Below, one piece after another: positions 1-35,459 of a stretch of DNA of 35,459 bases. The DNA is from Methanolobus sp. GTDB lineage: Archaea; Halobacteriota; Methanosarcinia; Methanosarcinales; Methanosarcinaceae. Every line of letters starts with the position of its first letter. Position 1 is the first letter of the stretch. The translations under genes and the position numbers were made by a program. Under the pieces are notes generated by a model. The model had not been told where the DNA came from. It worked only from the letters and a program-made list of their open reading frames with translations, and made no database searches. The DNA is taken from contig NZ_JADQBZ010000012.1 in assembly GCF_016278365.1 (NCBI RefSeq), forward strand, positions 1-35,459, given 5' to 3'.

Positions 1-55
1 TAGGTTGAGGGCCTAGTCTCGTAGGAGTTCGTGTGTTCGAATCACACCTCCCGCA
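1..55 (+). tRNA. tRNA-Leu(GAG), 3' part only
   Basis: The window opens inside the anticodon stem. The stem (ctag/cctag) encloses the loop ttgaggg, giving anticodon GAG at 7-9, which reads CTC and CTT leucine codons. A type II variable arm, a T arm (gtgtg-ttcgaat-cacac) and the acceptor strand ctcccgc follow. The discriminator A is at 55, and CCA is not encoded (tac follows). The 3' half is nearly identical to the complete tRNA-Leu at 16522, which supports the call. The 5' half lies outside the window. Confidence 0.9.
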
Positions 56-115
56 TACTATTCTTCTCTGTTTCTTAAAAATAGCTTTTAGTCTGAGATT
101 TATCTGCTGTGCTTA

Positions 116-1009
116 CTAGTCAGTTATCCTGTTATGTGCATTCTCTGTTAGTGGGGCATGTTTTACTTCACTTATTTCTGCCTTGCCAAGCGCTTTCAGG
201 AAATGAGCAGCACGTACAGTTGCGTGCTGTTTCCTTTCTTCTACGCGAGCCTGGTATACTCTTATGGAGCGCAGGAAATCTATCTTGCGAAACTCAGGCC
301 AGAACGGCGCACAAAAATAGGATGCACACTCATTGCCATTTGCCTGCCATGGCAGGAAATTGGATACGCGTTCATCGCCTCCGGTACGGATTATAAGGTC
401 TACGTCGGGAAGGGCGGATCCACCGACCGGGTAGAGGTGGTTTGAGATAGTGTCCTCATTAATGTTATTGAGTTCAATTTCCCCTTTTTCCACCATCATG
501 GCTATTTCTCTCACTGCCTGGACAATTTCCTGGCGACCTCCGTAAGCAATTGCAACATTGAGGTTGAACCGGTCATAACCTGATGTCACAAGCTCCACGT
601 TCTTTATGGACTCCTGAAGCATGTCGGGCAACTTATCGATATCTCCAATGGCGTGAACTCTCATCCTTCTTTCATGGGTCCTTTCATTCTCTCCGATCTC
701 ATCGAACTTCAATCCGATAAGCTCAAACAGTTTATCCTTCTCAGCATTTGGGCGGCTGAAGTTCTCTGTGGAGAATGCATATATCGTCAGGTGTTCGATG
801 CCCAGTTCGCAGGACCACTCAATGACCTTTTCTGTTATATCGGCCCCTTTAATATGCCCAAAAGAAGCCATCTGACCCAGCTTACGTGCATACCTGCGGT
901 TACCATCCATTATTATGGCAACATGCCTTGGGATCGGGGCACTTTTTACCTCCTGTGTCAGAAGATGTTCGTATCCCTTATGGATCCATGGGGGTATGTG
1001 CTTTAACAT
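116..1009 (-). CDS. uppS: Archaeal cis-prenyltransferase (polyprenyl diphosphate synthase, UppS family)
   Basis: This enzyme condenses isopentenyl diphosphate in cis onto an allylic primer to make the long polyprenyl diphosphate used as a glycosyl carrier lipid. The family signature IIMDGNRRYARK, with the catalytic Asp, lies near residue 35. Other family motifs are AFSTENFSRP, the basic IRTGGDERVSNFLPWQ block and the archaeal-type ending YFCAPFWPEFRKID. The length, 297 aa, is normal. An in-frame GTG lies at 1018, but the ATG at 1009 is preferred because GGTG sits six nt upstream. A TATA-like stretch (ctatatatttt on this strand, around 1080) precedes it. In archaea this family usually prefers geranylgeranyl diphosphate as primer; the sequence does not show primer choice. 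Confidence 0.93.
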   Translation of the reverse strand: MLKHIPPWIHKGYEHLLTQEVKSAPIPRHVAIIMDGNRRYARKLGQMASFGHIKGADITEKVIEWSCELGIEHLTIYAFSTENFSRPNAEKDKLFELIGLKFDEIGENERTHERRMRVHAIGDIDKLPDMLQESIKNVELVTSGYDRFNLNVAIAYGGRQEIVQAVREIAMMVEKGEIELNNINEDTISNHLYPVGGSALPDVDLIIRTGGDERVSNFLPWQANGNECASYFCAPFWPEFRKIDFLRSIRVYQARVEERKQHATVRAAHFLKALGKAEISEVKHAPLTENAHNRITD

Positions 1010-1169
1010 ACGGTACACCAGTTAGTCTCAATCGAATATCTCACTCTGCGATGTATGCCGTTTTCATTTTTAATTAAAATATATAGATGTAAAATTGGGA
1101 TAAAGATAGATTGTCGCAGTTGCATAACAACGACGGAAGCAAGCCTGACCTCCAATAATTCACCACTAA

Positions 1170-1481
1170 TTAATAATTCTCCAGGACTGACTTTACTATG
1201 TTCCTGTAGTCTTCCTTCAGCAGATATATATTATGGTCACCGGTAACATCAATACTAAGGATGCCAAGTCTTGTGTTCATAAGGCCGACCATTGCAGAAA
1301 CGCCCCTGTAGCTCACATCAAAATCTGCATTGTTAAGATGTTCGTACACGTCACCTGTAGTGAATTTGCCACCACTCAGGAATAATTTCAATACTACTTT
1401 GCGTATACCCGTATCATCGCGACTGAGATATTTTATTAGCCTATCCCTTACTCGCTCTTCTATCGTTTCCAGTACAAACAC
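1170..1481 (-). CDS. DUF2551 family protein
   Basis: A 103-aa soluble protein that I recognise as the methanogen DUF2551 family, of unknown function. The central part (FTTGDVYEHLNN, then YRGVSAMVGLMNTRLGIL) reads like a winged-helix fold: a helical pair followed by a recognition-helix-like segment and a beta hairpin containing DVTGDHNIYLL. A DNA-binding role is therefore possible but is inference. The start is GTG at 1481, preceded by aaagag; no better start is in frame. It stands alone between the radical SAM gene and the cis-prenyltransferase, all three on the minus strand. Confidence 0.75.
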   Translation of the reverse strand: MFVLETIEERVRDRLIKYLSRDDTGIRKVVLKLFLSGGKFTTGDVYEHLNNADFDVSYRGVSAMVGLMNTRLGILSIDVTGDHNIYLLKEDYRNIVKSVLENY

Positions 1482-1566
1482 CTCTTTTTTAAATACGTTA
1501 TTTTATCTTATAAAACTATTGTACCTGTGAGCACGCAAAACCTGCGCGCGTAATGAAAATCGTACT

Positions 1567-1594
1567 ACTTATATCATTCTAAGATATATAAGTT
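1567..1594. repeat. 8-bp inverted repeat between the radical SAM and DUF2551 genes
   Basis: Perfect arms acttatat and atataagt are separated by 12 bases. The element lies just past the radical SAM stop and about 90 nt ahead of the DUF2551 start. On the minus strand the 1590 arm also resembles a TATA box (cttatatat). It could be a terminator, an operator or a promoter element; the sequence alone does not decide. Confidence 0.45.
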
Positions 1595-1598
1595 GGCT

Positions 1599-2660
1599 CT
1601 AGACAGGTATCTTCTCAACGACAAATCCATTCTCGAAAGGATATCTCTCTATAATGGACAAGTCCTTTGTATTATCTCTTAACAGCTCTGCAACATCTTC
1701 AAGTATCCACCAGGCTGTTTCAACAGAATGATCTTTTGTCTCTAACATTTCCTGAGAAATTCCTCGTCCGATAAGCAATTCTGTTACTCCCTGTGCGGCT
1801 GTCTCGTCCTTGCATACGATCTCTCCATAAACGAGAGTGCCTTCTTCAGTTATATCATCAAATGCTCTTGCTGTATTGCAGGCAACGCGTAACAGGCGTT
1901 CCCTGAGCTGGACAGCATCTTTATATGTCGATGAACAGAAATGCACTTTGCCTGCACTATTCTCACTGAACATACTTCTTGCAAGTTCCATTGAACCTGC
2001 AACAGCGTTAGATATATCACCTTCAAGTACAAAGCCTTTGAGCTTCAAGCCCTTTGCATTTGAGTCCGAGAATTCCAGTTCGTTCATATTGAGAAAGCAC
2101 TCTATATCCCTGGCAAAAACCGCGACCTTCTCTATTCCCTCAATAACAGGGACTTCTATCCCGGTTGTGATGTTGCACTCTTTGGCAAACCTTATGGACT
2201 CGGCATACGGACTAGTCTCCAATGCGTTCCACATATCAGCAGGGGGATGGAATCTTATTTCATCAAGGCCTGCTTCTGCAAGCCTGGACACGGTGTCCTC
2301 ATCAGGTGCAAGTGAAGTGTACAGGTGTATATGGTGCCCCTTACCAAATTCGGATTTAAGAATCCTTATGTAATGAAGCACCTTTTCAAGCATTAGCAGG
2401 GGCTCTCCACCGGTAATGCCTGTTCCCAGGGCATCCATTAGCCTTGCCTCTTCCAATACCTCCTGATCACAACTGACAGGTCTTTCATTCGCATAAGTCG
2501 TATCCTTCCTTCTTTCAACTGAAACCGGGCAATAGAAGCAGTCTCTGGGGCATATCCCTGTAATAAAGAGTACCATCTTGGCTCCCTGCTGGCACAGCTT
2601 GCAACCCTCGGACAGATATGTATGGAATGATCCTGATTCAGTCTGGTTCAAGTTACTCAT
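1599..2660 (-). CDS. Radical SAM protein of unknown substrate
   Basis: A 353-aa protein with the radical SAM cluster motif C-x3-C-x2-C at Cys37, Cys41 and Cys44 (CPRDCFYCP). It also has the glycine-rich SAM-contact segment GTGITGGEPLLM and later TIM-barrel strands (EIRFHPP, GIEVPVIEG). A second Cys pair (C20, C23) just before the cluster could bind metal. The YANERPV segment and the compact N-terminus recall a methanogen-wide uncharacterised radical SAM family. The substrate cannot be inferred. The ATG at 2660 lies about 26 nt from a minus-strand TATA box and has no clear ribosome site, so a leaderless transcript is likely. A ferredoxin gene is divergent from it. Confidence 0.82.
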   Translation of the reverse strand: MSNLNQTESGSFHTYLSEGCKLCQQGAKMVLFITGICPRDCFYCPVSVERRKDTTYANERPVSCDQEVLEEARLMDALGTGITGGEPLLMLEKVLHYIRILKSEFGKGHHIHLYTSLAPDEDTVSRLAEAGLDEIRFHPPADMWNALETSPYAESIRFAKECNITTGIEVPVIEGIEKVAVFARDIECFLNMNELEFSDSNAKGLKLKGFVLEGDISNAVAGSMELARSMFSENSAGKVHFCSSTYKDAVQLRERLLRVACNTARAFDDITEEGTLVYGEIVCKDETAAQGVTELLIGRGISQEMLETKDHSVETAWWILEDVAELLRDNTKDLSIIERYPFENGFVVEKIPV

Positions 2661-2680
2661 TTCGGACTCTATACGCTGGT

Positions 2681-2693
2681 CATATATAAGCTT
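2681..2693 (-). promoter_or_regulatory. TATA box for the radical SAM gene
   Basis: On the minus strand the sequence reads agcttatatatg, a good archaeal TATA box centred about 26 nt upstream of the ATG at 2660. That spacing puts transcription start at or next to the start codon. Confidence 0.5.
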
Positions 2694-2748
2694 AGTTAAC
2701 AGATGTGGTTCAATACTTTAATGTATCATTCTTTCGATATATTCTCGT

Positions 2749-2934
2749 ATGCAGGAAGGGGAGAGTCACATAGCAGTCATAGGCTGCAGGAAATGCTCCA
2801 GATGCGACAATACCTGTCCTTACGGAGCTCTTTACAGGGTCGAGGGCTTTACAAGGGTGGATTACAGTAAATGCACTCTTTGTATGGCATGCATTAAAGT
2901 ATGCCCAAACAAGGCACTGATCCATATCGATTAA
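2749..2934 (+). CDS. 2[4Fe-4S] ferredoxin
   Basis: A 61-aa soluble electron carrier with two classical cluster motifs: Cys13, 16, 19 and 23 (CRKCSRCDNTC) and Cys42, 45, 48 and 52 (CTLCMACIKVC), each followed by Pro. It is divergent from the radical SAM gene, which may need such an electron donor; that link is inference. The ATG at 2749 lacks a ribosome site. A strong GGGGAG at 2758-2763 sits six nt before an in-frame ATA at 2770, so a 54-aa product starting there is possible. Confidence 0.87.
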   Translation: MQEGESHIAVIGCRKCSRCDNTCPYGALYRVEGFTRVDYSKCTLCMACIKVCPNKALIHID

Positions 2935-2945
2935 AGCTGTACTCT

Positions 2946-3515
2946 CTATTTCATCTCCTTGCCGATGGAGAAAGCCTTACCCAGTACTTTACCAACTCCA
3001 TAATAATTCCGAATCTCCGGTCCGAATATGACCGGTCTCACTTTTTCGATATCCGGCACACCTTTCTCATTCAGCACGGATTCTTCTGCCCGGATGTCCA
3101 TGATCTCCCCGATGAACTGAGTATGGAGCCCAATCTCAAAACTGTGTATCAGTTTGCATTCAAGTATAATTGGGAATTCCTGGATGTAAGGTGCATATAC
3201 CAGGTCACTTTTCACGGGGGTGAGGCCGGTAGTCTCAAACTTATTCTCATCCTTTCCGCTCGTCATCCCGCAATAGTCCATGTGTTTCACATATTCTTCT
3301 GAAGGTATGTTTACAGTGAACGCCTCTTTTTCCATAATATTAGTGTAGCTGTATGTCGCTTTCCGAAGGGATATGCTCACACAGGGGGGGCTTGAACAGG
3401 AAATGCCTCCCCATGCAATGGTCGCTGCATTCGGGGTGCCGAACGCATCATATGTACCAATCACCCATGCAGGTGCAGGATAAACAAATGGTTTAGCTCC
3501 TATGGATATTTTCAT
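2946..3515 (-). CDS. Flavin reductase-like / flavoredoxin family FMN-binding protein
   Basis: A 189-aa protein of the flavin-reductase-like split barrel family. Typical features are the N-terminal FVYPAPAWVIGTYD, the FMN-phosphate region AATIAWGGISCSSPP, the segment ISLRKATYSYTNI and FTVNIPSEEYV. In methanogens such proteins (flavoredoxin type) bind FMN and shuttle electrons with ferredoxins or thiols; the partner is unknown here. The ATG at 3515 is preferred, with GGGAG nine nt upstream; a TTG at 3524 abuts that site and is unlikely. It converges with the ferredoxin gene, 11 nt away. Confidence 0.85.
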   Translation of the reverse strand: MKISIGAKPFVYPAPAWVIGTYDAFGTPNAATIAWGGISCSSPPCVSISLRKATYSYTNIMEKEAFTVNIPSEEYVKHMDYCGMTSGKDENKFETTGLTPVKSDLVYAPYIQEFPIILECKLIHSFEIGLHTQFIGEIMDIRAEESVLNEKGVPDIEKVRPVIFGPEIRNYYGVGKVLGKAFSIGKEMK

Positions 3516-3636
3516 CGATATCAACTCCCTGAGCTATATTTGACCGATGGATATTGAACTTTACGGAACTTTCTGCCATATTACACAAGCCCCCTGAAGA
3601 TGACCCTTGACACCACTGTTGAAAGAGTGAATATGA

Positions 3637-5529
3637 TTATGGATAACGAAGGACTTGTCCCATGTCGTACATCAGCTGAGCCCTGTCTCCTCCGTATTCA
3701 ATGGTGCCTGAGAAACGGGTGAGTATTATCGTGATCAGGATAAGGTATATGCCTATTGAGAGCATGAACAGGTCAGAAGGGATGGACTGCTCAAGGTCTG
3801 CCGGGGATATCTGTCCTGGCCCAGGTATCATATTTGGCGGAAGGTTCGCCATGCTGTGGGATATGTTCTGAAGTATCTTTGCAATGACTTCCGACAGGGC
3901 CATGGTAACTCCTGCTATCAGAGGTGCGAAGATGGCTGCTGTTGAGCGCATTGTGGATGTCATGTCATATAGCGACCTCTTAATGTTCTGCTCGACATCC
4001 TGCAGTTCCTTGAGGTGGTCTGCAAGCTTGACAATGGCTACACCTGCCGCCTCATGGCTTTTGTGTGCGCTCTCCACAAAGAGCTTCATGGTAGTCCTTA
4101 TTCTGTCAGAGTAGATATCTTTGAATGCTCCAAACTCATCGTCAAAGATGGCTGTCATGATATCCGCCCTGATGCTCAGCAGGTTCAGGGATATCCTCTC
4201 AAATGCTTCGGCTATTTGTGATCCCTGCATGGTAGATGCCGTGTGCATGAACGCCTCCTCGGTGGCCCTGCCCTCGGATATTCTCCTGCCCAATACGAAA
4301 AGGGCATCCGAGAATTCGATTTCCATCCTCTTGATCTCGTCACGTATCTTCTTGTAGGGTGTATAGCTTATGTTCAGGTAGAATGCAATTGCAAAGACCA
4401 GTCCCCACAGGATAAGCAGTCCGGGGGGCAGGACACCCTCAAGTGTTGCGGTTGATATAATGTTGCCGGGATTTCCCAGGACCATCCATAAGTAGCCAAG
4501 GAAGATTATTCCCATGCCCAGAACAGCCGATATCAGTGCAGCAGCCGCCTTTTTCTTCTTTATGCCCGTCAGTTGCGGGTGACTGTCGGGTATATTCTGT
4601 GGAACAAAAGTGGCAGGTCTCTGCATGAGGATATATTCCGCATAGGCAAATGTAGCCAGCGGCAGGATTATGTTATACAATGCAACAAGGGTGCCTATGC
4701 CAAAGCGGATACCTACCACGGTTATCGCAGGCATGAGAGCGACCAGTGCAAGAGGGATAAGGATGAATATGGAGTACAGGATGTATGTGGGGCTTTTCAG
4801 CTTCGATGCAAAGTTCTCCATCAGTCTCTTTGTGTTCTCCAGCACTATGTCAAGGGCCCTGTTCAGAGTTATTACTCTCTGGGCTTCATCCGGCTCACTG
4901 GTCGAGCTCTTGATAAGGTGCAGGGCCCGTTTGAAATACTCACTATTCTTGCCCCATATATTCGCAAATTCCAGTGTGGCATCATCCATTCCTCTGTATT
5001 CCCTTACATGGAGGTTCCATAGCATCTTTCTCAGATCCTTTGCCAGAGGCCTGTCCGAGCTCTCGCCAGCAAACCGGATAGCTACTTCCATGTTAGGGAC
5101 AAGTTTCATTGACATAACTATGTAACTCAGGATCTCGGGCATATCTCCAAGGGAACGGACCTTCATCCACCGGGAGTATATTTTGAGGTACTCGCTGAGA
5201 TATATTAATGTGAGAAGTGGAAGAATAAGACTTATGGCCACAGTTATCTTGAGCGTGGCAGCCTCAAAGCTGGTGAGCCTGAATATGATAAAATCTGCAA
5301 TGAGGAAGCAAAGGAACATAAAACCTGATACCGTATACGCGAAGAATGCAGTTTCATAAGGTTCCAGATCAAGTCCCGTATATACAAGTGAATCCCTGTA
5401 TTCTTCGCTCACAGCCTTATCCGCTTTCTTTCTAAAGGAAGCAGGATTCCAAAGGAGCCAGCTAAAGTTCCTGAACGTGAACTTGCAGCCGTGGTAATAC
5501 CAGTTATCTTCATTGCTCAGAGAAACCAC
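3637..5529 (-). CDS. Archaeal type IV pilus/secretion membrane platform protein (FlaJ/TadC-like)
   Basis: A 630-aa polytopic membrane protein with two T2SSF-type halves, each a cytoplasmic helical domain flanked by TM segments. The first half carries GDMPEILSYIVMSMKLVPN, the second FSDALFVLGRRISEGRATE, both typical of archaeal FlaJ/TadC proteins. Long TM segments lie near residues 65-115, 245-300, 330-390 and 520-625. It would form the inner-membrane platform on which the ATPase acts to assemble pilin-like fibres. The GTG at 5529 overlaps the 3' end of the upstream ATPase gene by 20 nt, implying translational coupling. No pilin or prepilin peptidase gene is nearby. Confidence 0.88.
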   Translation of the reverse strand: MVSLSNEDNWYYHGCKFTFRNFSWLLWNPASFRKKADKAVSEEYRDSLVYTGLDLEPYETAFFAYTVSGFMFLCFLIADFIIFRLTSFEAATLKITVAISLILPLLTLIYLSEYLKIYSRWMKVRSLGDMPEILSYIVMSMKLVPNMEVAIRFAGESSDRPLAKDLRKMLWNLHVREYRGMDDATLEFANIWGKNSEYFKRALHLIKSSTSEPDEAQRVITLNRALDIVLENTKRLMENFASKLKSPTYILYSIFILIPLALVALMPAITVVGIRFGIGTLVALYNIILPLATFAYAEYILMQRPATFVPQNIPDSHPQLTGIKKKKAAAALISAVLGMGIIFLGYLWMVLGNPGNIISTATLEGVLPPGLLILWGLVFAIAFYLNISYTPYKKIRDEIKRMEIEFSDALFVLGRRISEGRATEEAFMHTASTMQGSQIAEAFERISLNLLSIRADIMTAIFDDEFGAFKDIYSDRIRTTMKLFVESAHKSHEAAGVAIVKLADHLKELQDVEQNIKRSLYDMTSTMRSTAAIFAPLIAGVTMALSEVIAKILQNISHSMANLPPNMIPGPGQISPADLEQSIPSDLFMLSIGIYLILITIILTRFSGTIEYGGDRAQLMYDMGQVLRYP

Positions 5530-8089
5530 CTGCTGTTATCAGGACGTTTTTGTCCGTGCCAGGAAATCCATCCATATGCTGCGCAAACCGGGGTGAGTTC
5601 TTTGATGCGAAATCCTCAAACCACTCCGACCATCTCATGTAGATCCTCTCCGGATCAAATCCTCCCTGGGAGTTTTTCTCTTCTTCTGTTAGAAGCCAGA
5701 ACATATTGTTTGCTGTGCTGACCGTGGTCGATTCCACAAAGAATACATCCTTTTTACCGTAAGCGGCCATTTTCTCCTTGATCTTTGCTCTCAGGCGTAT
5801 ATTCTGGGAAGCCTGGTCGATGGTCATGCCCCACTTGTCTGCTATCTTGCTTATGAGCACCGACTGTCCCCTATCCATAATATCAGCCGGTACCAGAGAA
5901 TCAAGAGATGCATTATATTTCAGTACATCAGAGAACACAGTGTCAGTGTTCTGGGGGTCCCAATTCTCGTTGACCTCGGCTATCTGGATAACCCTGCGTT
6001 TTGAAATCATGCTTCCTTCGATTCTGGTATTGCTACAAACTATTACTGCGTCCGTTGACTTGAAAGATGCAGTCGGGACGCCAAGTGTGTGCACTATACG
6101 CTCGTAGACCGAACGCGTTGATGAGCCATGGATAGTACCTATGACCGAATTACCGGCTGCTCCAACCTGCATGGCTTCGTAAAGGACCGAAACCTCGGGA
6201 CCCCTGACCTCTCCCATTACAAGGGATGAGCTTCCAAGCCTCAGGGAAGCCCTGAGCGCCATTGATGGCTCTATTTCGATGCCATATTTTATGATGGCCG
6301 ATTGTGAGTTCAGTCCCTGCACCTTCCATCCCATCCCCTGAAGCTGTTCAATTGGTATTTCCGGTGTATCTTCAATGGTGAGTATTCTGTACTTCTGGGG
6401 TATCTCCAGCAGCATGGCGCTCAACAGAGATGTCTTGCCAGCTCCCACGCCACCCGCAACAAGTATAGAGGCCTGCCCATCCATGATAAAGCTCAGCAGC
6501 CCCGCAGCCAGCGGGGATATGGAACCGGTGTTGATGAGTTTTGGAAGCGTCCAGGGGTCCTTTGCATGCTTCCTGAACGCATAGGCTATTCCCTTTGCAC
6601 TGAGGGGATCCCCGATGACCGACACGCGCACCCCATACTCTTTAAGGAACATCTCAAGCACCGGAGTTGCTTCCCCAAAGGGGCGACCGCTTATAGACCG
6701 AAGCCTGGATACCATCGAGTCCATGTCATCCTGGGACAGGAAAATATTGGTGACGCACTCTTCCCCGTCCAGCACAACATGCACAGGGTTCCTGTCAGCC
6801 GGTGCATTGACATACACATCTGTGATCCTTTCATCAGAGAGCAGGTCCTCAAGTATGCCAAGGCCAGTTGTGTACTTGGCAAGGATGTCTGTGTAGAGTT
6901 TAACTTTCGAAGGCTCTAGTGTCATTCTCCGAAGTTCAGCCTCCTCCAGTAAGAGGCGTTTTCCCAGGAGCTTAAAATAGTTCCTTGAACTGGAGGGGTT
7001 TGCGAACTGCAGGTCTTTCGGACGATGTCTGATCATCTTCTTCCTCACAGTTTCAATAACCTCCAGCTCGTCAGCTTCAAGACAATACTCCGCAGGGTTT
7101 ATGACATAAATCTTCTCTGGCCGGTCAGTCAGCTGGTAGATGGATACGGGAAGTGACCTTTCGTTCATGTGATCAATGTCATAACACTCAAGGAAGACCG
7201 TATTGTCTGGAGGCTCGATGTATATACGTGAAGTGGAAAAAGGCGGTCTGACATATGATCTCAGGTATACTTCGTAATCTGCACTTTCAAAGTCATCTGA
7301 GGGCACTGCACATTGAGTGTGCAAGGATCTTTTTATGTCGAGAGAATATGTGGACATCTCCTGAAAGATGCTCGTGAAATCCTGAAAACACTTTTCGCAT
7401 TCATCGTATTCTTCTGCTCTCATATCTCTAAGACTGCAAGGGTCGCAGTACTGGTGAATCATAGAACAGGCTCTCAAAGGATCCTGCCCGGATGTTTTAA
7501 TAATGTCCTCTATCAATTGCTGGCGGATGGATGCACATTTCCTGCACTCCTTATAGGTGTAATCCTCATGTGTTAACCTTGCAGTGGAATAGGAGCTCAG
7601 GCGGTCGTGGAGATGTGCCATCATGTAGATGATTGCAAGATTTTTCCCTTCATAGTCCCTCTCATATAGGTTTGAAAGAACAAGCCTGTCAATTAAGGGT
7701 TCTCTGAGGAGTATGCTAAATACATTCCTTCTGCAGACCGGGTTCTGGAATGTGGACCCATGAGAGCACTCTTTGCAGTTCACGGTTATTATCCCGTGTT
7801 TTTTCGAGGATCTCAGTTTGTAGGGACAGAGCGTTTCTTCGTTCCCGCTGTTCCTCTTCAGGAGGGATATCCCGGATATGATATCGTCCACCAAGAGCGA
7901 ACACCATTCACTTGTAGCCCTTACCTTGCGGATGAACTCGCTTTTGGGTGCATATGAGTGCATTTTCACAAGGGTGCTGTTTTCTATATTTTCCTCTTTT
8001 TGTAACTCTTTTGCATTGACTGCTTTGATTTCATGCAGTCCTTGTTCTTCCACAAGGTAAATATCCGGTCTTGATTGCGTTTTGGTCAA
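5510..8089 (-). CDS. Archaeal type II/IV secretion or pilus assembly ATPase (VirB11/TadA-like), with Cys-rich N-terminal region
   Basis: An 859-aa protein. The C-terminal part is a secretion ATPase: Walker A GGVGAGKTSLL near residue 550, an Asp box LTIEDTPEIP, the Walker B region SSLVMGEVRGPE near 625, and a His box (GTIHGSSTRSVYERI). The roughly 300-residue N-terminal part has many Cys (CKECSHGS; then CRKC, CDPC and CEKC clusters) that could bind zinc. It powers fibre assembly through the downstream membrane protein. The start is TTG at 8089, with AAGGAGA about six nt upstream. The family and gene pair are clear; the exported substrate is not. Confidence 0.9.
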   Translation of the reverse strand: MTKTQSRPDIYLVEEQGLHEIKAVNAKELQKEENIENSTLVKMHSYAPKSEFIRKVRATSEWCSLLVDDIISGISLLKRNSGNEETLCPYKLRSSKKHGIITVNCKECSHGSTFQNPVCRRNVFSILLREPLIDRLVLSNLYERDYEGKNLAIIYMMAHLHDRLSSYSTARLTHEDYTYKECRKCASIRQQLIEDIIKTSGQDPLRACSMIHQYCDPCSLRDMRAEEYDECEKCFQDFTSIFQEMSTYSLDIKRSLHTQCAVPSDDFESADYEVYLRSYVRPPFSTSRIYIEPPDNTVFLECYDIDHMNERSLPVSIYQLTDRPEKIYVINPAEYCLEADELEVIETVRKKMIRHRPKDLQFANPSSSRNYFKLLGKRLLLEEAELRRMTLEPSKVKLYTDILAKYTTGLGILEDLLSDERITDVYVNAPADRNPVHVVLDGEECVTNIFLSQDDMDSMVSRLRSISGRPFGEATPVLEMFLKEYGVRVSVIGDPLSAKGIAYAFRKHAKDPWTLPKLINTGSISPLAAGLLSFIMDGQASILVAGGVGAGKTSLLSAMLLEIPQKYRILTIEDTPEIPIEQLQGMGWKVQGLNSQSAIIKYGIEIEPSMALRASLRLGSSSLVMGEVRGPEVSVLYEAMQVGAAGNSVIGTIHGSSTRSVYERIVHTLGVPTASFKSTDAVIVCSNTRIEGSMISKRRVIQIAEVNENWDPQNTDTVFSDVLKYNASLDSLVPADIMDRGQSVLISKIADKWGMTIDQASQNIRLRAKIKEKMAAYGKKDVFFVESTTVSTANNMFWLLTEEEKNSQGGFDPERIYMRWSEWFEDFASKNSPRFAQHMDGFPGTDKNVLITAGGFSEQ

Positions 8090-8214
8090 ATCGTCTCTCC
8101 TTTTTAGATATTTTACAAAGGAATTTGACTAACTATTAAAACATTTCGAAATCAACCTGTAGATAAATTTTCTTATTGTATTATTATTTTAAAAGTAGTC
8201 ATGCCGGGAATAGT

Positions 8215-8224
8215 AATATAAAAG
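8215..8224 (+). promoter_or_regulatory. TATA box of the xseA operon
   Basis: The sequence aatataaaag lies about 80 nt upstream of the ATG at 8302, in the region between divergent genes. The predicted transcript would carry a leader of roughly 55 nt holding the gggagat ribosome site. Confidence 0.45.
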
Positions 8225-8301
8225 TTGGCATAATACTTTCACACAACTTCCTTTATGATATAATACCAGCAAAGCGTTCTCATAAAGGCCGGGAGATTAC
8301 T

Positions 8302-9501
8302 ATGGGAATCTATACTGTTTCACAACTGAACGATCATATCAAACAGTTACTTTGCCAGGATCCTTTGCTTAACCAGGTCTGGGTGCGCGGGGAGATATCA
8401 AACCTCACAAAACATAGTTCTGGCCATTACTATTTCACCCTGAAGGATAAAGGCAGCCAGATAAGCTGTGTCAGCTTCAGGTCGACCAACAGGTCGCTCA
8501 AGTTCGAACCTGAATCTTCCATGAAGGTTCTCATATTTGGCTCGCTGGACGTTTATACGGTTCGCGGACAGTATCAGCTCCATATACTTGATATGAGGCC
8601 GGACGGTATAGGTGAACTGTACAAGGCCTACGAGCAACTGCGGGCAAAGCTGGAGGCTGAAGGGCTATTTGACAGATCACGCAAGAGGCCGATTCCGAGA
8701 TTCCCGCAAAGGATAGGTGTTGCCACTTCTCCCACAGGTGCAGCTATCCATGATATCCTGCATGTGCTCGGGCGCAGGTATCCTGTGAATGTGCTGCTGG
8801 CCCCTGCTGTCGTGCAGGGGGAAATGTCCGCTCCAAGCATCGTAAAAGCCATTGAGCACCTCAACAGGGCGGATGTTGATGTCATCATCGTAGGCAGGGG
8901 CGGAGGCTCGCTGGAGGACCTCTGGTCATTCAATGAAGAAACTGTTGCAAGGGCAATATTCGAATCAAGGGTTCCTGTGATATCGGCTGTGGGACATGAG
9001 ACCGATTATACAATAGCTGATTTTACGGCAGACCTGCGGGCTCCCACGCCATCAGCCGCGGCTGAGCTGGCAGTCCCGGACAGTTCGGACCTGAAAAGGC
9101 ATATAGGCTCCCTGTCGGCACGTATGGGGAAGGCTGCAATACGCCAGATTTCCGACCTCTCGGACCAGCTAGACTACCTCTCCGGCAGGATCGGTCCTGA
9201 AAAGCTCAATGAATTCCTTCGCCAGAATTACCAGAGGGTGGATGAGCTGAATATCAGGTTGGAGCGCCATGCGGGAAGGGTCATGGAATCCAAGCGCATT
9301 TCCTTGAGTGGCCTGGCAGGCCGTTTGAATGCCGTCAGTCCTCTGAGTACCCTGGAGCGTGGGTACTGCATCGCGATGATAGCTGACGGGAACAGGCCCG
9401 TTCATGGGGTGGACGATGTGAGTACAGGAGAATGCCTGAACCTTAAAGTAAAAGATGGTACTATCCTGTGCAGTGTGGATAATGTATCAAAAGGGAAATA
9501 A
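8302..9501 (+). CDS. xseA: Exodeoxyribonuclease VII large subunit
   Basis: The catalytic subunit of exonuclease VII, which degrades single-stranded DNA from both ends to short oligonucleotides. It has an N-terminal OB-fold (VWVRGEISNLTKHSSGHYYF), then the XseA core: RIGVATSPTGAAIHDIL, IIVGRGGGSLEDLWSFNEE, and AVGHETDYTIADFTADLRAP followed by TPSAAAEL, then a long coiled-coil tail. An upstream ATG at 8176 is in frame. The ATG at 8302 is chosen because gggagat precedes it and the protein then begins at the family's normal N-terminus (399 aa). The enzyme is mainly bacterial; its presence here suggests ancient transfer into this methanogen lineage. The small subunit gene follows. Confidence 0.96.
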   Translation: MGIYTVSQLNDHIKQLLCQDPLLNQVWVRGEISNLTKHSSGHYYFTLKDKGSQISCVSFRSTNRSLKFEPESSMKVLIFGSLDVYTVRGQYQLHILDMRPDGIGELYKAYEQLRAKLEAEGLFDRSRKRPIPRFPQRIGVATSPTGAAIHDILHVLGRRYPVNVLLAPAVVQGEMSAPSIVKAIEHLNRADVDVIIVGRGGGSLEDLWSFNEETVARAIFESRVPVISAVGHETDYTIADFTADLRAPTPSAAAELAVPDSSDLKRHIGSLSARMGKAAIRQISDLSDQLDYLSGRIGPEKLNEFLRQNYQRVDELNIRLERHAGRVMESKRISLSGLAGRLNAVSPLSTLERGYCIAMIADGNRPVHGVDDVSTGECLNLKVKDGTILCSVDNVSKGK

Positions 9502-9534
9502 GACCGAAAAGAAGACTAGAAAAAGGATGGAGGA

Positions 9535-9879
9535 ATGTATATGGTCAAGGGTGTTAGCAAGGACCGTAATAACAAGGAAAGTACGGGAGATAAGGATGAT
9601 GTGGGGAACATGGACAATAAGAATCAAACTGATACCCGGGATAGGGAAATCGACGATGATGATACTACCTTTGAAGAGTCCATGGACGAGCTCGAAGCCT
9701 TGGTAGACAGACTTGAACGAGGACAGTTGCTTCTGGATGAGAGCTTGGAGCTGTTCGAGAGAGGCATGAAGCTGGCCCGCACATGCAACGGGAAACTGTT
9801 AAAAGCAGAAAGAAAGATAGAGATGCTCATTGAAGAGAATGGCAAGGTCAGGGTGAGTACTTTCAATGAGGACGGATAA
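9535..9879 (+). CDS. xseB: Exodeoxyribonuclease VII small subunit
   Basis: A 114-aa protein. Residues from about 43 form the helical-hairpin XseB domain (TFEESMDELEALVDRLERGQ, then LDESLELFERGM and LLKAERKIEML), which binds the large subunit's coiled-coil region. The first 40 residues are an Asp/Asn-rich polar extension, longer than in typical bacterial XseB and probably disordered. It begins 33 nt after xseA with ggaggaat as ribosome site, and its end overlaps the following methyltransferase start by 14 nt. Confidence 0.92.
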   Translation: MYMVKGVSKDRNNKESTGDKDDVGNMDNKNQTDTRDREIDDDDTTFEESMDELEALVDRLERGQLLLDESLELFERGMKLARTCNGKLLKAERKIEMLIEENGKVRVSTFNEDG

Positions 9880-10672
9880 GTGTGCAAGTGCTCCTGTTAG
9901 TAAAGGATTTGACGGTGAAAAATATGAGAGTTCTTCCTCTCACCAGAAAGAATGGGGCAACAAGCTGATCGAAGAACTTGAACTGGAAGGCTCGGAACAT
10001 ATACTTGACCTTGGGTGCGGCAACGGCCTTGTTACAAGAGAGCTGGCTGAAAGAGTGCCCGAAGGAAAGGTCCTTGGAATTGACAGTTCCTCTTCCATGC
10101 TTGGCAAGGCAAAATCCCATAAGCTCCGGAATATGGAGTTTAAGTTGCTGGATATACGGGATATGGATTTTGTTCAAGAGTTCGACCTTGTGTTCTCCAA
10201 CGCAGCCATGCATTGGGTCAAAGAGCATGATATTGTGCTTCGTAAGATACATGCTTCCCTTAAAGCTGGCGGGACTGTAAGGATGCAGTTTGCAGGAGAA
10301 GACAACTGTCCCACTATTTCAGGAGTATTGAAAGAGTCCATATCTTTTTCTGGGTTTGAAGATGATTTCCGTGATTTCGACTGGCCTTGGTATATGCCTG
10401 ACGCAGGGACTTATGAAGAACTGATCCGCTCAGCAGGATTCCGGGCCTACAGGGTGTGGATGGAGAATGCAGACCGCTATTTTCCGGATGAGCAGTCCTT
10501 TGTAGGTTGGATTGAACAGCCAAGCCTCGTACCCTTCCTTAGGGTGCTGTCTGAGGAAAAATCCGCTCTTTTTAGGAATATGGTCGTTGAAAAGACAAAA
10601 AAGGCAGCTTTTCAGCCTGATAACTCCTATTTTGAAACTTTCCGAAGAATCAATGTGTCAGCCATCAAGTAG
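9866..10672 (+). CDS. Class I SAM-dependent methyltransferase, trans-aconitate methyltransferase-like
   Basis: A 268-aa Rossmann-fold methyltransferase. Motif I is HILDLGCGNGLVTREL, followed by an acidic motif II (VLGIDSSSSML) and a motif IV-like FSNAAMHWVKEHD. The order, the AMHW segment and the overall length resemble the trans-aconitate 2-methyltransferase/Tam group, but the substrate is not predictable. It overlaps xseB by 14 nt, so it belongs to the xseAB operon; a functional tie to DNA metabolism is not evident. The start ATG lies inside the xseB coding sequence. Confidence 0.85.
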   Translation: MRTDKCASAPVSKGFDGEKYESSSSHQKEWGNKLIEELELEGSEHILDLGCGNGLVTRELAERVPEGKVLGIDSSSSMLGKAKSHKLRNMEFKLLDIRDMDFVQEFDLVFSNAAMHWVKEHDIVLRKIHASLKAGGTVRMQFAGEDNCPTISGVLKESISFSGFEDDFRDFDWPWYMPDAGTYEELIRSAGFRAYRVWMENADRYFPDEQSFVGWIEQPSLVPFLRVLSEEKSALFRNMVVEKTKKAAFQPDNSYFETFRRINVSAIK

Positions 10673-10697
10673 AAACAAATAAAACCGGACAAAAAGT

Positions 10698-10725
10698 AGT
10701 CCATATTAAAAAAGAAGGCTGGACT
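10698..10725. terminator. Inverted repeat between convergent genes
   Basis: The arms agtcca and tggact flank an A-rich spacer between the 3' ends of the methyltransferase and ccmF-like genes. It is a short stem that may mark termination for one or both strands; this is weak evidence. Confidence 0.3.
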
Positions 10726-10726
10726 T

Positions 10727-11788
10727 TCAGTCATCGTCTTCAAAATATCTTCTGGCAAGCAGAAATCCACCGCTGCCGAGCAAGGCAGCAAGGAATATTG
10801 CTATTACCATCCCTTCTGTATTGAAATCCTGCCATGAGTGGACCGAGGCCCACATGCCGCTGCGGGTCACAAAGGTGGCAAATACCACAAGTATGAATGA
10901 TGCCATCGCAAGCAGGGGCGCCAGGAACCCATACTCTCCGTGGGAGGTGCGTGTCCTGGCATGCAGGAATGCGGTGGCTGTTATCCAGGGAATGAGTGAT
11001 GATGTTTCCACCGGGTCCCATGACCAGTACCATGCCCCCCATCCAAGCACTTCATACGCCCAGAAGCCTCCGAGTCCGATGCCAAGGGTAAGGAAGAGCC
11101 ATGCGATACGCATCCAGTCCCTTGCGATGTTTGTCCATCTGCCATCCTTTGCAAGGAGGTTAGCAACAGCTGCTGCAAAGGGTATCGTGAAAGCTGCGTA
11201 TCCCAGGAACAGTACCGGTGGGTGTATGGCCATCCAGGGGTTGCGCAGCAGGGGATTCATACCCTGCCCGTAGGGTACTTCTACCAGGGTTGCAAAAGGG
11301 TCCCAGTAATTGATTCCGATGCCTGTGCCTGCAATGGTGTAGGTGGCAAAGGGGTTCTTGATGACCAGTATCAGCAGGAAGACCGATGCGATGGCAAGAG
11401 ATACCATTCGGGTGATGTTCATCAGTTTGGTATCTGTAAGTTCTTTAGTCTGTCCGGTGTACTGCACAAGCAGTAGTATTGCAAGTATTGCCCATGCCCA
11501 GAGCAGTAGCGAGCCCTCCTGGCCTGCCCAGAGAGCCGAGATCCTGTAATACCATACAAGGTCCGTGCTGGAGTGGCTGTAAACATAATAGTAGGATGCA
11601 TTGACTCTCAAAAGGTGTGCAACGAGGAGCACTATGGATAGTGTGGCCGATATCGCACACGCCATCTCCATCTTTTTGGAGTTGGTGCTATGGGTGTGCC
11701 GTCCTTTCAAGTGATAGGCAAGTGAAAATACTGTGGCTCCCAGTCCTGTGAGGAAGGCTATCCAGATAAGGATCATCCCGAAATTCAT
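10727..11788 (-). CDS. ccmF: Cytochrome c biogenesis protein, CcmF N-terminal half (heme-handling WWD domain)
   Basis: A 353-aa polytopic membrane protein matching the N-terminal two thirds of CcmF. It has LWAGQEGSLLLWAW (residues 86-99), the pre-WWD segment NPLLRNPWMAIHPPVLFLGY, and the Trp-rich WWD region FWAYEVLGWGAWYWSWDPVE (222-241). VTRSGMWASVHSWQDF follows, equivalent to the LTRSG..SVH motif. CcmF delivers heme from CcmE to apocytochrome c. The start ATG overlaps the stop of the upstream CcmF C-terminal-half gene (ATGA). The other ccm genes are not in the window. Confidence 0.9.
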   Translation of the reverse strand: MNFGMILIWIAFLTGLGATVFSLAYHLKGRHTHSTNSKKMEMACAISATLSIVLLVAHLLRVNASYYYVYSHSSTDLVWYYRISALWAGQEGSLLLWAWAILAILLLVQYTGQTKELTDTKLMNITRMVSLAIASVFLLILVIKNPFATYTIAGTGIGINYWDPFATLVEVPYGQGMNPLLRNPWMAIHPPVLFLGYAAFTIPFAAAVANLLAKDGRWTNIARDWMRIAWLFLTLGIGLGGFWAYEVLGWGAWYWSWDPVETSSLIPWITATAFLHARTRTSHGEYGFLAPLLAMASFILVVFATFVTRSGMWASVHSWQDFNTEGMVIAIFLAALLGSGGFLLARRYFEDDD

Positions 11789-12741
11789 GATTTGCCTCTT
11801 ATGTTCTTATCCTTTTTCGGAACCCGGGCTCTTCTATCGCTTCCGTAATCTGTTGCGATGAGTGCAGTGATACCTATGACCATAAGATAGAAACCGCCCC
11901 AAAGGAAATTTATGTAGGGTACGGTTCTCATGTAGAGATCAACCTCTCCTTTTTGCAGGCTGATGGCCCTGGGAGCAATGAAGAGCTCTTCAGTGAGCCC
12001 GCGGTGTATATATGTGGTTGTATAACTCTGGCCCCACTTGAAATCAGTAATGTACTTTACCTGACCTTCCCGGAAGTAAGCTCCGTTCCTGTATATGTCA
12101 AAATCCACCTCAGTTGTGTAAGCGGATCCGGGATATGTCTGGTATGGGTCGCCTGAGTAGTATGAACTCATATTGCTGACCTTTATTGCATAGTCCTGCC
12201 CAGGGAAATGCCCTATGTTACCAGAACTGATCACATTTGCACCTTCCATTTTCATATTAGCACTAAGCACTATCCCGAGCAGGATGAATAGTATTCCCAG
12301 GTGGATGATGTGTGCGCTTGCACCCCTGGCTGTTGCGACGAAGGAACTCCTTGTAAATGTTCTTCCGATCTTGTATATGGTCGCAAATAAGGCAAGTGCA
12401 ATTATGGGAATGGAAACATCTATGGCCAGGTTCCCAAACGGCGATATAAGTGCAAAGAAAGCTGCAAGTGCCGTATAGCCTGCTACTATCACCGCAGTGT
12501 TCTTCTGTCCCAGATAGCCTGCGAGCATGCACACGCTCAGTAGTATTACAAGCCCAGCTGTAGGCAAAGCTGTCCGGTAGTTGAAATAACCGGGTTCAAG
12601 ACGTATCTCCGCCCCGGTGGTCAGCTTTGCAATAAGCGGTGTGAGCATACCCATCAATATTATTGTTGCCAGGAGCAAAAAGACAACAACAGCAGCAAGC
12701 ATTGTATTTTTAGGTGTCAGTAGGGGCCTTGTATTTTTCAT
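11785..12741 (-). CDS. ccmF: Cytochrome c biogenesis protein, CcmF C-terminal half
   Basis: A 318-aa membrane protein resembling the C-terminal part of CcmF. TM segments are followed by the loop GASAHIIHLGILFILLGIVL (residues 160-179), which carries the conserved His of the second heme-contacting face. A non-cytoplasmic domain rich in Tyr/Thr strands follows, containing RGLTEELFIAPRAISLQKGE and DLYMRTVPYINFLWGG, equivalent to the CcmF segment in TE.AI...G..DLY. A final TM lies at 285-303. It is the first gene of the pair and is coupled by ATGA overlap to the N-terminal half. It is split and reversed relative to a one-piece CcmF. Confidence 0.83.
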   Translation of the reverse strand: MKNTRPLLTPKNTMLAAVVVFLLLATIILMGMLTPLIAKLTTGAEIRLEPGYFNYRTALPTAGLVILLSVCMLAGYLGQKNTAVIVAGYTALAAFFALISPFGNLAIDVSIPIIALALFATIYKIGRTFTRSSFVATARGASAHIIHLGILFILLGIVLSANMKMEGANVISSGNIGHFPGQDYAIKVSNMSSYYSGDPYQTYPGSAYTTEVDFDIYRNGAYFREGQVKYITDFKWGQSYTTTYIHRGLTEELFIAPRAISLQKGEVDLYMRTVPYINFLWGGFYLMVIGITALIATDYGSDRRARVPKKDKNIRGKS

Positions 12742-12805
12742 CTGTTGTCAGCCTTAATCTTACAATAGGTATGTAATAGAGTTTTCTCTTGCAGGCACAT
12801 CATAA

Positions 12806-12813
12806 TTTAAATA
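12806..12813 (+). promoter_or_regulatory. TATA box of carS
   Basis: The sequence tttaaata lies in the gap between divergent genes. Transcription would start near 12835, downstream of the ATG at 12815, so that ATG cannot be the start and the ATG at 12854 or 12863 is favoured. Confidence 0.45.
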
Positions 12814-12853
12814 GATGCCGTGCAATCATGTGCATACAAACGTGTTAAAACGG

Positions 12854-13420
12854 ATGGACATAATGATAGAGATACTGCTTACTGCTCTCTGGTTGATGCT
12901 TCCTGCATATATCCCAAATTCAACAGCTGCCGTATTTGGTGGTGGCAGGCCCCTTGATGGTGGAAAGACCCTTAAGGACGGGCGCCGCATACTGGGTGAC
13001 GGCAAGACACTCCGTGGGCTTATTGCAGGCACAGTGTGCGGGATGTTGCTTGGCCTGCTGCAAATGTATTATATGTCACGTCAGACCACTATCTTTGGGA
13101 TAGAACTTCCATCCTTTGGCGAGATGCCGGGCGCCCTTGTTGTAATATTCGCGCTGGCTTTTGGGGCACTGCTTGGGGATCTTTCCATGAGTTTCTTTAA
13201 ACGCAGGCTGGGACTTAAAAGAGGTGCTCCACTTCCGGGTGTTGACCAGCTTGATTTTGTGCTTGGGGCATGGGTACTGACGTATATTGTAGCACCTTCC
13301 TGGTTCACAGCCAATTTTACATTCTACGTAGCACTTGCGGTAATTCTTATCACCCCCCTGTTGCATGTTTCTACAAACGTCGTCGGATACCTTATAGGGG
13401 TAAAGAAAGAGCCTTGGTAA
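12854..13420 (+). CDS. carS: CDP-archaeol synthase
   Basis: A membrane enzyme that activates unsaturated archaetidic acid with CTP to CDP-archaeol, the branch point of archaeal polar lipid synthesis. The 188-aa protein has the CarS (former DUF46) hallmarks: LPAYIPNSTAAVFGGGRPLD, the loop DGRRILGDGKTLRGLIAGT, and FGALLGDLSMSFFKRRLGLK with GAPLPGVDQLDFVLGAW, plus about five TM helices. The ATG at 12854 is chosen from the promoter position; 12863 is equally possible, and 12815 is in frame but lies upstream of the predicted transcript start. It is divergent from the ccmF pair. Confidence 0.93.
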   Translation: MDIMIEILLTALWLMLPAYIPNSTAAVFGGGRPLDGGKTLKDGRRILGDGKTLRGLIAGTVCGMLLGLLQMYYMSRQTTIFGIELPSFGEMPGALVVIFALAFGALLGDLSMSFFKRRLGLKRGAPLPGVDQLDFVLGAWVLTYIVAPSWFTANFTFYVALAVILITPLLHVSTNVVGYLIGVKKEPW

Positions 13421-13495
13421 AGCCCGGGCAGTATATATTTTTGTTATAATTTTACAATATATGGGATATATTTTCATTTCCAATCAGGTGATCAT

Positions 13496-14032
13496 ATGCC
13501 AGGATCAGAGAAAAGCAAACTATTACTTATCGATGCGCTGAAAACCTGCGGTGCTGTCAGGTTCGGGGATTTCACACTTGCCTCCGGAAAGAAGAGCACT
13601 TACTACATCGACATCAAGAAAGCAAGCACTGACCCTGTGACCCTCAGGATCATTGCGCAGGAAGCTACAAAGGTTATAGCGGGCATGCCGGTAGATGCGG
13701 TTGGCGGCGTGGTGCTTGGCAGCGTCCCCCTGGCTACTGCCGTGTCCCTGGAATCAGGACTGCCGCTCTTGCTTATACGCAAAGATGACAAAAGCTATGG
13801 CACAGGCGGGCGTTTTGTGGGTGAACTAAGAGAGGGCTCAAAAGTGCTGCTTCTGGAAGATGTGACCACAAGCGGTGGTTCTGTGAAGGATGCCATTGAG
13901 GCGATACGCGCACAAAGTGGTGAAGTTCAGCATGTTGTTACTGTCGTGGACCGTGAATCGGGAGCTACGGAGAATCTCGCTTCCATCGGTGTGAAGCTTA
14001 TACCGCTTGTGAGGGCGAGCGATCTGGTCTGA
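13496..14032 (+). CDS. pyrE: Orotate phosphoribosyltransferase
   Basis: Makes orotidine 5'-phosphate from orotate and PRPP in pyrimidine synthesis. The 178-aa protein has the type I PRTase fold: FTLASGKKSTYYIDIK at the orotate-binding N-terminus, the PPi loop region VVLGSVPLATA, the flexible loop RKDDKSYGTGGRF, and the PRPP motif VLLLEDVTTSGGSV. Length and motif order are normal. The ATG at 13496 follows caggtgatc, a good ribosome site. It lies 75 nt after carS and is likely transcribed separately or by read-through. Confidence 0.96.
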   Translation: MPGSEKSKLLLIDALKTCGAVRFGDFTLASGKKSTYYIDIKKASTDPVTLRIIAQEATKVIAGMPVDAVGGVVLGSVPLATAVSLESGLPLLLIRKDDKSYGTGGRFVGELREGSKVLLLEDVTTSGGSVKDAIEAIRAQSGEVQHVVTVVDRESGATENLASIGVKLIPLVRASDLV

Positions 14033-14121
14033 TACTTGTAGTTTTCACGGGAAAATGAGATAGTAAATTATTTATTACAATAACTAGCACTTTATGCTAT
14101 TCCAGTTTCTAATGAATTAGC

Positions 14122-14137
14122 GGTCCGATTACGGACC
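14122..14137 (+). promoter_or_regulatory. GC-rich hairpin upstream of purD
   Basis: A perfect 6-bp stem (ggtccg/cggacc) with loop atta sits in the AT-rich gap between pyrE and purD, about 80 nt ahead of the purD start. No T tract follows, so it is not an obvious terminator; it could be a leader structure. No known riboswitch was recognised. Confidence 0.4.
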
Positions 14138-14216
14138 CGAATCATGTCCTAACAAACAAATCCCTATCGAGCAACAGGTCGTAGTCATAATTGTTTCAAT
14201 AACGAGGTTTTAAGTC

Positions 14217-15524
14217 ATGAACATTTTAGTAGTAGGTGGTGGCGGAAGGGAGCACGCTATCACGGCAGCACTGGCGAGGAGCAGGAAAGAACCTTCTCTA
14301 TTTGCAGTAATGTCAAAGAAGAATCCGGGAATCGCAGAACTATGTGAGGATTTCCTTCTTTCCAAGGAAACAGACGTTGAGAAGGTAGTCGAGTTCGCAG
14401 TCAGAAAGAATATCGAAATAGCAGTCATAGGGCCCGAAGCCCCGCTTTCCGTGGGCCTTGCCGATGCCCTGGAAAATGCCGATATCAGTGTTGCCGCCCC
14501 TAAAAAAGCGGTGGCACAAATAGAATTCAATAAGGGCTGGGCTCGCAATTTCATGAAGGATAATGGGATAGCGGGCTGCCCGAGATTTGAAGTGTTCACG
14601 GAGAGAGGGCCTATGGACTCTTTCATTGACGAGCTTGGCGATGTTGCTGTCAAGCCTGCCGGCCTTACAGGTGGCAAAGGCGTAAAGGTAATGGGCGACC
14701 AGTTGCCTGACCTGGATGCTGCTAAGGAGTATGCAGCAAGCCTGCTTGCAACCGGAAGCGTGGTCGTGGAGGAGAACCTTAAGGGTGAGGAATTCACCCT
14801 GCAGGCGTTCGTGGATGGCGAGCACCTGGCTTTCATGCCGACGGTGCAGGATCACAAGCGTGCCTTTGAGGGCGACCTTGGACCTAACACCGGGGGTATG
14901 GGCTCTTACAATGATGCGGGAGAGATCCTGCCATTCCTTGTGGAGGAAGATGTAAGCCAGGCAAAGCAGATAATGCTGGATACCATCAGGGCCCTTCGCA
15001 GGGTCACAGGCGTCGGTTACAGGGGAGCCCTGTACGGCCAGTTCATGATTACCAGGGCCGGGCCCAAAGTGATAGAGTTCAATGCGCGCTTTGGTGATCC
15101 CGAGGCCATGAATGTGTTGTCCCTTCTGGAGACCGACTATACGGATGTGCTGTCAGCTATTGTTATGGGCACGCTTGATAAGCTTGACGTGAAGTTCAGC
15201 AGGAAGGCGACTGTGTGCAAATACGCTGTTCCTGCAGGCTATCCTGACGCTCCGACGAGTGACAGGGAAGTCAGTGTGGGAGATATTGGCGATGCCCTGC
15301 TCTTCTATTCAAGTGTCTATGAAAGTGATGGCAAGGTCTATACCACCGGCTCAAGGGCTGTGGCAGTGGTGGGTGTTGCGGATACTATTGCTGAGGCTGA
15401 GAAGATCGCACAGCATGCGCTGGACAATCTTAAAGGGGACCTGCATTCCAGGCGGGATATCGGCACTGCAGGGCTCATACAGAGACGTATCGATCACATG
15501 AGGACGATACGCAATATGCAGTAA
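14217..15524 (+). CDS. purD: Phosphoribosylamine-glycine ligase (GAR synthetase)
   Basis: The second step of purine synthesis: ATP-dependent ligation of glycine to phosphoribosylamine. The 435-aa ATP-grasp protein has an N-terminal [20 protein letters not shown], then [16 protein letters not shown], the ATP-binding [15 protein letters not shown], the segment [14 protein letters not shown], and the metal-binding [17 protein letters not shown]. The C-terminal domain contains [14 protein letters not shown]. Start and length are normal, with gaggt about ten nt upstream. It lies 20 nt ahead of argF, so the two probably share a transcript. Confidence 0.97.
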
Positions 15525-15544
15525 CTGACCAAGGGAATGATAGC

Positions 15545-16450
15545 ATGAAACATCTTATCTCAATGGCTGACCTCTCGCAGGAAGAGATCATCGAACTCCT
15601 TGATGTGGCAACAGACCTGAAAGAAAAACGTGTGAAGGGCAAGGTCACCGACCTTCTGAAGAATAAGAGCATCGGGATGATCTTCGAGAAATCATCCACG
15701 CGCACCAGGGTGTCTTTCGAGGTTGCCATGAACGACCTCGGGGGCCATGCGCTGTACCTGAACCCGAGGGATATGCAGCTTGGCCGCGGAGAGACTGTGG
15801 GCGATACCGCCAAAGTGCTCTCGCGCTACCTCTACTGTATTGTCGCAAGGGTGTACAGCCACGATACTGTCAGTGAGCTTGCGGCGCACTCTGATGTGCC
15901 TGTCATTAACGCACTCTCGGACAGGGAGCATCCCTGCCAGATAATCGCAGACCTGATGACCATCCGCGAGTACAAGAACCGGCTCAAGGGACTGAAATAT
16001 GCCTGGGTCGGCGACGGTAACAATGTGTGCAATTCCGCCATCCTTGGCTGTACGCTGGTGGGAATAGAAATCGCGGTTGCCTGCCCGCCCGGATATGAAC
16101 CAGACCCGGAGATAGTGAAACAGGCCAGGCGGCTTGGCGGCAAAGTGACGGTCACCAACGACCCCGCAGAGGCTGCAAAGGATGCCGATGTCCTCTATAC
16201 CGACGTATGGGTGTCCATGGGAGATGAGGACGAGCGCGAGAAGCGCCTCAGGGACCTCGCCCCCTACCAGATAAACACGGAACTTGTCAACCTTGCAAGA
16301 CAGGATGCCATCGTGATGCACTGCCTCCCCGCACACCGCGGAGAGGAGATCTCCGCTGAGGTCATGGACGGCCCTCACTCCGTAGTCTTCGACCAGGCCG
16401 AGAACCGTCTGCACTCACAGAAAGCCCTCCTGCTGAGAATGATGGCCTGA
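15545..16450 (+). CDS. argF: Ornithine carbamoyltransferase
   Basis: Converts ornithine and carbamoyl phosphate to citrulline in arginine synthesis. The 301-aa protein has the carbamoyl phosphate motif [12 protein letters not shown], the ornithine/carbamoyl site motif [14 protein letters not shown], the domain 2 segment [13 protein letters not shown], the SMG loop ([10 protein letters not shown]) and the catalytic [11 protein letters not shown]. All active-site residues appear present. It begins 20 nt after purD, with aagggaatgatagc carrying the ribosome site. The tRNA-Leu follows 70 nt downstream. Confidence 0.97.
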
Positions 16451-16521
16451 GGGCCATCCCCATATTCTCACCCAAACACAAAGTTTAACTAGAAAAAGCG
16501 CTACTAAGCATCATTCACAAT

Positions 16522-16609
16522 GCGGGAGTCGCCCAGCCAGGTCAAAGGCGCTAGATTCAGAGTCTAGTCTCGTAGGAGTTCGTGCGTTCGAATCGCATCT
16601 CCCGCACCA
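16522..16609 (+). tRNA. tRNA-Leu(CAG)
   Basis: A complete type II tRNA. The acceptor strands gcgggag (16522-16528) and ctcccgc (16599-16605) pair perfectly. The anticodon stem ctaga/tctag encloses ttcagag with anticodon CAG at 16558-16560, which reads CTG. A long variable arm and the T arm gttcgaatc follow. The discriminator A is at 16606 and CCA is encoded at 16607-16609. An AT-rich island begins immediately downstream. Confidence 0.96.
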
Positions 16610-16612
16610 TGA

Positions 16613-16618
16613 TTTTTT
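16613..16618 (+). terminator. T-tract terminator after tRNA-Leu
   Basis: A run of six T begins four nt after the encoded CCA, as expected for archaeal intrinsic termination after a tRNA gene. Confidence 0.5.
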
Positions 16619-16731
16619 GGGATATGGTTAACACAAATTTTATGTACGCTACTTTTTACATACACTTTCATTTCAACTTTATACACTGCAATGTTTTTTT
16701 ATATTAGTGGAATTGTAGAATAAAATAGAAA

Positions 16732-16742
16732 TGTATATATCC
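16732..16742 (+). promoter_or_regulatory. TATA box for the first island gene
   Basis: The sequence tgtatatatcc lies about 43 nt before the ATG at 16779. The implied short leader carries the ribosome site aaggtgg at 16768-16774. Confidence 0.45.
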
Positions 16743-16778
16743 TAAAAATTTTACACTCTCTATAACTAAGGTGGTCTT

Positions 16779-17216
16779 ATGAGAGATTTCTCGGTAGAAT
16801 TACCAACAAATTATAAAGCTGAAAACTATATTAAATTAAGTCCAGCTGAAAGGAAGTTGTTTGATAAATTTATAGAAGATCAGATTGCTTATAATCAATC
16901 ATTGGCTAAGGCATTTAGCAGCCAAGCAACCTCTTTTCATGAGGAAAAAGAAAAGATCTCTTATGAAAGAGCAGATTCGACTTACATACCATTTTTAGCA
17001 TATTGTTGGAGAGTGGCTGCTACAGCGATAGGTGGGTCAGTTGTTCTATTTGCAGCTATTTTCAGATTACCTCTTATTGAAGAAACACAATTACGAATCT
17101 ATGCAATAATAGTCTCATTTATAGCAGTAATCATGATTTTAGGATTATTTGTACCACTTCGACTACTTCCTAAAAAACCTCTATATAAAAAGGAAGATGC
17201 ACCTGAAACTTTATAA
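16779..17216 (+). CDS. Hypothetical protein with two C-terminal TM helices
   Basis: A 145-aa protein of unknown family. Residues 1-65 are soluble, helical and charged. Two TM helices follow, near residues 77-97 (VAATAIGGSVVLFAAIF) and 107-130 (YAIIVSFIAVIMILGLFVPL), and a short basic tail ends it (KKPLYKKEDAPE). The ATG at 16779 has aaggtgg four nt upstream. The next gene has the same plan (soluble helical N-terminus, two C-terminal TMs, PL..LP.K-type ending), so they may be distant paralogues or a membrane pair. No function can be assigned. Confidence 0.72.
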   Translation: MRDFSVELPTNYKAENYIKLSPAERKLFDKFIEDQIAYNQSLAKAFSSQATSFHEEKEKISYERADSTYIPFLAYCWRVAATAIGGSVVLFAAIFRLPLIEETQLRIYAIIVSFIAVIMILGLFVPLRLLPKKPLYKKEDAPETL

Positions 17217-17251
17217 TTAACGATTTATAATAAAATAAGGACTTGGGTAGC

Positions 17252-17647
17252 ATGTTCGATGATGAAAGATTTATAGACATTGAACCGGATGATATTAGTA
17301 ACTTAAGTTGTGAAGAAGGAGAAAAGCATTCACGTTTTAAGGCATATCTTCTTGGTTATTCTGATTCAGTCCAACAGCTTCAATCAGCAGAAGATGATGC
17401 TCTTCGCAAGTTTAAGCAAAGAAATACAATGTTAAAATCTGCGAACAAACAAATTCCAATTAGGGTTTATTTTGAAAAACTGGGATTATTTTTGCTGTTT
17501 GGTTTTATCTCTTCTTACTATATCCTAACATCAAATGAATTGCAAATAACACAATCTTATATCAAAATGTTTCTTTTTTTACTGCATATACTTCTTATAA
17601 TTATGGCTGTGTTCATTCCTCTTTTTGTCTTTCCCAACAAGCTCTAA
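17252..17647 (+). CDS. Hypothetical protein with two C-terminal TM helices
   Basis: A 131-aa protein of unknown family, 35 nt after the previous gene. An acidic N-terminus (MFDDERFIDIEPDD) and a helical region to about residue 65 precede two TM helices near 73-93 (LGLFLLFGFISSYYIL) and 104-127 (MFLFLLHILLIIMAVFIPLF). It ends VFPNKL, echoing the PLRLLPKK end of the upstream protein. A TTG at 17243 is in frame, but the ATG at 17252 is preferred, with aagga about ten nt upstream. It is probably co-transcribed with the upstream gene. Confidence 0.7.
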   Translation: MFDDERFIDIEPDDISNLSCEEGEKHSRFKAYLLGYSDSVQQLQSAEDDALRKFKQRNTMLKSANKQIPIRVYFEKLGLFLLFGFISSYYILTSNELQITQSYIKMFLFLLHILLIIMAVFIPLFVFPNKL

Positions 17648-17824
17648 ATCCCAATTAATCTAAATGAAGTTTGTTAATCAACTTTAAAACTAAACTGTTG
17701 ATTCTTCTTAATATTTCTATCTTTAATCTTCAAGTAAGCCAAAGTATTCAGTTGTAGGATTATCTTCACTTTCGAGCTTAATCTTAAATATTTCGTATGA
17801 CACTAAGCATAAACAAATAGAAAT

Positions 17825-17835
17825 CTTTTTATAAC
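17825..17835 (+). promoter_or_regulatory. TATA box for the 461-aa island gene
   Basis: The sequence tttttataacc lies about 60 nt upstream of the ATG at 17889. The predicted leader holds ggagat just before the start codon. The rest of the 240-nt gap from 17648 is AT-rich and shows no coding potential. Confidence 0.4.
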
Positions 17836-17888
17836 CTATAACTTTAAACAGAAACTGTCCTAATGAACATTACTGCCGGAGATAAATA

Positions 17889-19274
17889 ATGGCTTTAGAT
17901 GGAAGGGATTATACTAAAAGAGATAAAAATGGAAATATTGACTACTCGAAAAACATACATTCTAAAGACTTAGATGAATTTGTAAACGAATCCTATAAAG
18001 CTGCGTTGAATGATAAAGAATCCAATGCAAAATACTGTGAATATTGTAAAAAAGAACTTAAAACATCATATAATAGAGAAAAAGTCTTAAAAAATAGAAT
18101 TCAGGATGGCATAGTTTCTAGCTATTTTGTTAATGAAGTAATAGTGAAGTATGAATCTGAACAGTGTACAACGTGTAAAAAGTATTTTTGTCACGAGTGC
18201 ATGGATTCAGTTCGTGATATTAGCTATGATGCAGTGTTGAATGGTTTATGTCCAAAATGTTCAAAAAAATTTATAGGGCTGGTTAATGAAATTGAATACA
18301 ATTCTGCAATAAATAAATCAGAACCAAGTTGTTCCAAAAGAGATGATTTTGTAGAATGCAGACAAGCAGATTTAGTCAAGATTAAAGCCAAACTTGAACC
18401 AGTAATTCAACCACCATCTGAACCAGTAATCAAATCAAAACCAAAACCAGTAATTAAACCAGTAATTAAACCAAAAAAGTATGAAATTTCAGAATCCCAA
18501 TGCAAAGAACATACATATTCAAGAACACGGATAGGAAATGACTTCTCTGGAAGTCAATATGAGGGTGTATGCATTTATTGTGGGAATAAGAAACAAGACT
18601 CTGATTTTCCAATATTAAAGCACACAGGAGTACGGAAGAAATCAAATATCCCATATAGTAAGATCTTTACAATTCTTGCACTAATCTCAGTTTTATCGAT
18701 AATATGGTTTTATGGTGATGATATTTTTCCATCAGATGATTTTAATGAAAATGTGTTTAATCCTTCACTAGGCATAATTAATCTTAAAGCATCTGGCGAA
18801 CCTGTAGTTTTAATTAACAACGAATCTGCAACTAATCCAACATGGGATGAACTAATAACATTTTTGAAAACAGATGACACAGATAGGATTCTGTATAAAG
18901 ATGACGTTTTTGTATGTTCTGATTTTGCAGAAAGACTTCATAACAATGCTGAACAAGCAGGAATTAGGGCAGCTTTTGTTACAATATACTTCTATAGTGA
19001 CAGTGACGGACATGCTTTGAATGCATTTGAAACAACTGATAAAGGGTTAACATATGTAGACTGCACTGGTTCTGATGTTAAGTTACAAGAATTGGATAGC
19101 TTTGACAAAATTGCATACGTCGAAAAAGGGAAAGAATACGGCATTGTTTCTATACATTACACAAATACTCCTGAATACGAATTTTACGAACTACGTAAAG
19201 ATAATGTACGCCTCAGAGGCTTTTTTGAAAGTATGGGTGTTGTCAAAGAAGTAGATATATATTGGAAGTTGTAG
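17889..19274 (+). CDS. Zinc-finger, single-TM, transglutaminase-like protein (uncharacterised)
   Basis: A 461-aa mosaic protein. Residues 1-20 hold a tag (RDYTKRDKNGNIDY) shared with the small gene at 19343. Eight Cys follow in C-x2-C-x39-C-x2-C-x4-C-x2-C-x16-C-x2-C spacing (C50 to C124), the cross-brace pattern of FYVE/RING-like fingers. A Pro/Lys/Val linker (170-197, PVIKP repeats) leads to a C-x2-H/C-x2-C ribbon (C205, H208, C228, C231) and a TM helix at about 257-275. The C-terminal domain has a transglutaminase/cysteine-protease triad order: Cys343 (VCSDFAE), His375 (GHALNAF) and Asp391 (YVDCTG). The finger is likely cytoplasmic and the enzyme domain outside; this topology is inference. 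Substrate and function are unknown. Confidence 0.8.
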   Translation: MALDGRDYTKRDKNGNIDYSKNIHSKDLDEFVNESYKAALNDKESNAKYCEYCKKELKTSYNREKVLKNRIQDGIVSSYFVNEVIVKYESEQCTTCKKYFCHECMDSVRDISYDAVLNGLCPKCSKKFIGLVNEIEYNSAINKSEPSCSKRDDFVECRQADLVKIKAKLEPVIQPPSEPVIKSKPKPVIKPVIKPKKYEISESQCKEHTYSRTRIGNDFSGSQYEGVCIYCGNKKQDSDFPILKHTGVRKKSNIPYSKIFTILALISVLSIIWFYGDDIFPSDDFNENVFNPSLGIINLKASGEPVVLINNESATNPTWDELITFLKTDDTDRILYKDDVFVCSDFAERLHNNAEQAGIRAAFVTIYFYSDSDGHALNAFETTDKGLTYVDCTGSDVKLQELDSFDKIAYVEKGKEYGIVSIHYTNTPEYEFYELRKDNVRLRGFFESMGVVKEVDIYWKL

Positions 19275-19342
19275 TTTTCCGACATATTCAAGTAACTTTA
19301 GCAGAATTAAAAAAATGGTAACGACATTGATGGAGATTAACA

Positions 19343-19519
19343 ATGGGGCTAGCTGACAGGGATTATACAAAAAGGGATTCTAAAGGCAATATTAACTATA
19401 AAAGGGGTACGAATATCGAAGATTTCGCGCAACGAAGTTATGCCCAATCTGTGAAAAAACGGGATTCAAGCTTATACTCTAAAATAAAAAACAAGATTCG
19501 CAGATTATTGAGATTATGA
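19343..19519 (+). CDS. 58-aa protein sharing the RDYTKRD N-terminal tag
   Basis: A small gene with ATG at 19343 and tggag about eight nt upstream. It encodes 58 residues beginning MGLADRDYTKRDSKGNINY, which matches the start of the 461-aa protein (MALDGRDYTKRDKNGNIDY) and continues with a weaker match (DF...SYAQS against EF...SYKAA). It ends in a basic amphipathic segment, KIKNKIRRLLRL. It could be a stand-alone version of the tag domain or a truncated paralogue. The strong N-terminal conservation, with a start and ribosome site, argues that it is translated. Confidence 0.6.
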   Translation: MGLADRDYTKRDSKGNINYKRGTNIEDFAQRSYAQSVKKRDSSLYSKIKNKIRRLLRL

Positions 19520-19587
19520 AATAACGGCAGTGTTGAATATAATTTCTTCAAGTTGCAGCTAAATATGAGATTTCAGGAGAGAATGGC

Positions 19588-19830
19588 ATGGGGATTGACA
19601 GATTAATACTTGATCAAAAGGAAAAAAGCAAACAATCGATGGAACCTCAAAACATGAATCCGACTGAAACTTGCATAAATGAGGTGCCATTAAACCAACC
19701 GTTTAACAAGCAAACTGAAAATACTTCTCCGTCTCTTAAAAATAGAAAAAACGATAACATCGTCATTACAAGAAGTCCTGAACATCAAGAGAAGATTGAT
19801 AAGGTAAAAAGTATGCTCAATTTGAAATAA
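19588..19830 (+). CDS. Small polar hypothetical protein
   Basis: An 80-aa protein of unknown family. It has a short hydrophobic start (MGIDRLILDQKEK), an Asn/Pro/Thr/Lys-rich and probably disordered middle, and a C-terminal amphipathic helix (SPEHQEKIDKVKSMLNLK). The ribosome site aggaga at 19575-19580 lies seven nt before the ATG, which supports translation. It is the last gene of the island, 68 nt after the tag-only gene. About 200 AT-rich nt without coding potential follow, up to the flavoprotein gene. Confidence 0.5.
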   Translation: MGIDRLILDQKEKSKQSMEPQNMNPTETCINEVPLNQPFNKQTENTSPSLKNRKNDNIVITRSPEHQEKIDKVKSMLNLK

Positions 19831-20033
19831 CTTGTCTGGTTAATCCGTCCCTTGAAATTTGCTTTCCAGGCTCTGTAGACCTTGTTTTCTACTTTATTTT
19901 CATAATCACTTTAAATGATTAAACCCTTAAATATACTACAAAGTCATATATTCCCTATTATTTTATACTCTCATCTTCATACTCTACTTCGATTTAATTT
20001 ATAATCCTAATCACAAAAAGAGGAACCAACATC

Positions 20034-20615
20034 ATGAAAGTAATAGCAATAAACGGCAGCCCACGAAAAGAGGGCAACACAGCCGCTCTCCTGAAAGAGC
20101 TTCTTTCGGAGCTTGAGGGCGAGGGCGTGGAGACTGAGCTTATACACATAGGCGGGCAGAAGGTTCATGGATGCACTGCCTGCATGAAGTGCTTTGAGAT
20201 GAAGAACGGGCAATGCGTGTTCGATGACGACCCGATCAACGGGTGTATCGCGAAGATGAGGGAGGCGGACGGGATCGTTATCGGGTCGCCGACTTACTTT
20301 GCTGATGTGTCAACCGAGGTGAAGGCGCTGATTGACCGTGCGGGATTTGTGTCTATAGCGAACGGGGGCTTCCTTGCCAGAAAGGTGGGGGCTGCTGTGG
20401 TGGCCGTGCGCAGGGCAGGGGCGGTGCATGCTTATGATTCCATCAACCATCTCTTTGGGATATCCAATATGTTCACCGTGGGCTCTTCTTACTGGAACCT
20501 GGGGGTGGGGCTCAATCCGGGGGATGTGATTGATGACGCTGAAGGGATGCAGACCATGAGGGACCTGGCCTCCAACATGGCGTGGCTGCTGAAGAAGATT
20601 CATAATAATCCTTAG
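20034..20615 (+). CDS. Iron-sulfur flavoprotein (Isf-type, NADPH-dependent FMN reductase fold)
   Basis: A 193-aa flavodoxin-like protein. The FMN phosphate loop is NGSPRKEGNTAALL at the N-terminus, and a compact cluster motif C-x2-C-x2-C-x7-C (Cys47, 50, 53, 61) follows, as in Methanosarcina iron-sulfur flavoprotein. The segment GIVIGSPTYFADVSTEVKAL is typical of the family. Such proteins carry one [4Fe-4S] and FMN and accept electrons from ferredoxin, with proposed roles in oxygen or peroxide reduction. The ATG at 20034 has gaggaa about ten nt upstream. Composition returns here to the GC-richer chromosomal type. Confidence 0.92.
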   Translation: MKVIAINGSPRKEGNTAALLKELLSELEGEGVETELIHIGGQKVHGCTACMKCFEMKNGQCVFDDDPINGCIAKMREADGIVIGSPTYFADVSTEVKALIDRAGFVSIANGGFLARKVGAAVVAVRRAGAVHAYDSINHLFGISNMFTVGSSYWNLGVGLNPGDVIDDAEGMQTMRDLASNMAWLLKKIHNNP

Positions 20616-20730
20616 ATTACATTCTGCAGCTCATTTATAGTCCCGGCTCGTCCTTGTCATAAGGATCATGCTGTATGGGGAGGGCGCTTTAAACAGGCGC
20701 CGGAACTCGTATCAGGTATGGGGTGGTACT

Positions 20731-22071
20731 ATAAGAGCAGTTGTTTACAAAGGACCTAACAAGGTAGCGGTAGAGGAAGTGGATGAGCCTAAGATCGAGC
20801 ATCCGGCAGATGCCATCGTCAGGCTGACCTCCACTGCTATCTGCGGAAGCGACCTTCACATGTATGAAGGCAGAACGAACGAAACGCCCGGCAAGATACT
20901 GGGTCATGAGCCACTGGGAGTGATAGAGGAAGTCGGCAGTGCCGTGTACTCATACAAGAAAGGGGACCGGGTGGTCGTTAACTTCAATGTGGCCTGCGGG
21001 CATTGCATGAATTGTGTCATGGGATTCCCCAGCGCCTGCCTCACCATCAGATCGGAGACCGCAGGAGGAGCTTTCGGGTATGCCAAGATGGGTAAATATG
21101 CGGGCGCACAGGCGGAGAAGCTCAGGGTGCCCTTTGCCGACTTCAACTGCACCAAATTGCCGGGTAAGCCTAATGATAAATGGGAGCATGACTTTGTCAT
21201 GCTGGCCGATATATTCCCGACCGGCTTCTTCGCTACAAAGCTGGCCATGGTAATGCCCGGTTTCCCGGTAGCCGTCTTTGGCGCCGGTCCTGTGGGACTG
21301 CTGGCGGCCTACGCAGCAGTACTCCAGGGAGCCGGCCAGGTGTTCGTGGTGGACCACATCCCTGAAAGGCTGAAACTGGCAAAAAGTATAGGTGCTATAC
21401 CGATCGACTTCACCATGAGCGATCCCGTCGCCCAGATAGAAGCCCTGAGGGCTGAGTTCTCGGTCGTGGACACCGTGCTTCCCGGAGAAGATAAGATGGA
21501 AAGTCTTATGTCAGGCATCTCTAAGCTGGCCGAGAGTGCAGGTATTCAGCTTGATGTCGACCGGAGCGATCCTGTAAAGGTCATCCAGACTTTAAGGGCC
21601 GTGAATCCCGCGATCGTGCAGTCGCTGCTGCCAGGTGAAGAAAAGATGAAAGGCGTCATGTCCGGCATAGATGCTGTGGGCTACCAGGCCAGGGACAGAA
21701 CTGATCCTTCAAAGGAGAACCCCACTCAGGTAATAAGTGACCTTGTGAGGCTCATCAACCCCACCGGTCATCTTGCTTTGATCGGTGTCTTTACCGCAGA
21801 CGACCCGGGAGCTTCCAATGCCCATGCTAAGAAAGGCGAGTTCCTGCTACCCCTCGGTGAACTCTGGGAAAAGGGCATGACCGTAGGTACAGGCCAGACG
21901 CCTGTGAAAACCTTCATCATCATGCTAAGGGACCTGATAATTGCAGGAAAGGCGAAGCCCGGTTTCATAGTAAGCCACAGGATATCCTTTGACGAAGTGC
22001 CGGATGCCTACAGGAAGTTCGCCAGACGGGAGGACGGTTATACAAAGGTGATAATAGACCCTGCAAAATGA
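20731..22071 (+). CDS. Zinc-dependent alcohol/formaldehyde dehydrogenase-like protein, probable ATA start
   Basis: A medium-chain dehydrogenase of the glutathione-independent formaldehyde dehydrogenase-like group. It has catalytic zinc ligands in AICGSDLHMY and LGHEPLGVIEEVG, structural zinc Cys in CGHCMNCVMGFPSAC, and the Rossmann motif VFGAGPVGLLAAYAA. The family begins MRAVVYKGP; here the first codon of that stretch is ATA (20731), with GGTG five nt upstream. An in-frame ATG lies at 20668, where aaggat is only two nt away, giving a 21-residue leader atypical of the family. A 49-residue segment is duplicated in tandem: copy 1 at nucleotides 21421-21567, copy 2 from 21568. The substrate is unproven. 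Confidence 0.85.
   Translation: MRAVVYKGPNKVAVEEVDEPKIEHPADAIVRLTSTAICGSDLHMYEGRTNETPGKILGHEPLGVIEEVGSAVYSYKKGDRVVVNFNVACGHCMNCVMGFPSACLTIRSETAGGAFGYAKMGKYAGAQAEKLRVPFADFNCTKLPGKPNDKWEHDFVMLADIFPTGFFATKLAMVMPGFPVAVFGAGPVGLLAAYAAVLQGAGQVFVVDHIPERLKLAKSIGAIPIDFTMSDPVAQIEALRAEFSVVDTVLPGEDKMESLMSGISKLAESAGIQLDVDRSDPVKVIQTLRAVNPAIVQSLLPGEEKMKGVMSGIDAVGYQARDRTDPSKENPTQVISDLVRLINPTGHLALIGVFTADDPGASNAHAKKGEFLLPLGELWEKGMTVGTGQTPVKTFIIMLRDLIIAGKAKPGFIVSHRISFDEVPDAYRKFARREDGYTKVIIDPAK
21421..21714 (+). repeat. In-frame tandem duplication inside the zinc dehydrogenase gene
   Basis: Two translated copies, 147 nt apart, align as DPV..I..LRA...V...LPGE.KM...MSGI (DPVAQIEALRA and LPGEDKMESLMSGI; DPVKVIQTLRA and LPGEEKMKGVMSGI). 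The nucleotide copies have diverged, so the event is old and the extra segment has been kept in frame. Confidence 0.7.
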
Positions 22072-22143
22072 TTCTCTCCTTGTTTCATTTTTAAATCCTT
22101 ACAAACATCTCTGCCGCAGTCCGGAATAGGCAGAGATGTAGAT

Positions 22144-22153
22144 GTTTATATTC
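22144..22153 (+). promoter_or_regulatory. TATA box of the DUF421 gene
   Basis: The sequence gtttatattc is centred about 25 nt before the ATG at 22173. With no ribosome site in between, a leaderless mRNA is likely. Confidence 0.4.
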
Positions 22154-22172
22154 ACGGGCAAGAATATCTGTT

Positions 22173-22880
22173 ATGGCAACAGAGAATATTGTACCCTTTG
22201 ATATGGCAAGGATTTTTATAGGCTCCACACCATGGGGATTCCTTCTGGAGGTAATGTTCAGGACTGCTGTACTGTTCCTGATTTCCCTTGTTTTTATGAG
22301 ACTTCTTGGAAGGAGGACAGTAAGACAGCTTACCCTTTTCGACCAGCTCATAATCATAGCCCTTGGTACTTCCGTAGGTGAACCCATGGTCTACCCGGAC
22401 ACGGCTCTTCTGTGGGGTGTGTTCGTGATAATAACGGTGGTGCTGATGTTCAAACTTCAGAATACATTGCTGAACAGGAGTGCTTTTTATCAGGATATTG
22501 CCTTGGGAACACCCCGGAAAATAATAAGTAACGGAGTAATAGATGTAGGAATGATGAACCGAATCTCTACTACCCGTGAAGAGGTTTTCCTTATGCTGAG
22601 GAACAAGAGCGTAAGACACTTGGGGGAGCTTGAAGCTGTGTACATTGAGAGAAACGGGAGCTTAAGCATTTACAGGTTTGAACCTGATAAAATGACTCAT
22701 GGCCTGACCACTTTATCAGATGACCTTCCAGGACATCCGGAGCATCACAGGACTGATACAAAGGTTCTCAGATCAGACTACTATTCATGTTATGTTACCG
22801 GGGAGACAAGAAAGCTGAGCGAGGGTGATGTGTTCCCGGCATGTAGGGGAGATCAGTGGATAGAGTCTACGGAACCATGA
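22173..22880 (+). CDS. DUF421 family membrane protein (YetF-like)
   Basis: A 235-aa protein of the DUF421/YetF family. Three N-terminal TM segments include VMFRTAVLFLISLVFMRLLG, and the family motif GRRTVRQLTLFDQLIIIALG follows with SVGEPMVYPDT. The C-terminal soluble alpha/beta domain contains NGVIDVGMMNRISTTREEVF and LGELEAVYIERNGSLSIYRF. Family function is poorly known; bacterial members have been linked to spore and envelope traits. It is complete and stands alone. Confidence 0.9.
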   Translation: MATENIVPFDMARIFIGSTPWGFLLEVMFRTAVLFLISLVFMRLLGRRTVRQLTLFDQLIIIALGTSVGEPMVYPDTALLWGVFVIITVVLMFKLQNTLLNRSAFYQDIALGTPRKIISNGVIDVGMMNRISTTREEVFLMLRNKSVRHLGELEAVYIERNGSLSIYRFEPDKMTHGLTTLSDDLPGHPEHHRTDTKVLRSDYYSCYVTGETRKLSEGDVFPACRGDQWIESTEP

Positions 22881-22945
22881 TTCTTTAGAGGACGAGTGAA
22901 GAAGCCAATACGTACAGATAAAGTTTCTCAGTTATATTCCCCTTA

Positions 22946-22967
22946 GTCTCTACTCTCAAAGAGACTC
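22946..22967. terminator. Hairpin between convergent genes
   Basis: A perfect 7-bp stem (agtctct/agagact) with an 8-nt loop lies between the 3' ends of the DUF421 gene and the minus-strand pseudogene, where a bidirectional terminator would be expected. No strong T tract follows directly. Confidence 0.4.
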
Positions 22968-23005
22968 GCTTTAGAGTTCTCACAGGCATAATAAAAAATA
23001 AAGGA

Positions 23006-23252
23006 TTAGAGGAAATTATATACTTTTCCTGTCAGGTACTGGCAGTACTCGTAGCTGATGGGTCCTCCTTTGTCAGCTCACAGGTGAATTCCCCGCACTT
23101 AAAGCATAGTGCTATATTTCTCTCAAGCACAGCTCGTTATCCTGCAGAATCTGTTCTGCCTTGGTATGCAAACCTTTGTCCCCGTTAGGGCACTGTCTGG
23201 CTGTCATTCTAGGACATTTCTCGCAAGCGATTCCGCATATTCCTATTTTCAT
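23006..23252 (-). pseudogene. DUF3795-like Cys-rich protein gene with two frameshifts
   Basis: Read on the minus strand from the ATG at 23252, frame one gives MKIGICGIACEKCPRM and CPNGDKG, then stops at TAG near 23112. A second frame continues with RNIALCFKCGEFTCELT, and a third with KGGPISYEYCQYLTGK to TAA at 23006. Joined, these give about 80 residues in the order expected of the small zinc/cluster-binding DUF3795-like family. Two single-base shifts are needed. It may be a decaying gene or carry sequencing errors. It lies 25 nt downstream of the nitroreductase gene and may have been its partner. Confidence 0.7.
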
Positions 23253-23277
23253 ACAGTATCCTTTCGAAAGCAAATGC

Positions 23278-24099
23278 TCATTTCCAGGTGATCCTTGCGG
23301 GCTCGCGTCCGGGGATGCCATATACTTTGTACTTCGGATATCCGAACATCATGGCATACTGCACTTCATGCCCTTCCGGCAGGCCAAGCTCGTCTTTCAG
23401 CTCCTGGCAGTAGGATGCGGCTATCTTGAGGAAGCCCGCCCAGCAGGCACCCAGTCCGAATGCGGGGGCTGCAAGCTCAAACCATGAGAGGGCGATGAGG
23501 CTGTCAGTATAAGCCATGGGGTTTGCAGCAGCCGCATAGGCGATGGCAACATGCGGGGCACCACGGCAGATGGGGTCCTTTCCGTTATCATATGCAGCAA
23601 TAAGTGATGGGAGGATTGGCTTCAGGGGGTGCTCTATGCCGCTGTCCATGATACTGCGCATCCAGTCAATGGTAATGTGCGCGAGTTTACGTACCTGTGC
23701 CGGGTCGTGGACAATGAGCCAGTGTACGGGCTGGTTGTTCATCCCGGAAGGCGCATAGCGCACGATATCAATTATGTCCTCTATGGTTTCCCTGTCTACT
23801 ATCTTATCCTGGTAGTTACGTACAGACCTGCGCTGGCGCATGTACAGTCCAAGGCTTCCGGCAGTGATATCCTGCCTCGCCTCTTCAGAAAGTGTCGGGT
23901 AACGGGTATCATACTCAGGCAGGATTGCTCCTTCGGGACAGAAGGCTTCGCAATTACCGCATTTTGTACAGAAGGCTTCGACCTCATCAGGCATGAACGG
24001 CATATTGCCTTTACCTTTCATTATCAGGCCAAGAGCGCATATCTCGATGCATGTGCCACATTTCGAACAGGTGTCCGGGTCAATTGCAATGGTTGTCAT
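23278..24099 (-). CDS. Ferredoxin-nitroreductase fusion protein
   Basis: A 273-aa protein. The N-terminal domain has two [4Fe-4S] motifs (CSKCGTCIEIC and CTKCGNCEAFCP). From about residue 85 a nitroreductase-family FMN domain follows: RQRRSVRNYQDK, RYAPSGMNNQPVHWLIV, then LSWFELAAPAFGLGACWAGF and the C-terminal MMFGYPKYK. Members reduce nitro or quinone-like substrates or act in flavin-dependent redox steps, with the built-in ferredoxin feeding electrons to FMN. The ATG at 24099 has gcggag about nine nt upstream. The actual substrate is unknown. Confidence 0.92.
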   Translation of the reverse strand: MTTIAIDPDTCSKCGTCIEICALGLIMKGKGNMPFMPDEVEAFCTKCGNCEAFCPEGAILPEYDTRYPTLSEEARQDITAGSLGLYMRQRRSVRNYQDKIVDRETIEDIIDIVRYAPSGMNNQPVHWLIVHDPAQVRKLAHITIDWMRSIMDSGIEHPLKPILPSLIAAYDNGKDPICRGAPHVAIAYAAAANPMAYTDSLIALSWFELAAPAFGLGACWAGFLKIAASYCQELKDELGLPEGHEVQYAMMFGYPKYKVYGIPGREPARITWK

Positions 24100-24178
24100 G
24101 GTGTAGAACTCCGCTAATAACTAGCAAGAGATGATAATAAACGTTTGCACTGTTCCCGGTGAGCTCGCACAATATGTC

Positions 24179-24185
24179 TATATCC
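24179..24185 (+). promoter_or_regulatory. TATA-like element of the permuted GTPase gene
   Basis: The sequence tatatcc is centred about 25 nt before the ATG at 24206. No ribosome site precedes that ATG, so a leaderless transcript is plausible; this also argues against upstream in-frame starts. Confidence 0.35.
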
Positions 24186-24205
24186 TAAAGTGCTGTAGCA
24201 ATAGC

Positions 24206-24979
24206 ATGGCAAGTTACAAAATGCTCGTAAAGGATGTAATTCATAAAGCAGACATTCTTCTTGAGATAGTGGATGCGCGTTTTCCGCAGGAGACAAGGAA
24301 CAGTCACGTGGAGGACGATCTAATCCGTATGGGCAAGCCGTTCATAATCGTCCTTAACAAATGTGACCTTGTATCAAAAAAGAGCCTGGATAAGGCCAAA
24401 TCCTCTCTCTCAACAATCGCTCCAACAGTTTTCGTATCGGGCAAGGACAAGTCCGGCACGACTATCCTGAGGCATAAGATAATGGAACTCGCCGGCATCA
24501 ACAAACTCAAGGGAGGAGATATCCTGGTCGGGTGTCTTGGCTACCCCAATGTCGGCAAATCCTCTGTGATAAATGGTGTTACCGGGAGGCATAGGGCCGG
24601 CACATCATCCATATCCGGCCATACAAAAGGAGTCCAGCTTGTGAACGCAGGCTCAAACATCAAATTCATTGACACTCCCGGAGTGATACCTTTTGATGAA
24701 CATGATGAATGCATGCAGGGCCTTCTGGGGATAAAGGATGCAACACACCTGAAGGATACTCTTGGAGTGGCCCTCAAGATGGTCGAAATATTATGTTCTG
24801 AAAACAAAGCTGCCCTTGAATCATTATACAATGTGACTATCGAAGAGCAGGACGCCTATGAAGTTATCGAACTTATAGGGCAAAAGAGCAATTTCCTGAA
24901 GAAAAAGGGCGAGATAGATGAGATGCGGGTTTCCTGGAAGATAATCGATGACTGGCAAAAAGGAATCCTTGTTGTCTGA
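24206..24979 (+). CDS. Circularly permuted GTPase (YlqF/RbgA/YawG family)
   Basis: A 257-aa GTPase with G motifs in permuted order: G4 NKCD at residues 51-54 comes before G1 GYPNVGKSS at 112-120, then SSISGHTKGV (G2 region) and G3 DTPGV at 146-150. The family acts mostly in ribosome assembly (RbgA/YlqF in bacteria, Nog2/Lsg1-like in eukaryotes); the archaeal role is inferred. The ATG at 24206 is chosen because MASYKMLVKDVIHKADILLE matches the family start; an upstream ATG at 24131 would add 25 unrelated residues. Confidence 0.88.
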   Translation: MASYKMLVKDVIHKADILLEIVDARFPQETRNSHVEDDLIRMGKPFIIVLNKCDLVSKKSLDKAKSSLSTIAPTVFVSGKDKSGTTILRHKIMELAGINKLKGGDILVGCLGYPNVGKSSVINGVTGRHRAGTSSISGHTKGVQLVNAGSNIKFIDTPGVIPFDEHDECMQGLLGIKDATHLKDTLGVALKMVEILCSENKAALESLYNVTIEEQDAYEVIELIGQKSNFLKKKGEIDEMRVSWKIIDDWQKGILVV

Positions 24980-25059
24980 TAGATATGCTTACCCTGTTGT
25001 TGTCAAGTCTATGCGTAAATGTTTTAGGCCGGCAGACAACTCTGGAATTGAGGTATCAT

Positions 25060-25278
25060 ATGTCTGAAATGTGCGGAAAGTACTTTGGTGTATGCACATC
25101 CTATCATCACTCCAAAGGGTGTAATTGCCCCCAGTGTCCTTCCTATCCCGGAAAAGGTACATTCATGTTCTGTGCCAAAGGCAGGAGTTCCAACGTACAG
25201 CAAAAAGCAGGATGCTTATGTATCGGGTGTGAGATTCATAGCAAGTTCAGGTTCGAAGGCGAATATTTCTGTCAATAA
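25060..25278 (+). CDS. DUF2769 family Cys-rich small protein
   Basis: A 72-aa protein with the DUF2769 pattern: CNCPQCPSYPGKGTFMFCAK, then GCLCIGCEIHSKF and a C-terminal YFC. The ten-plus cysteines suggest bound metal or a cluster. The ATG at 25060 has gaggt five nt upstream, which decides the start over a longer frame opening at 24985. These small proteins are common in methanogens and their function is unknown. Confidence 0.8.
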   Translation: MSEMCGKYFGVCTSYHHSKGCNCPQCPSYPGKGTFMFCAKGRSSNVQQKAGCLCIGCEIHSKFRFEGEYFCQ

Positions 25279-25322
25279 GTTTGCGAAAATGATTTAATCT
25301 GTTATGGGCCTTAGGGTATGGC

Positions 25323-26069
25323 ATGGAAACCGCCATGAGGATTCACTGTTTGCAGCACCTTGAATTTGAAACCCTGGGGAATATCCCCGGCTGGGTGCAG
25401 AGCAAGGGGCATATACTCTCCAGGAGTCTTCCGTACATAGAAGCAGAATTCCCGCATAGCGATTCATTTGACCTGCTGATAATTATGGGTGGTCTGATGA
25501 GCGTATATCAGGAGAATGAATATCCCTGGCTTCAAAAAGAGAAAGGATTCGTCAGGGGTGCGATAGAGGCTGGCAAGGCTGTCCTTGGAATCTGTTTTGG
25601 CGCTCAGATGATATCCGGGGTGCTGGGATGCAGTGTTCACAGGAACGACCTCAGGGAAATCGGATGGCATAAGGTTGAACTGACCTCTGTTCCCCGGAGC
25701 GAACCTTTCCAGCAGGGCCTGCCCAGCAGTTTCATTGCTTTCCAGTGGCATGGTGACACTTACGGACTTCCCGCCGGTGCAAGGAGGCTCTTCACATCAG
25801 AAGCCTGCAAAGAACAGGGTTTTGTCTACAAGGATAACGTGCTTGCTGTACAGTTTCATCCTGAAGTGAATGAACGATGTATATCCGATCTGATGACAAA
25901 CTGTGAAGCTGATCTGAAGGATGGAGGTCCGTATGTACAAGGAGAAGCAGGAATCCGTAACCAGCCGGAACTGGTGGAAAGCTCTGCCGGGATAATGTTC
26001 TCTATTCTTGACAGATTCGAAGAACTTCACAGGAACACTGCGGCCAGGGTCAAAAGGGGCCTGGTGTGA
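25323..26069 (+). CDS. Class I glutamine amidotransferase domain protein (GMP synthase-like)
   Basis: A 248-aa stand-alone class I GATase. The nucleophile Cys91 lies in VLGICFGAQMISG, with His179 and Glu181 in VQFHPEV. The oxyanion segment LLIIMGGLMSVYQ is typical of the GuaA-like subfamily that also contains gamma-glutamyl hydrolase-like enzymes. Family members cleave glutamine or gamma-glutamyl amides; no synthetase partner is adjacent. The ATG at 25323 has agggt about six nt upstream; a second ATG at 25335 would give MRIHCLQHLEFE. The stop overlaps the next start (TGATG). Confidence 0.87.
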   Translation: METAMRIHCLQHLEFETLGNIPGWVQSKGHILSRSLPYIEAEFPHSDSFDLLIIMGGLMSVYQENEYPWLQKEKGFVRGAIEAGKAVLGICFGAQMISGVLGCSVHRNDLREIGWHKVELTSVPRSEPFQQGLPSSFIAFQWHGDTYGLPAGARRLFTSEACKEQGFVYKDNVLAVQFHPEVNERCISDLMTNCEADLKDGGPYVQGEAGIRNQPELVESSAGIMFSILDRFEELHRNTAARVKRGLV

Positions 26070-26323
26070 TGTTATATGAAGAGGATATGGGTGCAGATAT
26101 ACTCTCAGTTCGAGAGGGTATGGAATTATGCCGGAAGCGCCCTGTTATCTATTCTGACCTGGATCATCTGAAAAAAGGCTCCACAGGGTTCCTGCACGAG
26201 CTTGGCTATTCAAAAGAAAATATAGCTCTGGCTCTTGACCTGGGGGTCCGGGAAGTGGAAAACAATCTTAAAGGACGGGATGCAGGTAGACCTGAATGGC
26301 AGTGTCATCCAGTGCATTCTTAA
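26069..26323 (+). CDS. Small hypothetical protein coupled to the amidotransferase
   Basis: An 84-aa protein of unknown family. Its ATG overlaps the amidotransferase stop (TGATG), and GGTG precedes it. The C-terminal half has a helix-turn-helix-like pattern (STGFLHELGYSKENIALALD, then LGVREVENNLKGR), so DNA binding is possible but unproven. A GTG at 26066 could also serve. The last residues (GRPEWQCHPVHS) overlap another reading frame at 26280 and may not be conserved. Confidence 0.5.
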   Translation: MLYEEDMGADILSVREGMELCRKRPVIYSDLDHLKKGSTGFLHELGYSKENIALALDLGVREVENNLKGRDAGRPEWQCHPVHS

Positions 26324-26443
26324 AGATAAAAAATGCGGCTGCGTGTCGAGTTGCTGGAGGATGTTGTTTCGGAGGTCCCTACACTTGCCGGAAAGGTGAA
26401 AGGTCAAGAAATTACAGTTTCACTGGAATGGTATTTCTTCTAG
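26280..26443 (+). pseudogene. Possible small gene broken at an A tract
   Basis: From the ATG at 26280 one frame reads MQVDLNGSVIQCILKDKK up to the run of six A at 26327-26332. The next frame, from 26333, continues MRLRVELLEDVVSEVPTLAG and KVKGQEITVSLEWYFF to a stop at 26443. One extra A would join them into a sensible 54-residue protein. This could be a one-base deletion, a sequencing error or chance. The family is not recognised. Confidence 0.3.
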
Positions 26444-26471
26444 ACATCTTTTATCGGGTTCTAAAAACCCT

Positions 26472-26517
26472 GTTCCTTAAAAGTGATCTACGGATGTATT
26501 ACCTATTTTTAAGGAAC
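26472..26517. terminator. 11-bp inverted repeat between convergent genes
   Basis: Perfect arms gttccttaaaa (26472-26482) and ttttaaggaac (26507-26517) lie at the meeting point of the plus-strand small genes and the PHP gene, overlapping the PHP stop codon. A nearby shorter stem (gggtt/aaccc at 26456-26470) adds structure. A bidirectional terminator is likely. Confidence 0.5.
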
Positions 26518-27350
26518 TTTATCAGGTCCCTCTGGTCAAATCCATATCCCTGTACGTTATACTTCCCAAGAAGACAGCGTCCGGTTCTTTCCGGCCCATG
26601 GAAATCGGAACCACCGGTCATTCTAAGCTCGTTTGAACTTGATATATTAAACATGGTTTCCACTTGCTCTTTTGAACTGTTCCCATAGAACACCTCAAAG
26701 CCATCCAGTCCGTAATCTATTAGTGATCTGGTAACAACAGGCAGCAGTTTCATCTCATCATACATTTCCAGTGTCCTGAGGAGGTGCGCACAGACTGCAA
26801 TACCTCCGGCTTCATGGATGGCCTTTATGATCTCAGCAGCGGGGAACTTTTTCATATCCATGGAATACGGCGAGGTTTCTGCAAGCCACTTGTTGTGGAA
26901 CTCATAATTATTCATGCCCTTATTTATCACAGACTGCGTGATGTCATGCCGGGTTGGAATTCCGCTGATCTGCTCAAGGGCATGGTAATCTATGATCCAT
27001 TCATGGGATTCAAGCATTGAACAAACCTTTTCACAATAGTCGTCTGCGTTGTGCTTTGCTTCATCCGTCATTCTAAGGAATGTCTCTTCCTCCCTGTTAA
27101 AACCATAGCCAAGAATATGGAGTTCTATTTCGGGAAGGTCGAGTTTGCTCGTGAATTCTATGCCTGGTATAAAGGCAAGATCTCTTCTGGCGCATTCCTT
27201 TTCTACAATGTCAAGACCTTCGACTGTATCATGGTCTGTGACACTCAAAGCCCGCAGTCCTGACTCATGTGCCAGTTTCACAAGCTTTGCAGGATCCAGG
27301 TCACCGTCTGAAAAGGTTGTATGTGAGTGCAAGTCTACAATAATATCTAT
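26499..27350 (-). CDS. PHP-domain phosphoesterase, probable ATA start
   Basis: A protein of about 283 aa of the PHP family (metal-dependent phosphoesterases, related to the polymerase/histidinol phosphatase domain). Motifs in order: DLHSHTTFSDG (HxH metal ligands), SVTDHDTVEGL, PGIEFTSK with ELHILGYGF, GIAVCAHLLRT, and GGSDFHGPERTG near the end. The usual N-terminal strand before DLHSH has no ATG, GTG or TTG; the frame is open only from an in-frame TAG. The ATA at 27350 has GAAGGTG five nt upstream and yields the missing strand. A TTG at 27332 would start directly at the HxH motif. The substrate is unknown; related enzymes cleave nucleotides. Confidence 0.85.
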   Translation of the reverse strand: MDIIVDLHSHTTFSDGDLDPAKLVKLAHESGLRALSVTDHDTVEGLDIVEKECARRDLAFIPGIEFTSKLDLPEIELHILGYGFNREEETFLRMTDEAKHNADDYCEKVCSMLESHEWIIDYHALEQISGIPTRHDITQSVINKGMNNYEFHNKWLAETSPYSMDMKKFPAAEIIKAIHEAGGIAVCAHLLRTLEMYDEMKLLPVVTRSLIDYGLDGFEVFYGNSSKEQVETMFNISSSNELRMTGGSDFHGPERTGRCLLGKYNVQGYGFDQRDLIKFLKNR

Positions 27351-27477
27351 TTTTACACCTTCATATGTACGATAAATCTACAAAGAAAATTATTGGTTTT
27401 TATCTATATAAACCATCTTAAATAGAAATATTATGCAGTGCGTCTAAAAAAGAATATAGAGGGTTACCCCTCTGTTC

Positions 27478-29017
<1,540 letters not shown>

Positions 29018-29442
29018 TTCAGCTCACCTTTTTTAACATAAATACCGTTTTTCTGAAATCTCTGTCCCGGTTGTTCTTTTCCATAAGCTTCACCAATACT
29101 TTTGCCCGTGCATAATTGAAATAATGTTCCTACTTCCTAGCTTATACTATTTAAAATTTTCTGAACATTAGTAGTTCTGCTCTGAATTCAAAACATTATC
29201 CATGGCACATGGATAGATGCCCGGGATGATACGAAAAACTGAAATTGAGGTTGACGATCGGAATGCCAAAAGCATTGCTAAAAGATCACTTCGGTTAGAT
29301 ACGCCTATAAACTCCTCTTTCTTTTCGATAACTACCTTTTTCCGCTTTTGTATTTCAGATTCCTGTTCAAAGGCTATTTATTTCTATATGAGTTATACCA
29401 CTCCACACAGTTCATTTTGATCATACTTACGGAGAATAAAGA
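29018..29442. other. 425-nt region between divergent amt and purB genes
   Basis: An AT-rich stretch without convincing coding sequence. On the minus strand, attttaaatagtata around 29142-29158 could be the amt TATA box, leaving a leader of over 100 nt. On the plus strand, ctatttatttctatatg at about 29375-29392 could serve purB, with tacggagaataaag carrying its ribosome site. A 67-codon frame at 29217 looks like chance. Confidence 0.4.
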
Positions 29443-30780
29443 ATGGCAATCCATCCAATAGAATATCGCTATGGTACAGACGAGATGAAACATGTCTGGA
29501 GTGAGGCGAACCGCCTTGAGAAGGTCATGAAGGTCGAGGCATCGCTTGCCAGGGCTGAAGCAGATATCGGTCTTATTCCCCGGGAAGCTGCAGAAATTAT
29601 TGAAAAGAGCATCAGTGCCGTGGAGCTTGAAAGAGTAAACGAGATAGAGGACGAGATCCACCACGATATGATGGCTGTCGTGATAGCCATCTCTGAGAAA
29701 TGTGCAGGAGATGCCGGTAAATGGGTACACTTCGGTGCAACTTCCAATGACATGCTGGACACAGCAACAGCTCTTCAGTTCAGGGAAGCTGTGGCAATTC
29801 TGGAAGAGAAGATGCACAGGTTGCTGGACGTGCTTCTGGTACAGGCTAACGATCACAAGCACCTCGTGTGTGCAGGAAGGACTCATGGGCAGATAGGCGT
29901 ACCCACTACCTACGGGTTGCGCTTTGCCATCTGGGCATCCGAGGTCGGACGTCATATCGAGCGTCTGGAGCAGCTCAAACCACGCCTGCTGGTAGGACAG
30001 ATGACTGGCGCGGTGGGAACACAGGCTGCTTTTGGCAAGGATGGCATCGAGATCCAGAAACGCTCCATGGGATACCTTGGTATCGGCGCCGTGGATGTTT
30101 CCAATCAGATCATCCAGAGGGACCGCCATGCAGAGTTTGTGATGTGGATGGCCACCACCGTGACCACACTGGATAAGATCGGTACTGAGATCCGCTCCCT
30201 GCAGAGAAGTGAGATCGCCGAGGTGGAAGAGAGCTTCAGGAAGAAACAGGTAGGTTCGTCCACGATGCCCCACAAGCGCAACCCCATCAAATCCGAGCAG
30301 ATATGCGGACTTGCAAGGATAGTGCGCGCCATGGTGGAGCCTGAACTGCTGAACAACACTCTCTGGGACGAGCGCGACCTGACCAACTCTTCATGCGAGC
30401 GCGTGGTTTTCCCGGAAGCCTGCATCCTGACCGATCATATCATTAAGCTCGGTATCGGCGTTATTGAGAACCTCAGGTTCTATCCTGAAAATATTCGTCG
30501 CAATCTGGACCTGCTCAGGGGTCTGAACATGGGAGAGGCTGTCATGATAGAACTTGCAAAGCGAGGCGTCGGCCGCCAGGAAGCCCATGAGCTTGTGCGC
30601 TCCAGTGCCATGGAATCTCACGAATCTGGCAAGCACTTCAAGGATGTCCTGCTGGCTAACCCGGATATTGCAAAATATCTGAATGAAACTGATATCATTA
30701 ACCTGGTGGACCCGGACAGGTACATAGGCACCGCTGTGGAACAGGTTGAAGCTGTCGTTGAAAAACTGAAGAGAAATTGA
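29443..30780 (+). CDS. purB: Adenylosuccinate lyase
   Basis: Catalyses two fumarate-releasing steps of purine synthesis (SAICAR to AICAR, and adenylosuccinate to AMP). The 445-aa protein has HFGATSNDMLDTATALQ, the catalytic-His segment CAGRTHGQIGVPTTYGLRFA, and the superfamily signature GSSTMPHKRNPIKSEQICGL. Length is normal for the archaeal/Bacillus type. The start ATG has ggagaa about eight nt upstream. A GGGGTTTTGATAACCC-like hairpin follows the stop near 30783. Confidence 0.97.
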   Translation: MAIHPIEYRYGTDEMKHVWSEANRLEKVMKVEASLARAEADIGLIPREAAEIIEKSISAVELERVNEIEDEIHHDMMAVVIAISEKCAGDAGKWVHFGATSNDMLDTATALQFREAVAILEEKMHRLLDVLLVQANDHKHLVCAGRTHGQIGVPTTYGLRFAIWASEVGRHIERLEQLKPRLLVGQMTGAVGTQAAFGKDGIEIQKRSMGYLGIGAVDVSNQIIQRDRHAEFVMWMATTVTTLDKIGTEIRSLQRSEIAEVEESFRKKQVGSSTMPHKRNPIKSEQICGLARIVRAMVEPELLNNTLWDERDLTNSSCERVVFPEACILTDHIIKLGIGVIENLRFYPENIRRNLDLLRGLNMGEAVMIELAKRGVGRQEAHELVRSSAMESHESGKHFKDVLLANPDIAKYLNETDIINLVDPDRYIGTAVEQVEAVVEKLKRN

Positions 30781-30825
30781 TAGGGGGTTTTGATAACCCT
30801 CAATATTATTTTTAAGATAAGGTCC

Positions 30826-31317
30826 TTAATCTACCTTCTCATATTTGGACGGAGGCGCTCCGCAGATCGGACAGTTTCCTTCAGGTTCGCCCTCATGGGT
30901 ATGCCCGCAGACACTGCATACGTAGTAGTCTGTTTCCGTATTATTCCCGATTTCCTCCAGAGCTTTCTCATACAGTCTGGCATGGATCTTTTCCACTTTG
31001 TTGGCAACCTCAAAGCTCCAGAGCGCCCTGTTGTCCCCTTCGTTCTTTGCTTCTTCAATGAACTTGGGGTACATGTCCTCAAATTCGTATGTCTCTCCGG
31101 CTATGGCCTCTTTCAGGTTATCCACTGTGGTTCCGATACCACCCATGCGCTGAAGGTGGTTGAAAGCGTGGACAGTTTCAGCAGCAGCAGCAGCTCTGAA
31201 AAGTTTAGCTATCTGAGAATACCCTTCCTGGTCTGCTTTCTTTGCAAAAGCCAGGTAGGCCCTGTTTGCCATCGACTCGCCTGTAAATGCTGCTTTAAGG
31301 TTATCTTTTGAGCTTAT
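30826..31317 (-). CDS. Rubrerythrin, probable ATA start
   Basis: A non-heme di-iron protein with a C-terminal rubredoxin domain that reduces peroxide in anaerobes. From the ATA at 31317 the 163-aa product begins SSKDNLKAAFTGES; Glu14 there is the first di-iron ligand. Further ligands are Glu47 and His50 in AAETVHAFNH, then AIAGETYEFEDMYPKF and SFEVANKVEKIHARL. The rubredoxin site is CSVCGHTHEGEPEGNCPICG. The first ATG (31272) would cut off Glu14 and helix A. GGGGAG lies six nt before the ATA, and no ATG, GTG or TTG exists upstream before an in-frame TAA. Confidence 0.92.
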   Translation of the reverse strand: MSSKDNLKAAFTGESMANRAYLAFAKKADQEGYSQIAKLFRAAAAAETVHAFNHLQRMGGIGTTVDNLKEAIAGETYEFEDMYPKFIEEAKNEGDNRALWSFEVANKVEKIHARLYEKALEEIGNNTETDYYVCSVCGHTHEGEPEGNCPICGAPPSKYEKVD

Positions 31318-31592
31318 GTATATCTCCCCATTTGATCTTTAATGTTCTTTTACCCTATTTATCGTCTCATATATTATTTTAGCGTCCAGAGTAACTGACA
31401 TTTAACTATCAAAGCATCTGGTAAGGCAGAGCTTGTGGAATACTGTGGCCTGCTCATAGAATACAGGGAGTAAGCAGACTGTCAGAGGATCAGCGACAAA
31501 AAAGGAGCATTACTACAATACCGGCATGTCTGGAAATGATTAAAAATGGAATTGCTAACCGGGATGGCTAGCTTTCTTTATTCAAATGGACC

Positions 31593-31943
31593 TTAACAAA
31601 CTTCCAGAGCCCTCAGGAGTTGCTTGAGATCCGCCTTGGCGCTCTCGACGAAAGCACCCCTTGTGCCTGAGATGATGATGGTCCAGTCCCCGCCGCTGTA
31701 CATCCAGTTATGCTGGGGTACCCAGTTCATCTTGTAAAGTTCTGTATAAGCGCTTGCCAGAGCATCGAACATCATATTCACCGCTCCGCAGAACTTGGCG
31801 GTCGTCTGGGCCATTTCTTTTGGCATCTCCATTTTGGCCTTATAATCCACAAGTTTTCCTTCCGTATTGAATATGCCGGCTGCCATTACGCCTTCAAATT
31901 TCAGAAGCTCATCTAACGATAGGTTACACTCTTTTCTTTCCAT
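31593..31943 (-). CDS. DUF2173 family protein (roadblock/LC7-like)
   Basis: A 116-aa protein matching the DUF2173 family of methanogens and sulfur bacteria. It has the N-terminal ECNLSLDELLKFEGVMAAGI, FNTEGKLVDYKAKM, then AKFCGAVNMMFDALASAYTE and WTIIISGTRGAFVES. The fold is predicted to be longin/roadblock-like, a class that often binds GTPases or regulators. The ATG at 31943 is chosen with gggg upstream; a TTG six codons earlier is possible. It is a single-gene unit between rubrerythrin and uvrA. Confidence 0.75.
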   Translation of the reverse strand: MERKECNLSLDELLKFEGVMAAGIFNTEGKLVDYKAKMEMPKEMAQTTAKFCGAVNMMFDALASAYTELYKMNWVPQHNWMYSGGDWTIIISGTRGAFVESAKADLKQLLRALEVC

Positions 31944-32098
31944 ACTCTTACCCCACTTCAAATGAAGATGATTTTGATCATCCCTATCAAAATAGAGGCA
32001 TATTGCCTTATATAAGTATGTGGCAGTGCATCTTTAATTTTTTAAAATGAGTTCGTTGTAGGCGTAACCTGCTTCACGGGCCTGCAATGTGGGAAATC

Positions 32099-34930
32099 TC
32101 ACTTTGCCAGCACTTTTCTCAGGAACTGTCCCGTATGGGATACCTCGTTCTTTGCAATATCCTCGGGTGTCCCTTCTGCAATAACCTCCCCGCCTCTGGC
32201 ACCGCCCTCGGGTCCCATGTCAATGACCCAGTCTGCAGTCTTTATCACATCGAGGTTATGCTCGATGACTATTACTGTGTTGCCTGCTTCCACAAGTCTC
32301 TGGAGAACTTCAAGGAGCTTCTTCACGTCATCGAAATGCAGTCCCGTGGTAGGCTCGTCAAGGATATAGACGGTCTTGCCGGTGGAGCGCTTGCTCAGCT
32401 CGGTCGCCAGTTTGACCCTCTGGGCCTCGCCACCTGACAGGGTCGTGGACGACTGGCCTAGTTTTATGTATCCCAGCCCCACATCGTAAAGTGTCCGGAG
32501 CTTACGGTTGATGGCCGGTATGTTCTCAAGGAATCCAAGGGCTTCCTCAACAGTCATATCCAGCACTTCGGCTATGTTCTTGTCCTTGTACGTGACTTCC
32601 AGTGTCTCACGGTTGTAGCGCTTTCCGTGGCACACTTCACAGGGTACGTACACATCCGGCAGGAAATGCATTTCGATAGTGATTATTCCATCGCCGGAGC
32701 ATGCCTCGCACCTGCCGCCACGCACATTGAAACTGAAACGGCCTGCCTGGTATCCCCTTGCACGTGAGGTCTTTGTCTGCGCAAAAAGCTCCCTGATAGG
32801 AGTGAAGAGATTAGTATAGGTAGCGGGATTTGATCTTGGAGTTCTTCCGATAGGTGACTGGTCGATGGTTATGACCTTATCCACGTGCTCAAGGCCCTCT
32901 ATTTCCCTGAACCTCCCTGGTATTTCCCTGGCCTTGTTAAGTCTTTTCGCAAGCACCTTGTTCAGGGTCTCATTGATCAATGTGCTCTTGCCAGAACCGG
33001 ATACCCCGGTAACGCAGACGAGTATGCCCAATGGGAACGAGACATCCACATCTTTGAGATTATTCTCGCCGGCTCCATACAGCATAAGCAGGTTCTTCGA
33101 CTTACGCCTCTTCTCCGGGATATCTATCTTCAGTTTGCCGCTCAGGTATTTTCCAGTGTTGGAGTCTTCGCTATCCATTATCTCTTCAGGGCTGCCTTCT
33201 GCAACTATTTCTCCTCCATGGATACCGGCTCCAGGACCCATATCAACTACGTGGTCCGCGCTGCAGATAGTTTCCTCATCGTGTTCCACCACAAGTACGG
33301 TGTTGCCGATGTCCCTCAGGTGCCTCAGGGTGTTGATGAGCCGCAGGTTGTCTCTCTGATGCAGGCCGATACTGGGCTCGTCAAGAATGTACAGTACTCC
33401 CATCAGGCTTGAGCCGATCTGGGTCGCAAGCCGGATACGCTGTGCCTCTCCTCCGGAAAGGGTTGCAGCCGACCTACTCAATGTCAGGTAATCCAGTCCT
33501 ACATCCACCAGGAATCCAAGCCTGGCTTTTATCTCTTTCAGGATAAGGCGGGCAATGGCATATTCACGTTCGTTGAGCTTGGTTTCCAGCATCTGGAAGA
33601 AGTGCAGGCATTGTTCGACCGACATCCTGGTAACTTCTATGATGTTGTAGCCGTCAACCTTTACTGCGAGGCTGGCAGGCTTGAGCCTTTTCCCCTGGCA
33701 CACAGGGCAGGGTTTCGTACTGATATATCGTTGCATCCTGTCCTTGCTGCTCTCGGATTCCGTTTTATCAAATACCTTGGATAGATTTGCAATAACTCCC
33801 TTGAACCTGCCAGTGTGTCTCCAGGTGCCCCCATTCCTGCCGGTGTGGGAGAAGGGTATGGGTTCCTCGCTACCGTATAATATGATGTGCTGTATCTCCG
33901 GGTCCAGTTTGCTAAACGGTGTATCCATGGAGAATTTCTTGTACCTGGCAAGCGATTCCAGGGATTGCATGTAGTAGCCGTCCTTGGTCTTGCTGTCCCA
34001 CGGCTCGATGGCACCCTGAGCCAGGGTCAGTGTCTTGTCCGGCACTATCAGGTCCGGGTCAAATTCCATAGAAGTGCCAAGTCCGTGGCATTCCGGACAT
34101 GCACCCTGCGGACTATTAAAAGAGAATGCTGCAGGCTCCATTTCTTCAAAGCCGATGCCACATTCTGAGCAGGCCAGGTTCTCGCTGAAAGTCATTTCCT
34201 CGCCATCAACTATCTGCACTGTTAGGGTGCCTCCGCCCTTTTCAAGAGCAGTTTCCACCGATTCTGATAATCTTTCCTCGATGCCTTTCTTTATTACGAG
34301 CCTGTCCACAAGTACTTCGATATTGTGCTTGACATAGCGTTCAAGATCGATACTGTCCACATCTTCCAGCGAGTGGATCTCGCCATCTATACGTGCCCTT
34401 GTGAAACCGTCGGCAAGCAGGTCAGCGAGCAGTTTCCTGTACTCTCCTTTCCTTTCCCTTACGACCGGAGCAAGCACATGTATCTTTGAATCCTCCGGGA
34501 GTTTCATTATGCTGTCCACTATCTGGTCCACACTCTGGGTCTCAATGATCCTTCCACATTGTGGACAGTGCCTGATGCCTATTCTGGCATAGAGCAGCCT
34601 GAGATAATCATATATCTCGGTCACCGTACCCACAGTTGATCTGGGGTTCTTGCTTGTGGTCTTCTGCTCGATGGATATGGCCGGGGACAATCCCTCTATG
34701 TATTCCACATCAGGCTTTTCCATAAGCCCCAGGAACTGCCTAGCATAAGCTGAGAGCGACTCCACATACCTTCTCTGCCCTTCGGCGTAGATGGTATCAA
34801 AAGCAAGGGATGATTTCCCGGAACCGCTGAGCCCTGTTATCACAATAAGCTTATCCCGGGGCAGGGTCAGGTCAAGGTTCTTAAGGTTATGTTCCTTTGC
34901 ACCTTTTATTACTATATTACTTAAGGACAT
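32099..34930 (-). CDS. uvrA: Excinuclease ABC subunit A
   Basis: The damage-recognition ATPase of nucleotide excision repair. The 943-aa protein has two ABC modules: Walker [15 protein letters not shown] near residue 32 and [15 protein letters not shown] in the second half, with signatures [17 protein letters not shown] and [16 protein letters not shown]. Zinc Cys pairs include [15 protein letters not shown] with CPECHGLG, and CEACSGDG with CEVCHGKR. Length and layout are those of bacterial UvrA, which methanogens acquired by transfer. uvrB and uvrC are not in this window. The start ATG at 34930 lacks a clear ribosome site. Confidence 0.97.
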
Positions 34931-35016
34931 GTCTATATTTTCATAAGGTGGTTAGTAAGTAAAGTTTGCGGTAACTATGCTTTGAAATTAATTTCACGAT
35001 GAATTAAGGAAGGATG

Positions 35017-35036
35017 CCTGTAACTTCAGTTGCAGG
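35017..35036 (+). repeat. Imperfect hairpin upstream of the TnpB-like gene
   Basis: Arms cctgtaact and agttgcagg pair with one mismatch around a 2-nt loop. IS200/IS605-group ends often carry such hairpins, but here it is 115 nt before the gene and could equally belong to the uvrA upstream region. Confidence 0.25.
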
Positions 35037-35150
35037 AGGAATTCCGTTAACTACAACGATCTAGCCTTTCTTTTAGATCTGAACCAGAATACTTTCAGTC
35101 TACTTACTGTACTTTAAAGTCATATGTATCCATATATTTTATGTGATAGC

Positions 35151-35459
35151 ATGCTCCTAACAATAAAAAGTAAATTAGTAACCACTCAGGAACAACATGA
35201 CCAGTTACTGAGAACAATGGAATCCTTCAATGAAGCATGCAATTACATTTCAGATTTCGCATACCACAAGCAAATATTCAGTAAATACCAATTGCAGAAA
35301 CATCTCTACTATGAGATCAGAGATAAATTCTCATTATCCTCTCAGTTAGATGTCAGGGCACTTGCAAAAGTAGCTGAAAGCTACAAAGTTGACACAAAAG
35401 TACCCCATCAATTCCAACCACGTGGAGCTGTTGTTTACGATCAGAGGATACTATCCATA
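35151..35459 (+). mobile_element. tnpB: TnpB-like IS1341/IS605 OrfB protein, 5' part
   Basis: The ATG at 35151 opens a frame that runs off the window (103 codons seen). It begins MLLTIKSKLVTTQEQHDQLL and continues TMESFNEACNYISDFA, HKQIFSKYQLQKHLYYEIRD, SSQLDVRALAKVAESYK, FQPRGAVVYDQRILS. This is the N-terminal helical and beta-barrel region of TnpB/OrfB proteins, RNA-guided nucleases of IS200/605-type elements. The RuvC catalytic motifs and any guide RNA lie beyond the window. No tnpA is seen upstream, so it is probably an IS1341-type element. Confidence 0.85.

Follow-up and report, generated by a model that had tools for sequence, protein, structure and literature searches.

Zinc fingers attached to membrane peptidases have precedents in archaea. 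In AN1-rhomboid proteins, such as Haloferax RhoII (PMC4343526), the N-terminus is a binuclear finger that lies in the cytosol, and the protease is an intramembrane serine enzyme of about six transmembrane helices. We observed one AN1 protein of ~290–310 amino acids in 27/27 Methanolobus genomes, and the one that was scanned has a rhomboid domain. A cytosolic finger combined with a transmembrane segment and a peptidase is thus a known archaeal theme. Two other groups of described proteins concern thiol-based domains. The fungal chimerolectins Marasmius oreades agglutinin (MOA) and Polyporus squamosus lectin (PSL) combine a β-trefoil lectin with a papain-like domain that has a Cys-His active site (PMC8244254), which in MOA comprises Cys215-His257-Glu274 with Ca2+/Mn2+. 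The transglutaminase-like superfamily, including DUF553 (PF04473) and PF01841, presents its Cys, His and Asp in that order, with the cysteine at the start of a helix and the other two residues on successive strands.

Within a 35,459-nucleotide window of a Methanolobus genome, we identified a gene for a protein, P0001, that follows the archaeal plan with different parts: one transmembrane helix, a predicted extracytoplasmic thiol domain and an eight-cysteine finger in place of AN1. A reading made from the sequence alone had described the finger spacing as better known from eukaryotes; given the AN1-rhomboid in every Methanolobus genome, the combination is less foreign to archaea than that implied. 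The assignment to archaea itself was borne out, as Methanolobus homologues place the window in that genus.

The P0001 gene (17889..19274, plus strand, as for all features of this gene given below) begins with an ATG at 17889, ~10 nucleotides after a Shine-Dalgarno-like GGAG, and continues for 461 open codons to a stop that ends at 19274. The encoded 461-amino-acid protein consists of an N-terminal tag, MALDGRDYTKRDKNGNIDYSKN (residues 1–22, 17889..17954), the eight-cysteine finger (residues 50–124, 18036..18260), a PVIKP-repeat linker (P171–P195, 18399..18473), a second ribbon with the ligands C205/H208 and C228/C231 (18501..18581), a transmembrane helix (residues ~256–276, 18654..18716) and a transglutaminase/papain-like (TG) domain (residues 296–461, 18774..19271). 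Its cysteines are residues 50, 53, 93, 96, 101, 104, 121, 124, 148, 157, 205, 228, 231, 343 and 392. The translation reproduces exactly the finger spacing given in the sequence-only reading, C-x2-C-x39-C-x2-C-x4-C-x2-C-x16-C-x2-C, and likewise contains the second ribbon, the linker, a single hydrophobic stretch, and C343, H375 and D391 at the positions that it had named.

Consistent with an N-in/C-out orientation, the hydrophobic helix (mean KD hydropathy up to 1.96) is preceded by a net charge of +3 and followed by one of –5. Many TG-domain homologues begin with a signal peptide or lipobox, as judged by reading their sequences, and a BACON domain is also found among them, which places the TG domain outside the cell. 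We infer from these features that P0001 is a single-pass type II membrane protein with the finger inside and the enzyme-like domain outside, in line with the sequence-only reading, which had put them on opposite sides and pointed to an extracellular modification.

The outer domain has the features expected of a transglutaminase-like fold. An AlphaFold2 model built from 41 sequences is confident (pLDDT 90.9, pTM 0.87) and places C343 (model residue 58) at the start of helix 58–71, H375 (model residue 90) at the start of strand 90–97 and D391 (model residue 106) at the end of strand 101–106 – the helix and strand placement of the superfamily. The top Foldseek matches of this model were the papain-like domains of MOA and PSL (probability 0.93–1.00, best rmsd 1.9 Å over 90 columns); LapG and vasohibins ranked below them. 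Because the E-values for these lectin domains are 0.02–0.1, we read these matches as an assignment of the modelled fold and not as close kinship. No E-value reached 0.001, the TM-scores are ~0.38, and P0001 has no β-trefoil lectin. The domain also weakly matches DUF553 (E 7e-4 to 3e-3, under the cut-off). DUF553 came near, and none of the members tested passed the cut-off of any Pfam or NCBIfam transglutaminase model (PF01841, PF04473 and kin); a comparison with the sequences of solved structures gave no useful direct match. The transglutaminase-like character proposed from sequence is thus upheld by the predicted fold and its papain-like structural matches.

Conservation of the putative active site was surveyed across homologues that were partly picked by the LHNNA motif beside C343; conservation of LHNNA is therefore biased, and the triad residues lie outside the search seeds. 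The predicted nucleophile, C343 (18915..18917), is a cysteine in 62/66 homologues and a serine in 4/66. H375 (19011..19013) is kept in 66/67 and D391 (19059..19061) in 65/66, and the cysteine adjoining the latter, C392, is also conserved (51/66). C343 is thus not universal, and the refuting result named in the sequence-only reading, homologues that lack a triad residue, occurred in part: three finger-less Methanolobus proteins (L006, L009 and L015) and a Chloroflexi protein (L080, which has Ser and Glu) carry serine for Cys343, and L015 additionally has tyrosine for His375.

Since four homologues have lost Cys343, part of the TG family works without it. One alternative is that the TG domain is a papain-like fold without activity, a binder of peptides or glycans, and that P0001 is a transmembrane receptor signalling to its finger. 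The four serine-bearing homologues, which keep the fold without the thiol, speak for such a role, but P0001 and 61 other homologues retain the cysteine, and the Methanolobus loss traces to one branch (support 97/90). Selection also argues against it: between P0001 and its orthologue in a second genome (G126), dN/dS was 0.13 for the TG domain. It was 0.19 for residues 1–128, so that both ends of the protein evolve under purifying selection. Because the copy in G126 is a broken one, both values are, if anything, upper bounds for an intact gene. We regard the receptor reading as distinctly unlikely for P0001 and favour a thiol enzyme. P0001 is a real, unannotated gene under selection.

As three of the four serine-bearing homologues fall in a single finger-less clade, we read L006, L009 and L015 as probable inactivated relatives, or pseudoenzymes. 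This Methanolobus clade (L005, L006, L009 and L015) keeps a degenerate form of the N-terminal tag, and only one of its sub-branches has serine for C343, so that the finger was apparently lost before the nucleophile. Although this is a single loss event, the order gives a hint of a functional link between finger and catalysis.

The TG family extends beyond Methanolobus. Profile searches recovered homologues from the Methanosarcinales, ANME-1 and other archaea, and a seed search recovered them from Chloroflexota. The N-terminal modules of these proteins are interchanged: the TG domain may be preceded by a finger of the AN1, eight-cysteine, C2H2-like or ribbon type, and in other members by a lipobox or signal peptide. 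The AN1 finger scored above the Pfam cut-off in 5/5 AN1-type members tested (L027, L052, L058, L104 and L109). These proteins share with P0001 a homologous outer domain, one transmembrane helix, an N-terminal finger and, in some, the tag, but bear zf-AN1 where P0001 has the eight-cysteine finger and C/H ribbon. A C2H2-like finger occurs in L012, ribbons occur in Chloroflexota members, and some members are fingerless. The eight-cysteine finger is fused to a TG domain in P0001 and in L013, which has two such fingers. In a tree that is poorly settled in this region, P0001 lies among Methanolobus sequences that include the AN1 form L027, within a larger AN1-bearing group. Intact fusions of this finger to a TG domain are restricted to the P0001 genome and one other (G022), a third being disrupted (G126), and TG-like genes of any kind occur in only 11/27 Methanolobus genomes. 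From this patchy distribution, the role of P0001 appears to be accessory and not core.

We compared the eight-cysteine finger (C50, C53, C93, C96, C101, C104, C121 and C124) with its relatives in a set of eight fingers from six Methanolobus genomes. All eight cysteines and the aromatic residue preceding the fifth (F100) are invariant in 8/8 fingers, which are 21–64% identical to that of P0001, and the spacing follows 2-(15 or 37–40)-2-4-2-(15/16)-2. A loosened form of the pattern arose in 0/200,000 shuffles of P0001 residues 1–250. Like FYVE, PHD and RING treble clefs, the finger has eight potential ligands and a C-x2-C-x4-C-x2-C-x16-C-x2-C second half. The FYVE profile (PF01363) scores all eight fingers, if weakly (best E 6.6e-5), and several also score IBR or RING. 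Every match of the P0001 finger to FYVE, RING and PHD-type profiles lies under the curated cut-off: FYVE gives 13.5 bits against a gathering score of 27.8, and zf-RING_2 gives 10–16 bits against 27.3. The best Pfam E-values for the P0001 finger itself belong to Zn_ribbon_19 and DZR, and comparison with the sequences of solved structures returned weak mixtures of RING, FYVE and C2H2.

An R(R/K)HHCR-type motif is the PI3P-binding hallmark of FYVE fingers. It is absent from 8/8 fingers, P0001 carrying SEQCTTCKKYFC instead, and together with the sub-threshold score this excludes membership of the FYVE family. RING identity was ruled out by the eight cysteines with no histidine ligand (C3HC4/C3H2C3) and by the lack of a curated match. 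The finger is also distinct from zf-AN1 (PF01428), ending in C-x16-C-x2-C and not in C-x4-C-x2-H-x5-H-x-C, with no AN1 match. Weak finger matches in Methanosarcina (L134–L141) were rejected as relatives of P0001 because they are other proteins, several of them FGE-sulfatase-like or TPR by reading. Among these, the large proteins L134, L136, L138 and L141 have a similar but distinct C-x2-C-x12-C-x2-C-x4-C-x2-C finger before FGE-sulfatase-like or TPR regions.

An AlphaFold2 model from the eight-sequence alignment (pLDDT 86.6) predicts a long hairpin (15+15 residues) from the first CxxC to the second, which is itself flanked by short strands (49–50 and 57–58 of the model), then a helix beginning at the third CxxC and another opening at the fourth. 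Binuclear treble clefs are ordered as a knuckle, a hairpin with ligands in its turn, and a helix at the third CxxC (PMC4999995); the predicted secondary structure fits this order, with the long hairpin as an insert. No match at E≤0.001 was found when the model was compared by Foldseek with the PDB and BFVD, serine integrases and MqsA being weak candidates. What stands of the FYVE/RING-like finger of the sequence-only reading is the FYVE spacing of the last six cysteines and a treble-clef-like secondary structure; curated profile scores, a significant structural match and the FYVE- or RING-specific residues do not accompany them.

The eight cysteines could be paired in two ways. In one, two zinc sites follow each other along the chain – a long-hairpin ribbon formed by C50/C53/C93/C96, then a site formed by C101/C104/C121/C124 – with no cross-brace. 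The modelled hairpin between the first two CxxC pairs, the integrase and MqsA candidates, and the leading Pfam E-values of Zn_ribbon_19 and DZR are all consistent with this arrangement. Against it, the strands around the second CxxC and the helix at the fifth and sixth cysteines follow the treble-clef order described above, the FYVE profile matches every family finger, albeit below its cut-off, and the x4 and x15–16 spacings are constant whereas the hairpin can shorten to 15 residues. On balance we consider interleaved, cross-brace pairing the more likely, and we hold the sequential arrangement to be possible but doubtful.

The gene neighbourhood bears on both the finger and the tag. Downstream of P0001, on the plus strand, lie a 58-amino-acid ORF (19343..19519) and an 80-amino-acid ORF (19588..19830), preceded by Shine-Dalgarno-like GGAG and AGGAGAG, respectively, and the order of the three genes is kept in G126. 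The first of these, likely cotranscribed with P0001, opens with a related tag, MGLADRDYTKRD, and ends in KIKNKIRRLLRL, a basic amphipathic C-terminus (moment test p ~0.03). Two membrane ORFs upstream of P0001 (16779–17216 and 17253–17647) were set aside as partners, as no counterpart was seen at the G126 locus.

The tag takes the form M-G/P-hydrophobic-x-DRDY-x-R/K. Besides TG-like proteins, its carriers are stand-alone fingers and small proteins associated with the membrane, and their genes often adjoin TG genes. A strict pattern was found at 10 places in 238 genomes of the class, compared with 1 for a reversed control; of the 10, two belong to fused TG proteins, four are neighbours of TG genes and two are stand-alone fingers. 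In genomes reached via TG loci, including Dehalococcoidia, the tag is again on or beside TG genes. Tag-bearing loci in archaea and Dehalococcoidia include that of the 58-amino-acid ORF (19343–19519), L144:1333–1524, L146:1501–1974, L074:4225–4482 and L092:4050–5525. The tag is not exclusive to the TG family, as shown by matches in G063 and G124, and there was one chance match in G547.

Stand-alone eight-cysteine fingers show similar associations. In G111 such a gene immediately precedes an AN1-TG gene, the two sharing a strand, and in two Methanolobus genomes (G006 and G015) one lies ~17 bases downstream of an unannotated multi-transmembrane protein gene (L038:4782–6132 and L039:6407–7727). 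The stand-alone proteins of L038, L039 and L041 also have, after the finger, a C-x-H...C-x2-C ribbon like the second ribbon of P0001. The G126 orthologue (L036:9059–11861) has a transposase-like ORF that splits the finger from a second finger, and a frame change before the transmembrane helix. The gene links in G111, G006, G015 and G126 tie the eight-cysteine finger to membrane proteins.

P0001 and its neighbours occupy an AT-rich island (16610..20000) of 30–33% GC, with flanks mostly at 45–53%. The island lies between tRNA-Leu(CAG) (16522..16609, plus strand), its left border, and a flavodoxin-like gene at 20034; a tRNA-Leu(CAG) also flanks the G126 locus. A low-GC stretch beside a tRNA gene makes the P0001 gene look acquired. 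One possibility is that it is carried by a mobile element inserted as an island at tRNA-Leu and serves that element in defence, exclusion or conflict and not the host envelope – a reading that would also suit the patchy distribution, the transposase-like ORF in the G126 copy, and the stand-alone fingers near an HSDR_N protein (G015) and a DNA-polymerase-like ORF (G006). We consider this unlikely, though not far-fetched: TG-domain relatives mostly sit beside ordinary chromosomal genes, and searches of IMG/VR, INPHARED phages and PLSDB plasmids, some of them with exact peptide seeds that reach mainly close relatives, found no match indicating a viral, phage or plasmid origin.

Taken as a whole, we judge with somewhat better than even confidence that P0001 is an N-in/C-out anchored surface thiol enzyme with an interchangeable cytosolic docking finger. 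Outside the cell, C343, H375 and D391 would together make up a thiol active site, whose most likely reaction is to cleave or transamidate amide bonds, of the peptide or side-chain kind, in envelope proteins; to our knowledge, no enzyme activity has been described for any member of this TG-like family. Inside, the C/H ribbon and the eight-cysteine finger, which is probably a treble clef with two zincs, would serve as an interchangeable docking module in place of the AN1 finger of relatives, binding a cytosolic or membrane partner and thereby positioning or regulating the enzyme. The tag, which P0001 has in common with the small membrane-associated protein of the neighbouring gene, is likely to dock to this partner as well. 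A broader extension, which we treat as a long shot, is that archaea and Chloroflexota share a modular system in which swappable cytosolic fingers and the DRDY tag recruit a shared factor controlling an extracellular TG-like enzyme, P0001 being its eight-cysteine form.

The general plan of a finger on a membrane peptidase was already known; new here are the unannotated TG-like family, the swapping of fingers on its TG domain, and the eight-cysteine form of the finger. The family is a widespread group of extracytoplasmic cysteine-enzyme-like proteins that no Pfam or NCBIfam model captures at cut-off. P0001 adds a probable non-eukaryotic two-zinc finger close to FYVE in spacing. The exchange of finger types on one membrane enzyme provides a natural experiment on the roles that cytosolic fingers of the AN1 and FYVE/PHD-like types play when attached to membrane peptidases of archaea.

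Follow-up and report, generated by a model that had tools for sequence, protein, structure and literature searches.

The known systems closest to the tag considered here are GlyGly-CTERM/rhombosortase, LPXTG and PEP-CTERM, in which C-terminal tags are accompanied by a co-distributed membrane enzyme and can occur on up to 13 proteins per genome (Haft and Varghese 2011, PMC3237569, in the excerpts consulted). According to the same excerpts, terminal homology tags have earlier led to whole processing or sorting systems. Here we report a tag that is similar to GlyGly-CTERM in being a short terminal homology region on otherwise unrelated proteins and in being tied to membrane anchoring, a pattern that, in the consulted part of PMC3237569, suggests a single reader. 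It differs from GlyGly-CTERM, LPXTG and PEP-CTERM, which are described there as a C-terminal motif, a transmembrane (TM) helix and a basic cluster, in being N-terminal, predicted cytosolic and usually present once per genome. The tag is nearly invariant, occurs in many phyla and is partly carried by tiny genes that may be skipped by annotation. No description of it was found in searches of open-access papers, and this shared front tag suggests an undescribed docking or sorting signal.

The window, a 35,459-nucleotide stretch of a Methanolobus sp. genome, contains two neighboring forward-strand genes encoding proteins of 461 aa (17889-19274) and 58 aa (19343-19519, with GGAG upstream). The first-pass annotation had claimed that their N-termini share a tag and that similarity drops quickly afterwards; the ORFs, their coordinates and their starts are as claimed, and similarity fades past about residue 20. 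Both tags, MALDGRDYTKRDKNGNIDY (17889-17945, forward strand) and MGLADRDYTKRDSKGNINY (19343-19399, forward strand), include an exact RDYTKRD site and the longer local form TKRDxxGNIxY, and the two 57-nt stretches are identical at 42 of 57 bases. In a degenerate pattern scan of the 2.87-Mb host genome, the only exact RDYTKRD matches were these two protein starts, while 55 looser rows with two to three mismatches each look like background, since a reversed control yielded an equal number. Within the same genome, the 461-aa query matched the 58-aa protein (E 0.0017) and also an untagged paralogue of its own C-terminal half, encoded elsewhere. The window tag represents a local version of a broader motif, M-[GSA]-L-x-D-R-[DE]-Y-[MT]-[RK], which archaeal and bacterial proteins carry at their starts; the tag occupies residues 1-10, and its core is L-x-D-R-[DE]-Y-[MT]-[RK]. 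The tag is not specific to archaea; its wide occurrence beyond them had been overlooked in the first-pass annotation.

The 461-aa protein consists of the tag, a Zn-ribbon region, one TM segment and a papain/transglutaminase-like C domain, and no Pfam or NCBIfam family scored above cut-off for it; its Zn_ribbon_19 match (E 2.4e-4) is under the gathering score. The Zn-ribbon region (18036-18260, forward strand), predicted to be cytosolic, has CxxC pairs at residues 50, 93, 101 and 121, and a further pair is located at residue 228. The TM segment is predicted at residues about 254-272 (18648-18704, forward strand); basic residues before it and acidic residues after it point to an N-in topology. 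The C domain begins at residue 301 (18789-19271, forward strand) and includes Cys343, His375 and Asp391. In an alignment of 27 domain members, His75 and Asp91 (domain numbering) are invariant and Cys43 is present in 90% or more, giving the Cys/His/Asp order of papain/transglutaminase-like hydrolases, and a helix starts at the Cys in the AlphaFold2 (AF2) model, which was built with four viral-contig relatives (pTM 0.70, mean pLDDT 65). The best structural neighbors of this model are papain- and transglutaminase-type enzymes (Z 5-7; best Foldseek E 0.087). Because Z scores of 5-7 can reflect a common arrangement alone, the superfamily assignment is likely, not proven. Its predicted fold and Cys/His/Asp order resemble those of Transglut_core, protein-glutaminase and MOA cysteine hydrolases, whereas its Pfam sequence matches to them are weak: no family model scored above cut-off on the 27 members, Transglut_core was matched in three of them (best E 0.13) and Gln_amidase only weakly (best E 0.019). 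In the PDB, the sole sequence relative of the 461-aa protein was 9jdd (Peptidase C39-like, E 0.13), and a profile of the C domain retrieved three unrelated reductases alone (E 0.2 or worse). No relative of the 461-aa protein was found in plasmid records. The enzyme domain is also encoded, without a recognizable tag, on four viral-collection contigs (L343-L346).

The 58-aa protein is composed of the tag, a polar middle and a basic amphipathic tail that includes the C-terminal segment SLYSKIKNKIRRLLRL (19469-19516, forward strand). The hydrophobic moment of the 22-residue tail is 0.96, compared with 0.60 in shuffles of the same residues (p 0.006), and its charge is +8. The gene is kept in a second species (G118) with 90% amino acid identity; the NG86 estimates for this pair (dN 0.045, dS 0.156) rest on just 11 differing bases. 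Homologues of 62-66 aa were found in G136 and G126, and no sequence relatives in the PDB. A third small ORF, overlooked in the first-pass annotation, encodes an 80-aa protein (19588-19830, forward strand), whose homologues with E < 1e-10 were detected in only three of the 185 genomes of the order (G000, G118 and G126), always with the small tagged gene upstream.

In archaea, the tag is carried by a range of protein bodies. A search of the 185 genomes of the order with the 58-aa query, in which tags were called by reading of the best matches, revealed tags in at least eight other genomes among those matches (G118, G136, G126, G109, G103, G124, G104 and G114), on small proteins (55-66 aa), on one of 157 aa and on two with Zn ribbons (198 and 216 aa). 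An ATG-anchored pattern gave 28 matches in 237 genomes of the class, compared with five in the reversed control; 15 of the 28 were read as tag starts, one of which (L053, in G118) is a 34-aa remnant only, and the other 13 were internal or fragments. The bodies new at this level were a C2H2/TM/enzyme protein of 367 aa from G001 and G002, which belong to another family, and, in G224, a Zn-ribbon protein of 88 aa. A third pattern, applied to 392 genomes of the phylum, yielded 13 matches in 12 genomes and none in the control, including, in G389, a protein of 57 aa and, in G316, one of 358 aa with a CAP domain (Pfam E 4e-18). Homologues of the enzyme domain were present in 42 of the 185 genomes of the order. 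Among 30 fetched loci, the tag was in or beside the enzyme in seven, and a separate small tagged gene adjoined the enzyme gene in four (G000, G118, G136 and G094); small tagged genes are recurrently found next to this enzyme family. Close enzyme homologues without a tag or with a decayed one (MGSDDQGYSKMDKNGN, MKLDGWDFSKKDKNGK) indicate that it is dispensable there.

In bacteria, the ATG-anchored pattern M-x-L-x-D-R-[DE]-Y-M, with residues 2 and 10 left free, was scanned against named genomes and matched at least 115 stretches, and the taxa among the matches listed include Verrucomicrobia, Kiritimatiellae, Lentisphaerae, Planctomycetes, Aquificota, Spirochaetes, and Alpha- and Betaproteobacteria. 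The two free positions covary: among the 96 listed sites with Arg in the core, R or K occupies residue 10 in 62 of 72 sites with G, S, A or P at residue 2, versus 3 of 24 others (Fisher p 7.6e-11). Fewer than 60 open codons precede 58 of these 62 covarying sites versus 17 of the 34 others, again among the matches listed; the tag list excludes ORFs with more than 60 open codons upstream, although 4 of the 62 good sites have them. The first residue slot varies, with 12 of 108 tags beginning directly with M-L. N-terminal placement was also seen with patterns free of the ATG anchor, as 27 of 32 unseeded matches in two combined surveys were at protein starts: 13 of 17 in a Verrucomicrobiae-type class (141 genomes, including a Prosthecobacter-labelled bin), all 13 being rhomboids, and 14 of 15 in a Kiritimatiellae-type class (116 genomes), mostly 35-66-aa proteins with one in a 509-codon frame. 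The corresponding figure in genomes chosen for holding a tag, 28 of 30, is biased by that choice. With these patterns, most tagged genomes show a single tagged protein.

When residues 1-14 were cut off, the 112 distinct tag-start ORFs formed 35 BLAST clusters, or 31 once four chance ORFs (L301, L314, L054 and L181) were dropped, a count that probably over-splits small proteins and includes L131, which resembles a cut rhomboid. The named bodies are Rhomboid with DUF6576, Bax1-I, CAP and helix-hairpin-helix; others are relaxase-linked plasmid proteins, inovirus-like proteins and proteins of 35-66 aa with a basic/hydrophobic or TM tail. A TM segment is predicted in 10 of the 12 cluster representatives of at least 100 aa, versus 217 of 712 other ORFs from the same loci (Fisher p 2.8e-4), and 27 of the 31 representatives have either a TM segment or a basic amphipathic tail by crude thresholds. 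Tails of 22 small proteins are basic and hydrophobic and hardly more amphipathic than shuffles (median p 0.42), the bacterial ones among them showing no excess; the shuffles thus gave no support for strongly amphipathic tails in the bacterial small proteins, which we had considered.

Rhomboids make up the largest tagged cluster (38 of the 112 ORFs), and one scanned member (L302) matches both PF01694 (rhomboid) and PF20216 (DUF6576). Across 12 tagged rhomboids (23-71% identity to the first of them), M1, D5, R6, Y8 and M9 are invariant, and an unconserved linker comes after them. In an AF2 model made from 12 sequences only, residues 1-10 have a mean pLDDT of 48 and lie away from the confidently modelled TM core, as a free motif would. 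A rhomboid homologue in a Planctomycetota bin (L112, 3648-4514) has lost the GASx serine motif and kept both the tag and a C-terminal DUF6576-like motif. Planctomycete-type rhomboids show MGLYDREYYRE-like tag forms: in a scan of 59 such genomes, 10 of 15 matches were tagged rhomboids, one of them seeded, and five were chance. The consulted part of a rhomboid review (PMC12615303) mentions N-terminal domains and, as motifs, WR and GxxxG; the tag is not among them. The tagged window proteins are not rhomboids themselves and differ from rhomboid proteases in this respect, as Pfam and NCBIfam detected no rhomboid domain in them.

Tagged proteins are also found on mobile elements. Homologues of a sphingomonad tagged protein of up to 260 aa were detected on 37 plasmid records, and three inspected genes of this group (L347-L349) are located just after mobF on large plasmids; their tags read MGIDDRDYM or MGIDDRDYV, or are removed by the annotated start (L347, RefSeq). 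Inovirus-like contigs (L201, L202, L195 and L192) encode tagged single-TM proteins of 68-94 aa, with the tagged gene overlapping the end of a Zot-like gene in L201 and L202; Zot-like or pI-like genes were confirmed on two tagged contigs of this type. No relative of two of the inovirus-like tagged proteins was found in phage records. Viral occurrences of DRDYTKRD were rejected as tags, as all four matches, each on a viral contig, are internal to a portal-like phage protein (by eye); the tag letters alone are therefore not unique. A further viral scan with a longer M form gave no match. A role of the gene starts as RNA or DNA elements was likewise rejected, since there is no Rfam match in 16400-20100 and the Leu, Arg and Asp codons vary among tag sites.

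The first-pass annotation had compared the tag to recruitment or targeting signals that mark proteins for a common partner or location. Its modular part stands, as the tag is an N-terminal element of different proteins; the common partner or location finds no support, with no recurring partner gene and mostly one tagged protein per genome. In the gene neighborhoods of 87 loci, ORF clustering detected no neighbor that recurs across tagged families, nor, within these neighborhoods, a recurrent candidate for a co-distributed processing enzyme. Neighbors are lineage-bound, such as an S4-domain pseudouridine-synthase-like gene beside Kiritimatiellae-type small genes and an aldolase-like gene in Aquificota (by eye). 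The idea that the tag marks several proteins of one cell fits some genomes only, the host of the window included, and the usual single tagged protein weakens the view that many proteins share one place.

In our best explanation, to which we give an even chance, the tag is a short linear motif at the cytosolic N-terminus of proteins bound to or associated with the membrane, and it most likely serves as a ligand for docking or targeting. Its N-terminal place, the unconserved linker behind it, its retention in a serine-less rhomboid and its low model confidence all suggest a ligand for another molecule; its cytosolic topology and docking role are what we infer from these features. A factor in the cytosol or at the membrane surface would read the tag. 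The 461-aa protein would hold its tag and Zn ribbons inside and its papain/transglutaminase-like enzyme domain outside, with one TM segment between them, while the 58-aa protein would display the same tag on a basic amphipathic tail at the membrane surface. The same factor could then recruit both, and the 58-aa protein may act as an adaptor, competitor or co-factor of the enzyme. With one tagged protein per genome, the putative reader must have further tasks or a general one; so few clients would be odd for a sorting system, which counts against docking or targeting. A bolder proposal, which we consider rather doubtful, is that the tag represents one ancient 'address' at the N-terminus that directs proteins of bacteria and archaea to the inner side of their cytoplasmic membrane, with a single conserved reader; rhomboids, surface enzymes and tiny tail-anchored or amphipathic proteins would be its clients, and it would have been copied onto conjugative plasmids and filamentous phages.

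The same N-terminal place, largely on membrane proteins whose topologies differ greatly, would also suit a signal that acts while the protein is being made, at the ribosome or as it enters the membrane, and that has no function afterwards, and the tagged proteins of plasmids and inovirus-like contigs depend on host machinery. We think this unlikely: to our knowledge most membrane proteins lack the tag, and elsewhere rhomboids and TM proteins insert without it. A short, terminal, exposed motif modelled with low confidence could instead be a degron or turnover handle for a membrane-associated AAA+ protease, and small membrane proteins, as many of the tagged ones are, are typical quality-control clients; conservation across divergent rhomboids, one without its serine motif, suits a stable role equally well, and there is only a small chance that turnover is the answer.

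The shared TKRDxxGNIxY form and the identical bases make local copying between the two window genes likely. That the 58-aa gene only repeats the start of the 461-aa gene and means nothing further is nevertheless very unlikely, as the 58-aa protein has a conserved tail of its own and is accompanied by the 80-aa gene in G000, G118 and G126, and tagged proteins unrelated to the 461-aa protein refute duplication as the whole story. According to the first-pass annotation, the 58-aa gene would be just a truncated copy if no proteins other than full-length homologues of the 461-aa protein had the tag; we found it on rhomboids, Bax1-I, CAP, helix-hairpin-helix, Zn-ribbon and 35-66-aa proteins. Ten residues are too short to trace ancestry, so the archaeal and bacterial tags might be unrelated look-alikes that arose by convergence or chance. 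We find this barely credible, since the archaeal forms MGLADRDYM (G001, G002 and G389) and MGLADRDYT bridge both groups and the archaeal patterns outnumbered their reversed controls in the class and phylum scans.

The tagged gene pair of the window is located in an AT-rich island (GC 31.5% in 16610-20000 versus 51-53% outside), with a tRNA-Leu (CAG) gene at its edge (16522-16609, forward strand). The island also encodes two adjacent small hydrophobic membrane proteins of 145 and 134 aa (16779-17647, forward strand), which show weak DUF2207_C and PycTM similarity only and have no match in the G118 locus. A reading of the tagged proteins as a defence system found no support in PADLOC, which gave no match for four of the five island proteins, the tagged ones among them, and a weak PycTM-like one (E 0.004) for the 134-aa protein. 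AN1-like zinc-finger membrane proteins (by eye) adjoin tagged genes in relatives (L259, 8066-8587; L257, 8438-9412). The G118 locus has the same tRNA-Leu and holds a related gene set broken by a transposase: the homologue of the 461-aa protein is interrupted by a transposase-like ORF (L255, 8263-9387; IS256-like by eye), leaving a 138-aa tagged Zn-ribbon fragment, while the enzyme part and the small tagged gene persist.
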